Shown here: in pieces, positions 1 to 64,000 of the stretch | Numbering within the stretch: the first letter of the stretch is position 1 | Layout of the letters: every line of letters begins with the position of its first letter | Origin: an uncultured Nitrospiraceae bacterium | Lineage (GTDB): Bacteria; Nitrospirota; Thermodesulfovibrionia; Thermodesulfovibrionales; SM23-35 | DNA: 64,000 nt | Direction: 5' to 3' | Assembly: GCA_937138415.1 (NCBI GenBank) | Contig: CAKZPA010000026.1 | Location: forward strand, 1 to 64,000 | Made by a program: the position numbers and the translations under genes | Notes under the pieces: generated by a model | What the model was told of the DNA's origin: nothing | Databases searched by the model: none | The model's input: only the letters and a program-made list of their open reading frames with translations

Positions 1-807
1 AACCTCCGGACGCCTTCGGATTGTATCGGACCGGCACGGTGTGAATTCGCCTGCTATGATACCCTCGACATGTGCTATGACTTGACGATGACGTACCAGG
101 ACGAGCTCCATCGCCCCGCGTTCCCGTATAAATTCAAGTTCAAATTCGACGGCTGCCCGAATGGCTGTGTCGCGAGCATCGCTCGTGCGGACATGGCGTT
201 CATCGGCACGTGGAAGGACGATATCCGCATTAATCAGGATGCTGTTCAGGAGTACGTCGCGAACAAAATCCCGCGCGACGGCGGCGGTATGACGGGAAGG
301 GATTGGGGTCCGTTCGATATCCAGTCGGAAGTCATCGACTTGTGCCCGACCAAATGCATGAAATGGGACGGGAAGAAACTCTCGATCAACAATGCAGAAT
401 GCACCCGCTGCATGCACTGCATCAATGTCATGCCGGAAGCCCTGAGGGTGGGCGTCGACACGGGCGTCAGCATTCTCCTCGGTGCGAAGGCGCCGATTCT
501 TGAGGGCGCACAAATGTCCGTGCTGACCATCCCGTTTGTGTACGCAAAGAAACCGTACGAGAGCATCAAGAACGTGTGCGGAAAAGTATTTGACTGGTGG
601 ATCGAAGAAGGGAAAAACCGCGAGCGTCTCGGAGAATTGATCCAGCGGATGGGCTTGAAGACGCTTATCGAGGTTCTCGGAATCCCGGCGATGCCGCAGA
701 TGGTGAAGGAGCCCCGTTCCAACCCGTACGTCTTCTTCAAGGAGGAAGAGGTTCCGGGAGGATTTACGAGAAACATCGACGATTACAGAAGCAGGCACCC
801 GAAATAA
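1..807 (+). CDS. dsrA: Dissimilatory sulfite reductase alpha subunit DsrA, 5' truncated
   Basis: This is the C-terminal 268 residues of DsrA; the start lies upstream of the window. DsrA pairs with DsrB in the cytoplasmic enzyme that reduces sulfite with a siroheme-[4Fe-4S] centre. The siroheme cysteine pattern is complete: C8 and C14 (C-x5-C), then C52 and C56 in GCPNGC, numbering from the first codon in the window. The inserted ferredoxin domain follows at about residues 115-140 (LCPTKC, then CTRCMHC). The reading frame is open from base 1, so the first in-frame ATG at 70 is internal. dsrB begins 18 bp downstream behind an AAGGAGG site, so the two are clearly co-transcribed. Confidence 0.97.
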   Translation, partial: NLRTPSDCIGPARCEFACYDTLDMCYDLTMTYQDELHRPAFPYKFKFKFDGCPNGCVASIARADMAFIGTWKDDIRINQDAVQEYVANKIPRDGGGMTGRDWGPFDIQSEVIDLCPTKCMKWDGKKLSINNAECTRCMHCINVMPEALRVGVDTGVSILLGAKAPILEGAQMSVLTIPFVYAKKPYESIKNVCGKVFDWWIEEGKNRERLGELIQRMGLKTLIEVLGIPAMPQMVKEPRSNPYVFFKEEEVPGGFTRNIDDYRSRHPK

Positions 808-825
808 GAAAGGAGGAATACATAC

Positions 826-2004
826 ATGTCGAAAGGGAAAACGGGTTATTACAATCCACAAAAGCCTCAGGAAGGCAGGATAACGGATGTCGGGCCGGTT
901 CACTACATGCAAATGTTGCCTCCCATACTAAGGAAGAATTATGGGAGTTGGCTTTCTCACCGGGTTATCGAGCCCGGGATATTGATGCACGTCGCCGAGT
1001 CGGGTGACAAGGTTTACTCGGTGAGGTGCGGCGGCGCGAGGCTCATGACGTCCGAGCACATCCGCGAACTTTGCGATATAGCGGACAAGCACGCAGGCGG
1101 TTACGTGAGATTCACGACACGGAACAACATGGAATTTATAGTCGACAGCGAGCAGAAGGCGAAGGACCTCAAGAAAGAGCTCGATAGCCGGAAGCACATT
1201 GCGGGATCGCACAAATTCCCGGTCGGTGGAACGGGCAACAGCATTACCAACATCGTTCACACGCAGGGATGGATTCATTGCCACACGCCTGCGACCGATG
1301 CGTCGGGACCGGTGAAGGCGGTCATGGATGAACTTTTCGATTATTTCAGAACGATGACCTTGCCGGCCAAACTGAGGGTCTCTCTCGCGTGCTGTCTCAA
1401 TATGTGCGGTGCGGTGCACTGCTCTGACATCGCGATGCTCGGTTACCACAGGAAGCCACCAGCAATCGACCATGACGCCATCAGTAAGGCGTGCGAAATC
1501 CCCCTCGTCGTCGCTGCATGTCCTCTTTACGCCATAAAGCCCATTACGACGGAAGACGGAAAGAAGAGCGTAGCGGTGAATATCGAAAAGTGTATGTATT
1601 GTGGTAATTGCTATACCATGTGTCTCGGTCTTCCATTAGCCGACAAGGAAGGTGACGGAGTTGCCATCCTCGCGGGTGGAAAGATTTCGAACAGGATCAG
1701 CAAGCCGAAATTTTCCAAAGTCGTCGTCCCCATCTTGCCGAATAACATGCCGCGCTGGCCCGAAGTGGTGCAGACGATCAAGAAGATGGTCGAGGTTTAT
1801 GCAAAAGAGGCGAATAAATACGAGCGTCTCGGCGATTGGGCTGAACGGATAGGATGGGAAAGATTCTTCGAAAAGTGCGGCTTGGAATTCTCATGGCACT
1901 TGCTCGACGACTATCGCCTCGCATACGATACCTATAGGACGTCGACTCAGTTCAAATATACGGATCACGCGTGGGCTGTTTCGAAGGCAGTAGGCGGTAT
2001 TTAA
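826..2004 (+). CDS. dsrB: Dissimilatory sulfite reductase beta subunit DsrB
   Basis: A 392-residue, full-length DsrB. With DsrA it forms the alpha2beta2 sulfite reductase, and it carries the catalytically relevant siroheme. Visible features are the conserved cysteine stretch [12 protein letters not shown] (residues 188-199), which ligates the cubane coupled to siroheme, and the ferredoxin cluster motif [11 protein letters not shown] at residues 256-266. The ATG at 826 follows AGGAGG at a suitable distance. dsrD starts 30 bp after the stop. Nothing suggests a pseudogene or a domain loss. Confidence 0.97.
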
Positions 2005-2034
2005 TAACAAAAACTCGACGAAGGAGAACGAAGC

Positions 2035-2292
2035 ATGGGCAGAGAAGACGATATCAAACAGGCGATTCTTGACTACGGCACGAAGGGAGCGAAAAGCAAG
2101 TTCTATTTCAGGGATATGCTGGCCGGTGTAAAGAAAGTTATCCCGGACGCCGGCGCGTCGGAGGTCAAGAACGTTGCTTCGAAGCTCGTTGCTGACGGTG
2201 TCCTCGAGTATTTCTCGACGGGAAGCTCGACCATGTACGGCGTGAAAGGGAGAGGCATTTCTGTCGAGAAGTCGGGTGACACCGGAGGCTAA
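2035..2292 (+). CDS. dsrD: DsrD winged-helix protein
   Basis: An 85-residue basic/acidic winged-helix protein directly after dsrB, starting MGREDDIKQAIL and containing the helix-turn-helix-like stretch GASEVKNVASKLVADGVLEY. DsrD is found in organisms that reduce sulfite; biochemical work on the family indicates that it allosterically stimulates DsrAB. Its presence is the best single sign that this dsr locus is reductive. The ribosome site GAAGGAG precedes the ATG. A strong hairpin terminator at 2340-2380 ends the dsrABD transcript. Confidence 0.95.
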   Translation: MGREDDIKQAILDYGTKGAKSKFYFRDMLAGVKKVIPDAGASEVKNVASKLVADGVLEYFSTGSSTMYGVKGRGISVEKSGDTGG

Positions 2293-2339
2293 AGAGAGCA
2301 TTTAGGCGCAAAGAGACGGTTCATCTGGGAATGATGATG

Positions 2340-2380
2340 GCACGGGAGGACACGATGTGCCCTCCCGTGCTTATTCTTTT
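2340..2380 (+). terminator. Rho-independent terminator of dsrABD
   Basis: A 10-bp GC-rich perfect stem (gcacgggagg at 2340-2349 with cctcccgtgc at 2361-2370) is extended inward by a cac/gtg pairing around a GAT loop. It is followed by the T-rich tail ttattctttt. It lies 48 bp after the dsrD stop and closes the dsrABD transcription unit. Confidence 0.85.
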
Positions 2381-2496
2381 GGCGGTGTTTCCGGCAGTTT
2401 GCCGCCCGAGCTCTGATAGCGTGACGGCACGTGCGGCACGACTGTCGGCAACGACAGAATGAAGATTGCCTACGTTCGTCATTCCCCCAGTTGATC

Positions 2497-2625
2497 GGTT
2501 TCCTCGGTCGCCCCGGCGAATCGCCCGAGGCGATGGAACCCATGGTTCGACAAGCCCTCCATGTGACATCTTGTTTGCTCAGAGCTTTCGACTGAGCTCA
2601 CGCCGAAGGCTTGTCGAAGGGCGAT
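2497..2625. repeat. Intergenic REP-like element with inverted repeat
   Basis: The gene-free stretch 2381-2689 contains an imperfect palindromic element. ttcgacaagcc (2546-2556) is mirrored by ggcttgtcgaa (2608-2618). The 13-mer ccatggttcgaca (2540-2552) recurs at 62352-62364 in another intergenic region. Elements with such GTTCGACA cores are often dispersed between genes in bacterial genomes. No coding potential was recognised here. Confidence 0.55.
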
Positions 2626-2689
2626 GCCATTTACGTGTGCATCAAAACACAAACAGTGCTTCACTAATGACTACGGATTGTTGAAAGAT

Positions 2690-3409
2690 ATGAAAGATTT
2701 ACCAAACATTGAAGAATTTATCGCGGAGCAGAAGCTTCGCCTTCTCGAGAAGCCAGAATGCGCGACGTCACTCTATAACCTTGGCGTGGCACTCATGCAG
2801 CAGGGCAAGTTCGATGAGGCAATCGATGCGTTCGAAGAATCGATCGAGACCGGTGTGCGAATGTTCGAGGCGTACGTAAATCTCGGCTATATTTACTTCA
2901 AGCAAGGCGACCTTGAAAAAGTGGTCAAGGCAAATCAACGTGCCGTCGAAATCGAGCCTCGCTACGCTCGCGGGTATTCAAATCTCGGATTTGCCTATCT
3001 CCAGATGGGAAAGACCGATGAGGCGATTAAGGCTCTGGAGAAAGCTCTCGAACTGAATCCCGATATCGTCCAGGCTCAGTGTAATCTCGCGAACGCCTAC
3101 CTCCAGAAGGGGGATGTCGAGAAGAGCATCGAAGTGAACAGACAGATGCTCGAAAAGGCCGGCAATTTCGGTCTGGGACACAATAATCTGGCGAATGCCT
3201 ACTTCCACGCCGGGGATTTTCAGAGAGCGATCGAGCATTGCGATCGAGCACTCGCGTGTGGATTCGATGTTCATCCCGATTTCCTGAAGGCCCTCGAGCC
3301 GTATCGGAAAAAGGCAAATACGAGGGGCGCGAAGAGCTCGCCCCGTATCGAGAGGTCAAGTTCTTCCAGGGCGAGGGCAAAAAAAGTTCAGGCGAAACGG
3401 AAATCATGA
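2690..3409 (+). CDS. Tetratricopeptide repeat protein next to dsrABD
   Basis: A 239-residue protein made almost entirely of TPR units. Successive repeats show the W/Y-N-LG-A-Y-G pattern (SLYNLGVAL, AYVNLGYIYF, GYSNLGFAYL, AQCNLANAYL, GHNNLANAYF), each followed by the A-A-P/D second helix. The C-terminal 35 residues are Lys/Arg/Ser rich and probably disordered. TPR arrays bind protein partners; the partner here is unknown. An in-frame ATG exists 66 bp upstream, but the repeat protein proper begins at 2690. The stop overlaps the next start (ATGA at 3406-3409), so it is translationally coupled to the YkgJ-type protein. Confidence 0.85.
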   Translation: MKDLPNIEEFIAEQKLRLLEKPECATSLYNLGVALMQQGKFDEAIDAFEESIETGVRMFEAYVNLGYIYFKQGDLEKVVKANQRAVEIEPRYARGYSNLGFAYLQMGKTDEAIKALEKALELNPDIVQAQCNLANAYLQKGDVEKSIEVNRQMLEKAGNFGLGHNNLANAYFHAGDFQRAIEHCDRALACGFDVHPDFLKALEPYRKKANTRGAKSSPRIERSSSSRARAKKVQAKRKS

Positions 3410-4053
3410 GGGACGAGTTCTTCTCGAGGTACGAGGCATACGCGCGGAAAGCCGATATTCTCTTCAAGACGATTCAGGAAAAATACCCCGATAGCGTTCG
3501 GTGCAGAATCCATTGCTGTGACTGCTGTTACGCGGTCTTCGGCGTCTTGCCGATAGAGGCCGCGTACGTCAACTTCCATTTCAACCGTCTCGACAGAAAA
3601 ATCCGGCGCGATGTTATCAGGAGGGCCGAGAAAGCCGAAGGAGAAGTAGTCAAGGCGAAAGACACGTTGCGCGTCTTCGAGGATAAGCCCGGTGTTCAGG
3701 TGTACGGTCTCGGGAAGCAAAGGGTGAGATGCCCTTTTCTCTCCGACAGAGAGGAATGTGTTCTGTACGAGAGGCGCCCCGTCATCTGTCGCATTTATGG
3801 CGTGCCGTTCAGCCTGAAGCACGAAAAGAAGGAGCAGGCATACGTCTGCAATCTATCGGGGTTCGAAGAGAACGCTACGTACCCGACCGTCAAACTTGAT
3901 GTCATCTATAGAGAATTCATTAAGCTCTCGACGGAACTCATGACAGAGGCGGGATTCCTGAACCCTGCTGCGAAAGCGACCCTCATGCTCCCCCTTTCGA
4001 GGGTCGTGCGAATGTCCTTCGAAGATATCATTTCGGGAAATTTTGGAACGTAA
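3406..4053 (+). CDS. YkgJ-family cysteine-cluster protein (putative Zn/Fe-binding)
   Basis: A 215-residue protein of the YkgJ/UPF0153 type, named for a cysteine cluster thought to bind zinc or iron. The N-terminal cluster CRIHCCDCC and the C-terminal cluster (RCPFL, then ECVLYERRPVICRIYG) match the family pattern. The start is ATG 3406, overlapping the TPR stop; the open frame extends upstream but only through the TPR gene. Coupling with a TPR gene beside dsrABD suggests an assembly or maturation role, which is inference. The 3' end overlaps the convergent gene at 4028 by 26 bp. Confidence 0.85.
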   Translation: MRDEFFSRYEAYARKADILFKTIQEKYPDSVRCRIHCCDCCYAVFGVLPIEAAYVNFHFNRLDRKIRRDVIRRAEKAEGEVVKAKDTLRVFEDKPGVQVYGLGKQRVRCPFLSDREECVLYERRPVICRIYGVPFSLKHEKKEQAYVCNLSGFEENATYPTVKLDVIYREFIKLSTELMTEAGFLNPAAKATLMLPLSRVVRMSFEDIISGNFGT

Positions 4054-5257
4054 GATATAACCTCGCCGCATGTTCTTCCAGGTGTTCCTCGATGGTGCGG
4101 TAATCCGTCGTCGGTCTGAGCTGCTCAGCAATGAGCCGGCTTGTCTTGAGAAGTTCTTCCCTCGAGAAGGATCTTAGGAGTTCCTTGAAAGATCGGACGG
4201 AATCCATATGCATCGTTGCATCATGTCTTCTCCCCAACGCTTCAAAAAAGCCCTTGACCGTCGCGTCGGCAGAAAATTCTTCCGCCCAGACAGTCTCACC
4301 CAAACCGTCGATCTTGTCGAGGCGCATCTGGATCGTGAGGTGCAGGAGAAAGTAATAGAGAGGGAGGATGGGGGATACTACATCATCTTCGTCGAATCCC
4401 ATGAACGGTTCGTAACCCCGCACCGTAGTAAGCCTGACTTGTACTCCTTCCGATAATCCGCTTTTATCTCCAGTTCCCAAAGAGGGGGCTTTTAGCGCGC
4501 TACCTCTCCCTGACAGATCGCGAAACGGTGCATCTTTTCTCAACGGTGAGGCTGGAGAATGAGGGCTGTCTTCGATCTTTGCAACAAAATCTCCTGCCGC
4601 GTGGTGCCACGGATAAATCATCGTGAAATTGCCGAGATCATAGTATAGGGTGAGAATTTCCGCAGCCCGGCGGTAGATTTCGAAAGCTTGTTCAGAATTC
4701 AGAAATCGTTCTCCACGGACATAATCCCACAGTTTCAGTCGTTGTTCGTTATCAGCTGTTTTCGCGGTGTGGAATTCATGAAAATCGTCGAACCACTCCT
4801 CGAGGAGGAAGGCCATGGAATGACGCTCATCCACGTAAAGAGGCCTTGGAACATATGGGTAACCGAACCGTCGATGGAGGAGCGTGAGAAGATCGAACTC
4901 CTTGTGCACTGAATTTTTCCCCTCGGCCGTTACCGCGACGTGGAGACCGAGTTTGATACGGCCGTCCCTCGCGACGAGTTCGATGCTCGCGGGATGGGAA
5001 AGCGCACCGTGTTTCTCCGATCGGACGATAATCTCCACGAGATTGGCGGGATGGAGGTCGACTCCCATATGCTCCCGCAATGCATGAACCACTTGCGGGA
5101 GAGGCATTCCGCGAAGAAAGTCGGTTATGGCCTGAAAATAAGTCCGATAGGACGTTTTTGACGGATCGCCTTCGAGGGGATAGTCGAGCTTGCCCTCATC
5201 GACAGGGACGTCGCCCGAAGGCGAAGCGACGAGATACCGAATGGGCGGGCTTGTCAC
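4028..5257 (-). CDS. Uncharacterised protein, possible kinase-like fold
   Basis: A 409-residue protein that I cannot assign to a named family. The order of features resembles an aminoglycoside-phosphotransferase/kinase fold: an FDLLTLLHRRFGYPYVPRPL helix region at about residues 120-140, a hinge-like stretch AFLLEEWFDDFHEFH, and a possible catalytic-loop equivalent YPWHHAAGDFVAK. That reading is tentative. A low-complexity S/P/D-rich insertion separates this from a helical C-terminal third. It starts with GTG that overlaps the stop of the HEAT-repeat gene (5254-5257), so the two minus-strand genes form one translationally coupled unit inside the dsr neighbourhood. Confidence 0.75.
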   Translation of the reverse strand: MTSPPIRYLVASPSGDVPVDEGKLDYPLEGDPSKTSYRTYFQAITDFLRGMPLPQVVHALREHMGVDLHPANLVEIIVRSEKHGALSHPASIELVARDGRIKLGLHVAVTAEGKNSVHKEFDLLTLLHRRFGYPYVPRPLYVDERHSMAFLLEEWFDDFHEFHTAKTADNEQRLKLWDYVRGERFLNSEQAFEIYRRAAEILTLYYDLGNFTMIYPWHHAAGDFVAKIEDSPHSPASPLRKDAPFRDLSGRGSALKAPSLGTGDKSGLSEGVQVRLTTVRGYEPFMGFDEDDVVSPILPLYYFLLHLTIQMRLDKIDGLGETVWAEEFSADATVKGFFEALGRRHDATMHMDSVRSFKELLRSFSREELLKTSRLIAEQLRPTTDYRTIEEHLEEHAARLYLTFQNFPK

Positions 5258-6327
5258 CTCGAGAGTTTTTCTATGGCCTCGTGTGCCAGTTGCCCGACGG
5301 TCACTTCCTGCAATTCACCGTCTCTCCAGAGAGAAAGCGTATGATCGTCCGACTCGAGGCCTCTCAGTTTTTGCGCGACATCGGGGAACCCGATGCCGCC
5401 GAGGGCCCATGCCGCGTACCCTCTCAGCACGGGATCGGCATCCTCGAGAAAGCCGGAGAGGGCGCGAAATGCGTGTTTCGCGCTCTGCGGGTCCGTTGTC
5501 GCGATCTTTCCGATAGCCCACGTCACTTCACGCCAGAGGTTTTTCTGAGCGAGGAACGAGAGGAGAGGCTGGGTGAACTGTTTGAAAAGACGTGGATTTT
5601 TGCTGATAATGGTGCCGATCGCCTCGAGGGACCCCCACGCCGAGGCTCCCGGATACGCCGCACTCTGGAGGAGATTGTTGATCAGCTTGCTGATGAGGTC
5701 AGGGCGGGTTTCGGCGACGCTACTACTCACCTCGCCGAGGAGATCGACAATCTTCCATCGTTCGGCTTCATCAGGCGTGTAGAGCATTCGCTGGAGTTCC
5801 TGGATGACCCGCGTATCTTCTCTCGCGAGAGCGATGAGTTCCTCGAGCCTCTTTTCGGCGACGTATGTTCTGACCGCGTCTCTGGAAAATTTCTCGGAGC
5901 GCAGCTTTGTCTTCTGGATCGGGGTCGTGTACTGGAGCTTCTCTCTTATTTTATCGCTCGTCAATTCACGGAACTCATGGAGAAGTTTCACGAAAATGAG
6001 CGCGCCTCTCACGTACCGATCATGATAAATCCGGCTTGGGGCGACCGTGTGCGTATAGATATCATAATTGCCGACGACGGCATCCGAATAGTCTGTGCCG
6101 TGGGAAAGCGAAAAGGCGAGGTCTTCATCCTCGTTGCACGCAAACAGGAGCGCTTCGATGAAAGCGGCTCCCATGTTGTGGCCCGTCGCGTCGTACGCGT
6201 ATATCGCACCGCAATAGGTACAAGCGCCGATCGGGAATTCCACGACTTTTCTCTGGGGCAGCTCTCTCGGCTGTTCTATCGGCGAGTAGCAGAACGGACA
6301 ACGGGGTTCTTCGGGTACTGTGGCCAT
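5254..6327 (-). CDS. HEAT-repeat protein with N-terminal zinc ribbon
   Basis: A 357-residue protein. The N-terminus carries two cysteine pairs (CPFCYSP and CTYCGAIY) forming a probable zinc ribbon. The C-terminal half is helical with HEAT-like repeats (for example REVTWAIGKIA and LRGYAAWALGGIG). Proteins of this shape accompany sulfate-reduction genes in some sulfate reducers; I recall a family named after Desulfovibrio DVU0298 but cannot verify membership. ATG 6327 is chosen because GGAAGGAG lies 7 nt upstream; a TTG 15 bp further up lacks such a site. It is the first gene of a two-gene minus-strand operon with its own promoter at 6358-6386. Confidence 0.8.
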   Translation of the reverse strand: MATVPEEPRCPFCYSPIEQPRELPQRKVVEFPIGACTYCGAIYAYDATGHNMGAAFIEALLFACNEDEDLAFSLSHGTDYSDAVVGNYDIYTHTVAPSRIYHDRYVRGALIFVKLLHEFRELTSDKIREKLQYTTPIQKTKLRSEKFSRDAVRTYVAEKRLEELIALAREDTRVIQELQRMLYTPDEAERWKIVDLLGEVSSSVAETRPDLISKLINNLLQSAAYPGASAWGSLEAIGTIISKNPRLFKQFTQPLLSFLAQKNLWREVTWAIGKIATTDPQSAKHAFRALSGFLEDADPVLRGYAAWALGGIGFPDVAQKLRGLESDDHTLSLWRDGELQEVTVGQLAHEAIEKLSR

Positions 6328-6357
6328 TTGAACTCCTTCCAAGGGTTGATATCCTCT

Positions 6358-6386
6358 ATTATAGCTATCCTACTCACGCCAGTGAA
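6358..6386 (-). promoter_or_regulatory. Sigma70-type promoter for the HEAT/kinase-like pair
   Basis: On the minus strand TTCACT (plus 6381-6386) and TATAAT (plus 6358-6363) are separated by 17 bp. The predicted leader before the ATG at 6327 is about 25 nt and contains GGAAGGAG. Confidence 0.6.
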
Positions 6387-6453
6387 ATACTCATCGCTTT
6401 CGAGGACGCATTAAGCGTCGACGCGAGCAAAGAAAAGTATTCCCCCGTCTTCC

Positions 6454-6483
6454 TTGACTTTTGCGAAAAAGCATCTTTATTGT
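6454..6483 (+). promoter_or_regulatory. Sigma70-type promoter for the FmdB-dsrN unit
   Basis: TTGACT (6454-6459) and TATTGT (6478-6483) are spaced by 18 bp, upstream of the ATG at 6532. Together with the minus-strand promoter at 6358-6386 this makes 6328-6531 a divergent promoter region. Confidence 0.5.
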
Positions 6484-6531
6484 AAAAATATCTTCACATT
6501 CTCTATCCCTCTAAGGAGAAAGGGGTTCGAG

Positions 6532-6768
6532 ATGCCAATATATGAATTCCGTTGCCTGCGCTGCGGAAAGGTTTTTGAGCTTCTGAAGCTGAAGAAGGAT
6601 GACGATGGTGTCGCGATGAAGTGTCCAAAATGCGGGGAACAGGAGATCGAGCGCGTCCTCAGTACGATCAATATCGGTACCTCTCCCACCGGGAGAAAAA
6701 CGAAGGCAACGGTGAAGAGCTGCAGCGGCGGTACGTGCGGAACGATCGAGGTGCCTGGCAGAAAATGA
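6532..6768 (+). CDS. FmdB-family zinc ribbon protein
   Basis: A 78-residue zinc ribbon protein beginning MPIYEFRCLRCGKVFE, the hallmark of the FmdB/CxxC_CXXC_SSSS family. The cysteine pairs are CLRC and CPKC. A glycine/serine/cysteine tail (SCSGGTCG) follows. The family is widespread and its role, possibly regulatory, is not settled. The start is ATG 6532 behind AAGGAG; the longer frame has no conserved sequence. Its stop overlaps the dsrN start (ATGATG at 6765-6770), so the two proteins are made in a coupled way. Confidence 0.9.
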   Translation: MPIYEFRCLRCGKVFELLKLKKDDDGVAMKCPKCGEQEIERVLSTINIGTSPTGRKTKATVKSCSGGTCGTIEVPGRK

Positions 6769-8159
6769 TGCGTCGCCCGCGCCTGACGATCGCAGGCCTT
6801 GGAGGCGACACCGGCAAAACGGTCCTCAGCGTCGGCCTCTGTCGGTTGTGGCACACGCGGGGCGTAAGGGTTGTGCCCTTTAAAAAGGGGCCGGATTACA
6901 TCGATATGGAGTGGCTGAGCCGCGCTGCTCGTCACCCATGCTACAACATCGATCTTTTCCTCATGAGCGCGGATCAGGTGTTCTCCTCCTTTTGTGCGAA
7001 TACCGGGGATGCGGATATCGCGGTCATCGAAGGAAACCGCGGGCTTTTCGACGGATTGGACGTGCAGGGGAGTGTGAGCACGGCCGAAGTTGCAAAACTT
7101 CTCAGGTCTCCTGTCATCCTCGTCATCGATTGTACGAAAACGACCCGGACGGTTGCCGCCCTCGTGAGAGGATGCCAGGTAATGGATCCCGATGTCCTCA
7201 TCACCGGAGTCGTGTTGAATAAAGTGGCCGGGTCGCGCCATGAATCAATGGTACGGCAATGCGTTGAGTACTACTGCAATGTGCCCGTTGTCGGTGCGAT
7301 ACCGAAGCTGAAGAGCATGCGATTCCCCGGAAGACATCTCGGTTTGGTCCCTCCCCAGGAACATCCCGACTCTGAAGGGGTACTCCAAAACGCTGCTGAT
7401 ATATGCGAGAAATTTCTGGATATGCCGCGGATATGGGATATCGCCGCTCATGCGGAGGGGATGCGATGCTCATTCGAATGTTCAGCCGAGAGCCCGCAAC
7501 TGAAGGCGAAGATCGGCGTCATACGGGATGCAGCGTTCCAGTTTTATTACCCTGAAAATCTCGCGGCGCTGAAGAGGGCCGGAGCGGAACTCATTGAGTT
7601 TAGTGCCTTGAGCGATGCTCTGCCCCCCTCGCTTGACGGTCTCTACATAGGCGGGGGGTTTCCTGAAACGCACGCGGCGGCTCTTGCCGACAATGAGGCA
7701 TTTAGGGTGGAATTGAAATCGGCTGCCGACAGAGGCTTGCCCATCTATGCCGAGTGCGGCGGGCTCATGTATCTCTCGAGGGAACTGGAGTGGGAGGGGA
7801 AAAGATACCCGATGGTCGCAGTTTTTCCTGCTGATATAGGGGTGAGCAAAAAACCCCGGGGGCACGGCTATACCGTGCTCGAGACGACCGGAGCGAATCC
7901 TTTTTTCGAAAAAGGGACGATCATTCGGGGCCACGAGTTTCACTACTCCTACATTAAAAACCTCCACGAGTCCGGAGAGTATTCGTTCGCGTTTGACGTG
8001 GTGAAGGGAGACGGGTTGGGGAACGGGAAGGATGGCATCTGCCGCAAGAATGTCCTCGCGACGTACACGCATGTCCACGCCGCCGGTACGGTGTCCTGGG
8101 CGGCTGGAATTGTCACGGCGGCCATGAGGGAGCGAGAAGAAAACTTATCGTTTAATTAA
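6765..8159 (+). CDS. dsrN: DsrN, siroheme amidase of the cobyrinate a,c-diamide synthase family
   Basis: A 464-residue protein of the CbiA/CobB family. It has an N-terminal P-loop ATPase domain (GLGGDTGKT, residues 11-19) and a C-terminal glutaminase domain whose nucleophile is C331 in YAECGGLMYL. In dsr loci this family member is DsrN, which glutamine-dependently amidates siroheme for DsrAB. Position between dsrABD and dsrC supports that over a cobalamin role, and no other cobalamin genes are in the window. The start at 6765 overlaps the FmdB stop; ATG 6768 is equally possible. A T-run follows the stop but I see no clear stem. Confidence 0.9.
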   Translation: MMRRPRLTIAGLGGDTGKTVLSVGLCRLWHTRGVRVVPFKKGPDYIDMEWLSRAARHPCYNIDLFLMSADQVFSSFCANTGDADIAVIEGNRGLFDGLDVQGSVSTAEVAKLLRSPVILVIDCTKTTRTVAALVRGCQVMDPDVLITGVVLNKVAGSRHESMVRQCVEYYCNVPVVGAIPKLKSMRFPGRHLGLVPPQEHPDSEGVLQNAADICEKFLDMPRIWDIAAHAEGMRCSFECSAESPQLKAKIGVIRDAAFQFYYPENLAALKRAGAELIEFSALSDALPPSLDGLYIGGGFPETHAAALADNEAFRVELKSAADRGLPIYAECGGLMYLSRELEWEGKRYPMVAVFPADIGVSKKPRGHGYTVLETTGANPFFEKGTIIRGHEFHYSYIKNLHESGEYSFAFDVVKGDGLGNGKDGICRKNVLATYTHVHAAGTVSWAAGIVTAAMREREENLSFN

Positions 8160-8236
8160 TTTTTTTTATTTGACCATCAGAGCACCTTTGTATTACCTTG
8201 AATAACCCTTTCAGCAGAAATCATCGCAGGCACTCA

Positions 8237-8266
8237 TTGCAAGAAAATGTGCTTGTGTGATATGAT
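8237..8266 (+). promoter_or_regulatory. Sigma70-type promoter for dsrC
   Basis: TTGCAA (8237-8242) and TATGAT (8261-8266) are 18 bp apart. The roughly 65-nt leader contains a small hairpin (cgcccg 8271-8276 with cgggcg 8284-8289) and an AAGAAGGAGG ribosome site before the ATG at 8341. dsrC therefore has its own promoter and its own terminator, consistent with the high DsrC level known in sulfate reducers. Confidence 0.65.
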
Positions 8267-8340
8267 AAGCCGCCCGAGACTGGCGGGCGAGGACTTCTGT
8301 CAAATAAACAATCTTATCTCAAAAGAAGGAGGAATGGACA

Positions 8341-8676
8341 ATGCCGTATTTGGAATTTGAAGGGCAACAGTACGAGACCGACGAGGACGGGTATCTTGTC
8401 GACTGGCAGTCATGGAAGGAAGGCATGGCCGAAGTCATGGCGAAAGAAGACGGTCTCACGCTGACGAGCGAGCACTGGGAGATCATTCGGTTCCTCAGGG
8501 AATACTTCATGAAGTTCCAGATTGCGCCGATGATCAAAATCCTCGTCAAAGAGATCGGCAAAGCGATGGGTCCGGAAAAAGGGAACACGAAGTACCTTTA
8601 CGAGCTCTTCCCGGCTGGACCTGCCAAACAAGCATGTCGCTACGCCGGTCTTCCAAAACCGACTGGTTGCGTATAA
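8341..8676 (+). CDS. dsrC: DsrC sulfur carrier protein
   Basis: A 111-residue DsrC (TusE/DsrC family). The flexible C-terminal arm carries both conserved cysteines, C99 and C110, ten residues apart with the terminal one penultimate (GCV). This two-cysteine form is a true substrate partner of DsrAB: it leaves the enzyme as a trisulfide that DsrMKJOP reduces. The start follows a near-perfect AAGGAGGA site. The gene is monocistronic, flanked by its own promoter and a strong terminator. Confidence 0.97.
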   Translation: MPYLEFEGQQYETDEDGYLVDWQSWKEGMAEVMAKEDGLTLTSEHWEIIRFLREYFMKFQIAPMIKILVKEIGKAMGPEKGNTKYLYELFPAGPAKQACRYAGLPKPTGCV

Positions 8677-8688
8677 GAGAGCAATAGA

Positions 8689-8745
8689 GAAGAGCAAGAA
8701 GGGTGACGGGAGGTGTGCTTCTTGCTCTTCACGATTCTTTTTTTT
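8689..8745 (+). terminator. Rho-independent terminator of dsrC
   Basis: A perfect 13-bp stem (gaagagcaagaag 8689-8701 with cttcttgctcttc 8718-8730) is followed after seven bases by eight T residues (8738-8745). Confidence 0.92.
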
Positions 8746-8850
8746 GTCTGCTGGGGTTACGTATTGCGCTGAGCGGCTAATCAACACTTCCCATTTGAAG
8801 ACGACTGGCGGTTTGTGCGAATGAGAGGGTAAGGAGAAGAGCTACGTGAT

Positions 8851-9405
8851 ATGAACCTTCGGACACTGCTGGAAGAGAAGAAATCGTCTATTGTCAAGAA
8901 ATGGGTTCATGTCATTTTCGAGCAGTATCCGCCTGATAGTACAAATTTCTTCCTAACGCAGAAAGACCGCTTTCTTAATCCGGTCGGCCACGCCATTTCA
9001 GAGGGCGCACGGGACATATTCAATGCGCTTGTGGACGACTCCGAACCCGAGAAGTTTTATCCTCTCCTCAACGACATCATTAAAATCAAAGCGGTGCAGG
9101 ATTTCAGTCCGTCGGTGGCCATTTCGTTCCTCTTCCTTCTCAAGAAAGTGATCAGGGTGGAAGCGGGAGCCGAAATAGCACGACGGAATCTCACGCCTGA
9201 ATTGGAGGCGCTCGAATCGCGGATCGACCAGTTAATTCTCCTCTCTTTCGATATCTACTCGAAGTTCCGCGAGAGGATCTTCGAAATAAAGAACGACGAA
9301 TTCAGGAGGATGACGTTCCGACTGCTTCAGCGAGCGAATCTTATCTGTGAGATCGAGGGAGAGAAAACAACTCCCGGAGAAGAGACCGTAATAACTAATA
9401 AATGA
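8851..9405 (+). CDS. RsbRD N-terminal domain protein upstream of dsrMKJOP
   Basis: A 184-residue all-helical protein starting MNLRTLLEEKKSSIVKKW, which matches the N-terminal domain of RsbT co-antagonist proteins RsbRD. In RsbR-type proteins that domain senses signals while a separate STAS domain acts; here there is no STAS domain. It lies 12 bp before dsrM and so is the first gene of that operon. A gene of this type in front of dsrM is, to my knowledge, a recurring arrangement in sulfate reducers, which suggests a regulatory or assembly role. No direct function is known to me. Confidence 0.8.
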   Translation: MNLRTLLEEKKSSIVKKWVHVIFEQYPPDSTNFFLTQKDRFLNPVGHAISEGARDIFNALVDDSEPEKFYPLLNDIIKIKAVQDFSPSVAISFLFLLKKVIRVEAGAEIARRNLTPELEALESRIDQLILLSFDIYSKFRERIFEIKNDEFRRMTFRLLQRANLICEIEGEKTTPGEETVITNK

Positions 9406-9417
9406 AGGGGTAACACT

Positions 9418-10410
9418 ATGGGAATTTTATTCTCTTTCTTCGCAGTGGTGGCGCTGATCGTGGTGGTCTTTGTCGGGGTGCAGGGCGCGAACCTCCATTA
9501 CCTCTTTGGCGTGATAATCCCTTTCGCGGCGTTTATCACGTTCATAGTGGGAATCGTCTACCGCGTTTTCAGATGGGGGAAGGTACCAGTCCCATTCCGC
9601 ATTCCGACGACAGGAGGCCAACAGACATCGTTTCCTTGGATTAAAGCGAGTCGTATCGATAACCCGTCGAGCGCGCTCGGTGTCGCCGTCCGCATGGCGC
9701 TCGAAGTGCTCCTTTTCCGGTCGTTGTTCAGAAACATGAGATCGGAATTGCGAGACGGCCCGAAGCTTTCCTATGCGTCGTCCAAATGGTTGTGGTTAGG
9801 GGGAATTGCGTTCCACTACACGTTTCTCATTATCCTTATACGGCACATGCGCTTGTTCTTCGAACCGGTCCCAGGCATCATTAAGATTGCCGAGTCCCTC
9901 GACGGTTTCTTCCAGGTAGGGGCGCCCGTCGTCTACGTTACCGATGTCGTTTTTCTCGGTGCGGTGACGTTTCTTTTCTTGAGACGCGTCGTGATCCCCC
10001 AGCTTCGTTACATCTCCCTCGCTGCCGATTACTTCCCTCTCTTCCTCATCGGCGGTATCGGGGTTACGGGGGTCCTGATGCGGTACTTCTTCAAAACAGA
10101 CGTCGTCGGAATCAAAGAGCTGACGATGGGATGGATAACGTTCAGTCCTGTCGTCCCTCAGGGGATCCACATCATTTTTTACGTACACCTGTTCCTCGTT
10201 TCTTCCCTGCTCGCTTACTTTCCGATGAGCAAGCTCATGCACATGGCAGGGGTTTTTCTCAGTCCCACGCGAAATCTCGCAAACACCAATCGTGCCGAAC
10301 TGCACGTGAATCCGTGGAATTACCCGGTGAAGGTTCACACTTACGAGGAGTACGAGGATGATTATAGAGAATTCATGAAAAGCGCTGGCTTGCCAGTAGA
10401 AAAGGAGTAG
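9418..10410 (+). CDS. dsrM: DsrM, membrane cytochrome b of the DsrMKJOP complex
   Basis: A 330-residue NarI-like membrane protein with two N-terminal helices (residues 1-48) and further helices around 125-143, 170-190, 205-225 and 240-270. DsrM binds b hemes and passes menaquinol electrons to DsrK. Histidines suitable as heme ligands occur in AFHYTFLII and in IHIIFYVHLF. The start at 9418 has AAGGGG upstream. dsrK follows 5 bp later. Confidence 0.93.
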   Translation: MGILFSFFAVVALIVVVFVGVQGANLHYLFGVIIPFAAFITFIVGIVYRVFRWGKVPVPFRIPTTGGQQTSFPWIKASRIDNPSSALGVAVRMALEVLLFRSLFRNMRSELRDGPKLSYASSKWLWLGGIAFHYTFLIILIRHMRLFFEPVPGIIKIAESLDGFFQVGAPVVYVTDVVFLGAVTFLFLRRVVIPQLRYISLAADYFPLFLIGGIGVTGVLMRYFFKTDVVGIKELTMGWITFSPVVPQGIHIIFYVHLFLVSSLLAYFPMSKLMHMAGVFLSPTRNLANTNRAELHVNPWNYPVKVHTYEEYEDDYREFMKSAGLPVEKE

Positions 10411-10415
10411 GAACT

Positions 10416-12020
10416 ATGGCGGTTCAGAAACCAGAAGAACTATCGAAAGTTGTTTACACATTCCCCTCGACACCGTGGATGGATACGCCAGTCGAAATCA
10501 AGAAGGGCATTTTCTGCTGGGGGAACAAAGAAAAAAGCCTGAAAGCTGTTGGATTCCCGAATCCACGGCAATGGTCGGTAACCGATGAAGATTGGAAATT
10601 ACCGGACAACTGGAAAGAGATATTCATCGAAGGCTTGCGGGAGAGAGTCGATAAGTATCGCTCTTTCCGGCTCTTCCTCGATATCTGCGTCCGTTGCGGT
10701 GCCTGCGCCGATAAGTGCCATTTTTACATCGGCGGCGGGGATCCCAAAAACATGCCCGTTCTGAGGGCCGAACTGTTACGGTCCATTTATCGAAAATATT
10801 GCACGACGTCGGGAAAAATTATGGGGAAGGTGGCCGGTGCTCGAGAATTGACGACGAGCGTCATCAAAGAGTTGTGGTACTATGCGTACCAGTGCACGGA
10901 ATGCCGCCGGTGTTCGCTCTTCTGCCCGTACGGCATCGATACCGCGGAGATCACGATTCTCATTCGGGAACTCGTCAACCTCCTCGGGCTCAACATCGAG
11001 TGGATAGCGGGACCCGTGGCCAATTGTTGGAAGACCGGAAATCACATGGGGCTCCTCCCCCATACGATCATAGATATCGTGAGCGAGTTCAAGGAGGCGA
11101 TTTATCAGGTTACAGGGCTTAAGGTCGACCTCTCGTATAACAGGAAGGGGGCGGAAATTCTCTTCGTGCACCCGTCCGGAGAGTACTTCGACCCTAACGG
11201 GAACGTTACCTTCATGGGATACATGATGTTGTTCCACGAGATCGGACTCGACGTGACGCTCAGCACGTATAGTTCGGAAGGCGGGAACTTCGGCTTTTTC
11301 ACGTCCAACGAGATGGCGAAACGGCTCCATTCGAAGATTTATGCGGAAGCGAAAAGACTGAAAGTCAAATGGATACTGGGTGGCGAGTGCGGGCACATGT
11401 GGAGGGTATGGCATCAGTACCACAATACGTGGTTCGGGCCTGTGGATTACCTCGAGGAACCGGTTTCCCCGATCACGGGCACGAAGTTCGAGAACGCAAA
11501 ATCAAACAAGATAGTTCACATCACTGAATTTACAGCCGATCTTATCCGGCATGGGAAACTGAATCTTGATCCGAAACGAAACGACAAATATGTCGTGACC
11601 TTCCATGACTCTTGTAATACATCGAGGGCAATGGGACTGTTCGAGGAGCCCCGGTACATCATCAAGAATGTCTGCAACAATTTTTACGAGATGCCGCCGC
11701 AGACGATCAGAGAGAATACTTTCTGCTGCGGTTCGGGTTCGGGACTGAACGCATCAGAAAACATGGAGCTCCGTTTGAGGGGGGCGCTGCCGAGAGGGAA
11801 TGCGGTCAGGCACGTGAGGGACAAGTTTGGCGTGAATACCTTAGCCAATATATGCCAGATCGACAGGGCGACTCTCCAAACATTAGTCGATTATTGGGCT
11901 AAAGGAGTGGCGGTGCGCGGCGTTCATGAATTAGTGGGGAATGCCCTGGTCATGAAAGGAGAAAAGGAGAGGACGACTGATCTACGAGGTGATCCGCTCC
12001 CGGGAAAGGAGGGTGAATAA
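10416..12020 (+). CDS. dsrK: DsrK, HdrD-like catalytic subunit of DsrMKJOP
   Basis: A 534-residue iron-sulfur protein related to heterodisulfide reductase HdrD. It has two [4Fe-4S] ferredoxin motifs (CVRCGACADKC and CTECRRCSLFC). A C-terminal CCG-type domain (HDSCNTSR and FCCGSGSG) ligates the special catalytic cluster thought to act on the DsrC trisulfide. It is cytoplasmic and docked to DsrM. AAAGGAG precedes the ATG, and the dsrJ start is one base after the stop, so the subunits are tightly co-translated. Confidence 0.95.
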   Translation: MAVQKPEELSKVVYTFPSTPWMDTPVEIKKGIFCWGNKEKSLKAVGFPNPRQWSVTDEDWKLPDNWKEIFIEGLRERVDKYRSFRLFLDICVRCGACADKCHFYIGGGDPKNMPVLRAELLRSIYRKYCTTSGKIMGKVAGARELTTSVIKELWYYAYQCTECRRCSLFCPYGIDTAEITILIRELVNLLGLNIEWIAGPVANCWKTGNHMGLLPHTIIDIVSEFKEAIYQVTGLKVDLSYNRKGAEILFVHPSGEYFDPNGNVTFMGYMMLFHEIGLDVTLSTYSSEGGNFGFFTSNEMAKRLHSKIYAEAKRLKVKWILGGECGHMWRVWHQYHNTWFGPVDYLEEPVSPITGTKFENAKSNKIVHITEFTADLIRHGKLNLDPKRNDKYVVTFHDSCNTSRAMGLFEEPRYIIKNVCNNFYEMPPQTIRENTFCCGSGSGLNASENMELRLRGALPRGNAVRHVRDKFGVNTLANICQIDRATLQTLVDYWAKGVAVRGVHELVGNALVMKGEKERTTDLRGDPLPGKEGE

Positions 12021-12021
12021 G

Positions 12022-12423
12022 ATGTATAACGGCGGCAAGATTGTTATTGGACTCCTGATTTTTGTCGGGTTGGTCATCTCACCCTTCCTTTTGAAGGGGG
12101 ATAAGGCGACCGCGAAACCCGATCCCAAGGTTGACACGCCGGAGATTCTGAAGATGCCGGTGGGCGAGCGAACATGCGTCGAAGACAAAGAATATATGAA
12201 GGCAGAGCATATGAAGATGCTCAACGAGTGGCGAGATTGGGTTGTCCGCGATGGATTGAATATTTACACGAGCAAGGCAGGGAAAGAATATACGATGAGC
12301 CTTCAGAACACGTGTATGAAATGCCACTCGAACAAGTCGAAGTTTTGCGATGAATGCCACAATTATGTGGGTGTGAAACCCTACTGCTGGGACTGTCATA
12401 TAGCGCCGAAGGAGGAGGGATAG
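12022..12423 (+). CDS. dsrJ: DsrJ triheme cytochrome c
   Basis: A 133-residue periplasmic cytochrome anchored by one N-terminal helix (residues 4-22). Three CxxCH heme sites are clustered near the C-terminus: CMKCH, CDECH and CWDCH. The upstream cysteine in GERTCVEDKEYM is the candidate axial ligand behind the unusual His/Cys heme reported for DsrJ. The start is ATG 12022 with GGAGGGTGA upstream; the longer frame overlaps dsrK and is not needed. Confidence 0.94.
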   Translation: MYNGGKIVIGLLIFVGLVISPFLLKGDKATAKPDPKVDTPEILKMPVGERTCVEDKEYMKAEHMKMLNEWRDWVVRDGLNIYTSKAGKEYTMSLQNTCMKCHSNKSKFCDECHNYVGVKPYCWDCHIAPKEEG

Positions 12424-12425
12424 CA

Positions 12426-13202
12426 ATGAGTGTAAGCAGAAGAGAATTTTTGAAGAAGATAGGTTCCTCCGCCATCATAGGGTTAGGGGGTATATCGGCT
12501 GTCGAAGTCTTACTCCCCGGGCAATTCGAGGCATCGCAGCTTTCAAGAGATCCGAAGGCATTAACGGGAAAGCGATGGGGCATGGTCATTGACATGGTGA
12601 AGTTGGATGAACAAACTATGAAGAATTGTATTGATGTGTGCCATCGTATCCATAACGTTCCCGATTTGAACAATCCGAAGGAGGAGATAAAATGGATATG
12701 GCCAGAGACGTTCGAACATGCTTTCCCTGGCCAAGAACACGTATACATGGGCGAGGATATAAAACACATGCACTTTTTAGTGCTCTGCAATCAGTGTGAT
12801 AGCCCTCCTTGTGTGCGCGTCTGCCCGACGAAGGCAACATTTAAGAGAAAAGACGGGATTGTCATGATGGATATGCACCGCTGCATCGGTTGCAGATTCT
12901 GCATGGCCGCGTGTCCTTTCGGAGCGAGGAGCTTTAACTGGCGAGATCCGAGACCTTTCATCAAAGAGGAAAACAAGGAATACCCGACGAGGATGAAGGG
13001 GGTTGTAGAAAAGTGCACTTTTTGTTATGAAAGGCTCGCTGTTGGTCTTAAGCCGGCATGTGTGGAAGCATCGAAAGGAGCGTTGATTTTTGGTGATCTC
13101 GAGGATCCTGGTTCCGAGATAAGGCGAGTACTCCGCACGCATTACACCATACGGCGCAAATCCGAACTCGGGACGCAGCCCAGTATCTATTACATTATAT
13201 AG
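12426..13202 (+). CDS. dsrO: DsrO, periplasmic iron-sulfur subunit with Tat signal
   Basis: A 258-residue ferredoxin-like protein. The N-terminus SRREFLKK followed by a hydrophobic stretch is a twin-arginine signal, so the subunit is exported folded. Cysteine groups CNQCDSPPCVRVCP, CIGCRFCMAACP and CTFC...C bind several [4Fe-4S] clusters in the DMSO-reductase-B manner. DsrO links DsrJ to DsrP. The start is taken at 12426, 2 bp after dsrJ; an upstream in-frame ATG lies within dsrJ. Confidence 0.93.
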   Translation: MSVSRREFLKKIGSSAIIGLGGISAVEVLLPGQFEASQLSRDPKALTGKRWGMVIDMVKLDEQTMKNCIDVCHRIHNVPDLNNPKEEIKWIWPETFEHAFPGQEHVYMGEDIKHMHFLVLCNQCDSPPCVRVCPTKATFKRKDGIVMMDMHRCIGCRFCMAACPFGARSFNWRDPRPFIKEENKEYPTRMKGVVEKCTFCYERLAVGLKPACVEASKGALIFGDLEDPGSEIRRVLRTHYTIRRKSELGTQPSIYYII

Positions 13203-13215
13203 GGAGGAAAGAGCA

Positions 13216-14403
13216 ATGTTGGAATTAGCGATAAAAGGTAGTCGACGATACTGGAGTTGGGTAATTTTTTTACTCGTCTTGATAGGTGCAGGGTTTATTG
13301 CGTACCTGTATCAATTTCGCGTTGGCCTCGGAGTGACGGGCATGAGCAGGGATGTCTCATGGGGGCTCTACATAGGTCAGTTCACCTACCTTGTTGGTGT
13401 CGCTGCGTCGGCTGTGACAATAGTGTTGCCCTATTATCTCCATAACTACAAGAAATACGGAAGAATCGCCATTCTGGGTGAATTCGTTGCCGTTGCCAGC
13501 GTATCAATGTGCATGCTTTTCATTTTTGTTGACTTAGGACAACCCCTTCGGGTTCTGAATGTTCTCCTTCACCCGACTCCCAATTCGGTCATGTTTTTTG
13601 ATATGATCGTCCTGAGCGGGTATCTGTTCCTCAATATCCTATGCGGCTGGTATATTCTCGGATCGGAGCGAAAGGAAGTGCCGCCGGCTGGATGGATAAA
13701 GCCATTCATCATACTTGCGATCTGCTGGGCTCCTTCGATTCATATCGTTACGGCATTCCTCTACCAGGGTCTCCCTGGAAGGCATTACTGGCTTACTGCC
13801 ATTATGGCGGCAAAATTCCTTTCGTCAGCCTTTGCGTCGGGTCCGGCCCTTCTCATCGTGATATCTTTGATTTTGAGAAAATTTACGAAATTCGATCCTG
13901 GCTGGGATGCGATCCAGACTATGGGAAAAACATCCGCGTACTTTTTAATCGCGACGATTGCGTTTTATTTGTTCGAGGTTTTTACTGCATTTTACAGCAA
14001 TATACCGGGTCATATGCACCCCATTCAATACCTCTTCACCGGTATCCACGGGCATACAAAACTTGTCCCGGTAATGTGGACCTGCACCGCGCTTTTAGCA
14101 ATCGCCCTGCCGATATTGGTCATTCCTTCGTTCAGAAAGAACGAGCGGCTTTTAGGTTTTGCAGCTGTGGCTACATTTCTCGCACTATGGTTGGAAAAGG
14201 GCATCAGTCTTGTTGTGGGAGGTTTCATACCGAATCCCTTTGAAAGGGTGTTTGAGTACTGGCCGACAGTGCCTGAAACGTTAGTTACCATTGGCGTCTG
14301 GGGAATTGGGTTTTTGATACTGACCATACTGTACAAAGTTGCGATATCGGTTAAAGAAGAGATTGTATTCGACAAGTACGGTGAAAAGCAGATTAGGAGC
14401 TGA
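13216..14403 (+). CDS. dsrP: DsrP, NrfD-like integral membrane subunit
   Basis: A 395-residue NrfD/PsrC-type protein with about ten transmembrane helices. In DsrMKJOP it is the second quinone-interacting membrane subunit and partners DsrO. The GGAGG site sits 8 nt before the ATG and 13 bp after the dsrO stop. The 255 bp between dsrP and the next gene hold no gene I can support. Confidence 0.93.
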   Translation: MLELAIKGSRRYWSWVIFLLVLIGAGFIAYLYQFRVGLGVTGMSRDVSWGLYIGQFTYLVGVAASAVTIVLPYYLHNYKKYGRIAILGEFVAVASVSMCMLFIFVDLGQPLRVLNVLLHPTPNSVMFFDMIVLSGYLFLNILCGWYILGSERKEVPPAGWIKPFIILAICWAPSIHIVTAFLYQGLPGRHYWLTAIMAAKFLSSAFASGPALLIVISLILRKFTKFDPGWDAIQTMGKTSAYFLIATIAFYLFEVFTAFYSNIPGHMHPIQYLFTGIHGHTKLVPVMWTCTALLAIALPILVIPSFRKNERLLGFAAVATFLALWLEKGISLVVGGFIPNPFERVFEYWPTVPETLVTIGVWGIGFLILTILYKVAISVKEEIVFDKYGEKQIRS

Positions 14404-14658
14404 GCGAAGAGACGATAGTATATCGACTGTATCTGTGGTAACGACAGTTTGTATGGACAGAGACCACTGGGAACTTGATCCCTCGTATGTGGCGGGCGCA
14501 GAGAGCAGGTTACTGTGCTCTGCGCAAGAAAATTCACGGAAGACAGGCTGAAAGGACGGAAGGACCGTCAAGGATGTCCACAATCGACAGGGATGGAACA
14601 GTGGAGTGCATGCGTAAGAAAGAGCCGTTCTCGGTAATCCATAGAAGGAGGTGAAAGA

Positions 14659-14850
14659 GTGGGTACGTACCTGGTTTCGGTCGACAGAGACAAATGCGAA
14701 GGCTGCGAAGAGTGCGTGAATAATTGTCCGGTTGGCGTGTTTCAGATGAAGGATGGCAAGGCCGATCCCTATCAGGCAGATCTTTGCGAGGGATGTGAAA
14801 CCTGTGTCAGTGTATGCCCGAGCGGTGCGGTAACGCTGAAGGAGCAGTAA
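14659..14850 (+). CDS. 2[4Fe-4S] ferredoxin after dsrMKJOP
   Basis: A 63-residue bacterial ferredoxin with two complete cluster motifs, CEGCEECVNNCP and CEGCETCVSVCP. It is a soluble low-potential electron carrier. The GTG start follows an excellent AAGGAGGTGA ribosome site. It lies 255 bp after dsrP and is followed by a hairpin terminator, so it is probably the last gene of the dsrMKJOP transcript. It might carry electrons to or from DsrK, which is inference. Confidence 0.93.
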   Translation: MGTYLVSVDRDKCEGCEECVNNCPVGVFQMKDGKADPYQADLCEGCETCVSVCPSGAVTLKEQ

Positions 14851-14890
14851 TATCCGCCACGGGCTGACACATGTATTGAGACAAGGAGAG

Positions 14891-14925
14891 GGGATGCTGG
14901 ATGTCCAGCATCCCTTTCTCATTTT
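14891..14925 (+). terminator. Hairpin terminator after the ferredoxin gene
   Basis: gggatgctgga (14891-14901) and tccagcatccc (14904-14914) form a perfect inverted repeat, followed by the T-rich stretch tttctcatttt. It lies 40 bp after the ferredoxin stop and just before the DedA coding region, so it may end the dsrMKJOP-ferredoxin transcript or modulate read-through into DedA. Confidence 0.75.
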
Positions 14926-14934
14926 GGAGAAGCC

Positions 14935-15483
14935 CTGGAACAGATCATCACCCATTACGGCTACGCCGCTATTTTTGTCCTTACGTTCTTCGAAGGAGAG
15001 AGCGTTCTTTTTGCCGCCGGGTTTCTCGCCTATCACGGGTATCTCCACGCGACGGCTGTCATTCTCGTTTCAGCAACGGCTTCCTACGTCGGGCACGCGA
15101 CGTTCTTCCTCGTTGCGTTGCACCGGAGGGAGTGGTTTCTCAGACTAGTGCAAAGGTTCATTAAGGTCAACTTCCTCAGGCTGGAGTCCCTCGTCGCCCG
15201 GTACGGGACAGCCGCCATTTTTATCACGCAGTGGCTTTACGGATTTCGTTTGCTCAGCGCGGCGGTCCTCGGGCTTTCCCGGATGCGAAGATCCCGGTAC
15301 TTCACGTTGCAGCTCCTCAGCTGCGCCATTTGGGCGGTCATCTGCACGTATATCGGATACTTCTTCGGGGCGACGCTTCGGAATCTCCTCGGGGATATCA
15401 AGAAATACAACATCCTGATCGCTCTCGGCATTATGGGAATCGGATTTATCCTCTGGCTAACGATGAACGTTCGAAAGAGATGA
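14935..15483 (+). CDS. DedA/SNARE-associated family membrane protein, probable CTG start
   Basis: A DedA-family membrane protein of about 182 residues. The frame gives the family signature FVLTFFEGESVLFAAGF near the N-terminus and the re-entrant-loop region with FITQWLYGFRLLSA. DedA proteins act in lipid flipping and proton-motive-force homeostasis. The open frame begins right after the ferredoxin stop (14851) and has no ATG, GTG or TTG until 15118, which would delete the signature. The CTG at 14935, with GGAG about 5 nt upstream, is the best candidate; ATT 14875 is another. Confidence 0.8.
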   Translation: MEQIITHYGYAAIFVLTFFEGESVLFAAGFLAYHGYLHATAVILVSATASYVGHATFFLVALHRREWFLRLVQRFIKVNFLRLESLVARYGTAAIFITQWLYGFRLLSAAVLGLSRMRRSRYFTLQLLSCAIWAVICTYIGYFFGATLRNLLGDIKKYNILIALGIMGIGFILWLTMNVRKR

Positions 15484-15573
15484 CGACGATCCCCGAACGG
15501 CATTTCCTGGATTTTTTAGTTCGGGGGTCGGGCGCTTGGGGACATGGAAATGCCGTCTTAAAGGAGGAATGCC

Positions 15574-15915
15574 ATGCAGTGTCTGTTTTGCGATATTATC
15601 GAGAAGAAACGCCCGTCGAGGATAATCTACGAGGATGACCATGCCGTCGCCTTCGAGGATATCAATCCCCAGGCGCCGGTGCATACGCTCATCGTACCGA
15701 AAAAGCATATCTCGACGAATTTAGAGATAACGGATGCCGACAACTGGCTCATAGGGCATCTGTTCCAGATTGCGAATTCCGTCGCCCGGAGCAAAGGGAT
15801 CGCAGAGAACGGTTTCAGGCTCGTGATGAACTGCAACCGGGGAGCGGGTCAGACGGTGTTCCACATTCACCTTCACGTGCTCGGCGGTCGACTTATGCAC
15901 TGGCCTCCCGGATAA
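15574..15915 (+). CDS. HIT-family nucleotide-binding protein
   Basis: A 113-residue HIT protein of the HinT type. The active-site motif HIHLH is near the C-terminus (residues 98-102) and the N-terminal CLFCDII is typical. Such proteins hydrolyse purine nucleoside phosphoramidates or adenylylated intermediates. A strong AAGGAGGA site precedes the ATG. It stands alone between DedA and the convergent radical SAM gene. Confidence 0.95.
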   Translation: MQCLFCDIIEKKRPSRIIYEDDHAVAFEDINPQAPVHTLIVPKKHISTNLEITDADNWLIGHLFQIANSVARSKGIAENGFRLVMNCNRGAGQTVFHIHLHVLGGRLMHWPPG

Positions 15916-15978
15916 GGGCTACCGGGGAGGACGGTTACGACCTTCGGACGCGAAGTGCCCATTCCGGGCTGCCTGCCG

Positions 15979-17670
15979 TCATGTGTCGGGTAATCCCATG
16001 GCGCGGCGACATTCTTTGCGGTAAGGTTCCATCTCGGGAGATTCAGGGAATGCGTCGAAGCAGACGAGGGCGGTCTTGAATTGCCCGAGACAAATATGGC
16101 TGATCCCGCAGCAGAGGGCGAGCTGGTCGCTCTCCGGGTAACGGCGCATCCCCTGTGTCAGGACCGCTATCGATTCCTGATAGCGCTCCAGCCTCTGGAG
16201 GAGACTCCCGAGACCGAGATAAGCCCGGAGCACCGGCGCGTAGGAGAGTGCCTTCTTGTATAACAGCTCGGCGATACGGTCTTTGTCGGGAATCGCCTGT
16301 ACCGAGGCATATTCACCATGGCTGAACGTCATCGCAAGCCGAGAGAGAAAGTCAGCGTGGAGTTCGCGGAGGTCCTCTCTTTCGACGAGTTCGATCGTCT
16401 CCGCAAAATGGGGAAGGTTGGCATGCAGAGCGGAGCGAAGCTCCCGACCGAATGCGAGAATCGCTTCCGGCGTGAACCGTCGATCGGTTTCGAAGTACAT
16501 GATGTCTTCTATTTTCTCGAGCCAGATATCGTCTCCGCATTTCGTTCTTTTCAGGAAATCGTCATAGAGCGCCGTGCCGGGGAAGATGTCGAGAATGTAG
16601 AAAATGGCGCTGAGCGGCTTTATCTCCTTCATCAGGTCGATTGTTTGCCGGATTGTCTCCGGTGTTTCGCCCGGGTTGCCGTAAATGAAGTAGGCGCGGG
16701 GTAAAATGCCGTACTTCCTCGTGAGCGCAAACGCCTTCCTTATATCTTCGGTCGTAATGTTCTTGTTGAGCGCCTTCCTGATTTTCTCGGAGCCGCTCTC
16801 GACCCCGAAACTGATCTGAATGCAGCCGGCCCTTCTCATCCAGTAGAGCATTTCCTCGCTGACGAAATTGACCCGCGAAATCGCGTACCAGGTGATCGGG
16901 AGCCCCTTTTCGATGATCATCCGGCATATCTCGATCACCCGGTCTCCTCTCATGGTAAATGTATCGTCGGACACGTAGAAAAAAGAAACGCCTTTTTGAT
17001 GGAGCTGTTCGAGCTGACGGACGAAATAGTCGGGTGAATGGAAACGCACCCTGCGCCCCCAAAAACGGGGCGACCCGCAAAACGTGCACGCGGAAGGGCA
17101 GCCGCGGGAAGAGGTCACGTGCTGGTAGACAAAATAGCGCGAGGGCATCGGGAGATCGTCGAGATCGGGCAGAAGGTCGGGCGATCCGGTACTGAGGAGC
17201 TGGGATCCCTTGCGGTAAGCTATCCCACGAATGTCCCGCACCGAAGGTTCGTCGCCGTTTTCCAGAGACGAGACGAGACGCGGAAAACTGTGCTCTCCCT
17301 CGCCGAGGACGATGTAATCGATTTCGGGGAAATGCTTCAGGAGATGGCGCCACAGGAACGTCGCGCCGATTCCGCCGAATACGATCGTGACACCGGGGAG
17401 GATCTTTTTTGCGAGGCGTGCGATGTCGATCGCTCCCCATCGATTGGCGTGCACGATCGAAAATCCGATGACGTCCGGTTTTTTCTCCTCGAGCATTGCG
17501 ACGATGTCTTCTTCCCTGTGACGCATGTCGTGCCAGTTGAGAATTTCAACGTCATGGTTTTGTTCTCGCAGCACGGCGGCGACGAAGTAGACACCGATCG
17601 GGACGGTACGCGAGTCCTCGGCATATATCCTCTCATCGAGAAAATATGGGTAAACGAGGAGAATCTTCAC
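15979..17670 (-). CDS. B12-binding radical SAM protein with C-terminal TPRs
   Basis: A 563-residue protein. It has an N-terminal cobalamin-binding-type Rossmann domain (residues 1-140), then a radical SAM domain with C191-x3-C195-x2-C198 (CPSACTFC), then two or three TPR-like helices from about residue 465. This architecture (BchE/P-methylase class) performs radical methylations, cyclisations or related chemistry; the substrate cannot be read from the sequence. It starts 7 bp after the AI-2E permease stop on the same strand, so the two are probably co-transcribed. Confidence 0.88.
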   Translation of the reverse strand: MKILLVYPYFLDERIYAEDSRTVPIGVYFVAAVLREQNHDVEILNWHDMRHREEDIVAMLEEKKPDVIGFSIVHANRWGAIDIARLAKKILPGVTIVFGGIGATFLWRHLLKHFPEIDYIVLGEGEHSFPRLVSSLENGDEPSVRDIRGIAYRKGSQLLSTGSPDLLPDLDDLPMPSRYFVYQHVTSSRGCPSACTFCGSPRFWGRRVRFHSPDYFVRQLEQLHQKGVSFFYVSDDTFTMRGDRVIEICRMIIEKGLPITWYAISRVNFVSEEMLYWMRRAGCIQISFGVESGSEKIRKALNKNITTEDIRKAFALTRKYGILPRAYFIYGNPGETPETIRQTIDLMKEIKPLSAIFYILDIFPGTALYDDFLKRTKCGDDIWLEKIEDIMYFETDRRFTPEAILAFGRELRSALHANLPHFAETIELVEREDLRELHADFLSRLAMTFSHGEYASVQAIPDKDRIAELLYKKALSYAPVLRAYLGLGSLLQRLERYQESIAVLTQGMRRYPESDQLALCCGISHICLGQFKTALVCFDAFPESPEMEPYRKECRRAMGLPDT

Positions 17671-17677
17671 TTTTTTT

Positions 17678-18736
17678 CTACGCGTCGGTCTCTCGCTGGG
17701 ATGTCCATTCGGAGATCAGTGAGTAGCCGAGAGCCAGCAGCGTCGGACCGAGGAATACGCCGATGAACCCGAAAGCGGTGACGCCGCCCAGGACGCCCAG
17801 GAGGATGAGGATGAACGGCAGGTTACCCTCGCGGCTGATGAGGTACGGTTTGATGATATTGTCGATGCCGCTGATGACGAAGGTGCCCCATATCGCCATG
17901 AAGATCGCCCACCCGAGGGAATCCTTGAGAAAGAGCCAGATCGTCACCGGTATCCAAACGAACGGCGGGCCCATCGGAATGAAGGCGAAAAAGAACGTGA
18001 GGAAAGCGAGGAGAAGAGCACCGGGAACGCCGGCAATGAAGAAACCGATCATCGCGAGCGTCCCCTGCGCCGTCGCCGTCCCGATGACGCCGTAAACGAC
18101 GCTCTTCGTCGTATCCGCCGCGACGGCGATGAGTTTATCGGCGCGCTGACCGGCGATTTTTCGGAGAACATTCCCGAGGCTCTTTGCAGATTCCTCGCCG
18201 TCGCGATAAAAGAAGAAACAGACAACGATGCTGAGGACGATCTGAAACACCGCGTGGAGAATGACGGGGGTGCTCTTCAGAATATACTCTTTAAGGCGTT
18301 TCAGATAAGGAACGATGAACATCTCGAACTGGGTTTCGTCGGTTCTCCACACTTGCCATCGCTGCTGGGCTTCTTCGCCGATGAAGGGGATTTTTTCGAC
18401 CCAGTGTGGCAGGGCGGGTAGTCCGGTCTCGAGCGTGCCGCGTATGTTGGCGATCAGATTCGTCGCCTCATCCGCGAAACTGAGTCCGATGACAGAGAGA
18501 GGGATGACAAAGACGGTCGTGAGCAACAGGGTCATGACCGTCGCGGCGAGCACCCTGTTGCCCTTCAAAATGCGTATCCACCACTGGTATATGGGCCACG
18601 TCGAGAAAGAGAGGATGAGGGCCCACAAGAGGGCGGAAATAAACGGTCTGAGGACGACGAAACAGCCGACGATGAGCACGAGGAGGACGGCCGCGCTCAC
18701 GAGATGTTCTATATATTTGTCCCGGTCTTCAATCAA
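17678..18736 (-). CDS. AI-2E family (PerM/YdiK-like) membrane transporter
   Basis: A 352-residue protein with about eight transmembrane helices and a conserved C-terminal region (PFILILLGVLGGVTAFGFIGVFLGPTLL, split across two helices). The AI-2E family includes exporters with mixed roles such as Na+/H+ antiport; the autoinducer function is not general. The reading starts with TTG at 18736; no stronger start is seen. It is the first gene of a two-gene minus-strand unit with the radical SAM gene. Confidence 0.9.
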   Translation of the reverse strand: MIEDRDKYIEHLVSAAVLLVLIVGCFVVLRPFISALLWALILSFSTWPIYQWWIRILKGNRVLAATVMTLLLTTVFVIPLSVIGLSFADEATNLIANIRGTLETGLPALPHWVEKIPFIGEEAQQRWQVWRTDETQFEMFIVPYLKRLKEYILKSTPVILHAVFQIVLSIVVCFFFYRDGEESAKSLGNVLRKIAGQRADKLIAVAADTTKSVVYGVIGTATAQGTLAMIGFFIAGVPGALLLAFLTFFFAFIPMGPPFVWIPVTIWLFLKDSLGWAIFMAIWGTFVISGIDNIIKPYLISREGNLPFILILLGVLGGVTAFGFIGVFLGPTLLALGYSLISEWTSQRETDA

Positions 18737-18832
18737 TGGCTTTTCTCACTCTCGGGTGCCCAGTTGGCCAGTCGTCGATATGTCGGACTGACCACTCATT
18801 CTATCACAGGAATAACACAATTTGTCCGCGCG

Positions 18833-18860
18833 TTTTGCATAGACAATTTTTTCCTATACT
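18833..18860 (+). promoter_or_regulatory. Candidate promoter for phosphoglucomutase
   Basis: TATACT (18855-18860) with TTTTGC (18833-18838) 16 bp upstream, about 45 bp before the pgm ATG. The spacing is short and the -35 is poor, so this is only a candidate. Confidence 0.4.
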
Positions 18861-18906
18861 GGTAGAATTTTCAAGATTCGTCAGATCTGCGGGAAGGGAA
18901 ACGCCC

Positions 18907-20571
18907 ATGACGGTTTATGAATTTGCGGGGAAGCCAGCGCCCCGCTCCATACTCGAAAACATTCCGAGACTCGTCACCGCGTACTATACGCGGACGCCCG
19001 ATGTCTATGAAGCCGATCAGCGGGTCTCTTTCGGGACATCGGGACACAGGGGGTCCTCTCTACGGAATACGTTCAATGAAGCCCACATTCTCGCCGTGAG
19101 TCAGGCCATCTGCGAGTACAGAAAGGCACAGAAGATAAAGGGGCCGTTATTCCTGGGCATGGATACCCACGCTCTCTCGGAGCCGGCTCTCGCGACGGCG
19201 ATCGAAGTCTTTGCCGCGAACAAAGTGAACGTGGTCTGCGAGAAGGGCTTTCGCTATACTCCCACGCCTGTCATTTCTCATGCGATTCTCACCTATAATG
19301 CGAGGAAGGATAAGCGCACGGGGGTCGCGGATGGGGTGATTGTGACGCCTTCTCATAATCCGCCAGGTGATGGCGGATTCAAATACAATCCTCCGCATGG
19401 CGGACCTGCTGACGCGACAGCGACTGCTATGATCGAATCGAGGGCGAACGAACTGCTTTTCGAAAACCTCAAGGGCGTAAAGAGGGTGCCGTTCGAGCGC
19501 GCGATGAAGAGCGGATACGTCGAGGAGTACGATTATATTTCGCCGTACGTGGATGACCTCAGGCATGTTATCGACATGGAGAGCGTCACAGGAGCAGGAC
19601 TGCGGATCGGGGCGGATCCCCTCGGCGGGGCAGCGGTCGATTATTGGGGACCTATCGCGGAACGGTATCGCCTGAATCTCACGATGGTCGACGACACCGT
19701 CGATCCGACGTTCTCCTTCATGACGGTGGACTGGGATGGAAAAATTCGGATGGACTGCTCCTCGTCATTTGCAATGGCGCGACTGATCGGATTAAGAGAT
19801 CGATTCGATATCGCATTCGGCAACGATACAGACGTCGACCGGCATGGTATTGTGACGAGGACGATGGGTCTCATGAACCCGAACCAGTATCTGTCGGTGG
19901 CGGTCTGGTACCTTTTCCAGAATCGAATGGGATGGAGCACGGGTGCGGCTGTTGGCAAGACCCTCGTTTCGACATCGATGATCGACAGGATAGCTGCCGC
20001 TCTCGGCAGAGAGATTTTTGAAGTGCCCGTCGGGTTCAAGTGGTTCGTCAAGAGACTGATCGAAGGCTCTCTCGGGTTTGCGGGAGAGGAGAGTGCGGGA
20101 GCTTCGTTCCTCCGAAAAGACGGCGGCGTCTGGACGACGGACAAAGACGGCATTATTATGGACCTTCTCGCGTGCGAGATTATGGCAAGAACGGGGAAGG
20201 ATCCTTCGGAGCTCTACCGCGACCTGGAAGGGCGTTTCGGACGAGCGTTCTTTCTCCGCATCGACGCGCCCGCGACGCCGCGTCAAAAAGAAGTGCTGAA
20301 GAAACTCGATCCGAAAGCGATCGGTGCCCGTGAACTCGCGGGAGAGCCGATCCTCGCGGTGCTGACCCGCGCGCCGGGGAATGAGGCGGAGATCGGGGGG
20401 CTCAAGGTGATCACGCAGAATGGGTGGTTCGCGGCGCGGCCGTCTGGAACGGAGGACATCTACAAGGTGTACGCCGAGAGCTTTCTCAGTGAGACCCACC
20501 TGCACGAGATCAAGCGGGAAGCGATCGATCTTGTCGGGGCCGCATTCGAGGCGGCGGGAGTCGGTGAGTAA
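18907..20571 (+). CDS. pgm: Phosphoglucomutase (alpha-D-glucose phosphate-specific)
   Basis: A 554-residue phosphohexomutase that interconverts glucose-1-P and glucose-6-P. The motifs are in order: RVSFGTSGHRGS at 39-50, the phosphoserine loop with S149 in TPSHNPPGDGG, the Mg-binding loop with D307, D309 and D311 in GNDTDVDRHG, and the C-terminal phosphate-binding RPSGTEDIYK. Length matches the long bacterial Pgm class. The start is ATG 18907 after GGAAGGG; the frame runs 171 bp further up without conserved residues. Confidence 0.96.
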   Translation: MTVYEFAGKPAPRSILENIPRLVTAYYTRTPDVYEADQRVSFGTSGHRGSSLRNTFNEAHILAVSQAICEYRKAQKIKGPLFLGMDTHALSEPALATAIEVFAANKVNVVCEKGFRYTPTPVISHAILTYNARKDKRTGVADGVIVTPSHNPPGDGGFKYNPPHGGPADATATAMIESRANELLFENLKGVKRVPFERAMKSGYVEEYDYISPYVDDLRHVIDMESVTGAGLRIGADPLGGAAVDYWGPIAERYRLNLTMVDDTVDPTFSFMTVDWDGKIRMDCSSSFAMARLIGLRDRFDIAFGNDTDVDRHGIVTRTMGLMNPNQYLSVAVWYLFQNRMGWSTGAAVGKTLVSTSMIDRIAAALGREIFEVPVGFKWFVKRLIEGSLGFAGEESAGASFLRKDGGVWTTDKDGIIMDLLACEIMARTGKDPSELYRDLEGRFGRAFFLRIDAPATPRQKEVLKKLDPKAIGARELAGEPILAVLTRAPGNEAEIGGLKVITQNGWFAARPSGTEDIYKVYAESFLSETHLHEIKREAIDLVGAAFEAAGVGE

Positions 20572-20583
20572 AAGGAACCGCGC

Positions 20584-21036
20584 GTGAAGATCCTCGTCGC
20601 ACCGAGAATGGAGCGATGCATAGGGTGCCAGGCTTGTTCTCTGGCGTGCGCTCGCCTCGTGCATCGAAAACTCTCCTGGGATACCGCCGGAATCAGGATC
20701 CGTACGTCCGGAGGTCTCTCGACAGGGTTCGAAGCGGTGCACTGTCTCGCGTGCGATCCGGCGCCGTGTGCGGCTGTCTGTCCGACGGGCGCCTACGCGC
20801 AGAGAAAGGGCGGCGGTGTAATCGTCAGGAAGAAGCTGTGCATCCGCTGCGGGGAGTGTGCGAAAGCCTGTCCCGTCGATGCCATTTATCTCGACCTCAC
20901 GGGAGAACCTTTTGTTTGTATTCACTGCGGCCGCTGCGTGAAATTCTGTCCTCACGACTGTCTCGAGATGAAAGAGGTTGCGACTGTGTCCGTGGCAGAG
21001 CAGGGGGAGGAAGGAGAAGAATCCGCATCGTCCTGA
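20584..21036 (+). CDS. Polyferredoxin-type electron transfer protein (4x4Fe-4S)
   Basis: A 150-residue protein with four cysteine groups: CIGCQACSLAC, CLACDPAPCAAVCP, CIRCGECAKACP and CIHCGRCVKFCP. This layout matches the HycB/CooF or aldehyde-oxidoreductase-associated electron carriers. No matching oxidoreductase is next to it; pgm is 12 bp upstream and probably co-transcribed. GTG is used as start, preceded by AAAAGGAA. Confidence 0.9.
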   Translation: MKILVAPRMERCIGCQACSLACARLVHRKLSWDTAGIRIRTSGGLSTGFEAVHCLACDPAPCAAVCPTGAYAQRKGGGVIVRKKLCIRCGECAKACPVDAIYLDLTGEPFVCIHCGRCVKFCPHDCLEMKEVATVSVAEQGEEGEESASS

Positions 21037-21150
21037 AGTCGGTACAATGCGCGCTCCCTCCTCTTCCATCCACCGCCGGGACCTGTGGGCGTGGCGCGTT
21101 CTCGTGCTCTCCTGCCTCGTTGTCGAGGGGGACGTTCCCGTAACATTCCG

Positions 21151-22296
21151 ATGAAGGTCATTTCGGTTCATGCGGATCGCTCACTGTCATCGTGCTTTTC
21201 GCGCACTGATGTCGAAGCCCCGGGGGATCTTCAGCGCGGCGACAGGAGAACGAAGCGGTTTCATTTTTCCGCGGGGCGCGTGTTCGTCGCGCTCTGGCGC
21301 CCTCTCTCCGTGATATGGGTCGGGGTCCTATTGGTTCAGGGATATGCATACGGCCAGATCCCGATGGAAAATCCCGCCGGAGAAATCTCTCAATCCATCG
21401 AGAGCGGCGGTGCGAGTGGTTCGGTTTCCGGCGAGCGGTTCGTCGAGAGAATGCACGCGAAGATTTCGAAGTCGATTCTCTCATCCGCTGAGTGGATCGA
21501 TGCTTTTTTCTACGATGAACGGATGCGGTACGAGGAAAACAGGACGAGGGTGCGACTCTCGTTTTCGTCATTCCTCGAAGAGGAGGAGAAGATCGATTTC
21601 GATGCGAATATCAGTCTCATCCTCGTGCTCCCGTATTTGGAGGGGAGGTTTCGTTTCGAGGTGACGCGCGACCCGCGAGACAAGCTGGATTTTGGATCAA
21701 CGGCGGTCGATGAAGTTCGGGAGAGGTTCGAGGAGACTGACAAGCGGAACACGACCGTCGCGGCACGCTATTTCCTGGCCGAAACCGCGAGGGAAAATAT
21801 CAGCGCGGGAACCGGGGCGCGATTCCGCGGGGTCACCCCGACTGCATACGTCGAGGGGCGGTACAGGAGGTCTTTCGATCTCGATGCGTGGACGCTCCGG
21901 TTCACCCATCGTTTTCGATGGTATACGGACAAAGGACTCGAAGCGAGAACCCGCGTGGACTTCGAGAGAAGCATGAAAGATGTCTTGCTCTTGAGAGTAT
22001 TTATCGATGGGTCGTGGTTTCAGGACGAAGAGGGGTACTTCTACACGCCGGGCGTTTCGCTTTTTCAGCCGATCGATGAGAAAAAGACGCTTGAATATCA
22101 GTTCGCCAATAGTTTTCGAACTGAACCGACGCACTCCCTGGAGGAGATCATTCTCCGCGTGAAATACCGCCAGGACGTCTGGAATCGCTGGGCGTACCTC
22201 GAAATCGCCCCTCAGCTCTCGTGGCCGCGGGAGAAAGGCTATACCGTGACGCCAGGCCTCCTCATGCGGCTCGACCTGATTTTCGGCCGAACGTAA
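21151..22296 (+). CDS. Putative outer-membrane beta-barrel protein
   Basis: An unrecognised protein of up to 381 residues with a hydrophobic export signal (RPLSVIWVGVLLVQGYAYG) roughly 50 residues from the chosen start. Beyond about residue 110 it alternates charged and aromatic short strands (YVEGRYRRSFDLDAWTLRF and similar), as in small beta-barrels, and ends in LRLDLIF-like amphipathic sequence. The start is uncertain: ATG 21151 lacks a good ribosome site, and GTG 21280 would put the signal at the very N-terminus and may be the true start. Confidence 0.65.
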   Translation: MKVISVHADRSLSSCFSRTDVEAPGDLQRGDRRTKRFHFSAGRVFVALWRPLSVIWVGVLLVQGYAYGQIPMENPAGEISQSIESGGASGSVSGERFVERMHAKISKSILSSAEWIDAFFYDERMRYEENRTRVRLSFSSFLEEEEKIDFDANISLILVLPYLEGRFRFEVTRDPRDKLDFGSTAVDEVRERFEETDKRNTTVAARYFLAETARENISAGTGARFRGVTPTAYVEGRYRRSFDLDAWTLRFTHRFRWYTDKGLEARTRVDFERSMKDVLLLRVFIDGSWFQDEEGYFYTPGVSLFQPIDEKKTLEYQFANSFRTEPTHSLEEIILRVKYRQDVWNRWAYLEIAPQLSWPREKGYTVTPGLLMRLDLIFGRT

Positions 22297-22319
22297 GGCA
22301 AGATCAACCGAGTGGCTTA

Positions 22320-22405
22320 TGGTGCCGAAGGCGGGATTTGAACCCGCACGGGTTACCCCACACGCCCCTCAAACGTGCGTGTCTACCAGGTTCCACCACT
22401 TCGGC
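22320..22405 (-). tRNA. tRNA-Leu (anticodon GAG)
   Basis: The minus strand folds into a class II tRNA. The acceptor GCCGAAG pairs with CTTCGGC, the anticodon loop is TTGAGGG (GAG), and a variable arm of the TGGGGTAACCCGT type follows. The T-arm is GCGGGTTCAAATCCCGC and the ACCA end is encoded. A TATAAT box on the minus strand (plus 22414-22419) lies just upstream, so transcription probably starts close to the mature 5' end. Confidence 0.96.
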
Positions 22406-22485
22406 AAGAGAGTATTATACTAAATGAAAAATCGGGGGTTTTCAAGCCTGTCAGATTGTGGGGACGAATCGCTTCCGCTCTTTCC

Positions 22486-23163
22486 TCAACTAATCAGATC
22501 CTTATGAATTTTTATCTTGATCCCACTCTTCATTCCTTCTACGTAAGAGTTCAAGGCCTTCTCGCGGAGGTCAGCCAGTCTCGCTTCTTCGATCATTCTC
22601 GCCGCCTGTTCATTCGAGAGGTCGGGGGGCGTCGTCTGCTCCGCACTCCCGGACGGGCCTACCGACAATTCAATGAGGCGCCGCATCTTCGCGAGGATTA
22701 ACTCCTGTCTCTGCGAACGTTCGAATTCTTCGGGCGTGATCCTGTTCAGGCGTAACCTGTTGAGGTACACTTCTCTGTCGAACACGCCGTTCTTCATGAA
22801 CGCCGGTTCCCGGGTGATCGCATCGTGCAGCTCTTCGTCACTGACGCGGATTCCCGCGTTCTTCGCGGCTATGAGCAGTATGCGTTCATTGACCATCGCA
22901 TTAAGGACGTTCTCCTTCAGGTTCATCTTTTTTTCCATCTCTTCGTCGAACTGGTCTTTGTAGAGTTCCCTGTAAAAGCGGAATACCCTATCGTACCTTC
23001 TCCAGTACTCATCCGCCGTGATTTTGTAGCGCCCGACCTCCGCAATGATCTGCACCCCCTGTGTTTTATCGACGGTCCCGACGCCCCAGAAGATGAATGT
23101 CAGTATGACAATGAAGAACAGCACGTAAAAATAGCGCGCATGTTTGCGCATCGCCTTCAGCAT
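22486..23163 (-). CDS. SurA/PpiD-like N-terminal chaperone domain protein without PPIase
   Basis: A 225-residue protein with one N-terminal transmembrane anchor (residues 11-27). The helical SurA_N-type chaperone domain follows (KITADEYWRRYDR, NERILLIAAKNAGIRVSDEEL and the VYLNRLRLNRITPEEFE region). In PpiD a parvulin domain would come next; this protein ends after a short C-terminal helix. It is probably a periplasmic chaperone tethered to the inner membrane. It sits 3 bp downstream of the NUDIX gene. Confidence 0.8.
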   Translation of the reverse strand: MLKAMRKHARYFYVLFFIVILTFIFWGVGTVDKTQGVQIIAEVGRYKITADEYWRRYDRVFRFYRELYKDQFDEEMEKKMNLKENVLNAMVNERILLIAAKNAGIRVSDEELHDAITREPAFMKNGVFDREVYLNRLRLNRITPEEFERSQRQELILAKMRRLIELSVGPSGSAEQTTPPDLSNEQAARMIEEARLADLREKALNSYVEGMKSGIKIKIHKDLIS

Positions 23164-23166
23164 TCG

Positions 23167-23574
23167 CTAATACCTCCCTGCAAAGTAGTCGTCGATGATG
23201 TCTCTATGATCAAAGGCGATCCGGTCCGGAAGATTATCCCGCCTGAATATACGCGCTGCCCGTGCGTCATCGCCGGCAGACGGCTCTCCTTTCGCACGCG
23301 CGATAAAGACCGTCGAAATCGAGTGGTGCCTAGGATCTCGTTTCGGATCGGAGTACGTGTGGAACTGCCGGACGAGTTCGACATCGAGGCCGGTTTCTTC
23401 GCGGGCCTCGCGCATGGCGGCTGATTCCAGCGTTTCGCCGTATTCGACAAACCCACCCGGGAGAGCCCACCCGGCAGGCGGATTCTTCCTCTCGATAAGG
23501 ACGATTCCATCATTGCATTCGATAATGATATCGACGGTCGGGAGAGGGTTATTCGGATGAGGGGTTGTTCTCAA
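23167..23574 (-). CDS. NUDIX hydrolase
   Basis: A 135-residue NUDIX protein. The Nudix box is intact: G-F-V-E-Y-G-E-x7-REAREETGL (GX5EX7REUXEEXGU) at about residues 41-63. Such enzymes hydrolyse nucleoside diphosphate derivatives; the short form resembles ADP-ribose or 8-oxo-dGTP cleaners. The start is a TTG inside the hfq 3' end (26-bp overlap), suggesting coupling to hfq. No downstream ATG would retain the first beta strand. Confidence 0.88.
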
Positions 23575-23797
23575 AAATGATCGAAACCTCTTTCTCCGGA
23601 ACGATGGTCGAAATAGCGTGTTTATACACCATCGACTGGCTGCCCTCTTTCAGGAGGATGACGAAATTGTCGAAGGCTTTTATCAACCCCTTCAGTCGCA
23701 CCCCGTTCGTGAGGTAAATGACGACGGGAATTTTTTCTTTCCTCAGTTGGTTCAAAAAATGGTTCTGAAGGTTCACGCCCTTCGTGGTATTCGACAT
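23549..23797 (-). CDS. hfq: RNA chaperone Hfq
   Basis: An 82-residue Hfq with the Sm1 and Sm2 motifs ([24 protein letters not shown] split over two strands, then [10 protein letters not shown], the classic Hfq C-terminal strand). It mediates sRNA-mRNA pairing. ATG 23797 follows GGAGGAGAAG; the frame continues 18 codons upstream but lacks conservation. miaA lies upstream on the same strand, as in many bacteria. Confidence 0.96.
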
Positions 23798-23830
23798 ACT
23801 CTTCTTCTCCTCCCGCGCCTCGCCATCTTT

Positions 23831-23859
23831 AACATAAAGTATTTGCTCCAATATTGCAA
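23831..23859 (-). promoter_or_regulatory. Sigma70-type promoter for hfq
   Basis: On the minus strand TTGCAA (plus 23854-23859) and TATGTT (plus 23831-23836) are exactly 17 bp apart. The leader to the Hfq ATG is about 28 nt. Confidence 0.6.
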
Positions 23860-23954
23860 GATCGATATCGGGTTAGGGCGGTTCTCGAGAGGGCTATGGC
23901 CGCCTCGCATGCGTGTTTCTCCGTTCCGAATCATCTCTTCGCGTCCGTTCGCCG

Positions 23955-24968
23955 TTATCCCATCCCCGCATCGATCGCTCGCGAAAGGAGCGGTTCCATT
24001 TTCTCCAGAGCTGCATGCGGATCGTCTGTCCCGGATATATCGAACCACTGAACGTCCTCTTCCTGCTTGAACCAGGTGAATTGGCGTTTTGCGTAGCGCT
24101 TCGAGGCTCTCTTTACGAGGGAGAAAGCCTCCTCGGCGCCTATCCGACCGGTCAGGTAGAGCGCGATCTCCTTGTAGCCGATTGCCTGCATTGATGGAGT
24201 GGCACGGACGATAGAATCGATCCATTGCTCCCGGGTCAATGGTTCTGCTTTGCTGGGAAGACAGCCTGACGCTGCCCCGTGCGCGCCGATCAGCGCGAGC
24301 ACTTTCCTCACTTCTTCAACCAGTCCGGCCTCTCGCATCCAGTCCACACGCTGTTCTATTCTGTGGTACAGTTCTTTCCGCTGTCGCGTGACACCAATCT
24401 TCACGAACGCGTAGGGGAAAGGGTGCGTCAGCGCCCTCTGCATCGCCGACATGGGCTTGTTACTCGTGAGGCACACTTCCAGCGCCCGAATCAACCTTCG
24501 GGAGTCGGTCGGCATGATCTTCGCCGCCGACTCCGGATCGAGCGTTTTGAGAGACTCGTACAGCGTTCCTCTCGCCTGCCGTTCGAGCGCGAGGAGTTGC
24601 TCCCTCAGCGTCCAGTCGGCCGATGGACCAGTGAATATGCCGCGCGTCATCGCTTTGATGTAAAGCCCCGTGCCTCCCACGATGAGGGGGATCTTCCCCC
24701 GTTCGAGAAGGCGATCGATGATCGGCCTCACCGCCGCGACGTATCGGCCCGTGCTGTAATGTTCCCACGGTTCCGCAACGTCGATCATGTGGTGCGGAAT
24801 CTCTGTCCTCTCCTCTGGAGCAGGTTTCGCGGTTCCTATGTCCATGTGCCGATAGACCTGCATGGAATCGGCACTGATGATTTCGGTGGCGAGGCGCTTT
24901 GCGAGGAGCAACGAAAGAGCAGTTTTCCCGACCCCCGTCGGTCCTAGGAGGATAATGACCATATCCAT
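23955..24968 (-). CDS. miaA: tRNA dimethylallyltransferase MiaA
   Basis: A roughly 337-residue MiaA, which adds dimethylallyl to A37 of tRNAs reading UNN codons. Visible are the P-loop GPTGVGKT, the DSMQVYRHMDIGTAKP motif, the VGGTGLYIKAM motif and the C-terminal KRQFTWF signature. Start is uncertain among GTG 24995, ATG 24968 and ATG 24962; all keep the P-loop, and none has a strong ribosome site. mutL lies upstream on the same strand (59-bp gap to GTG 24995), the common mutL-miaA-hfq order. Confidence 0.95.
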   Translation of the reverse strand: MDMVIILLGPTGVGKTALSLLLAKRLATEIISADSMQVYRHMDIGTAKPAPEERTEIPHHMIDVAEPWEHYSTGRYVAAVRPIIDRLLERGKIPLIVGGTGLYIKAMTRGIFTGPSADWTLREQLLALERQARGTLYESLKTLDPESAAKIMPTDSRRLIRALEVCLTSNKPMSAMQRALTHPFPYAFVKIGVTRQRKELYHRIEQRVDWMREAGLVEEVRKVLALIGAHGAASGCLPSKAEPLTREQWIDSIVRATPSMQAIGYKEIALYLTGRIGAEEAFSLVKRASKRYAKRQFTWFKQEEDVQWFDISGTDDPHAALEKMEPLLSRAIDAGMG

Positions 24969-25053
24969 TTGCCGGCATTCATGATATGCGACCACCGCCT
25001 GCGAAGGCCACCGAGCGACGGTGGCGAGACATCCACGTTCCCTCAGGGGACCC

Positions 25054-26736
25054 TTATTTTCGTTTGAACATTTTTCTCAGGTCATCGAGCGTAAAAAAAA
25101 TCCGCGTCGGCCTGCCGTGGGGGCATTGGTCGGGACGTTCCGTCCGCTCAAGGTCATCGAGGAGAGCGGTCAGCTCTTCTTCGTTGAGGTGGGCCTTTCC
25201 CCGAATCGAGGAGTGGCAGGCGATCCTGGCCGCGAGCGACTCTTTGTGCGGTTTTCCGGGTGAACCACCTTCAGCGAGGATGGAAGCGATATCGGAGAGG
25301 ATTCCCCGTATGTCCGCATTGTGCAGGACGTCGGGCAGGGAACGAACGATGAGGGTGTTCTGGCCGAAATCTTCCACTTCTATGCCAAACTCTGCCAAGG
25401 TGTCTGCGTGCGCGCGGATGACCGCATGCTCGCCAGGAGAAAGGGCGACCTGTTTCGGGAAAAGGAGCTGGTGAGCGGGGAGAATGGCCCCTTTCAGAAA
25501 CTTCTCGTAGAGGATCCTCTCGTGGGCCGCGTGATGGTCGATCAGGGTAAGGCCGTCCCTCCCGGCAAGTGCGACAAACGTATCGCCGATGTAAATGTGC
25601 GGCGGTATGTGTCTATACGGTATCTCCATGGCTTCAGCGACAATTTTTTCTTCTCCCCGTAAGGAAAGTGCCGGCCCGGCAGGTTGTGCCGCATCCTCAA
25701 GGGAGGCGTTTTGTGGGAGCATTGTCGTGAATTGTCTCGCGAATTCGGAACGTTCTCCCTTGACCGACGCCCTGATCGCACTGTGCACGAATGCGTAGAC
25801 CACCTCTTTGTCGCGGAATCTGACTTCCCTTTTCGTCGGATGCACATTCACGTCGACCGTCGCCGGATCGACTTCGAGGAAGAGGAAGAACATCGGGTGC
25901 CGCCCGGCCGGGAGAACCCCTTCGTAAGCCTTGTACACCGCATGGGCCAGGGACTGATCTTTCACCGGCCGTCTGTTCAAAAAGACGTACTGGTGACATT
26001 TCGTCGCGCGGAAATTGGTGCTTCTCGATACGAACGCAGTGCAACGCATCCCCGATTCCTCGGCATCGACCCGCGTGAGCCCTCTCATGAAATCGTCTCC
26101 GTAGATCTGGATCACGCGTTCTTCCTGACTCGATGCGATCGGCGCGCAGAACGTCTCCTTGTGGTCGGTCGAGAGCCGGAAGCCGATATCCCAGAACGGG
26201 AGGGACGCCTTCGTCACCGTGTCGATGATGTGAAAGAGTTCCGTGCCCGTCGATTTCAGAAACTTTTTTCTCGCGGGCGTATTGAAAAAGAGGTCTCTTA
26301 CCTCGACCGTCGTGCCGATAGCGGGGGCATCCTTGATTTCGCGTACCTCGCCGCCTTCCAGTACCAGCAGCGTGCCTATCGGGTTCCCTCTGGGAGCAGT
26401 GACGATCTTCATCCTGGATACCGAGGCGACGGATGCGAGCGCTTCGCCCCGGAACCCCAGCGTCCTGATGGAGAACAGGTCGTCTTCATTGACAAGTTTG
26501 CTCGTCGCATGGCGCTCGACGCAGAGGAGGGCATCGTTTCGGTCCATGCCGATACCGTTGTCGGAAACTTTCATGAGCCGTTTCCCACCGTGGAGGATAT
26601 CGGCACGAACGTCGGTGGCCCCGGCATCGAGGGCGTTTTCTATGAGTTCTTTTACGACCGATGCGGGCCTTTCGATAACCTCTCCCGCAGCGATTTTGTT
26701 GCGGAGAGGGACGGGGAGGATCGTGATGCGCGACAT
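25054..26736 (-). CDS. mutL: DNA mismatch repair protein MutL
   Basis: A 560-residue MutL. The N-terminal GHKL ATPase has ELIENALDAGA, DNGIGM and TLGFRGEAL motifs in order. The C-terminal domain carries an endonuclease motif in the variant DHHAAHERILYE (canonical DQHAxxExxxxE) and a CPHGRPT zinc-site motif, so it is probably a nicking MutL, as expected where MutH is absent. Length is slightly short for the family because of a reduced linker (about residues 315-365). Confidence 0.96.
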   Translation of the reverse strand: MSRITILPVPLRNKIAAGEVIERPASVVKELIENALDAGATDVRADILHGGKRLMKVSDNGIGMDRNDALLCVERHATSKLVNEDDLFSIRTLGFRGEALASVASVSRMKIVTAPRGNPIGTLLVLEGGEVREIKDAPAIGTTVEVRDLFFNTPARKKFLKSTGTELFHIIDTVTKASLPFWDIGFRLSTDHKETFCAPIASSQEERVIQIYGDDFMRGLTRVDAEESGMRCTAFVSRSTNFRATKCHQYVFLNRRPVKDQSLAHAVYKAYEGVLPAGRHPMFFLFLEVDPATVDVNVHPTKREVRFRDKEVVYAFVHSAIRASVKGERSEFARQFTTMLPQNASLEDAAQPAGPALSLRGEEKIVAEAMEIPYRHIPPHIYIGDTFVALAGRDGLTLIDHHAAHERILYEKFLKGAILPAHQLLFPKQVALSPGEHAVIRAHADTLAEFGIEVEDFGQNTLIVRSLPDVLHNADIRGILSDIASILAEGGSPGKPHKESLAARIACHSSIRGKAHLNEEELTALLDDLERTERPDQCPHGRPTRIFFTLDDLRKMFKRK

Positions 26737-26845
26737 ATGACATTTTAAAAAGGGGGGCAGGGCAAGTCAATGAAGGCGCGCGCAAAGCGCTTACGATTGA
26801 GGTATAATTTGTACCACATTGTCTGACGAACGTGAGGAGGCTGCG

Positions 26846-28102
26846 ATGGACATGAAAACCTACGTAACGGAGAAGGCCTCGCAAGCGAGAGAAGGCGCCA
26901 GAGCGCTTGCCCGGGCGCTGTCCGGTCGAAAAAACGACACCCTGCTCGATATGGCGCGCTCGCTGAAGAAGAGGTCGAAAGAGCTGCTCGCCGAAAACAA
27001 GAAGGATGTTTACGCCGCAAAAGAGAAGGGCCTCTCGAAGGCGCTCGTCGATAGACTGACGTTGAACGAAAAGCGGATCGACGAGATGGCGAAAGGCCTT
27101 GAGGAGGTGGCTGCGTTGCCCGATCCGGTGGGTCAGATTACCGGCATGTGGAGGAGGCCGAACGGGATGAGCGTCGGTCGCATGAGAGTGCCGATCGGCG
27201 TCATCGGGATTATTTATGAATCGAGGCCGAATGTGACGGCGGACGCGGCGGGACTGTGCCTGAAAGCGGGGAATGCCGTCATTCTGAGGGGAGGATCCGA
27301 GGCTCTTCATTCGAACATGGCCATTGTGCGTGTTCTCAGAGATTCGTTGAAGCAGAATGCGCTTCACGAAGGTGCGATCACGTTCATCGACACGCCGGAT
27401 CGCGGGGCGATCATGGAGATGCTCAAACTCGAGGGGCTCATTGACCTTGTCATTCCGCGGGGAGGGGAAGCGCTCATCAGGACCGTAACGGAAAATTCCC
27501 GCATCCCCGTCCTCAAGCATTACAAGGGGGTCTGCCACGTGTTCGTCGACAGGGATGCCGACCTCATCATGGCGGAAGAGATTTGTTTCAACGCAAAGGT
27601 GCAGAGGCCGGGAACATGCAACGCCATGGAGACGATGCTCGTTGACGAAGCCGTCGCCGAGGGGTTTCTGCCCTCGATGTTGAAGCGGTTCGAGAATGCG
27701 GGCGTCGCGTTGCGGGGGTGCCCGAAGACGCTTTCCTTGTATCCTCACATAACGGAGGTGAAAGAGGAGGATTACTATCGCGAGTATTTGGATCTCATCC
27801 TGAACGTGAAGGTCGTGGGCGACGTTGACGAAGCGATAGCCCATATCGCGAAATACGGGTCCGCGCACTCCGACGCCATCGTGACGATGAACCACGAGCG
27901 AGCGATGCGGTTTCTGCGGGAGGTAGATTCATCCGCGGTCTTTGTCAATGCGTCCACGAGGCTGAACGACGGCTTCCAGTTCGGCCTGGGGGCGGAAATC
28001 GGCATTTCGACCGATAAGATTCACGCGCGCGGTCCCATGGGTCTCGAGGAACTGACGTGCGAGAAATTCATTGTGCTTGGAGACGGGCAACTCAGAGAAT
28101 AG
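26846..28102 (+). CDS. proA: Gamma-glutamyl phosphate reductase ProA
   Basis: A 418-residue ProA, the second step of proline synthesis, reducing gamma-glutamyl phosphate to the semialdehyde. Signatures include PIGVIGIIYESRPNVTADAA, the catalytic cysteine region RPGTCNAMETMLVD, and the C-terminal NASTRLNDGFQFGLGAEIGIS. ATG 26846 has GAGGAGG upstream; a TTG 27 bp earlier is less likely. A TATAAT at 26803-26808 may be its -10. proB is not in the window; nadD follows. Confidence 0.96.
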   Translation: MDMKTYVTEKASQAREGARALARALSGRKNDTLLDMARSLKKRSKELLAENKKDVYAAKEKGLSKALVDRLTLNEKRIDEMAKGLEEVAALPDPVGQITGMWRRPNGMSVGRMRVPIGVIGIIYESRPNVTADAAGLCLKAGNAVILRGGSEALHSNMAIVRVLRDSLKQNALHEGAITFIDTPDRGAIMEMLKLEGLIDLVIPRGGEALIRTVTENSRIPVLKHYKGVCHVFVDRDADLIMAEEICFNAKVQRPGTCNAMETMLVDEAVAEGFLPSMLKRFENAGVALRGCPKTLSLYPHITEVKEEDYYREYLDLILNVKVVGDVDEAIAHIAKYGSAHSDAIVTMNHERAMRFLREVDSSAVFVNASTRLNDGFQFGLGAEIGISTDKIHARGPMGLEELTCEKFIVLGDGQLRE

Positions 28103-28129
28103 TTCCCTGTCGTGTGGAGAAAGAGTCCG

Positions 28130-28786
28130 ATGAGCGTGGGAATTTTCGGGGGAACCTTCAACCCTGTGCATTTTGGGCACCTTCGTGCAGCGGAAGAGGT
28201 GAGGGAGAAGCTGAATCTCGAGAAGATCCTTTTCATACCGTCGGGAACGCCTCCGCTCAAGACCGAGGGGATTGCCGCCGCCCGCCACAGACTGGAGATG
28301 CTCCGTATTGCGCTGAGAGGTAATCCCTTTTTCGATCTCTCGGATATCGAGTGCCGGAGGAGAGGAAAATCCTTCACGGTTCGGACGCTCGAAACGCTCC
28401 GGACGCTGTATCCTGAAATGCGGTTCTACTTTATTCTCGGCATCGACGCGTTCCTCGATATCCCGAATTGGTGGCAGCCCGATCTGCTCGTTGCCATGAC
28501 AGATTTCGCGGTCATTTCGAGGCCTGGGTTTTCGTTTCGTTCCATGCGGGAATCCCCGTATGTGAGGGGAGGAGCGAGGATCCCGAAGGACATCGACGAG
28601 TCGAACGACGAAGTGAACGTCATACGGCTGAGGTCCGGTCGTTCCGCTCTCCTCCTCAGGATGACCCCTCTCGGGATATCCTCGACCTCCGTGCGGCGTT
28701 CCATCGAGCAGGGGAAGAGCATTAAATATCTGTTGCCACCGGGCGTTCAATCTTATATAATTACTCATAAACTCTACAAAAGTTAA
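28130..28786 (+). CDS. nadD: Nicotinate-nucleotide adenylyltransferase NadD
   Basis: A 218-residue NadD that adenylylates nicotinate mononucleotide in NAD synthesis. The nucleotidyltransferase motif GGTFNPVHFGH (with the H-x-G-H core) is at the N-terminus and ISSTSVRRSI near the C-terminus. ATG 28130 is preferred because GAAAGAG sits just upstream; an in-frame GTG at 28112 would add six residues. The proA-nadD-rsfS order is common and argues for one operon. Confidence 0.95.
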   Translation: MSVGIFGGTFNPVHFGHLRAAEEVREKLNLEKILFIPSGTPPLKTEGIAAARHRLEMLRIALRGNPFFDLSDIECRRRGKSFTVRTLETLRTLYPEMRFYFILGIDAFLDIPNWWQPDLLVAMTDFAVISRPGFSFRSMRESPYVRGGARIPKDIDESNDEVNVIRLRSGRSALLLRMTPLGISSTSVRRSIEQGKSIKYLLPPGVQSYIITHKLYKS

Positions 28787-28957
28787 GGGTTGAAATTCGA
28801 GCGAAATATTCCAAGGCCGAGAGTCGAGAAACTGTTCCCTGTCCCGCTGCTCACTATCCGCCATATCGTCCGGGTATTGCATCGCGTCCGCTTTTCTTCG
28901 CACGGGCCTGCCGGTATATCACGCTCCGCAGCACTATCGTGAAGGGAGGGAGTACCT

Positions 28958-29314
28958 TTAGAAAGTAGAGAGAAGGCGATTGCCGCGGCGAAGGCGGCAA
29001 TCGACAAGAAAGCACAGGACGTCGTGATCCTCGATGTGCATGGCCTTACGACCATCGCAGATTTTTTTGTGATCTGTTCGGGAGAGAGCACACCCCAGGT
29101 AAAAGCGATCGAGGAGCGGGTCGTCGAAAAGCTGAAAGAGGAGGGAGCCGGGCCCCTGCGAATCGAGGGACTCCGATACTGCAACTGGGTGCTTGTGGAC
29201 TATGGTGATGTCATCGTCCATATTTTTCAGGAGGAGACGCGGGCATTTTACGAGTTGGAAAAGTTGTGGATCGATGCGAAACGACTGCCGCGCGACGAAT
29301 TCCATGACGTATGA
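28958..29314 (+). CDS. rsfS: Ribosome silencing factor RsfS, no canonical start codon
   Basis: RsfS blocks subunit joining by binding ribosomal protein uL14. The body is clear: VVILDVHGLTTIADFFVI and the CNWVLVDYGDVIVHIF stretch. The conserved N-terminal helix (ESREKAIAAAKAAIDKKAQ) is encoded upstream of the first canonical start, a GTG at 29024. Between that GTG and the preceding in-frame stop there is no ATG, GTG or TTG. A GGGAGGG site at 28944-28950 points to TTA 28958 (seven bases downstream), which gives the expected 118 residues. This start is unproven. The stop overlaps the next ATG. Confidence 0.88.
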   Translation, partial: LESREKAIAAAKAAIDKKAQDVVILDVHGLTTIADFFVICSGESTPQVKAIEERVVEKLKEEGAGPLRIEGLRYCNWVLVDYGDVIVHIFQEETRAFYELEKLWIDAKRLPRDEFHDV

Positions 29315-30618
29315 GTAAAGTGCTCGTTTTCATCTTCGTCGTCTTCCTCACCGCGCTCGCCTTATTCGCCATTTACAATCAGAACCCGACGACGGTGACG
29401 ATCCCCTTCGACGGCTCTTACGAAACCCCGACGATCGCCCTCATTCTCCTCTCGATCGCGGTCGGTTCGCTCGCGATGCTCTTCGTTTTTGTCGTGCGGG
29501 ACACGAAACGCTACGTCAATACCCTCCAGCAGCAAAAGAGGCAAAGGAGGGAGGCAAAGATCCAGGAACTATACTCACGAGCGCTCCACCACCTGTTCGC
29601 TCACCACGATGTCCGGGAGGCAAGGGAGCTTTTCGAGGCCGTCCTCAAGGAGGATCCCGATCATCTGAATGCGATCGTTCAGCTCGGGGATATCGCACTC
29701 TCGGAAGGCAATTTCCAGACCGCCCGAGAGCAGTACGAACGGGCACGGGATCTCGACCCGAAGAATATCGACGTCCTGTTTGCCCTTTCGAGGCTCATGG
29801 AAAAGACGGAGCGATGGCCGAACGCCCTCAAGTATATCGAGGAGATTCTCGAAATCGACGACAAGAATCTCCTGGCGCTCTACAAGAAGCGCGAGATCCT
29901 CGAACGGCTCGAGCAGTGGGATGACGTCGTTTTTGTGCAGAAGGCTATCCTGAAGAACGAGCACGGCGAGAAAGATAAGAACCGCGAACGGCAGAACCTC
30001 GTCGGGTATAAGTACGAGTACGGTCGTCATAGCCTCGAAAATGGCTACCTCGAGAAGGCGAAGAAGGCATTCAGAACGGTTCTCAGGCTGGAGAAGAATT
30101 TTGTGCCCGCGACGCTCGGCCTTGCGGAGGCCCTCCTGCGGGAAGGCGAGAACGAAGAAGCGATCAACCTCCTCGAGAAGAGTTACGAGCAGACCTCATC
30201 CATGATCGTGCTCCTGCGCCTCGAAGATCTGCTCATCAGCGTTGGCGAGCCCCTCCGGCTTATCCGTATCTATAAGAACAATATCCTGAAAAATCCGCAG
30301 GATCCCGTCATTAAATTTTATCTCGGAAGGGTGTACTATCGGCTCGAAATGATCGATGACGCGTTCGAAATCTTGACATCCATCGATACCGGCGGCGCGG
30401 TCTATCCCGATATGCATCAACTCCTCGGAAATCTGTACCTGAAGCGCAATCAGACGGATAAAGCGGTGCAGGAGTACAGGAAGGCCCTCGAATCCCACGT
30501 GTGCGCATTTACCCTCTCCTATCGTTGCGCGGAGTGCGGATTTACCGCGCCCGAGTGGTCGGGAAGGTGTTCGCGCTGTCAGAAGTGGAACACCTATTTC
30601 CTGAATCTCTCCTCTTAG
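29311..30618 (+). CDS. LapA-LapB-like fusion: membrane anchor, TPRs and rubredoxin-type metal site
   Basis: A 435-residue protein. Residues 1-75 form two transmembrane helices with the NQNPTTVTIPF-type segment of LapA (DUF1049). About nine TPR units follow, and the end is a short domain with CAECGF and CSRCQKW, the rubredoxin-like metal site of LapB/YciM. In E. coli LapA and LapB are separate proteins that control LpxC turnover and lipopolysaccharide synthesis; here they are apparently one chain. It overlaps rsfS by 4 bp (ATGA). Confidence 0.88.
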   Translation: MSKVLVFIFVVFLTALALFAIYNQNPTTVTIPFDGSYETPTIALILLSIAVGSLAMLFVFVVRDTKRYVNTLQQQKRQRREAKIQELYSRALHHLFAHHDVREARELFEAVLKEDPDHLNAIVQLGDIALSEGNFQTAREQYERARDLDPKNIDVLFALSRLMEKTERWPNALKYIEEILEIDDKNLLALYKKREILERLEQWDDVVFVQKAILKNEHGEKDKNRERQNLVGYKYEYGRHSLENGYLEKAKKAFRTVLRLEKNFVPATLGLAEALLREGENEEAINLLEKSYEQTSSMIVLLRLEDLLISVGEPLRLIRIYKNNILKNPQDPVIKFYLGRVYYRLEMIDDAFEILTSIDTGGAVYPDMHQLLGNLYLKRNQTDKAVQEYRKALESHVCAFTLSYRCAECGFTAPEWSGRCSRCQKWNTYFLNLSS

Positions 30619-30769
30619 ACTGAACGGTTGCGGGTATCTCTCTCTCCTCGGCAGATCGGACGAGTCGGGCGGAACCCCGGCACTGTGAAGGCATGTGAGG
30701 GGTGGACGTTTTCTCGGTCTCGCAGGACTGTTTTCGCCCCGTGGTTCAAGGTCTCTTGCGGCGTCTTTT

Positions 30770-30778
30770 TGCTATAAT
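30770..30778 (+). promoter_or_regulatory. Extended -10 promoter for leuS
   Basis: TGC followed directly by a consensus TATAAT (30773-30778) makes an extended -10 element, 33 bp before the leuS start. No good -35 is seen at 16-18 bp, as is allowed with extended -10 promoters. Confidence 0.6.
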
Positions 30779-30810
30779 ACGGCTCGAATACTCTCAGGAG
30801 GCGCAGCGTT

Positions 30811-33294
30811 TTGGAAGAAAAATATACCCCCCAGATGGTCGAGATAAAGTGGCAAAAGTTCTGGGACGAACGGGGCTTTTTCAGGACGACCCTCTCCCAG
30901 GCAAAGAAAAAGTTCTATTGCCTCGAGATGTTCCCCTATCCATCGGGAGAAATTCACATGGGGCACGTCCGGAACTACGCGATCGGCGACGTGATCGCGC
31001 GGTACAAGCGCATGCAGGGCTATGCTGTGCTCCACCCTATGGGGTGGGATGCCTTCGGATTGCCCGCTGAGAATGCGGCGATCAAACACGGCGTTCACCC
31101 GTCCGCATGGACACGGAAAAACATCGAGCACATGAAGACGCAACTCAAGAGGATGGGATTGAGTTACGACTGGGACCGGGAAGTGACGACGTGCCTCCCT
31201 GAGTACTACCGGTGGAACCAGTGGTTTTTCCTTAAAATGTTCGAGAAGGGCCTCGCTTACAGAAAATCGTCCTACGTCAACTGGTGCTCGTCCTGCGCGA
31301 CGGTTCTCGCCAACGAACAGGTCATCGACGAGAAATGTTGGCGTTGTGACAGCGTCGTCATCCAGGAAAAGCTCGAACAGTGGTTTTTCAGGATTACGCA
31401 CTACGCGGATGAACTGTTAAGAGGGTGCGACGAGCTGCACGGATGGCCCGAGAGGGTGGTCTTGATGCAGAAGAACTGGATCGGGAAAGGCGAGGGCGTC
31501 GAGGTTGACTTTCCGGTGGAAGGCATTCCGAAAAAACTGCGAATCTTCACCACGCGACCCGATACGCTCTTCGGCGTGACGTTCATGTGCGTCGCGCCGG
31601 AACACCCGATTCTTGACGGATTGAACGTCGACGCTCAGGCGATCGGCGCGGTGAAGGCAAGGTACGGAAAAGAGACCGAAAAAGTGGGATTTTTTACTGG
31701 TTACCACTGCGTGAATCCGCTGAACGGCGACAGGATTCCTCTCTACGTCGCGAACTTCGTCCTCATGGAGTACGGGACCGGCGCTATCATGTCGGTTCCG
31801 GCCCACGATCAGCGTGATTTCGAGTTTGCGCAACAGTACGGGTTGCCGATCAAGGTGGTTATCGTTCCCCCCGCGTCGTTCATGAGCCGGGATACGGGCG
31901 GCACCGCGCTTCCGGAACTCTCCGAGGCGTACGAGGACGAGGGGGTGCTCGTCGATTCGGGCGCGTTTACCGGTATGCCGAGCGACCAGGCAAGGAAAGC
32001 GATCAGTCAATTTATCGAAGCCGAGGGACTCGGACGGTGCGTCGTTCACTTCAAACTGAGGGACTGGGGCATCTCCCGGCAGCGCTATTGGGGGACGCCT
32101 ATACCGATCATCTATTGCCGTGAATGCGGCACGGTTCCCGTACCCGAAAAAGATCTCCCCGTCCTCCTGCCCGAGGACGTGAGGATTACCGGGAAGGGCA
32201 GTTCACCCCTCCTCGATCTGCCTGCCTTCGTCGAGACGAGGTGCCCGCGGTGCGGGCAGCGGGCGAGGCGTGAGACGGATACCATGGACACCTTCGTGGA
32301 CTCGTCCTGGTATTTCATTCGATACTGCCTCGGTCCCGGCGATATCGATCTCGTTTCGGAGATGCGGAAACAGGATTCGGCCGTGAAGTACTGGATGCCC
32401 GTGGACCAGTACATCGGCGGCGTCGAACACGCTGTTCTCCACCTGCTCTACTCGAGATTCTTTGCGCGCGTTCTCCGGGATCTGGGCCTCCTCGAGATCG
32501 ACGAGCCGTTCCAGAATCTTCTCACGCAGGGTATGGTCATCAAAGATGGCGCGAAGATGTCGAAGTCGAAGGGTAACGTCGTCGACCCGCAGTATCTGAT
32601 CGAACGGTACGGATCCGATACGGCGAGGCTGTTTTCGCTTTTCGCCGCTCCTCCGGAGAAAGACCTGGAATGGTCCGATCAGGGGGTCGAAGGTGCGTAC
32701 CGGTTTCTCAACAGGCTCTGGGGTGTGGTGTACAAGAATCGTCAGGCATTGCAGAGCACCGAAAGAGATGCCGTTCATCTCTCGGGCCTTCGCCCCGATA
32801 CGCTGGCACTTTATCGAAAGACGCACCGGACGATAAAAAAAGTGACGACCGACATCGAACGCGAATTTCACTTCAACACGGCGATCGCCGCTATGATGGA
32901 ACTGACGAACGAGGTCATTTCGTTTTCGCCTCAGTCGAAAGAGGACCACGCGGTGCTGAGATTCGCTTTGGAACGCCTGATCCTCCTCCTCTCGCCATTT
33001 TCACCTCACATCGCAGAAGAGTTATGGGTGGCGATCGGGAACAGCCCGAGCGTTTCCGAGCAGCCATGGCCCGAATGGGACGAAGGAGCGGCCCGCGAAG
33101 ACCAGATCGAGCTCGTCATTCAAGTTAACGGGAAGCTGAGATCCAAAACCATGGTGCCGGCCGGCATGTCGGATGAAGAACTGAGGCAAACGGCCCTGTC
33201 CGATGGCAAGATCCGGGAAATAATCTCTGGCAAAGAGGTTCGGAACATCTTCATTGTGAAGGGGAAGCTCGTGAATATCGTTGTCGGTCAATGA
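30811..33294 (+). CDS. leuS: Leucyl-tRNA synthetase LeuS
   Basis: An 827-residue class I synthetase. The HIGH motif is H49-M-G-H52, and KMSKS is at 582-586. Zinc-binding cysteine pairs occur at CSSC/CWRC and at CREC/CPRC. The CP1 editing domain contains the T-rich [13 protein letters not shown] motif and [19 protein letters not shown]. The start is TTG with CAGGAGG upstream. leuS-lptE-holA is a conserved order and is present here. Confidence 0.97.
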
Positions 33295-33461
33295 CGTTCG
33301 CAACCATTCGGTCGTCGGCAGCAAAGCCGCGTGGTATCCGCGGTATTCGCAGCGTTTTTTCGGGAAAGGTGCCATCCTCTCCGTGGTCAAGGAAGGCGAA
33401 AGCGTTCGGACAGGGTCAAATGAAGAACGCACGAAGGGGCGTGTCTCGAGACGGGCAAACA

Positions 33462-33959
33462 ATGCGCGTTGGCATCTTGGGAATCCTCGCTGTTTTCTTA
33501 CTGCTCCCGGTTATTTATTCGTGCGGGTATGCCCTTCACGGGAAAACGTCGTTACCATTCCACGCAATTCGAATAGAGGGTATTGAAAACGGCACGGACG
33601 AGCCGAAGCTCGAGGACAAGCTCATCGTAGCCCTGACGGACGAGTTTCTCAGAGAGGGCATCAGTGTCGTTCCCGGCGCGGAGTATTCCCTTCGGGGGCG
33701 GATCGACGTTTTTGAGCTTCGGACACTCTCCGAAAAATCCGATCTGGCGGTTGCATATGAACTCGTCATGAGAGGCTCTTTTCGCATTGCCGGTCCCGCG
33801 GGGTACGAGCGGGAGGTGAAAGATGTCGCCTCTCCGTTCATTGTCTCTTTTCCGGGAGAAGGACCGCTCTCCATGCTCCTGTCAGAGAAAGAGCGGGCAT
33901 CCGAAAAGGCCGTCCGGGAAATGGCGGCGCACGTTGTCGCTGCGATCCTCTACCGATGA
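33462..33959 (+). CDS. lptE: LPS-assembly lipoprotein LptE-like
   Basis: A roughly 165-residue lipoprotein. The N-terminus is a hydrophobic signal ending IYSC, the probable lipobox cysteine, followed by GYALHG, the typical LptE start of the mature chain. LptE plugs the LptD barrel that inserts lipopolysaccharide. The assignment rests mostly on position between leuS and holA and on the fold-like sequence SIVPGAEYSLRG-type strands. ATG 33420 is an alternative start. The stop overlaps the holA start (ATGA at 33956). Confidence 0.85.
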   Translation: MRVGILGILAVFLLLPVIYSCGYALHGKTSLPFHAIRIEGIENGTDEPKLEDKLIVALTDEFLREGISVVPGAEYSLRGRIDVFELRTLSEKSDLAVAYELVMRGSFRIAGPAGYEREVKDVASPFIVSFPGEGPLSMLLSEKERASEKAVREMAAHVVAAILYR

Positions 33960-34879
33960 GTTATCGAGCGTTTCTCGCCGAACTGGAGAGGGATTTCCCC
34001 TCCCCCGTCTATTTTTTCTCTGCCGCCGACCCGTTTCTTTGCCGCGAGGCCATCCGGGCCGTGAAGGAGCGTATCCCCGTCGCGGAACGGGACTTCAACC
34101 TTCACGTGTGTGATCTTTCCTCTCAGGATGAAGAGAAGGTCTCGGTCGAACAGGTTTTGAGCATCGCACGGACGGTATCGTTTTTTGGGGGGAGGCGATT
34201 CACAATCGTGACCGGAAACCTTCAGAAACTCCCGAAGCGGGAAAACGAACGACTCGCGCACTATGCAGAGAGCCCCGCCGAGAACTCGGTTCTCCTCGTG
34301 TTCCACTGCGGGGTCCTTTCGAAAGGGATGAAGGACTTATTCAGGGCATTCAAACCGATCCCCATCGATATCCGCGGTTCCGACGTGCCCCAGTGGGTGA
34401 AGCAGAACCTGAGTGCGCGGGGAGTCGAGATTTCCGGCGAAGCGGTTGACTACATTATTAGTTTCGTCGGGAACGACCTTGGTCTTCTTTCGGGTGAAAT
34501 CGAGAAGATATCCGCGCTCGGCAAGAAGAAGATCACGGTGGATGACATTGCACCGCTCGTCGCTGGCGGCCGTCATTACGGCATCTTCGATCTCGTTAAC
34601 GCCCTCAAAGCAGGCGATGTCGAGAGAGTATTCCAGATATACGCGTCTCTCAGGGATACCTCCGATGATTATGGTCTCATCGGCGCGCTGAACTGGCAAT
34701 ACGCTCGTCTCCATCAGTCGCAGGAGATGAACGTCAGGGATGAGGCGTACCTCCGGCGCGTTTTCCAACTCCTCCACGAAGCCGATCTCGAAATAAAGAG
34801 TTCGGGACGATCTTACCCGATGGAATTGCTGTTTATTAGGCTGCTGAGACTCCAGCGATCGTATTTACCTTACGGGTAA
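33956..34879 (+). CDS. holA: DNA polymerase III delta subunit HolA
   Basis: A 307-residue HolA, the clamp-loader subunit that opens the beta clamp. Features include the FLCREAIRAVKERI start, FFGGRRFTIVTG, and the LSARGVEISGEAVDYIISFVGNDL region typical of domain II. It is coupled to lptE by a 4-bp overlap. Its 3' 44 bp overlap the rpsT gene on the other strand (34836-34879), so the two transcripts converge within coding sequence. Confidence 0.93.
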   Translation: MSYRAFLAELERDFPSPVYFFSAADPFLCREAIRAVKERIPVAERDFNLHVCDLSSQDEEKVSVEQVLSIARTVSFFGGRRFTIVTGNLQKLPKRENERLAHYAESPAENSVLLVFHCGVLSKGMKDLFRAFKPIPIDIRGSDVPQWVKQNLSARGVEISGEAVDYIISFVGNDLGLLSGEIEKISALGKKKITVDDIAPLVAGGRHYGIFDLVNALKAGDVERVFQIYASLRDTSDDYGLIGALNWQYARLHQSQEMNVRDEAYLRRVFQLLHEADLEIKSSGRSYPMELLFIRLLRLQRSYLPYG

Positions 34880-35132
34880 GCCGGGATATTTGTCGGGCGG
34901 CGGTGTTCTTGTGGATCACTCCCTTGGAAGCAGCCATATCGAGCGCCTTCGTCGCTTGCACGAGGGCGCTTTCCGCGTCTTCACGGGATCCCGCAGTCAC
35001 GGCAGACTCCACTTTCTTGATGAGCGTTCTCAACGTGCTCAGGGCAGACCGGTTGCGAAGATTTCGCTTCACGCTCTGCCGTGCCCTCTTCATCGCTGAG
35101 AGGTTTTTCTTCGGTCTCGCTTTTGGTGGCAA
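34836..35132 (-). CDS. rpsT: Ribosomal protein S20
   Basis: A 98-residue, very basic S20 of the small subunit (NLSAMKRARQSVKRNLRNRS start; GVIHKNTAARQISRLTRKVN near the end). The start codon is TTG behind a strong CCAGGAGG site; S20 genes in enterobacteria also use UUG and are translationally autoregulated, which may apply here. It overlaps holA antisense by 44 bp. Confidence 0.96.
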   Translation of the reverse strand: MPPKARPKKNLSAMKRARQSVKRNLRNRSALSTLRTLIKKVESAVTAGSREDAESALVQATKALDMAASKGVIHKNTAARQISRLTRKVNTIAGVSAA

Positions 35133-35162
35133 ATCGAACCTCCTGGCAAAAATTGATCTTTA

Positions 35163-35192
35163 AACATACCACAGCGAACTGCCGGAAATCAA
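35163..35192 (-). promoter_or_regulatory. Sigma70-type promoter for rpsT
   Basis: On the minus strand TTGATT (plus 35187-35192) and TATGTT (plus 35163-35168) are 18 bp apart, about 30 bp before the rpsT start, and squeezed between rpsT and the upstream gene's stop at 35195. Confidence 0.55.
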
Positions 35193-35194
35193 TA

Positions 35195-35788
35195 TTAAAT
35201 GCGCGCTTCCAGTGAGATGAGCCAGAAGTCTGAGGGGGCAGCCTTTATAGCGGCGTACAGCGTTTGGGAAACCCAGTGGGAGTCCTCGACGAGATTATAG
35301 AAGTAGGTGTCGATCCCGAAAAACCCGTCGAGGAAATGCGTCACGACGTGGAGGAGCTTCGTGCGATACCCCTGCCCCAGAGAATTCAAATCCTCCAAAG
35401 TGGTGACATTCTCCGCCTGGAGTTCACCGATCAGGGTGCGGAGAATGCCACGGTTCTTTCGCACCGCTTCGTCGAGGCACTCTCGGAAGGAACGGTCGGC
35501 GGCGGAGAGCGACGAATCCCGGAGGACCCTTATGGCGCTGAACCGAACGAGCTGGTACCTGTCGAAAAAATTCAGCACTTTCTCTTCGCACCGCTCGAAG
35601 CCGGAACCTTTGACGAGGACCACGTAGCAGTAAACCGGCTTCTGCAGATACTCGTGGCGGTTCAATATATCGTCCAACGGCATCCGGTAATCCTTTCCCC
35701 AATAGATTATCGCTCTTGAATCCCGAAAAAGCAATGCGACCGATGCATGGCTTCCGAACGCTGCCCATTGTGAGGCGTAGTGCGGCAC
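35195..35788 (-). CDS. Hypothetical protein, 197 residues
   Basis: I do not recognise this protein. It is soluble, without signal or cysteine clusters, mixed alpha/beta, with aromatic-rich segments (AIIYWGKDYRMPLDD, GFFGIDTYFYNLVEDSHW). The only canonical start after the upstream in-frame stop is GTG 35788; a GGCGGAGGGG site lies unusually far (about 16 nt) upstream. Codon composition and the lack of stops across 594 bp resemble the neighbouring real genes. It is alone between rpsT and a divergent L,D-transpeptidase. Confidence 0.65.
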   Translation of the reverse strand: MPHYASQWAAFGSHASVALLFRDSRAIIYWGKDYRMPLDDILNRHEYLQKPVYCYVVLVKGSGFERCEEKVLNFFDRYQLVRFSAIRVLRDSSLSAADRSFRECLDEAVRKNRGILRTLIGELQAENVTTLEDLNSLGQGYRTKLLHVVTHFLDGFFGIDTYFYNLVEDSHWVSQTLYAAIKAAPSDFWLISLEARI

Positions 35789-35969
35789 GATGCGGGCGGG
35801 ACCCCTCCGCCTCGCTCATCGTCCCTTTTCGTACTCTATGATCGACGTGCCTTTCGCGGCGTTCGAGACGCGATCATGTTTCTTTCTTCGACCGAGAGGC
35901 GATTTCGCGCGAGTTCGCTATGTGCCGAATCCGACGGCGACTCTCCGAGCATTGTCTTGAGAGGGGAAA

Positions 35970-36902
35970 GTGAGAGAGAATAGTGCAACGGTCATGCGGA
36001 AGATCCGATACGGCAACTACGGAACGGCGTCGCCCGTGCATTTCTGGGTGACGAGTCTGTGCGCCGTCTTTGTTCACATTCTCCTCCCGTCTCTTTCCCA
36101 CGCTTTTCTCCTCATTGGCGGGGAAGTCACCTATCGCGTGACGGAAGGGGATACCCTCGAGCTGATTGGCGCGAAATTAGGCGTCGAGTGGCGCAGCCTT
36201 CTCAAGCACAACGGGATCGATGAAAAAGCGATTCTCCGCATCGGCCAGGAAATCAGGGCGAACACGAGGAAAATAGTCCCCAAGGTCATCGATGACGGCA
36301 TCGTCATCAACATCCCCGAGAGAATGCTCTACTTCTTTAGAAACGGAGAGTTACGGTCGTCGTTTCCCGCCGGTGTCGGAATGCACTCGTGGCGGACTCC
36401 CACCGGCCACTTTACGGTGGTCTCCAAACAGCGAAACCCGACGTGGTACGTGCCGAGATCCATCCAGCAGGAGATGTCGAGAAAGGGCGTTCCGGTGAGG
36501 GCCGTTGTGCCGCCCGGCCCCGATAACCCCCTCGGTCGGTATGCGATCAAGCTCTCTCTTCCTGGCGTTCTCATCCACGAGACGATCTGGCCGTCATCTG
36601 TCTATCAGTTCAGAAGCCACGGTTGTATCCGTTTGCTCCCGAGAGACATCGAGGCGTTCTTTCGTGACGTCGAGATCGGAGACAGAGGGGAGATACTCTA
36701 TATGCCGATCAAGATAGCCGTTTCTGACCAGGGACGGGTGTACTTCGAAGTGCACAGGGATGCGTACAAAGAAGTGAGGGATATGCGGTCGGAGGCGAGA
36801 AAGGTAATCGAGCTCAGAGGTCTTTCGGACAAGGTGAACTGGGACAAAGTCGAGACGATGCTGAAGGAACAATCAGGAGTTGCGGATGATGTCACATTAT
36901 GA
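35970..36902 (+). CDS. L,D-transpeptidase with LysM domain
   Basis: A 310-residue exported protein. A signal-like hydrophobic stretch (residues 24-47) is followed by a LysM peptidoglycan-binding domain (YRVTEGDTLELIGAKLG). Then comes a YkuD catalytic domain with H203 and the S216-H217-G218-C219-I-R221 motif. It cross-links or modifies peptidoglycan through the catalytic cysteine. GTG 35970 is used here; ATG 35994 is an alternative that still keeps the signal. Confidence 0.93.
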   Translation: MRENSATVMRKIRYGNYGTASPVHFWVTSLCAVFVHILLPSLSHAFLLIGGEVTYRVTEGDTLELIGAKLGVEWRSLLKHNGIDEKAILRIGQEIRANTRKIVPKVIDDGIVINIPERMLYFFRNGELRSSFPAGVGMHSWRTPTGHFTVVSKQRNPTWYVPRSIQQEMSRKGVPVRAVVPPGPDNPLGRYAIKLSLPGVLIHETIWPSSVYQFRSHGCIRLLPRDIEAFFRDVEIGDRGEILYMPIKIAVSDQGRVYFEVHRDAYKEVRDMRSEARKVIELRGLSDKVNWDKVETMLKEQSGVADDVTL

Positions 36903-37072
36903 CGACACGGCGCCGCGTCCTCGCATTTCGGCCCTCTCGCGCGGCATTCGGTTCGATGCGAAGCAGAAAACAACCGGCTGTGGGAAAAATCCTCCGGGCG
37001 AACGGCCGACCGTCGCCTATCCTTGAAGAGTTCCTTTCGAGACAACTATTCGACGCCGCGCGGGGCATCTTG

Positions 37073-37081
37073 TGCTAATAT
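37073..37081 (+). promoter_or_regulatory. Extended -10 promoter immediately before a start codon
   Basis: TGC followed by TAATAT (37076-37081) lies 7 bp before the ATG at 37089. If used, transcription would begin at or one base before that ATG, giving a leaderless mRNA for the deoxyhypusine-synthase-like gene. Confidence 0.5.
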
Positions 37082-37088
37082 GTACGAC

Positions 37089-38036
37089 ATGAAACAGTAC
37101 AAACCCATTTCTCTTGGGCGCGTCAGGAGATACGAACTGAAGGCGCGCAAAAGCAAGGTTTCCCTCTCGACGTTCTCCGTCCCCTTCGAACGGGGCGATA
37201 CGTTCAAGACCTTCATCGACAAACTCCCCGGTCTCCTTGCGGCCAACGATTTCAGAGCCGTTGTGCGTGCCATTGTGACAGCGCGGAAAGGCGGCAGGCC
37301 CGTCATCCTCGGCATGGGTGCCCACCCTATAAAGGTCGGGCTTTCGCCGGTGATCATCGATCTGATGGAGAGAAAGATTATCACGGCTCTCGCCACGAAC
37401 GGAGCGTGCATCGTCCACGACTTCGAGATGGCGTTTATCGGGAGGACCTCGGAAGACGTCGATCGTGAAGTACGGAGCGGACGGTTTGGAATGGCGAGGG
37501 AGACGGGAGAATATCTCAATAAGGCAATACGCGATGGGGTGAAGCGCGGGTATGGCATCGGAAAAGCTGTGGGAGAGATGATTTGCGGGGGAGCTTTCCC
37601 ATTCAAGGAGAGGAGTATTTTCGCGAAGACCGCCGCGCTCCGCATCCCTGCGACGGTGCACGTTGCGATCGGAACGGACATTATTCACATGCATCCCTCG
37701 GCGGATGGGCGCGCCATCGGGGAAGGGAGTTTCAGAGATTTCCGGTTGTTCACCTCGGTCGTTGCGGACGTTGAGAACGGTGTGTACATTAACCTTGGGT
37801 CGGCGGTCATCATGCCGGAAGTCTTCCTGAAGGCGCTCACGATCGCGCGAAACCTCGGCAGTAAAATCGAGAACATTACCACCGTAAACATGGACTTCAT
37901 CCAGCACTACCGGCCGAGAGAGAACGTCTTGAGGAGGCCGACCCTGGACAAGGGTGCCTGCTACTCTTTGACCGGTCACCACGAAATCATGTTTCCGCTC
38001 CTCGCCGCTTACGTCATCGAAGAGATGGGGCAGTAA
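37089..38036 (+). CDS. Deoxyhypusine-synthase-like protein
   Basis: A 315-residue member of the deoxyhypusine synthase family, recognisable from the NAD-binding TNGACIVHDFEMAF motif and the GGRPVILGMGAHPIKVG segment. Eukaryotic and archaeal enzymes modify eIF5A; bacteria lack eIF5A, and some bacterial homologues make homospermidine or related polyamines. The substrate here is therefore unknown. The ATG at 37089 is preferred because ATG 37080 lies inside a good -10 element. No ribosome site is visible, in line with leaderless translation. Confidence 0.85.
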   Translation: MKQYKPISLGRVRRYELKARKSKVSLSTFSVPFERGDTFKTFIDKLPGLLAANDFRAVVRAIVTARKGGRPVILGMGAHPIKVGLSPVIIDLMERKIITALATNGACIVHDFEMAFIGRTSEDVDREVRSGRFGMARETGEYLNKAIRDGVKRGYGIGKAVGEMICGGAFPFKERSIFAKTAALRIPATVHVAIGTDIIHMHPSADGRAIGEGSFRDFRLFTSVVADVENGVYINLGSAVIMPEVFLKALTIARNLGSKIENITTVNMDFIQHYRPRENVLRRPTLDKGACYSLTGHHEIMFPLLAAYVIEEMGQ

Positions 38037-38135
38037 GGTTTCTTACCAGATCATACGTGTCCAAAAGAGAAAAACCCGCATGGCTGGACACCTCGTCAAA
38101 ACCGTGAATCGATGGGACGTATACTGCGGAATCTT

Positions 38136-39524
38136 TTATAACCTGATCGCGCGCGGAGCACGCGGGCACGGGATGACGTCGCGGATGTTCGCCATCCCGG
38201 TGACGAACTGCACGAGCCGCTCGAAACCAAGTCCAAAACCTGCGTGGGGGACGGTGCCGAACCTGCGGAGATCGAGGTACCACCGGAGGTTTTCGATCGA
38301 GATTCCTACTTCGCTCATCCTCTGCGCGAGCACGTCGAGGCGATCCTCACGCTGGCTCCCTCCGATGATCTCGCCAACCTTCGGAACGAGGACGTCCATC
38401 GCCGCAACGGTTTTCCCGTCCGGGTTCTGCTTCATGTAGAACGCTTTAATCTCCTTGGGGTAGTCGGTGATGACGAGCGGCCCATTGACGACTTTGTCGG
38501 TGAGGTAACGTTCATGCTCCGATTGGAGATCGGAGCCCCAGGAAACGGGGAACTCAAACCGCTCGTTCGCAGCGCGCAATTCTCTCACCGCATCCGTATA
38601 CGTCATGCGGACGAAGGGCGTTTCCGCCAGCTTTCGAAGTTCGTCACAGGATATTTTCTTGTAGTGGCTCTCGAGAAAGCTCAGTTCTCTGTGCCCCTTC
38701 TCGAGGACCTCCCTGCAGAGGAAGCGGAAGAATTCCTCCGCGAGGGTTATATCGTCGTCCAGGTCCGCAAATGCCATCTCCGGTTCGATCATCCAGAATT
38801 CCGAGAGGTGGCGCGTGGTATTGGAATTTTCGGCCCTGAAGGTCGGGCCGAATGTGTACACTCTCCCGAGCGAAAGGGCGAGGAACTCAGCCTCGAGCTG
38901 ACCGCTCACGGTGAGGTAAGCGCGCGTACCGAAAAAATCCCCTGAAAAATCGACCTCCCCGCTGTCCTTTTTCGGTACGTTCCGGAGGTCGAGCGTCGTG
39001 ACCGTGAAAAGATCTCCGGCGCCTTCGCAGTCGCTCGATGTGATGATAGGGGTGTGGACCCAGAGAAAGCCCCGCGCCTGGAAAAAATCGTGGACTCCTG
39101 CGGCGAGGATGTTTCGAAGCCTGAATACCGCACCGAATGTGTTCGTCCTCGGTCTCAGGTGACCGATTTCGCGCAGGAATTCGAGTGAGTGACCTTTTTT
39201 CTGGAGGGGATACGTTGCCTGATCGACTTCGCCGACGACGACGATATCGGTCGCTTCCAGTTCAATGCTCTGCCCTTTTGCCGGAGACTCCCTCAAGATA
39301 CCCTTTGCGCAGATCGCTGCGCCCGTGTTGCAGCGATGCAGTTCCCGAAAAGCCGGTGCCTCCGGGAACACGATGATCTGAAGGGTATCCTGGCTCGAAC
39401 CATCGCTCAGCGCGAGGAAGACGAAGCCTTTCGATTCGCGTTTGGTTCTCACCCATCCGCAAACCCTGGAGGGTTCGCCGAAACGTTGTTCTGCAAGGAC
39501 GTCCTTAATCAGCGATCGTTCCAT
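38136..39524 (-). CDS. asnS: Asparaginyl-tRNA synthetase AsnS
   Basis: A 462-residue class IIb synthetase with an N-terminal OB-fold anticodon domain (VCGWVRTKRESKGFVFLALSDGS). The class II catalytic core ends in the motif 3 signature GFGLGFERLVQFVTGM and NIRDVIPCPR, which is typical of AsnRS rather than AspRS. Its presence implies direct charging of tRNA-Asn. Confidence 0.96.
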   Translation of the reverse strand: MERSLIKDVLAEQRFGEPSRVCGWVRTKRESKGFVFLALSDGSSQDTLQIIVFPEAPAFRELHRCNTGAAICAKGILRESPAKGQSIELEATDIVVVGEVDQATYPLQKKGHSLEFLREIGHLRPRTNTFGAVFRLRNILAAGVHDFFQARGFLWVHTPIITSSDCEGAGDLFTVTTLDLRNVPKKDSGEVDFSGDFFGTRAYLTVSGQLEAEFLALSLGRVYTFGPTFRAENSNTTRHLSEFWMIEPEMAFADLDDDITLAEEFFRFLCREVLEKGHRELSFLESHYKKISCDELRKLAETPFVRMTYTDAVRELRAANERFEFPVSWGSDLQSEHERYLTDKVVNGPLVITDYPKEIKAFYMKQNPDGKTVAAMDVLVPKVGEIIGGSQREDRLDVLAQRMSEVGISIENLRWYLDLRRFGTVPHAGFGLGFERLVQFVTGMANIRDVIPCPRAPRAIRL

Positions 39525-39550
39525 GAAGGCGTCTTCCCTCGTTTCAGTGT

Positions 39551-39556
39551 ATTATA
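39551..39556 (-). promoter_or_regulatory. -10 element for asnS
   Basis: A consensus TATAAT on the minus strand ends about 27 bp before the asnS ATG; GAGGGA lies in the short leader. No convincing -35 was found. Confidence 0.45.
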
Positions 39557-39755
39557 GCGTCATCGTGATCGCTTCTTGAACTCTGCCATCCGACACCGGA
39601 TCTCCGCAGCCAGTATTCGATTTCGAAGAGTGACGATCGGACCGCTGTTCCGTCCTTTGGTCTTGAGGTCTGAAACCGGGGCATGCGCCTGAGGAAGTGC
39701 GCCAACGTGCTGGCAATCTCTTTTTGGTTCGCGTCGTTATAAAATATCACTATCC

Positions 39756-40793
39756 ATGGCGAGTCCCATTCCCATCCCGAAACCGATTTCAGGGGGGCTG
39801 ATTCTCTCCTACAAATGCCAGGCGGAATGCAGGCATTGTATCTACGCCTGCTCCCAGCGGTGGAGCGCCGACTGGATTTCGCCTGAAGACCTCGAGGCGA
39901 TTCTGCGGCAGCTTTCCGGGAAGATCATGTCGAACGTCTTCGGTCCCCGAACGACCGGCCTCAGCTACGGACTGCATTTTACGGGCGGGGAACCTTTTCT
40001 CAATTTCGATCTGCTCTGCACGGCGGTCGAAATGGCAGATCGCTTCAAGATCCCTTCGACCTTCGTGGAAACGAATTGCTTCTGGGCGTTCGACGACGAT
40101 ACGACGAGAGAGAAACTCCGCATTCTCAAGAGGAAAGGTCTGAGAGGGATCATGATATCCGTCAACCCTTTTTACCTCGAGTACGTGCCTTTCGAGAGGA
40201 CCGAGAGGGCCGTGAGGCTCGCTATCGACGTGTTCGGGAGAAACGTCATGGTGTACCAGCTCGAATACTTCAGGAAATTCAAGGCGTGGGGTCTCAGGGA
40301 CAAAGTGCCTTTCGAGGAGTACCTCGGGCGGGAGAAGAAAGAGGATGTTCTTCGTCATGCGGAGTTCTTCGTGACGGGGAGGGCGCCGTACGCCCTCCGA
40401 CGTATCCTTGGTGAACTGATCCCCTCATGGCCGGCGGAATATTTTTTCGATGCCCCATGCGATACACCCATGCTCAGGAGCTGGCACAACCACTTCGACA
40501 ACTATGGCAATTATATACCCGGGTTCTGCGGCGGGATTTCCCTCGGGGATTGCAGGGAGCTCGATGACTTGTTGCGTGCCGGGATCGATCCCGACCGGTA
40601 CCCGGTCCTCGGTTTCCTGCTGCGCAACGATATTAAGGGGCTGTATACCTTCGCGCGGGGACTCGGGTATATTGAGCAGCCCGACGGATATCTATCAAAG
40701 TGCCATCTTTGCGTGGACATGAGGAGATACCTCGTGTCTTGCGGCGATTTCGAAGAATTGCGACCGGGGGAGTTCTACGCACATCTCCAATAA
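39756..40793 (+). CDS. Radical SAM protein with C-terminal cysteine-rich region
   Basis: A 345-residue radical SAM enzyme. The cluster motif is C21-x3-C25-x2-C28 (KCQAECRHC), followed by the SAM-binding HFTGGEPFLN. The C-terminal part has further cysteines (PGFCGGISLGDC and KCHLCVDM) that could hold an auxiliary cluster, as in SPASM-like enzymes. The substrate is unknown. A TATAAA at 39738-39743 puts a possible transcript start only about 6 nt before the ATG, and no ribosome site is visible. It heads a run of small uncharacterised genes. Confidence 0.87.
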   Translation: MASPIPIPKPISGGLILSYKCQAECRHCIYACSQRWSADWISPEDLEAILRQLSGKIMSNVFGPRTTGLSYGLHFTGGEPFLNFDLLCTAVEMADRFKIPSTFVETNCFWAFDDDTTREKLRILKRKGLRGIMISVNPFYLEYVPFERTERAVRLAIDVFGRNVMVYQLEYFRKFKAWGLRDKVPFEEYLGREKKEDVLRHAEFFVTGRAPYALRRILGELIPSWPAEYFFDAPCDTPMLRSWHNHFDNYGNYIPGFCGGISLGDCRELDDLLRAGIDPDRYPVLGFLLRNDIKGLYTFARGLGYIEQPDGYLSKCHLCVDMRRYLVSCGDFEELRPGEFYAHLQ

Positions 40794-40886
40794 TTCATCG
40801 AGGAATCAAGAAATTCGCAGCGGTTACCGTGCGTTTCCCTATTACCTCCCTCGGGGTCGCGAGTCTGGCGGCGCGGGGGTGGACAT

Positions 40887-41291
40887 CTGAATACGGAGAT
40901 TTTCGATTACAGCGAGCGCTACTATACGGGTATCCAGAGGAGGGAGATACCGGAGAGAGATGCGGGCAAGTTCGTCCACGTGGTGAGCGACGAAAGAGAG
41001 TACGTGATTTTTTCTCCCTCCGCGTTCGATCGTTACCATGCGGAAATCGTGCAGCGATTCTGCCAGGATATGGGCATAGCGGGCGTGTACAACATGTCCA
41101 GCAAGAGCTTCGATATCGTCGATCCTTCCTGGCGCGTCGTCGGAGGAGGGAGGTTCGAAATCGACAGGAGAGGGCATTCGCTTCGCCTCTATGACACATC
41201 TGCAGCGTACGGAAGATTCGAGGGGGACAGGCTCGAAAGGATATTACGTGCATCTCCTCAGTTTTCTCGTTTTACGATTACCATCGAATGA
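40887..41291 (+). CDS. Hypothetical protein, start codon uncertain
   Basis: An unrecognised protein of about 134 residues. From 40980 the frame has two consecutive GTG codons, but plausible protein sequence continues upstream (NTEIFDYSERYYTGIQRRE) to CTG 40887. That CTG has GGGGGTGG four bases before it. No ATG, GTG or TTG occurs in that upstream part. The remainder (FVHVVSDEREYVIFSPSAF, then VVGGGRFEIDR) looks like a compact alpha/beta domain. It sits 93 bp after the radical SAM gene on the same strand. Confidence 0.6.
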   Translation: MNTEIFDYSERYYTGIQRREIPERDAGKFVHVVSDEREYVIFSPSAFDRYHAEIVQRFCQDMGIAGVYNMSSKSFDIVDPSWRVVGGGRFEIDRRGHSLRLYDTSAAYGRFEGDRLERILRASPQFSRFTITIE

Positions 41292-41337
41292 TCGCCTTAT
41301 GTCACAATAAAAAGAAACGATGAGGGAGGAGTAGAAG

Positions 41338-41463
41338 ATGGGGAAGATCGGAGAGTTCGAGAAGACGGTCGTAGCCGAGCCGATTCGGGAGCCGCTGCCA
41401 TACAAAGCGCCTCAGGAAGTACCGGTGCAGCCTGTCGCTGATCCGCACGAAGTAGAGGTCTGA
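41338..41463 (+). CDS. Small acidic, proline-rich protein (41 residues)
   Basis: A 41-codon gene starting MGKIGEFEKTVV and ending PHEVEV, with an excellent GGGAGGAG ribosome site 8 bp before the ATG. The sequence is rich in P, E and V, has no cysteine and no membrane segment. Function unknown. It lies between two uncharacterised genes on the same strand and is most likely co-transcribed with them. Confidence 0.65.
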   Translation: MGKIGEFEKTVVAEPIREPLPYKAPQEVPVQPVADPHEVEV

Positions 41464-41538
41464 CCGAAAGCGACGCGGGGGTAACAGGGGGCCAGCGAAA
41501 AAATGAAAGAGAATCGCGCATCATAGGAGGAGGCGGGG

Positions 41539-42108
41539 ATAGGATCGGTTCCTGATTATGTCAGTCCGATTTCCGGCTGGCGATATTGGAAGGTGCGGAT
41601 GAGCAGGCCCGAGGGGTACCCGATGCTGCGTTCGGTCGTGCGGAATCACATCTGGCCCGTACGCGAACGGTTCGAGATCGTCCACGCATCCTTCCCCGGC
41701 CTTAGAGAGCACGGAATCGCTCCCGGGGCGTCCTCGACGGACGGCATTTATGCGTATAGGGATAGACGGTATGCGCTCGAAAACCATGATCGGTTCTGTT
41801 ACAGGGGGTCGCTCCTCGGAAGGGTCGATCTGTGGGGTGTCGTCCAGCGGCATGAATTCGGGTACAGGGCGCAATTTGCCTATCCCGTCTCTCTCGCGTA
41901 CGGGATCTGCTGCATTTGTAAGGGAACGATCGCCCTCAAATCGGATCCCTTCGCGATGTGCTGGACGGCTCTGTACCTGGCGGAGGATTTCTGCGTCAAT
42001 GGTATTCTGTGCGAGGCGTGCAATTCAAAATACTGCTCTTTCGATATGGCGTCCGGTCGGAGGCACATCCTGGGGCTCGCCGATCGTTACGGCATCGTGA
42101 TCGACTAA
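41539..42108 (+). CDS. Uncharacterised protein, probable ATA start
   Basis: A roughly 189-residue protein. Its middle part (DGIYAYRD, then GRVDLWGVVQRHEFGYRAQFAYP) matches a pattern I know from unnamed small proteins of several phyla, which usually have a cysteine pair before GIYA; here that position reads GASSTDGIYA, without cysteines. Its C-terminus has its own pairs (CCIC and CEAC). Conserved-looking sequence extends 5' of the first ATG (41599) through VPDYVSPISGWRYWKV. Only ATA 41539 stands at the right distance (5 nt) from a perfect AGGAGG; GTG 41593 is the first canonical alternative. Confidence 0.6.
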   Translation: MGSVPDYVSPISGWRYWKVRMSRPEGYPMLRSVVRNHIWPVRERFEIVHASFPGLREHGIAPGASSTDGIYAYRDRRYALENHDRFCYRGSLLGRVDLWGVVQRHEFGYRAQFAYPVSLAYGICCICKGTIALKSDPFAMCWTALYLAEDFCVNGILCEACNSKYCSFDMASGRRHILGLADRYGIVID

Positions 42109-42139
42109 GCTTCGGCCTGTGGCACGCTCCATTTTTCGG

Positions 42140-42310
42140 TCATCTGCTCTGAACCTCTTTCGTCACGATCAAGATACCCATCAGCGCGCCCACCAGAGCC
42201 CCGATCCAGGGACTGGATGTGATGATTCATCCGCTCCCGCTGCACTTCCCGAGATACCCGATGGCGCCACCAATGGCGGCACCACCAAACGCCCCGAGTA
42301 TGTATCTCAT
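42140..42310 (-). CDS. Small DUF6132-like membrane selenoprotein (in-frame TGA as Sec)
   Basis: A 56-codon gene in which codon 28 (plus 42227-42229) is TGA. Reading through it gives MRYILGAFGGAAIGGAIG, YLGKCSGSG-U-IITSSPW and IGALVGALMGILIV, that is two glycine-rich membrane helices joined by a C-x4-U loop. This is the layout of the DUF6132 family, whose loop reads about CxSGTCPITSNP; selenocysteine takes the place of the second cysteine. Continuation of the family pattern after the TGA, ending at a normal TGA with tail KEVQSR, argues against a true stop. A SECIS-like hairpin lies 18 nt after the TGA. GGAG is 8 nt before the ATG. Confidence 0.75.
42193..42216 (-). promoter_or_regulatory. Candidate bacterial SECIS element
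   Basis: On the minus strand CCAGTCCC and GGGGCTCTGG form a stem with a two-base bulge, closed by the hexaloop TGGATC, which contains the GG expected in SelB-binding loops. The loop begins 18 nt after the in-frame TGA; in E. coli fdhF the equivalent distance is 17 nt. An alternative shorter fold (ATCCAG/CTGGAT) competes, so the structure needs testing. Confidence 0.55.
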
Positions 42311-42372
42311 ACCACGTTCTCCATCATGGCGCGAGAAAGGTTACCCGGCATATGCCCGCTCATCATGCACAT
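42307..42372 (-). CDS. Possible 21-residue Met-rich peptide coupled to the selenoprotein
   Basis: A short frame (MCMMSGHMPG start, AMMENVV end) with seven methionines in 21 residues plus a histidine and a cysteine. Its stop overlaps the selenoprotein start (ATGA at 42307-42310), which would couple translation. There is no strong ribosome site of its own. It could be a metal-binding or leader peptide, or chance. Confidence 0.3.
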   Translation of the reverse strand: MCMMSGHMPGNLSRAMMENVV

Positions 42373-42465
42373 CTATGCTCTTAGTATAGCGTGTGGGGTT
42401 CGAAATGTCCGCCGCTGAGTGCGCGGCTGCGGACAGGTGTCGGCCCTTGTTCACGAGGACTGAAT

Positions 42466-42494
42466 TTGCGCGAGTAGGCATAATGGAGTAATAT
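42466..42494 (+). promoter_or_regulatory. Sigma70-type promoter for the glycine-zipper lipoprotein
   Basis: TTGCGC (42466-42471) and TAATAT (42489-42494) are separated by 17 bp. The leader to the ATG at 42590 is about 90 nt. Confidence 0.6.
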
Positions 42495-42589
42495 TCAGGT
42501 AAATAGCCATTGATGGGCAGGCTATGGTGGTGCATCGCGGAAATCGCTTTGCATTCGAAAAACGTCAATCTTGGAAAGGAGAAGAGAAA

Positions 42590-43204
42590 ATGTATCGGAG
42601 AATTATTGCTGTAGTAGTCATCCTAACGTTTCTTGTCGGAATGTCCGGATGTGCGTCTATTCCCGAGGAGCACAAGGGCGCGGCAACCGGTGCTGGGGTT
42701 GGCGCGGCAACCGGTGCGTTGGCGGGCGCTTTGTTAGGGTCGAGAGGCGCGAAGACGGAAATGGCTGTTGTGGGTGGGCTTCTGGGAGCGCTTGCGGGGG
42801 GTGCGATCGGGCACTATGCCTACGATCAAAAGAGAACAAAAGAGGAGACCGCGAAAAGGTACGACTATAAGCCTTCGGAGGGAACGCTGATCAGAATCGA
42901 AAACGTTTCGGTGAGCCCTTCTGTTGCGAAGCCGGGAGACAAAGTGGAAATGAAAATGACGTATGCGGTGCTTGGCGTGCCCGCAGGGCAGGAACTGGGA
43001 ATTACGGAGATCCGTGAAATCAAATATCAGGGAGAGATCTACGGCAAGCCGCAGGTCAGTGTGTCGCGCGTTGACGGAACCTATTCGTCGAGCATCCCGC
43101 TCACGCTTCCGTCCGATGCGAAGAAAGGGAAATATAGTGTCGTCATGACCGTTCAAGGTCCAACGGTGAGCGACTCGAGGGAAACATCCTTCCAGATACA
43201 GTAA
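42590..43204 (+). CDS. Glycine-zipper outer-membrane lipoprotein
   Basis: A 204-residue lipoprotein. The signal peptide ends with the lipobox VGMSGC. It is followed by a glycine-zipper double helix (GAATGAGVGAATGALAGALLG and GGLLGALAGGAIGHYAYD) like the 17-kDa surface antigen family, and then by a C-terminal beta-sandwich-like domain (VSPSVAKPGDKVEMKMTYAVL, DGTYSSSIPLTLPSDAKKG). It is probably involved in envelope structure. AAAGGAGAAG precedes the ATG. Confidence 0.87.
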   Translation: MYRRIIAVVVILTFLVGMSGCASIPEEHKGAATGAGVGAATGALAGALLGSRGAKTEMAVVGGLLGALAGGAIGHYAYDQKRTKEETAKRYDYKPSEGTLIRIENVSVSPSVAKPGDKVEMKMTYAVLGVPAGQELGITEIREIKYQGEIYGKPQVSVSRVDGTYSSSIPLTLPSDAKKGKYSVVMTVQGPTVSDSRETSFQIQ

Positions 43205-43261
43205 GAACCATCGGATCAGGCAGGCATGGCCGTTGGTAGGAGTTCAGTCAGCCTGAGTAAA

Positions 43262-43288
43262 CTGCCCAGCAGCAGAGCTGCTGGGCAG
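43262..43288. terminator. Strong hairpin between convergent genes
   Basis: A perfect 11-bp GC-rich stem (ctgcccagcag 43262-43272, ctgctgggcag 43278-43288) with a five-base loop lies between the lipoprotein stop (43204) and the convergent copper ATPase stop (43390). Neither side has a U-tract, so it may act as a bidirectional RNA-end stabiliser rather than a classical terminator. Confidence 0.45.
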
Positions 43289-43389
43289 CCGATGATGGCG
43301 ACATCGCAAGCGGCGCGGGCATGACGCCCCCGGGTTGGCGTTCAACGTCATAGAACATTCTTTCTCCATGATATCAGTCTACCCTCCCA

Positions 43390-45798
43390 TCACAACGTTA
43401 CCCAACGGAGCCTCAGGGCGTTTCCGATAACCGAGACCGAGCTGAAGCTCATCGCGGCAGCGGCGAACATCGGACTCAGGAGAACCCCGACGAACGGATA
43501 GAGTGCACCGGCCGCCACCGGAACGCCGACCGAATTGTAGGCGAACGCCCAGAAGAGATTCTGTTTAATATTCCGCATCGTCGCGCGGCTCAAATGCCGT
43601 GCCCTCACGATGCCTCTCAAGTCCCCTTTTACCAGCGTTACCCCCGCGCTCTCCATCGCGACGTCGGTCCCTGTGCCCATCGCGATGCCGACGTGCGCCT
43701 GCGCGAGGGCCGGCGCGTCGTTGATCCCGTCGCCGGCCATCGCAACAATGCGCCCCTCATCCTGCAATCGTTTTACGTGTTGCGCTTTCTCTTCGGGGAG
43801 AACCTCCGCGATAATGTCGTCGATCCCTAACCTGCGGGCGACCGCTTCCGCGGTCGCCCGATTGTCGCCCGTGAGCATGATGATCTTTACGCCGTCTCTG
43901 TGGAGGGCATCGATCGCCTGCGGCGTCGTATCCTTGATGGGATCGGCGACTCCTAAAAGGCCCGCGATACGGTTGTCTACGGCGACGAAAACGACGGTCT
44001 GGCCATCGGCCTGCATCCGCTCGGCTTTTTGTCCCATGTTACCAGGATCGATGCGCATATCTTCGAGCATGTGACGGTTGCCGAGAACGACCGTCTTGTC
44101 CCGAATGATTCCCCTCACGCCTTTGCCCGGTATCGCCTCGAAGGATTCAGCATGCGTCGCCTCCACCCCACGCTCTTTCGCTCCAACGTAGATCGCGGAT
44201 GCGAGTGGGTGTTCGCTCACCTGTTCTATGCTCGCTGCGTATGCGAGAACCGTTTTTTCGTCATAGCCTTCCGTAGGTATGACCGACACAAGTCTCGGCT
44301 TGCCGACCGTTAAAGTGCCGGTCTTATCGAGAACTAACGCATCGACTTTTCGGAGAATCTCTATTGCTTCGGCGTTTCTGAAGAGAACCCCCGCAGATGA
44401 TCCTTTCCCCATGGCAACCATGATCGACATCGGCGTCGCCAGTCCGAGCGCGCACGGGCACGCGATGATGAGCACGGAAATCGCGTTGATCAGCGCGAAG
44501 GCAAAACGGGGTTCCGGACCAAAGAACGCCCAGAGAAAAAATGTCACTGCGGCGACCGCGACGACAACCTGGACAAAATATCCTGCAACAACATCCGCGA
44601 GGCGCTGAATGGGTGCTTTGCTCCGCTGGGCGTCAGACACCATCTCGATAATCTGAGAGAGGAGCGTGTCCCTGCCTACTCTTTCCGCTACCATGAGAAT
44701 CGTTCCCGTCCCGTTCATGGTCGCCCCGATGACTCTGTCCCCCATCTTCTTCTCGACGGGTATCGGCTCTCCAGTGACCATCGATTCATCGATAGAGCTC
44801 CATCCTTCGATGACTCGTCCGTCGACCGGAATCTTCTCCCCCGGACGTACTCTCAACACATCACCAGGACGTATGTGTCCGATCGGAACGTCTTCCTCCG
44901 ATCCATCCTGCCGCACTCGCCGCGCGGTCTTTGGCGTCAATCCGAGCAGCGCCCGCAATGCCGATCCCGTTTTTTCCCGCGCCTTCAACTCGAGGACCTG
45001 GCCGAGGAGGACAAGGGTCACGATAACAGCGGATGCTTCGAAGTAAACGCCGACGGTACCATGATCGCCTCTGAAGGAGGCCGGGAACGCCTCGGGGAAG
45101 AGAGTCGCGATAACGCTGTACCCATAGGCGACGAGCACGCCGAGCCCGATGAGGGTGAACATATTCGGACTTCGAAGGGAGACCGAACGCCAACCACGAA
45201 CGAGAAACGGCCATCCGCACCAAAGGACGACGGGTGTGGCAAACAGGAATTCTATCCATCTCTGCGTGCCCCGCCCGAGCACGCCATCGAGCGAGCCGCC
45301 GGGGATCATGTGCTGCATCGCGATGAAGAAAACAGGCACCGTAAAGAAGAGGCTTGCAATAAAACGCCGCTTCATGTCTTTCAGTTCGGGATTTTCGGGT
45401 TCTTCGATCGTCACCGTGCTCGGTTCGAGCGCCATCCCGCAGATCGGACAAGTGCCCGGGCTTTCCTGCACGACTTCCGGGTGCATCGGACAGATCCATT
45501 CAGTTCTCATAGGTGCAATAGGCGAAAGAGGCTCGAGGGCCATTCCACAGTGCTGGCACGAGCCAAACTGTTCCGCTTTTACTTCGGGGTGCATCGGGCA
45601 GGTGAAGAGGGAACATGTTTGCGCCGCAGAAGATTTGTCAGGAACCTGTCCGGGAGAGAGATACGATTCGGGATTCCTATCGAAAGACTCTTTACAGTGT
45701 TGCGTGCAGAAATAGTAGGTTGTTCCCTGATAGGTCGAGGTAGCGACGGCATCCGCCTCATCGATGACCATGTGACAAACGGGATCGGTGACTTCCAT
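43390..45798 (-). CDS. Copper-translocating P1B-type ATPase with YHS and metal-binding N-terminus
   Basis: An 802-residue P-type ATPase. The N-terminal YHS domain ([28 protein letters not shown]) is followed by two heavy-metal binding modules, each CPMHPEV...C..CGMALEP. The membrane core has the CPC metal site at 447-449 ([11 protein letters not shown]), then the phosphorylated D491 in DKTGTLT and the [12 protein letters not shown] and [11 protein letters not shown] motifs. This is the CopA/CopB class that exports copper. Of two adjacent ATG codons, 45798 has the better spacing to AAGGAG. Confidence 0.94.
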
Positions 45799-46016
45799 CA
45801 TTCTCCTTCGAAGTCAGTCTCGACACACGGGGATTGTTGAGACCCGGATGTTGTGAGAACCTTCGTTGTGCTCAGGATGACATGCCATCGTCCGAACCGG
45901 AGATACCCTCTGCAACGACGGTGTCGTTCCGCGTCCTTCAGCAAAAAGTTCCGCCGCGGGCTTATCGTGACGGTAAACTTACTTTCGCGCATTGCTCGCC
46001 GGATTTCAAATCCGAT

Positions 46017-46514
46017 CTAATGGTGAGGTGCTGACGGTCTCCTGTCCCCCTGTTCTTCAGTGGGCGACTCCGTCGGCGCGGCTGCAGGAGACGGTGGTTG
46101 GCCGGTCGCCCCGCGCAACATCATCCACCTCATCTCCGACATCATCTTCTCGATCCTGTCGAGCATCCTGTCCGTCTCCTTCTGCATCTCCCTCTTCTCG
46201 ACCGGACTCAGCCCCCTGATCATTTTTTGCTGCATTTTGACGACGTCTGCCATCATCTGCATCAAATCGCGCGCCATCATCCCATGCCCCATCATCCCGC
46301 CCATCATGGGAGACATCTGCGACATGCACTGCATCTGATGAGCGCCCATCATCATCTCCTGCTTCTCCATCTCCATTTTCGGGCATTTCATCGGCCCCTG
46401 CTGACCGGGGCGCACGGAAGTATCACCTTGCTGCTGCTCGGGAGCAGCCGTCTCGGCATAGACAGGCGAACACAGGAGAACAGCCACCAATAACAACCTC
46501 ACGACCGTGATCAT
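46017..46514 (-). CDS. Methionine-rich periplasmic protein, probable copper binding
   Basis: A 165-residue exported protein: the signal peptide ends around SPVYAE. The mature chain has about 28 methionines, clustered in MKCPKMEMEKQEMMM and MMGGMMGHGMM, with CPK and QCM cysteines. A helical DMM/KEM-rich segment follows and the tail is disordered P/E/S. Clusters of Met and His bind Cu(I) in CusF/CopK-like proteins. Position between the YHS gene and the copper ATPase supports a copper-tolerance role. Confidence 0.8.
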   Translation of the reverse strand: MITVVRLLLVAVLLCSPVYAETAAPEQQQGDTSVRPGQQGPMKCPKMEMEKQEMMMGAHQMQCMSQMSPMMGGMMGHGMMARDLMQMMADVVKMQQKMIRGLSPVEKREMQKETDRMLDRIEKMMSEMRWMMLRGATGQPPSPAAAPTESPTEEQGDRRPSAPHH

Positions 46515-46541
46515 AGTTCCTCCTTATTGTGCGACGGATTG

Positions 46542-46706
46542 CTAAGAACGCTCCTCTTTCTCTTTCTCAACGAACGTTTCAGGGTCCTTGTCGAACTTCT
46601 CCTTGCAGACCTTTGCGCAGAAGTAATACGTCGTTCCTTTGTAGATGCTGGTCGCCGCTGCTTTGTGTTCGTCGACCATCATCTTGCATACCGGGTCCTC
46701 TACCAT
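46542..46706 (-). CDS. YHS domain protein (54 residues)
   Basis: A small YHS-domain metal-binding protein starting MVEDPVCKMMVDEHKA, with YYFCAKVCKEKF. It closely resembles the N-terminal domain of the copper ATPase encoded downstream. GGAGGTGG lies 7 nt before the ATG. It is the first gene of a minus-strand group YHS, Met-rich protein (27 bp later), copper ATPase. Confidence 0.9.
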   Translation of the reverse strand: MVEDPVCKMMVDEHKAAATSIYKGTTYYFCAKVCKEKFDKDPETFVEKEKEERS

Positions 46707-46780
46707 AGATGCCACCTCCAAGATTTCAGTCGCAGAATGTGTAAGTCTAAGGAAAGGCTAACAGAAAGACGGACGGGTGG

Positions 46781-47497
46781 TCAAATGGATTTGACCCCCT
46801 CCTTACCCTGAAGGTTGGCGAGCGCCTCTTCCGCCGCGTGCGTCTCGGCCTCCTTTTTGCTCCTGCCGAAACCGGTTCCGAGCTTCTCCCCCTCTATGTA
46901 GACATCGACCGTGAAACGCTTGTTATGTTCAGCTCCTTCCTGTCCGACCAACCTGTACTCCGGAATACTGTTGAAAAGCATCTGCGTCTTCTCCTGGAGT
47001 TCGGTCTTGAAATCATGGAACGCACCGGACGCGAGGACGATCCGAATTCTATCCTGGAAGACTCTCAAGATGAGACGCCGCGCATTGTCATATCCCCCGT
47101 CGAGATAGACCGCTCCGAAGAGAGCCTCTGTTGCGTCGGCGAGCAGAGATTTTTTCCGCCTGCCACCGGTCGTCTCTTCGCCTTTGCCGAGTCTCAGAAA
47201 CTTTCCGAGAGAAAGGGAAGACGCGATCTCCGACAGAACCGATTCCTTCACGAGGTACGACTTCGCTTTCGCCATGATTGATTCGGACAGGCAGCCTTCC
47301 GCCATATAGAGGTGTTCCACGATCACGAATCCGAGCACTGCGTCGCCGAGAAATTCGAGCCGTTCGTTGTAATCGTCCGCCACGCCGGGATTTTCGTGAT
47401 AAAACGACCTGTGGGTGAGCGCGTTCAGCAAAAGACGTTTTTCGCGAAACGAATAACCGAGAATGTCTTCGAGTTCTTTTATTGTTTTTTCATCCAT
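46781..47497 (-). CDS. rnc: Ribonuclease III
   Basis: A 238-residue RNase III. The catalytic signature ERLEFLGDAVLGF is at about residues 44-56, the second acidic site is in ADATEALFGAVYLDGG, and a C-terminal double-stranded-RNA-binding domain (KTELQEKTQ, then SKKEAETHAAEEAL) is intact. It processes rRNA and structured mRNA. fabF is upstream 27 bp, forming an acpP-fabF-rnc order common in bacteria. Confidence 0.96.
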   Translation of the reverse strand: MDEKTIKELEDILGYSFREKRLLLNALTHRSFYHENPGVADDYNERLEFLGDAVLGFVIVEHLYMAEGCLSESIMAKAKSYLVKESVLSEIASSLSLGKFLRLGKGEETTGGRRKKSLLADATEALFGAVYLDGGYDNARRLILRVFQDRIRIVLASGAFHDFKTELQEKTQMLFNSIPEYRLVGQEGAEHNKRFTVDVYIEGEKLGTGFGRSKKEAETHAAEEALANLQGKEGVKSI

Positions 47498-47524
47498 GGC
47501 GGGGCAGGAATGTTCGAGGAGGTA

Positions 47525-48769
47525 TCAGGGAACAAACCTTTTGAAGACGAGGCAGGCGTTCGTCCCCCCGAAACCGAACGAGTTCGAGAGCGCGCAGTCG
47601 ACCGTCATCTTTCGCGATGTATGCGGGACATAATCAAGATCGCATTCCGGGTCGGGGTTATCGAGGTTAATCGTCGGCGGCACCTCGCCGCGCTCGATGC
47701 AGAGCACCGAGATGACCGCTTCGACCCCTCCGGCGGCACCGAGCAGATGACCGGTCATCGACTTCGTCGAACTCACGCACAACGTGTACGCATGTTCGGC
47801 GAACACGGTCTTGATCGCATTCGTTTCGAGTTCGTCCCCGTACCGCGTCGACGTCCCGTGCGCATTGATATACTGGACATCCGAGGGCTCGATACCCGCG
47901 TCCTTCAAAGCGAGCGCCATGCAACGGGCCGCTCCCTCACCCCCCGGTGACGGCGCGGTAATATGGTGGGCGTCTGCCGTCATGCCGTAGCCGGCTATCT
48001 CGGCGTAAATTTTCGCTCCCCTTCTGACCGCGCTCTCCAAACTTTCGAGTATGAGGATGCCCGCGCCTTCCCCGATAATGAATCCGTCCCTGTCGCGATC
48101 GAAAGGCCGGCTCGCCCGTTCCGGTTCGTCGTTTCTCGTCGAAAGGGCCTTCATTGCGTTAAACCCCCCTACACCGAGGGGAGTGATCACCGCCTCCGTC
48201 CCGCCGGCTATCATCGCATCAGCGTCACCCCGCTGGATAATCTTGAACGCATCTCCGATCGAATGGCTCCCCGTCGCACACGCTGTCGCGACTGCCGAGT
48301 TCGGTCCCTTCGCGCCGAACCTGATCGATATCTGACCCGCGGCGAGATTCACGATCAACATCGGGATGAAAAAAGGGCTGATCTTTTTCGGCCCCTTTTC
48401 GAGGTACACCGCGTGGTAGTGTTCGATCGCGTGGAGGCCACCGATCCCCGAGCCCACTATGACCCCCGTTCTCTCCGCATTCTCCGCGGTGATTTGCAAG
48501 CCGGAATCTTTCACCGCCATCGTTGCCGCCGCGAGGGCAAAATGGATGAAACGATCCATTTTTTTTATTTCTTTTTGTTCGACATATTCCTCGGGACGGA
48601 AACAGTCCACTTCCCCGGCGATCTGCGTCGGGAAGGCCGAAGCATCAAACTGGGTGATCCTCCGGATGCCCGATCTCCCCGCGATAAGGCCATCCCAGCT
48701 CTCTTCCGTCGTGAGTCCGAGAGGGGTGATCATGCCGAGACCTGTTACGACGACTCTTCGCTTTGACAT
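47525..48769 (-). CDS. fabF: Beta-ketoacyl-ACP synthase II
   Basis: A 414-residue condensing enzyme of fatty-acid elongation. The nucleophile cysteine lies in [16 protein letters not shown]. The two histidines of the active site are in [15 protein letters not shown] and [11 protein letters not shown]. It starts 19 bp after acpP. Confidence 0.96.
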
Positions 48770-48788
48770 CGTGGCGTTTTTAGGATTC

Positions 48789-49022
48789 TCAGGCGGGTTT
48801 TTTCCTGTTGATGTAGTCTATCGCATCTTTGACTTTCGCAATTTTCTCGGCATCCTCATCGGGAATCTCGATCCCGAATGCTTCCTCGAACGCCATGACC
48901 AGTTCCACCGTATCGAGTGAATCCGCACCGAGATCTTCCACGAAGGATGCCTCGGGAGTCACCTCCGCGGCGTTCACTCCGAGCTGCTTGGCGATAATCT
49001 CTTTCACTTTCTCTTCGATCAT
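48789..49022 (-). CDS. acpP: Acyl carrier protein
   Basis: A 77-residue ACP with the phosphopantetheine serine in [16 protein letters not shown]. Very acidic, as usual. GGAGG precedes the ATG. It lies between fabG and fabF. Confidence 0.97.
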
Positions 49023-49136
49023 GAAGTCACCTCCAAAGGTCTTAGTCTGCGATACGTGATTCGCGGTCCACGATGCGCGACTTCAATGGCGGGGACTCGA
49101 CCGATGCGTACCGTGCACCATCTCTCGCGCACCGCG

Positions 49137-49877
49137 CTACATGTACATCCCGCCGTTGACGTGGAGCACGTGACCGGTAATATACCCTGCTTCCGGCGAG
49201 GCGAGAAACACGACAGCCTCCGCGACGTCATCGACCGTTCCAAATCTTCCGAGCGGGATCATTTTCTTCATTTCTTCCTTGATATGTTGCGGGAGGACAT
49301 CGGTCATCGCCGTCTCGATGAACCCCGGGGCGACGGCGTTCACCGTGATGTTCCGGCTCGCGTACTCGCGGGCAACCGTCTTCGTGAACCCCACTATCCC
49401 CGCCTTCGAAGCACTGTAGTTGGCCTGGCCCGGATTCCCCATGAAGGCAGCCACTGAGGTTATGTTGATTATTCTCCCGTACCGCTGCTTCGCCATATCC
49501 CTGATGGCTTCCCGGGAACAGAGGAAGACGCCCTTTAAATTGATGTCTATGACGGTATCCCAGGCGTCCTCCTGCATTCTCATCAGGAGGCCGTCCTTCG
49601 TAATGCCTGCGTTGTTGACGAGGATATCGATCCGTCCGAATTTCTCGCGAGCAAACTCAAAAACCTGCTCGACTTCCCCGGCGTTGGAGACATCGAGTTT
49701 CATCCCGAAGACGCGGACGTCCGGGGTCGAGAGGGAAGCCGCGACCTCTTGGGCCGCCGGAAGCGTCCGCGCCGCAACGACGAGATTGACCCCCCGTTGC
49801 GCGAGTCGCTGGGCGATCGCTTTCCCTATGCCCCTCGTGCCTCCGGTTACGATACCGCACTGACCTTTTAACGTCAT
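49137..49877 (-). CDS. fabG: 3-oxoacyl-ACP reductase FabG
   Basis: A 246-residue short-chain dehydrogenase. The NAD(P) motif TGGTRGIGKAIA is at the N-terminus, the NNAG motif is in DILVNNAGITKDGLL, and the catalytic YxxxK is in YSASKAG. ATG 49877 is preferred, with GGAGGAAGG immediately upstream; a longer frame of 12 codons is not conserved. It reduces beta-ketoacyl-ACP in the same operon as acpP and fabF. Confidence 0.95.
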   Translation of the reverse strand: MTLKGQCGIVTGGTRGIGKAIAQRLAQRGVNLVVAARTLPAAQEVAASLSTPDVRVFGMKLDVSNAGEVEQVFEFAREKFGRIDILVNNAGITKDGLLMRMQEDAWDTVIDINLKGVFLCSREAIRDMAKQRYGRIINITSVAAFMGNPGQANYSASKAGIVGFTKTVAREYASRNITVNAVAPGFIETAMTDVLPQHIKEEMKKMIPLGRFGTVDDVAEAVVFLASPEAGYITGHVLHVNGGMYM

Positions 49878-49985
49878 CCTTCCTCCGCCCTCGAGTTGAC
49901 AAAAAACTGGCATTCATTTTAACAGAGAGCGACTGTCTTTTCCAGTTTTTCTTGGGTCCGATCCTTTCCCTGCCTCGCGCCGGGA

Positions 49986-50014
49986 TTGTATTATTTGGTC
50001 GTTTATGGTAATAA
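49986..50014 (+). promoter_or_regulatory. Sigma70-type promoter for the citrate synthase-IDH operon
   Basis: TTGTAT (49986-49991) and TAATAA (50009-50014) are separated by 17 bp. The predicted leader is about 115 nt and carries no structure I can name. Confidence 0.5.
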
Positions 50015-50134
50015 TAAATTTTACATGGGGCAGCGGTAGCCAGAGCAGCAGTATTCTGACAAGCCAGTTCCGCCGAAATCCTTATCCTTCCCGTTGAGCG
50101 CGGGAAATCGCATTTTCGAAGGAAGGGACGACGT

Positions 50135-51373
50135 ATGACTAAAGGGAAAGTGTATTTGATCGATGTGACCAATAGAGACGGCGTTCAGACGTCGAGAATT
50201 CTCTTGCCGAAGCTCTCGAAGACGATGCTGAACATCTATCTCGATGAAATGGGGATCTACCAGAGCGAGATAGGCTTCCCGACGCTGAAACACGAAGTCA
50301 ACTACATCAACGCGAATCTCGAACTCGTCAAACTTGGCGTTATAAAAAGGATTCACCTGGAGGGCTGGTGCAGGGCGATCCCCGAAGACGTCCGTCTCAG
50401 CTTCAAGAACTGTCCGGGACTCAAACACCTGAACATCTCCATGTCCACCTCGGAAATAATGATCAAGGGGAAGTTCCAAGGCAGAAAAACATTCAAGGAT
50501 ATCATCACGGCTCTCGTGGAAGCGGTAAAGACCGCGAAGGAACTCGGTGCAGAGACGGTGGGTATCAATGCAGAGGATGCCTCCCGGACCGAACTTGACA
50601 GGCTCATCGAATTTATCCTGGCGGGCAAGGAGGCGGGGGCGGACCGCTTCAGGTACTGCGACACGCTCGGGACGGATGACCCCATCACCATCTACGAACG
50701 CGCGAAGGCACTCGCGCTCGCGACGAAATTTCCCCTCGAGATGCACTGCCACAATGACCTCGGCATGGCTGAGGCCGTTTCGGTCGCGGGAGCGCAGGGC
50801 GCTGTCGAGGTCGGTGTCGACGCATACATCAACACGACGATCAATGGATACGGTGAACGTTGCGGCAACTGCGATCTGGTATCGACCATTCTCGCCCTCA
50901 AATTTTCCCAAGGACTGAAAGACAAATTGCACTTCGACGAGCACGTGGATTTGAAGAAAGCGTGGAAAATCGGCAAATACGCGTCTTACGCCTTCAACAT
51001 TCCTATCCCGATCAACCAGCCGGGGATCGGTGCGAACGCATTCGCGCACGAATCGGGGATCCACGCAGACGGGGCGCTCAAAGACAGGCGGAATTATGAG
51101 CTCTACGATCCGGAAGATGTGGGGAGAGGCGAACCCGAACTCACGGAAACGGGGCGAATTATCACGACAGGGGAATATGGTGGGATAAAGGGGTTCAGGC
51201 ATGTCTATGACAAGCTAGGCATCCACTTCCACGATGACAACGAAGCGCGAAAGGTGCTCGAACTCGTGCAGTACGCCAACCTCCATACCCAGAAGCCTTT
51301 GACGGACGATGAACTGAGGTTTGTCGCAACGTATCCCGAGATCGTCAAGCAGATCCTAACGGTCACTATTTAG
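50135..51373 (+). CDS. Probable Re-type citrate synthase (homocitrate synthase family)
   Basis: A 412-residue DRE-TIM metallolyase. The N-terminal DVTNRDGVQTSRI is the DRE-type active site; HCHNDLGMA and the C-terminal GANAFAHESGIHADG carry the metal-binding histidines. Automatic annotation would be homocitrate or 2-isopropylmalate synthase. It is followed by only one base before an isocitrate dehydrogenase gene, with mdh nearby. In strict anaerobes, relatives of homocitrate synthase act as Re-citrate synthase, and this context favours that reading. Homocitrate synthase for nitrogenase or lysine remains possible. GGAAGGG precedes the ATG. Confidence 0.85.
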   Translation: MTKGKVYLIDVTNRDGVQTSRILLPKLSKTMLNIYLDEMGIYQSEIGFPTLKHEVNYINANLELVKLGVIKRIHLEGWCRAIPEDVRLSFKNCPGLKHLNISMSTSEIMIKGKFQGRKTFKDIITALVEAVKTAKELGAETVGINAEDASRTELDRLIEFILAGKEAGADRFRYCDTLGTDDPITIYERAKALALATKFPLEMHCHNDLGMAEAVSVAGAQGAVEVGVDAYINTTINGYGERCGNCDLVSTILALKFSQGLKDKLHFDEHVDLKKAWKIGKYASYAFNIPIPINQPGIGANAFAHESGIHADGALKDRRNYELYDPEDVGRGEPELTETGRIITTGEYGGIKGFRHVYDKLGIHFHDDNEARKVLELVQYANLHTQKPLTDDELRFVATYPEIVKQILTVTI

Positions 51374-52450
51374 ATGTACACCATTACGCTCATACCGGGG
51401 GACGGGATCGGTCCGGAGATAACCGAGGCGACGCGAAAAGTTCTCGAGGCTACCGGCGTCCTCTTCCGGTGGGATGTCCAGAACGCAGGACTCGATGTGT
51501 ACGAGCGGGAAGGCACTCCCCTGCCGGAGCGCGTTTTCGAGTCCATTAGAAAAAACAAAGTGGCGCTGAAGGGACCGATTACCACACCAGTCGGGACGGG
51601 ATTCAGGAGCGTGAACGTGACCCTGCGGCAGACACTCGACCTTTACTGCTGCCTGAGGCCATCGAAAACGTTCAAGGGCATCCGATCGATGTTTCAGGAT
51701 ATCGACCTCGTGATCGTACGTGAAAATACCGAGGATCTCTATGCCGGAATCGAATTCGAAAAGGGCTCCGAGAAAACGCGCAGGCTCATTCAACTCATCG
51801 GGGATTTGACGGACAAAACAATCAGGGTTGATGCGGGCATCAGTATCAAGCCAATTTCGGTCTTCGGGACCGAGCGCATCGTGCGCTTTGCCTTCGAGTA
51901 TGCCCGGCGTAACAAACGCAGGAAGGTAACCGCTGTCCATAAGGCAAACATCATGAAATACACCGATGGCCTTTTTCTCGATGTCGCCCGGCGTGTCGCT
52001 TCCCTATACCCCGATATCGAATTCGAAGACCGAATCGTCGATAACATGTGCATGCAGCTCGTTCTGAAACCCGAACTCTACGACGTTATCGTCCTGCCCA
52101 ACCTGTATGGCGACATCGTCTCTGATCTTGCAGCAGGCCTCATCGGAGGACTCGGCGTCGCACCCGGGGCTAACCTCGGAGAAGAATACGCCGTGTTCGA
52201 GCCCGTCCACGGCAGTGCGCCAAAATATAAAGGCTTGAACAAAGTAAACCCTCTTGCTATGATACTGTCGGGCGTGATGATGCTCCGCCACCTCGGCGAG
52301 TTCTCTGCGGCGGACCGCCTCGAGCGGGCGGTTGCAGCGGTTGTCGCCGAGGGGAAGGACGTCACGTATGACCTCAAACCGAGGCCCGACGATCCTTCCG
52401 CGGCAACGACGATGAGCATGGCGAACGCGATTATCGCCCGTTTGGCTTAG
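51374..52450 (+). CDS. NAD-type isocitrate dehydrogenase
   Basis: A 358-residue member of the isocitrate/isopropylmalate dehydrogenase family. The substrate loop [19 protein letters not shown] is the isocitrate type, with the serine and arginines that bind the gamma-carboxyl. [19 protein letters not shown] and [13 protein letters not shown] follow in order. The length matches short NAD-dependent enzymes rather than the 45-kDa NADP form. It starts one base after the citrate synthase stop, so the pair would catalyse consecutive TCA steps with aconitase supplied elsewhere. Confidence 0.92.
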
Positions 52451-52607
52451 CGTTAGATCTATGGAGATTGACAGTTCATCGAGAGAAAAACCTCCCCACG
52501 CCAGAGCAAACCCCTCATCCGAAATCCCCGCCAGTCGCGCTATTGAACGCCTTCGCCACCTATGGACTGGTTGCGCAAGGAGATGCGTATAGCAGCCTTC
52601 TCTCGCC

Positions 52608-53906
52608 ATGTGGTCTGATATTCTTCTCATCCTGATCTTTATCGTCATCAACGGTTTCTTCGCGGCCGCGGAAATAGCTGTCGTCGCGACCCGGAGAGTA
52701 AGGATAAAGCGGCTTGTCGACGAGGGGAACAAGAACGCCGAGATCCTCCAGAAGTTCAAAGAGAATCCCGACCGGTTCCTCGCGACCATTCAGATCGGGA
52801 TCACCCTCGCGGGCGTCATAGCCGCAGCTATCGGCGGTGCCACTGCTGTGCAGGTCATCAAACCGTTCCTCCAGGACATTCCTCTGCCGTTGGTCTCCGC
52901 CTCGGCCGAGGCATTATCCATCGGCATCGTAACGGTCGTCATTACGTATTTCCTCCTCATCTTCGGTGAGTTGATCCCAAAGTCCATCGCGCTGACAAAT
53001 CCGGAGCGTATCGGCATGAGAACGGCGCGCTTCGTCCACTTCTTCTCGAAAATCGCGTTCGTCTTCGTGCACATCCTCACGTCCAGCGCGAATATCCTCC
53101 TGAAGCCGTTCGGCAAGAAGACGCACGCGGGACGGACGATCACCGAAGAGGAGATCCGGATGCTCATACAGGAAGGCGGTGAGCAGGGTGTCTTCGAGCC
53201 GACCGAACAAGCCCTCATTCACAGCGTCTTCGAATTCACGGACATGTCCGCGAAGGAAGTCATGGTTCCCTCCACGCAGATGGTCACCATCAATATCAAT
53301 GCGCCGGTGGATGAGATAAAGACGATCATCACCGAGGAACAGTTCTCGCGTTATCCGGTCATCGGGAAGGACATCAACGACATACGGGGGATTCTGTACG
53401 TGAAGGATTTCCTGAACGCCCTCGCGAAGGGATCGGTCGATATCCGAAAGCTCATCAAGCCTCCTTTTTTCATTCCGGAAACGATGAAGATTAGTAATCT
53501 TCTCAAGGAGATGCAGAGGAAGCGGGTGCACATGGCGCTCATCATCGACGAATACGGCGGGGTCTCCGGCCTCGTCACGATGGAGGATCTTCTCGAAGAG
53601 ATCGTCGGCGAGATCAGGGATGAATACGACATCGAGAGCCCCGTCATCCAGCTGAGTGACGGATCTTTCCTCATCGACGCTTCTATAAGTATTCGCGACC
53701 TGAAGGAAGACCATGCGATAGAGATTCCGGAATCGACGGAGTACGAGACGCTGAGCGGGTTCCTGCTGACCGTTCTCCAGAGGATGCCGAAGGTCGGCGA
53801 CGTTGTCGAAACCGACGGTATGCAGTTGACGATCTCGGAGATGGTAGGCCAGCGTATTTCGAAAGTCAAATTGGAGAAGCTCCCGGAAGCGATCGTTGCC
53901 GAGTAG
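52608..53906 (+). CDS. CNNM/CorC-type transporter-associated protein (hemolysin family)
   Basis: A 432-residue membrane protein. It has an N-terminal CNNM (DUF21) domain with four hydrophobic segments (residues 2-20, 62-85, 105-125, 140-160), two CBS domains (MVPSTQMVTININAPV and the YVKDFL region; HMALIIDEYGGVSGLVTMEDLLEEIVGEI), and a C-terminal CorC_HlyC domain. The family is linked to Mg2+/Co2+ homeostasis. The hemolysin label is historical. Confidence 0.92.
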   Translation: MWSDILLILIFIVINGFFAAAEIAVVATRRVRIKRLVDEGNKNAEILQKFKENPDRFLATIQIGITLAGVIAAAIGGATAVQVIKPFLQDIPLPLVSASAEALSIGIVTVVITYFLLIFGELIPKSIALTNPERIGMRTARFVHFFSKIAFVFVHILTSSANILLKPFGKKTHAGRTITEEEIRMLIQEGGEQGVFEPTEQALIHSVFEFTDMSAKEVMVPSTQMVTININAPVDEIKTIITEEQFSRYPVIGKDINDIRGILYVKDFLNALAKGSVDIRKLIKPPFFIPETMKISNLLKEMQRKRVHMALIIDEYGGVSGLVTMEDLLEEIVGEIRDEYDIESPVIQLSDGSFLIDASISIRDLKEDHAIEIPESTEYETLSGFLLTVLQRMPKVGDVVETDGMQLTISEMVGQRISKVKLEKLPEAIVAE

Positions 53907-53923
53907 AGCCAGCCTCGTTTTCT

Positions 53924-53952
53924 TGCTATTCATTCCGGCAATTCGATATAAT
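53924..53952 (+). promoter_or_regulatory. Sigma70-type promoter for mdh, nearly leaderless
   Basis: TTGCTA (53924-53929) and the consensus TATAAT (53947-53952) are separated by 17 bp. The ATG of mdh is at 53964, so transcription would start about 5 nt before it, and no ribosome-binding site fits in that leader. Confidence 0.65.
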
Positions 53953-53963
53953 TTCAATCCGCC

Positions 53964-54890
53964 ATGAAGAAAAAAGTTTCGATCATCGGGGCCGGGAATG
54001 TCGGCGCAACGACGGCCCTCCTCATCGCGCAGTCGGGCCTCGCGGACGTTCTGCTCTACGATATCGTCGATGGCATGCCCCAAGGCAAAGCCCTCGATAT
54101 GGCTGAGGCCTGTCCTCTCTGGAAATCCTCATCGGCGATCGTGGGCACGAACAGCTACGCCGATACCTCGAACTCCGACCTCGTCGTGATCACGGCGGGC
54201 CTCGCGAGAAAGCCCGGCATGTCGAGGAGCGACCTTCTCCATGCGAACGCCGATATCGTTAAGGGAGCCTGCTCCGAGGTAGCAAAGTATTCGCCGAACG
54301 CTATCATCGTCGTGGTTACAAATCCGATGGACGTCATGGCACAGCTTGCTTGGAAGACGACGGAGTTCTCCTGCAAACGGGTCATGGGGATGGGCGGCAT
54401 CCTTGATGCGGCGAGGCTGGCCGCTTTTCTCGCCTGGGAACTGCGGGTGTCGCCGGAAGATATCGACGCGATGGTGTTGGGAGGGCATGGGGACGATATG
54501 CTCCCGCTCCCTCGTTTCACGACCGTCAAAGGGGTTCCCCTGACGGAGTTGCTGCCGAGAAAGAAGATTCAATCGTTGATCGAGAGGACGAGGAATGGCG
54601 GAGCCGAAATCGTCTCGCTCTTGAAATCCGGAAGCGCGTACTACGCGCCGGCCGCCGCGACATTCCAGATGGTGAAATCGATTCTCCTCGACGAGAAACG
54701 CATGCTGCCCTGCGCGGCGTTTCTCAATGGCGAATACGGCATGAAGGATATCTACATGGGGGTGCCCGTGATACTCGGGGAAACGGGAGTGGAGAAAATT
54801 GTGGACGTGAAACTCACGAGAGAGGAGAAAGCCCAGTTCAGGAAATCGAGCGAATCGGTCAGGAAAATGATAAAACTCCTGGGCATATGA
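53964..54890 (+). CDS. mdh: Malate dehydrogenase
   Basis: A 308-residue LDH-like malate dehydrogenase. The NAD fingerprint is GAGNVGATTA and the coenzyme-specificity aspartate is in LLYDIVDG. TAGLARKPGMSRSDLL forms the mobile active-site loop whose arginines select malate, VVTNPMD follows, and the catalytic histidine is in VLGGHGDDM. It completes the TCA-type set with the upstream citrate synthase and isocitrate dehydrogenase, though as its own transcription unit. Confidence 0.95.
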   Translation: MKKKVSIIGAGNVGATTALLIAQSGLADVLLYDIVDGMPQGKALDMAEACPLWKSSSAIVGTNSYADTSNSDLVVITAGLARKPGMSRSDLLHANADIVKGACSEVAKYSPNAIIVVVTNPMDVMAQLAWKTTEFSCKRVMGMGGILDAARLAAFLAWELRVSPEDIDAMVLGGHGDDMLPLPRFTTVKGVPLTELLPRKKIQSLIERTRNGGAEIVSLLKSGSAYYAPAAATFQMVKSILLDEKRMLPCAAFLNGEYGMKDIYMGVPVILGETGVEKIVDVKLTREEKAQFRKSSESVRKMIKLLGI

Positions 54891-55081
54891 GAACGACCAC
54901 CCCCGGGAGGGAGGTGGGTATTCGATGTCGAAGCGGCGATGCGGTTCTTGTGCATAAATGAGCGCGAGCGACGCCGCCCGCTCTGACGCGAGGGGAGTGG
55001 GTGGCGGGTTCAATTACGTGCGACGGCTTTCGCGCAACGTGCCGCGGCTGAGAAAAAAATTTACACATAGAGGGAGGAGCT

Positions 55082-55495
55082 GTGGAGAGGACGCTGTCGA
55101 TAGTGAAGCCTGATGGAGTCAGAAAAAACGTGATCGGCGAAGTGATACGGAGATTCGAGCACGCGGGTCTCAGAATCGCCGGTCTCAGGATGCTCAGAAT
55201 GTCCGTCAAAGACGCAGAGGCTTTTTACGTCGTTCACAAGGAGAGGCCTTTCTATGCGAGCCTCGCGCAGTTCATGTCGGAAGGCCCGATCGTCGTGATG
55301 GTCGTGGAAGGAGAAAACGCGATCAGTAGGGTGCGGCAGATTATGGGGGCGACCAATCCGAAAGAGGCGGCTCCCGGAACGATTCGGGCCGATTTCGCCT
55401 CGGACATCGAGCATAATATCGTCCATGGTTCGGATTCAGCGAACTCAGCAGCGTACGAGATACCCTTCTTCTTCCCGACTATCGAGATATTTTGA
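55082..55495 (+). CDS. ndk: Nucleoside diphosphate kinase
   Basis: A 137-residue NDK. The start [16 protein letters not shown] is typical, the catalytic histidine is in [12 protein letters not shown], and the C-terminus is intact. GTG start after GGGAGGAG. It maintains NTP pools. Confidence 0.96.
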
Positions 55496-55530
55496 TACAC
55501 GGTACCTTTTCCCTGTGAGAGGTGCCAAGA

Positions 55531-55560
55531 TTGACAGGGGAGAGGGCAAAAATGTTATCG
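55531..55560 (+). promoter_or_regulatory. Promoter for tRNA-Val
   Basis: A consensus TTGACA (55531-55536) and TTATCG (55555-55560) are 18 bp apart, ending about 15 bp before the tRNA. Confidence 0.5.
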
Positions 55561-55574
55561 TACTAAGCTCTTAT

Positions 55575-55649
55575 AGGCGCGTAGCTCAGTGGGAGAGCGC
55601 TTCCTTGACGCGGAAGAGGCCAAGGGTTCAATCCCCTTCGCGCCTACCA
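55575..55649 (+). tRNA. tRNA-Val (anticodon GAC)
   Basis: A full cloverleaf: acceptor AGGCGCG pairs with CGCGCCT. The anticodon stem CTTCC/GGAAG closes the loop TTGACGC (anticodon GAC). The T-arm is AAGGGTTCAATCCCCTT, and ACCA is encoded. Confidence 0.96.
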
Positions 55650-55877
55650 TATGAATGCCCCGCTCGTATTGAACAGAGCCCGCCTTGTAATCCGTCGGAA
55701 GATCATCTCGATTGTTGCGTTTCGGCCTCCCTCGCGACCGAGGCATCCGTGCGCTTGCCGCGATTCCCGCGCCGCAACTCCCTGTAAACGCATTTTATGC
55801 TATAGTGAAAAAAGAGACGATTGGAACGTAAGTAAGAACATCGTTTGCCCTTACCCCTCGTCGAAAGGCAGCCGGAC

Positions 55878-56582
55878 ATGTCGAACGGTTTACTGGCATT
55901 CTTTTTCCTTCTGGGACTCATCCTCGGCGTCGGCCTCATGTATTACATCCTCGGTATCGGCGCAACGCGACTGAAAAGAATCGATGAAAAGACGCTCGTG
56001 TTCAGACTACCGCTCGTCGGCATGATCGAAACGGAAGAGACGAATTCGGAGAAAGGCTTTTTCGCGAAAAAGGTCGCGCATGATCTCGAAAACGTCAAGT
56101 GTTTCAGACAATACCTCGATACGGACCTCGTCTTGCGATATGCCCAGGACTACAACCTGAATTACATCGGCTTCGAGGGCGATCATGACGGCTCCTGGTC
56201 CGAGGGCAGGCTTGCGTTCACGACGCTCTCGAAGGGACATGGCGGCAGGTATAACATCTATTTGAATCCGAATCTCGACCGTGTCTCCGTCTCCGGTCAG
56301 CTCAGTCAGCAGATCGGCTTTACCATAGAACCGGACGAACTTTACACATTCCTCTTCCTCCACGAAGTCGGCCATACCCGGGAGGCAGGGAACGAGTGCT
56401 ACTTCACCGCTCTGATCAATCACTCTCTATCGGGAGGCCGGCGGTCAGCTCGCCGAAGGAAGGAACTGCAGAAGCTCTACCAGCGGACCGAGAAGTACGC
56501 GGACGATTTTGCCATCCATGAACTCGTGAAGCTGCGGGAAAAGAAACTGCTGTCGCAGAGCGTTCAAAGCCCGATCTGTTGA
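55878..56582 (+). CDS. Membrane-anchored protein with HExxH metallopeptidase motif
   Basis: A 234-residue protein with one N-terminal transmembrane helix (residues 5-25). The zinc-metallopeptidase motif HEVGH occurs in FLFLHEVGHTREAGN at about residues 170-184. An acidic third ligand could be in the following helix (EKYADDFAIHE). The family is not one I can name; it may be an envelope protease. The end overlaps the convergent sirtuin gene by 19 bp. ATG 55878 is chosen because the transmembrane helix then begins at once. Confidence 0.7.
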   Translation: MSNGLLAFFFLLGLILGVGLMYYILGIGATRLKRIDEKTLVFRLPLVGMIETEETNSEKGFFAKKVAHDLENVKCFRQYLDTDLVLRYAQDYNLNYIGFEGDHDGSWSEGRLAFTTLSKGHGGRYNIYLNPNLDRVSVSGQLSQQIGFTIEPDELYTFLFLHEVGHTREAGNECYFTALINHSLSGGRRSARRRKELQKLYQRTEKYADDFAIHELVKLREKKLLSQSVQSPIC

Positions 56583-57361
56583 TCTCGTCTTGTCGGAAGG
56601 GGATCCCTCTGCAATGCTCTGACGATTTCGTCGAGCACGTGCCCCGCACTTTCCCTGAAGAGCACAGACGCCATATGATCGTACGGTGTCTCCGTACGAT
56701 TGACGAAGACGAGATCGGCGCCCGATCTCTTTGCAACGCGAGGCAGTGAAGCAGCGGGTTCGACTTGTAGGGACGAACCGATCATAAAGAACAGATCGCA
56801 GCCCATGGCACATTCGTAAGCCAGCGTCATTTCCCTCTCCGGCATCGCCTGCCCGAACGAAATGGTCGCGGGTTTGATGAAGCCGCTGCACTGATCGCAG
56901 CGAGGATCGTAATTGCCCGATTCAAGGATCGACTGAATCTCCGCGATAGGCCATTGCTTACCGCACCGCACACAGATCGCCTTTCTGTTCGTCCCGTGGA
57001 TTTCTATCACCGCTCTGCTTCCCGCCTCCTGATGGAGTCCATCGATATTCTGCGTTATCAGGCATGTGAGCTTGCCCATGCGTTCGAGTTCCGCGAGGGA
57101 GTGGTGCGCTCTGTTCGGCTGTGCGCCAGCGATCTCGACATACAACTCTTTCTTCATTTTCCAGTACCCTTCACGGGCTTCTCTGCTCGCGAGAAATTCC
57201 TGGTAGGTCACGATACGGTAGCGATCCCAGACCCCTCCGGGACTACGGAAATCGGATATCCCGGATTCCGTCGATATCCCTGCTCCGGTGAATGCGACGA
57301 TGCGCTTCGCTGTCCGGACAAAATTCGCCGCCCGTTCGATCCTCTCGTCGAATGTGGTCAC
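56564..57361 (-). CDS. Sirtuin, NAD-dependent protein deacylase
   Basis: A 265-residue Sir2-family enzyme. FTGAGISTESGISDFRSP binds NAD, TQNIDGLH holds the catalytic region, and the HGTNRKAICVRCGK stretch carries the catalytic histidine and starts the zinc site with CVRC and CDQC. It removes acetyl or related groups from lysines, possibly regulating acetyl-CoA metabolism. Confidence 0.95.
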   Translation of the reverse strand: MTTFDERIERAANFVRTAKRIVAFTGAGISTESGISDFRSPGGVWDRYRIVTYQEFLASREAREGYWKMKKELYVEIAGAQPNRAHHSLAELERMGKLTCLITQNIDGLHQEAGSRAVIEIHGTNRKAICVRCGKQWPIAEIQSILESGNYDPRCDQCSGFIKPATISFGQAMPEREMTLAYECAMGCDLFFMIGSSLQVEPAASLPRVAKRSGADLVFVNRTETPYDHMASVLFRESAGHVLDEIVRALQRDPLPTRRDQQIGL

Positions 57362-57438
57362 AGTTTCTGCCTCTTACGCTTGCCGATGAGCGTTCGCTGC
57401 TCTCTCGACCTTTTACTCCGGCGGATCCCGCTCCGATA

Positions 57439-57762
57439 TCAGCCGGATTCGTCCCGCCTCTCAGGGACGAACTCCACGCCAACTTTGAACGTATTGAAAT
57501 ATTTGCGTAGAATCCACCTGACCGTGCCTCTGCGGGGAGACTCGAAGACGCCGGGTATGTTCACTTCGAGAACAGAACCTTTCTTGAGGTCGAAATCTGT
57601 ATAGAGGCAGACGCCTCTGTCGCTGATGTCGCCGGTCGTCGCCTCTCGTGAAATCGAGAAGTGGTTACCGGTAATGGTATACACCGAGGGAAGATTGATC
57701 CTGCGTCGATACGCTGTTCTCCGCTCTCCGATCATGCCGTGCCCCCTCGAAAAAGACCTCAT
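57439..57762 (-). CDS. PilZ domain protein
   Basis: A 107-residue single-domain PilZ protein. The c-di-GMP motifs are an RRxxYRRR-type basic stretch (residues 14-21) and GDISDRGV, which matches D/N-x-S-x-x-G. It should bind cyclic di-GMP and transmit the signal to an unidentified partner. It is monocistronic, upstream of the sirtuin on the same strand. Confidence 0.85.
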   Translation of the reverse strand: MRSFSRGHGMIGERRTAYRRRINLPSVYTITGNHFSISREATTGDISDRGVCLYTDFDLKKGSVLEVNIPGVFESPRRGTVRWILRKYFNTFKVGVEFVPERRDESG

Positions 57763-57944
57763 CGGACGGCAGAACGAAACACCAATCTCGTGACGGCGCT
57801 GAAATGCCGCGCGCGATGCCCCTCGGTCTTTTTCAAAGTATACTGAAGGGTATCGGCCTCGTCAAGCTGAGGGACCCCCGGTGAGAGAGGTTCACATTGG
57901 CCGTGAATTTCAGTATAGTATCTTCAAAAAAGCCCGGGGATCTG

Positions 57945-58889
57945 ATGAGGCCACAGCAGGTTTTGACCGGCATCAGTGTTCTTGTTTTGTATCTTTTTGC
58001 CGCGGCAGGGTGTACCAGCCAACGGATGCCGGGTCCGGTTTTGTCTCTGTCCCAGAAAGAAGAAAGAATTGCATACGCGAAGCAGTCGACCGTCCGTATC
58101 TATGTCGACGGGAAGCCGCGGGGGAGCGGCTTCATCATTTCCGAAAATGGGCTGATCGCGACCGCGTTTCACGTCATCGCAAAGATACATCCCACGCCCT
58201 ACGCTCAGCCGCACATAGCCTACGCATCGTCGATCGAGGTGCAACTCTATGACGGCGAGAGGCTCCCCGCATTGGTACACTCATCCTGCATCAGCCGGGG
58301 ACTGCGCGTTTCGATGGTGAGGGATTTCTGCATCCTTGAGATCAAGACCTCCAAAAAACTCGCTCCGCTCCGCCTGGGGGATTTCGCCGATGCCCGGGAA
58401 GGATCGACAGTGTATGTCGCCGGCTATCACCTGTTGTCGGACCAACCGTGCGTCTCTTTCGGAACCGTCTCGGTCAAATGGGAGAATCCCGTCGTTTCGT
58501 ACCATGGGCAGCTCTTCTCAGAGAAGAAGCACAATACGTCGATTGCACTCCTCGATATCACGATGCATCGGGGCGACTCCGGAGGTCCGATCATCCTCGT
58601 CGGTAAGACCCCCGATGAGGACCGGGTCATCGGCATTGCTTCGTTTATGTCGAACCCTCTCGATCAGGAAACGAAGGCTCTGATCGACGCGCTGAAAAAA
58701 TACGTCGAAGATCGCTACGATGTCGTCTGCACGCTCGAACTCTTCCATTTGCTCCAAAAAGAACGCGGTTCCGGATCGCTCTTCATCCGTGGCTGCATAT
58801 CGATAGAACCTCTCAAACGTCGTCTTGAGGCATTCGCGGCCGAGCAAGAGCGCGCGAATCCAATGAGAAAACGCTTCCTCTTCTTCTAA
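57945..58889 (+). CDS. Trypsin-like serine protease lipoprotein
   Basis: A 314-residue lipoprotein: the lipobox is FAAAGC. The S1-type triad appears in order as H in ATAFHVI, D in VRDFCIL and S in HRGDSGGP. No PDZ domain follows, unlike DegP. The C-terminal third is helical and of unknown role. ATG 57945 puts the signal peptide at the N-terminus; a TTG at 57897 would add 16 residues. Confidence 0.88.
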   Translation: MRPQQVLTGISVLVLYLFAAAGCTSQRMPGPVLSLSQKEERIAYAKQSTVRIYVDGKPRGSGFIISENGLIATAFHVIAKIHPTPYAQPHIAYASSIEVQLYDGERLPALVHSSCISRGLRVSMVRDFCILEIKTSKKLAPLRLGDFADAREGSTVYVAGYHLLSDQPCVSFGTVSVKWENPVVSYHGQLFSEKKHNTSIALLDITMHRGDSGGPIILVGKTPDEDRVIGIASFMSNPLDQETKALIDALKKYVEDRYDVVCTLELFHLLQKERGSGSLFIRGCISIEPLKRRLEAFAAEQERANPMRKRFLFF

Positions 58890-58907
58890 ACATCTGCGAG
58901 CGTTCTG

Positions 58908-59732
58908 ATGGCCGGCCTCCCAAAAATCAGTGCACTTCGAATCGAACGTTTCCGGAACACCGTATGGGAATACTACCGCAAAGCCAGGCGCAGGCTCCCG
59001 TGGAGACAGACGACAAATCCTTATCATATTCTCGTTTCGGAAGTTATGCTACAACAGACCCAGGTCGAGCGCGTTGCGGAAAAATACGAGGCATTCATCA
59101 ATGCGTTCCCTGATTTTCCCTCCCTCAGAAGAGCGCCGCTCCACCGTGTCCTCTCGATCTGGCAGGGACTCGGCTATAACCGACGGGCTATCGCCCTGAA
59201 AAGAATCGCCGAGGAAGTGATGCGCAGGTATCGCGGCACCGTGCCATCTTCGGTGGAAGAGCTTATTGCGCTCCCGGGGATAGGAAAAGCGACCGCATCC
59301 GCCATCGTCGCGTTCGCTTACAATCAACCGTCGGTCTTCGTCGAGACCAATATCCGTCGCGTCATCGGCCACTTTTTCTTCCCCCGAAGGGAGCATGTCA
59401 CCGAGCAAGAGCTCCTTGCGGTCGTCGAAAAAACCCTCGATCGGTCCGATCCCAGACAGTGGTATTACGCTCTCATGGACTATGGCGCGATGCTGAAAAG
59501 GACGCACCCTAACCGGGTGAACGTGCACCGGAGGCGACAGCCCCGATTCGAGGGTTCGCGACGGCAACTGAGAGGAGTCGTCCTCAGAACAGTGCTGCAC
59601 CAGGCAGGGCTTACCGAGTCTGCACTCATCGAGCACATTGGAAAGGAACCACGGCAAGTAAGAGAGGTGCTGCGGCAACTGAAAAATGAGGGATTCCTCA
59701 AAAAGCGGGGTGGCATCTACACGATTTCGTGA
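58908..59732 (+). CDS. MutY-like adenine glycosylase without the iron-sulfur cluster
   Basis: A 274-residue HhH-GPD glycosylase. The catalytic glutamate is in SEVMLQQTQV and the helix-hairpin-helix is LPGIGKATASAIV. The position of the usual catalytic aspartate reads FVETNIRRV, so Glu may replace Asp. After GAMLKRTHPN the four-cysteine [4Fe-4S] motif of MutY is missing; instead a winged-helix-like C-terminus follows (REVLRQLKNEGFLKK). The NUDIX-like 8-oxoG domain is also absent. This is the short cluster-less subfamily, so the lesion specificity is uncertain. Confidence 0.85.
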   Translation: MAGLPKISALRIERFRNTVWEYYRKARRRLPWRQTTNPYHILVSEVMLQQTQVERVAEKYEAFINAFPDFPSLRRAPLHRVLSIWQGLGYNRRAIALKRIAEEVMRRYRGTVPSSVEELIALPGIGKATASAIVAFAYNQPSVFVETNIRRVIGHFFFPRREHVTEQELLAVVEKTLDRSDPRQWYYALMDYGAMLKRTHPNRVNVHRRRQPRFEGSRRQLRGVVLRTVLHQAGLTESALIEHIGKEPRQVREVLRQLKNEGFLKKRGGIYTIS

Positions 59733-59760
59733 GATCCCGTTTCTCGGATATTTAAATTAA

Positions 59761-60489
59761 CTATTCTTCCGCCTTGAAGAGCTTCTCTTTGGGAATACGT
59801 TCGAGCAGGCTGACGAAGGCGGACGACAAGCTTGCGGTATCGAGAGATTCGAGTGTGATCATCACGGAATAGTTCTCGTTCTCCATGACCGGATACGATC
59901 CGATTTTGACCGTCTCGTACCGGCGCACGATCTCGTTCAAGATCGGCGCCATCGTCGATTCGGATTCTTTGACGTAGACCTTCTTGAGATGAATGAGAGG
60001 TTCCTGAAACATCTTTTCGATCGCGAGAAACTTTTTCCTGAGGAGCTGAGGGATGCCAGGGAAGATAAAGACGTTCCTGAATTTTATGAGGGGGAAAGAG
60101 AGAGTGTCGTCGTCGATGAGCTCAGACCCCTCAGGCACTTCCGCCATCCTAAGTTGCGCCGGGGTCAGCGTACCCTGCCTCTGTTCGAGGATCCTCTTCA
60201 AGGTCGGGTCTATGACGGGTTTCACATCGAATGCCTTCGAAATTCCTTCGATCGTGATGTCGTCGTGCGTCGGGCCAATACCGCCCGACGTGAACACATA
60301 ATCGAAGCGCTCCGAGAATTTCCTCACTTCCTCGGCAATGTCAGCCACTGAATCGGGGATGACGGAGATGCGTGCCAACTTGATCCCGTGTGCCCACAGC
60401 TCCTGCGCCATAAAAAAGGCGTTCCCGTCCTGGACTTTCCCGGAAAGGATTTCGTCCCCGATAATAATTATGCCTGCGGTCTTCGCCAT
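59761..60489 (-). CDS. CinA-like molybdopterin-binding domain protein
   Basis: A 242-residue protein with the N-terminal MoCF/CinA domain: IIIIGDEILSGKVQDGN and FTSGGIGPTHDDITIEGISKAF. The C-terminal deamidase domain of full CinA is absent. Stand-alone forms occur in many bacteria and hydrolyse pyrophosphate links or bind molybdopterin-like ligands; the substrate here is not certain. Confidence 0.88.
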   Translation of the reverse strand: MAKTAGIIIIGDEILSGKVQDGNAFFMAQELWAHGIKLARISVIPDSVADIAEEVRKFSERFDYVFTSGGIGPTHDDITIEGISKAFDVKPVIDPTLKRILEQRQGTLTPAQLRMAEVPEGSELIDDDTLSFPLIKFRNVFIFPGIPQLLRKKFLAIEKMFQEPLIHLKKVYVKESESTMAPILNEIVRRYETVKIGSYPVMENENYSVMITLESLDTASLSSAFVSLLERIPKEKLFKAEE

Positions 60490-60606
60490 CGCATATCGCA
60501 GAGAAAAGACCTCACGAGCACCGCGATGTCCCTGGGAACGGTCAAGAGTGCATGCGAATCACTGCCTTGGCGGATCGGGCGTTCGCGAATAGCTCCGTCC
60601 CTCCGA

Positions 60607-61095
60607 CTATTTTCTCTCCTTCGCCTTCGCGAGCAATTTCACGATATCGTTCCTTCCCTGGAGCACTGCATAGCGCAATGCCGTCCACCCGTCTTTGTCT
60701 CTTGCGTTGACGTCAGCGTTATTCTCCAAGAGGAGCTCGACAACCTCGGCACTCCCTTTGTACGCCGCATACATGAGGGCAGTGTAGCCGTCTCTATTGC
60801 GCGCATTGACATCGGCACCATTCTGGAGGAGCACCCGCGCGAGCTCGATGTCGCCCTTTTCGGCAGCGATCATGAGTGCGGTGCTGCCTTCCTTATCGAC
60901 TGCATTGACATCCATGCCCGCTTTGAGGAACAGGACGACGTTTTCTTTGTTCCCGGCGCCGACCTCTTTCAGGAATGCCTCTCGCGTGAACGGTATGCCT
61001 CTCCCTTCGAGTACCTTTCTGTAATCCTTGCCGCACGAACCCACGCTGAAAACAGTATAGACGATCAAGAGAAAGGCGACAACTTTTTTGCTCAC
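60607..61095 (-). CDS. Ankyrin-repeat lipoprotein
   Basis: A 162-residue lipoprotein with lipobox SVGSC after a short signal. Four ankyrin units follow (for example DKEGSTALMIAAEKGDIELARVLL and the NRDGYTALMYAAYKGS repeat), with the consensus GADVNARN linkers. It probably binds an envelope partner. No neighbour points to the partner. Confidence 0.92.
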   Translation of the reverse strand: MSKKVVAFLLIVYTVFSVGSCGKDYRKVLEGRGIPFTREAFLKEVGAGNKENVVLFLKAGMDVNAVDKEGSTALMIAAEKGDIELARVLLQNGADVNARNRDGYTALMYAAYKGSAEVVELLLENNADVNARDKDGWTALRYAVLQGRNDIVKLLAKAKERK

Positions 61096-61250
61096 CGTAC
61101 CGCTCCCTTAGGATAAGAATCTCCTGTTTCAGGAAAATTATAAATGCTATTTGTAGTTTAGACAACATTAGGGGTAAACTGTATGGTAGATTCCGTATCG
61201 ACGAAGAGCATAAGTCTTTGTCAATCCTCACAATAAGAGAGGATACGCTT

Positions 61251-62156
61251 ATGGACAGGCGGAAATTTCTTAAATATGCCCTGGTGACCGGCTGCGGGGT
61301 CGTCGTGGGAGAGAATGTCTTCTCCCTCGCGAAGCCGGACGCGGCCGAAAAATACGATCTCGTTGTGGCACGCGGAGAAGGAAAATCGCCGGAAGCGATC
61401 ACGAAGGCAGCCATAGATTTCGTCGGCGGCATCCGGAAATTCATCTCGCGGGGCGACGTCGTCATTATCAAACCCAATATCGGATGGGACAGGCTCCCTG
61501 AACAGGCGGCCAACACGAACCCCGAGGTGGTTGCGACGCTCGTGAAGCTCTGCTTCGATGCCGGGGCGAAGAAGGTCAGGATATTCGACAGGACGGTGAA
61601 CGACCCGAGGAGATGTTACAAACAGAGCGGGATCGCCGATGCCGTGACGCCGCTCGGGGCGGAGCTTTCTTTCATCGATGACCGCCGTTTCGTGGACATG
61701 TCGATCAAGGGACAGGTGTTGAAATCATGGCCCCTTTATCGGGACGTCTTCGAGGCGGACAAGATCATCAACGTGCCGATAGCCAAACACCACGGCCTCG
61801 CGAAACTCACGATGGCGATGAAAAACTGGATGGGGATCATGGGCGGCGAACGGGGGAGGATCCATCAGAAGATCGGCGAATCTCTCGCCGATCTCTGTCT
61901 TGTTCTCAAGCCGACTCTGACCGTGCTCGATGCGGTTAGAATACTGACAGCGAACGGTCCCCAAGGAGGAAATCCGAACGATGTGAAGAGAATCGATACC
62001 GTGGTGATCGGAACGGATCAGGTGGCCGTCGATTCTTACGGGGCGACCCTGTTCGGGATGAAGGGGAGCGACCTTTCCTATGTGAGAGCCGGTGCGGCGA
62101 TAGGCATCGGGACAATGGACCTGTCGAAATTGAGGATTAAGAATATCAGCGTTTGA
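61251..62156 (+). CDS. DUF362 protein with Tat signal
   Basis: A 301-residue protein with twin-arginine signal DRRKFLKYALVTGCG. The DUF362 body includes VVIIKPNIGWD, NVPIAKHHGLAKLTMAMKN and GTDQVAVDSYGATLFG. The family often sits with polyferredoxins and is thought to act in exported iron-sulfur or cofactor chemistry. The polyferredoxin gene 406 bp downstream on the same strand is a likely partner. ATG 61251 places the Tat signal at the start. Confidence 0.9.
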   Translation: MDRRKFLKYALVTGCGVVVGENVFSLAKPDAAEKYDLVVARGEGKSPEAITKAAIDFVGGIRKFISRGDVVIIKPNIGWDRLPEQAANTNPEVVATLVKLCFDAGAKKVRIFDRTVNDPRRCYKQSGIADAVTPLGAELSFIDDRRFVDMSIKGQVLKSWPLYRDVFEADKIINVPIAKHHGLAKLTMAMKNWMGIMGGERGRIHQKIGESLADLCLVLKPTLTVLDAVRILTANGPQGGNPNDVKRIDTVVIGTDQVAVDSYGATLFGMKGSDLSYVRAGAAIGIGTMDLSKLRIKNISV

Positions 62157-62319
62157 TACAGAGAGAGGGAACCCTATCTTCACTCGTTCTCGTTCCGATA
62201 TCCATAGGGACTCCGAGGTTTTTGCCTCGTTCCCGTCGAAAAACTTTACTGGATATCGGCACAAGAATCCGCTCACATACGACATCGTTCTGGATGAGAC
62301 TATTGTGGAATAACGTCAT

Positions 62320-62390
62320 ATGATCGTCATTGCCCGACTTGATCGGGGGATCCATGGTTCGACAGGTTCACCATGACAGATGGTCTTTCT
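62320..62390. repeat. Intergenic REP-like element
   Basis: In the gene-free stretch 62157-62562 lies ccatggttcgaca (62352-62364), identical to the core of the element near 2540. It is part of a local palindrome, CATGGT ... ACCATG. No gene or RNA is recognised in the rest of this 406-bp gap. Confidence 0.5.
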
Positions 62391-62562
62391 AAAGTTATCG
62401 AAGGGCTGGATTGTCCGGTCAAGCCGCACAAAGACACAGAAGAGTCTATGTACAGACTTTTGACCAAAGAAGGCATTTGAAAAGGGGAGATATTGCAAGA
62501 ACAATTATTTTTCGATGTCCGCACTTTCCAGGTTGAACCCCCTTTGATGGCATAGCATCTCC

Positions 62563-64000
62563 ATGAGAAAACTGAGAATAGTATCGCAGGGTGTCTTCCT
62601 CCTCGTCTTCCTTTTCCTCTTCATCCAGACGGAATCCAAAGGAGACGATACCCTCGGCTACCCGGTCCGACTCTTCCTCGACTTCGACCCTCTTATTTTC
62701 ATCACGACGTTTTTCGCCGCCCGTGCACGGGAAATACCCCCTGCCTTCTATCTCTCGGTCATCGTGGCAATCGCAACGATCTTTCTCGGGCGGATATTCT
62801 GCGGATGGATATGCCCGCTCGGCGCACTCAACACCTTCGTCGGCTCGTTGAGAAAAAGGCATCCCGTACGGCCAAGGCCTTCCCTCTTTACAATGAAATA
62901 CTACATCCTCATCGTGATCCTCGTCTCGTCGATATTCTCCCTCCAGCTTGCCGGCATCATGGACCCTATATCCCTCCTCATCCGTTCTTTCTCGTTGAGT
63001 GTCTACCCTCTGTTCAATTACGGAGCACACAGCGTCTTCGACATTCTCTACCGCGTGCAAATTCCCGTCCTCTCCGATATAGGCGAAACGTCATATCATC
63101 TTTTGAAAGAGACCATCCTCGCTTTCAAGCAGCCTCACTACTTCCAGGCTGTTTTTGTCGGGGTGCTCTTCTTCGCTATCCTTTTTTCGAACCTCTACGA
63201 AAAAAGATTCTGGTGCAAGTTCCTCTGCCCCTTGGGGGCTCTCCTCGGCCTTTTATCTCGCTTCTCGCTCCTCAAGCGCGACGTGAGCGAAGGGTGCACA
63301 TCCTGCGGATCGTGCACCGCCGCATGCCAGGGTGGCGCGCTTCCGCGCGACGGTCGGGAGTGGAGGAACTCGGAATGTCTCGTGTGTTTCACCTGCGACG
63401 ACGTCTGCCCGCAGAACGCAGTGCGATTCGGTTTCGGGAAGAAAGTCGCTCAGGGATTGGATCTCGGGAGGAGACAGGTCACGCTTTCGGTGCTCACGGG
63501 TGTCGTCGTGGTCCCGCTTGTCCAATCGACTCCCTTCGTCGGGACGCACTTCTCGAGGTCCGATGTCATAAGGCCGCCTGGAGCGCTCGAGGAGGACGAA
63601 TTTCTGAGGAGGTGCGTCAAATGCGGCGAATGCATGAAAGTATGCATCACGAACGGACTGCAGCCCACGTTTCTCGAAGCCGGGGTAGAGGGACTATGGT
63701 CGCCCCGTCTGATCCCGCGGATTGGCTACTGCGAATACCGCTGCACCCTCTGCGGGCAGGTTTGCCCGTCAGGCGCGATACGGAGATTGCCGCTCGAGGA
63801 AAAAGTGAAGGTAAAAATCGGCCTCGCGATGATCGATACGGGACGGTGCCTTCCCCACGCGCACGGAATCCCGTGTATCGTCTGCGAAGAAGTCTGCCCC
63901 ACGCCGAAAAAGGCCATCTGGTTCGAGGAGAGGATCGTGCAAAACCGAGACGGGCACAACGTCGTGGTAAAACAGCCGCATGTCGATCTCGACCTCTGTA
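62563..64000 (+). CDS. Membrane polyferredoxin (NapH/CcoG-like), 3' truncated by the window
   Basis: An open frame of 479 codons that runs off the window end. The first part has several transmembrane helices and two NapH-type motifs CGWICPLGAL and CKFLCPLGAL. These are followed by many ferredoxin cysteine groups: CTSCGSCTAAC, CLVCFTCDDVCP, CVKCGECMKVC, CTLCGQVCP, CIVCEEVCP. It is a membrane electron-transfer protein, probably paired with the upstream DUF362 protein. No ribosome site is visible before ATG 62563, so the start could be different. Confidence 0.88.
   Translation, partial: MRKLRIVSQGVFLLVFLFLFIQTESKGDDTLGYPVRLFLDFDPLIFITTFFAARAREIPPAFYLSVIVAIATIFLGRIFCGWICPLGALNTFVGSLRKRHPVRPRPSLFTMKYYILIVILVSSIFSLQLAGIMDPISLLIRSFSLSVYPLFNYGAHSVFDILYRVQIPVLSDIGETSYHLLKETILAFKQPHYFQAVFVGVLFFAILFSNLYEKRFWCKFLCPLGALLGLLSRFSLLKRDVSEGCTSCGSCTAACQGGALPRDGREWRNSECLVCFTCDDVCPQNAVRFGFGKKVAQGLDLGRRQVTLSVLTGVVVVPLVQSTPFVGTHFSRSDVIRPPGALEEDEFLRRCVKCGECMKVCITNGLQPTFLEAGVEGLWSPRLIPRIGYCEYRCTLCGQVCPSGAIRRLPLEEKVKVKIGLAMIDTGRCLPHAHGIPCIVCEEVCPTPKKAIWFEERIVQNRDGHNVVVKQPHVDLDLC

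Follow-up and report, generated by a model that had tools for sequence, protein, structure and literature searches.

The minus strand of the window (the whole 64,000-nt stretch of DNA analysed, from an uncultured Nitrospiraceae bacterium) carries a short frame that is interrupted once by TGA. The locus thereby raises the question of whether this codon marks a damaged gene, is read as some other amino acid, or encodes selenocysteine (Sec) in a small membrane protein of the DUF6132 family (PF19628). An earlier note, made from the letters alone, had proposed the last of these and had suggested a role in redox or metal handling.

Results

Reading frame and family match

Translation of the minus strand bore out a frame of 56 codons with a single interruption, in which ATG and 26 further codons are followed by TGA at codon 28, by 28 more codons and by a TGA stop (Table 1). 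With Sec (U) at codon 28 the product would read MRYILGAFGGAAIGGAIGYLGKCSGSG-U-IITSSPWIGALVGALMGILIVTKEVQSR, a protein with hydropathy peaks of 1.35 and 1.74 and the central motif KCSGSGUIITSSPW. The read-through protein matched PF19628 at 43.3 bits (E 2.8e-11; Pfam cut-off 23.2), above the cut-off that neither half reached alone (N-terminal half: 16.7 bits, profile positions 7-30; C-terminal half: 18.1 bits, positions 35-54). Since the two halves match adjacent stretches of the profile, they are contiguous pieces of one family, in line with the earlier note's reading of them as a single protein. A six-frame search of the host genome with the DUF6132 profile recovered the same locus independently, with '1 TGA' inside it, and found no further members of the family in that genome. 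The C-x4-U motif, whose spacing is that of C-x4-C in DUF6132, was found at one place in the window and did not turn up in 100 shuffles. Cys23 is kept and the second position is TGA, so the protein has the two cysteines of the family only when Sec is taken as the equivalent of Cys.

Table 1. Positions of features in the window
Feature	Position	Strand	Description
Sec-DUF6132 gene	42140..42310	-	56 codons and TGA stop; codon 28 TGA read as Sec (from translation and PF19628)
In-frame TGA (putative Sec codon)	42227..42229	-	In the alignment column of the second invariant DUF6132 Cys
Codon 23, TGC	42242..42244	-	First invariant Cys (C of C-x4-U); invariant alignment column
GGAG, Shine-Dalgarno-like	42319..42322	-	8 nt 5′ of ATG; from sequence
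Candidate SECIS hairpin	42197..42214	-	AGTCCC-TGGATC-GGGGCT; -8.2 kcal/mol; within bSECIS constraints
Apical loop of candidate hairpin	42203-42208	-	Starts 18 nt after the TGA
Metal P-type ATPase cluster	43390-46721	-	ATPase with YHS and two HMBD domains
tRNA-Lys call (ARAGORN)	23698-23792	+	95 nt

Homologues with Cys

DUF6132 was found in 32 of 384 sampled Omnitrophota genomes, with an in-frame TGA in none of the matches; two matches report TAA or TAG somewhere within the match. All 29 alignable Omnitrophota homologues have TGC or TGT at the Sec site. In an alignment of 30 sequences, the site is occupied by Cys in 28/28 Cys homologues and by TGA in both Sec homologues, and eight columns are invariant (G10, G14, C23, C/U28, T31, P34, G41 and G45). 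Since C23 and C/U28 are among these, the TGA sits on one of two invariant cysteines, and the exact replacement of the second DUF6132 Cys, claimed earlier, held in both alignment column and spacing. Cys-type PF19628 proteins have in common with the Sec form their length, two predicted glycine-rich helices, the C-x4-C spacing and, beyond the second Cys position, a Thr and a Pro that never vary. The Sec form differs from them in Sec for the second Cys, I-I for P-L and S-P-W for N-P, and a SECIS-like hairpin overlies the altered codons. One Cys relative was recovered from a scan of genome contigs, and no relatives were found in plasmid and viral collections or in the PDB. Three viral contigs matched a loose pattern only.

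A second gene with TGA

A search of 231 genomes of the host's class for DUF6132 returned only two genes, both with TGA at the same codon: the window gene and one in G330 (locus L021), a genome from another genus of the same bacterial family. Five other matches from the same phylum (L022-L026) were segments of a longer unrelated protein, had no C-x4-C and were dropped. The full G330 protein is MRYILGAFIGAAIGGLIGYLGKCGGSGUIITSSPWIGALVGTALGILIAGR. Between the two genes, pN and pS (Nei-Gojobori) were 0.09 and 0.77 for codons 1-27, and 0.09 and 0.63 for codons 29-48. In the latter stretch 17/20 residues are kept and 10/14 substitutions fall at third positions; with 14 changes placed at random, as few residue changes arose in 7 of 100,000 trials (P = 7e-5). 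No similarity between the window and G330 was found beyond the gene borders, and gene order around the two genes is not conserved. Constraint after the TGA, together with similarity that ends at the gene borders, is not what untranslated DNA behind a stop codon would show. The earlier note had named a lack of conservation after the TGA as counter-evidence; G330 instead has the TGA in the same frame, with the downstream amino acids conserved. Homologues of both kinds for which the note had proposed to look, with TGA (G330) and with TGC or TGT (the 29 Omnitrophota genes) at this codon, were thus found.

Candidate SECIS hairpin

The bSECIS model specifies a loop of 3-9 nt, a stem of 4-16 bp, a G in the first two loop positions, a UGA-to-loop distance of 16-37 nt and an energy of at most -7.5 kcal/mol (PMC13188914). 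The hairpin downstream of the TGA (Table 1) fits this model, and two outer pairs are possible (42216/42193 and 42215/42194). The earlier note had the hairpin begin 18 nt after the TGA; this is the distance to the apical loop, whereas for the 6-bp stem the distance is 12 nt. G330 has a hairpin in the same register (AGCCCCT-GGAT-AGGGGCT, -11.7 kcal/mol), and differences between the two stems preserve pairing: from the window gene to G330, U-G becomes C-G, and two synonymous changes turn a C-G pair of the outer helix into A-U. A structure fitting the bSECIS model is present near the TGA site in both Sec genes and in 0/29 Cys homologues. The fold suggested by the earlier note thus agrees with bSECIS constraints, but folded as a single sequence it does not stand out from what its composition would give (z -0.7), an alternative stem register competes with it, and 6-8% of random synonymous encodings yield a hairpin at the same distance. 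Single-sequence folding was rejected as evidence for a SECIS element on the basis of this z score and chance rate, and the candidate hairpin, weak evidence when taken alone, gives consistent support rather than proof.

A comparison is offered by selD of the same lineage, also in a Sec form, in which an in-frame TGA likewise lies at a conserved redox position; SelD is a soluble enzyme and is unrelated to DUF6132. The selD transcript would carry a 5′ arm, AGUCC, at +13 to +17, the same register as in the Sec-DUF6132 hairpin, partly because both genes have Ser-Pro codons there. Its loop lies 17 nt after the UGA and is 3 nt long, whereas the loops of the two Sec-DUF6132 hairpins have 4-6 nt.

Sec machinery

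The host genome (2.1 Mb in 57 contigs, rated 100% complete) encodes selA (618.7 bits) and, on the same contig, selB (343 bits), together with selD (380.9 bits), likewise interrupted by an in-frame TGA, and a tRNA-Sec (74.2 bits) to which ARAGORN assigns the anticodon TCA. The absence of selAB, selC and selD, which would have spoken against the earlier reading, was therefore not observed. The full-length selD genes found in the host's bacterial family have an in-frame TGA, and selB scored over its cut-off in 17/20 genomes of that family, including G330, which also has a full-length selD with TGA. Most members of the family thus decode Sec.

Several further observations were made on these components. 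A second match to the tRNA-Sec family (54.3 bits, over the cut-off) lies on host contig C36 (L008, 1501-1598), where ARAGORN called no tRNA. Within the host's bacterial family, G164, G178, G282, G284 and G356 each have two full-length selB genes, and G282 and G397 each have two selD genes with in-frame TGA, reflecting either two parallel Sec systems or duplication. The tRNA-Lys called in the window (Table 1) was not reported by the Rfam tRNA model, and is possibly intron-bearing or a false call.

Predicted structure and gene neighbours

An AlphaFold2 model of low to moderate confidence (mean pLDDT 64) placed helices at residues 2-23 and 34-55, joined by the loop that bears C-x4-U. Neither Sec gene lies in an obvious operon. 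The window gene is neighboured by an oppositely oriented glycine-zipper lipoprotein gene, beyond which lies the metal ATPase of Table 1. Upstream of this ATPase are genes for a Met-rich small exported-looking protein and then a stand-alone YHS protein, and the cluster likely serves copper handling. In G330 a gene for an FmdB-like zinc-ribbon protein, identified by eye, lies directly upstream of Sec-DUF6132, and no metal gene was recognised beside it.

The commonest neighbours of the Cys homologues are flavoprotein disulfide reductases and thioredoxin. As raw counts, a CoA-disulfide-reductase-like flavoprotein, scoring below the equivalog cut-off, adjoins 8/29 Omnitrophota Cys loci (L028, L029, L032, L034, L035, L036, L037 and L041), sometimes with thioredoxin on the opposite side, and thioredoxin adjoins 3/29. 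Since the DUF6132 copies differ and gene order varies among the flavoprotein loci, a single recently inherited cluster is unlikely, and the adjacency suggests a functional connection that holds across DUF6132. These redox-type neighbours belong to Cys homologues of another phylum, and neither Sec gene adjoins such partners.

Discussion

A read-through frame in which Sec takes the exact place of Cys, its conservation in two genera and complete Sec machinery together indicate, at the level of sequence, that the window gene is almost certainly a functional selenoprotein gene with Sec at codon 28. SelB and Sec-tRNA-Sec would insert Sec at the TGA, guided by the hairpin just downstream; that this happens in the cell is what we infer. 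The 56-residue product would span the membrane as a hairpin, with two glycine-rich helices and, at one face of the membrane, a connecting loop that bears Cys23 and Sec28. Taken as a whole, the best explanation is very probably Sec insertion at the TGA, which would yield such a two-helix membrane protein; that its Cys23/Sec28 loop acts as a thiol/selenol switch is a more tentative proposal.

Only two Sec members of DUF6132 are known, both from one bacterial family, and the domain is rare in the host's class, which would suit a former Cys gene that has decayed by nonsense mutation, or an assembly in which TGC or TGT was miscalled. Such decay or error is scarcely credible given that two genera share the TGA, that the residues after it are strongly constrained despite near-saturated synonymous divergence, and that the Sec machinery of the host is complete. 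The nature of the inserted residue cannot be told from sequence alone, and a reassigned code or near-cognate suppressor might place another amino acid at the TGA. This too is very improbable, since TGA is the normal stop of the neighbouring genes and terminates the window gene itself, the residue replaced is an invariant Cys, and tRNA-Sec, SelA, SelB and a Sec-type SelD are all present.

As to function, the Cys-Sec pair could form a selenenylsulfide/selenol-thiol switch, with Sec as the more reactive residue, that would act as a relay, passing electrons or sulfane sulfur between thioredoxin or CoA-disulfide/persulfide reductases and the membrane. Because of the flavoprotein and thioredoxin genes beside Cys homologues, a thiol/selenol relay is the favoured role, and a membrane hairpin of 50-56 residues acting with these partners in redox or sulfane-sulfur transfer is proposed tentatively. 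Its main rival is a selenoprotein whose Cys-Sec pair binds or traffics a metal such as copper or mercury, instead of taking part in thiol/persulfide redox. The closest same-strand cluster in the window, with its metal P-type ATPase (YHS, HMBD) and YHS protein, points in that direction, as do ArsR-type regulators adjoining two Omnitrophota loci, a cation-efflux protein adjoining one, and the catalogue entries for MerT-like transporters and metal ATPases that contain Sec (PMC13188914). However, the lipoprotein gene of opposite orientation separates the ATPase from the window gene, and Cys homologues most often have disulfide-reductase flavoproteins and thioredoxin beside them, so that metal binding or trafficking is rather unlikely. 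Of the two roles left side by side by the earlier note, the neighbours of Cys homologues thus favour thiol/sulfur redox, and metal handling stands as a rival only.

No prior account of a Sec form of DUF6132 was found, in keeping with the earlier note. The catalogue of May 2026 lists 119 prokaryotic selenoprotein families and subfamilies, and DUF6132/PF19628 is not among them (PMC13188914 Table 1). NCBIfam release 20 holds no matching model, and no description was met in the literature searched, where the sole textual match to DUF6132 concerns nucleotide-sugar transporters; a 2026 groundwater-genome survey with new candidates, outside the scope of this search, might list one. Judged from sequence, Sec-DUF6132 is apparently a real selenoprotein family that has gone undescribed. 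Membrane selenoproteins already catalogued include the YeeE/YedE transporter with GUxSG, MerT-like proteins and the SO_0444 Cu/Zn transporter (PMC13188914); these are other families, compared here by catalogue only, in which Sec occurs in sulfur- or metal-handling membrane proteins, as is suggested for DUF6132.

Sec-DUF6132 would add to the catalogue a very small membrane selenoprotein, of a gene type that standard annotation misses or splits into two fragments below the usual length limits. Since Sec takes the place of Cys almost exclusively at residues with a chemical role, its presence would mark the second DUF6132 Cys as reactive and make the function of the family testable. If the proposed thiol/selenol relay is correct, it would open a first way into the function of DUF6132 proteins as a whole.
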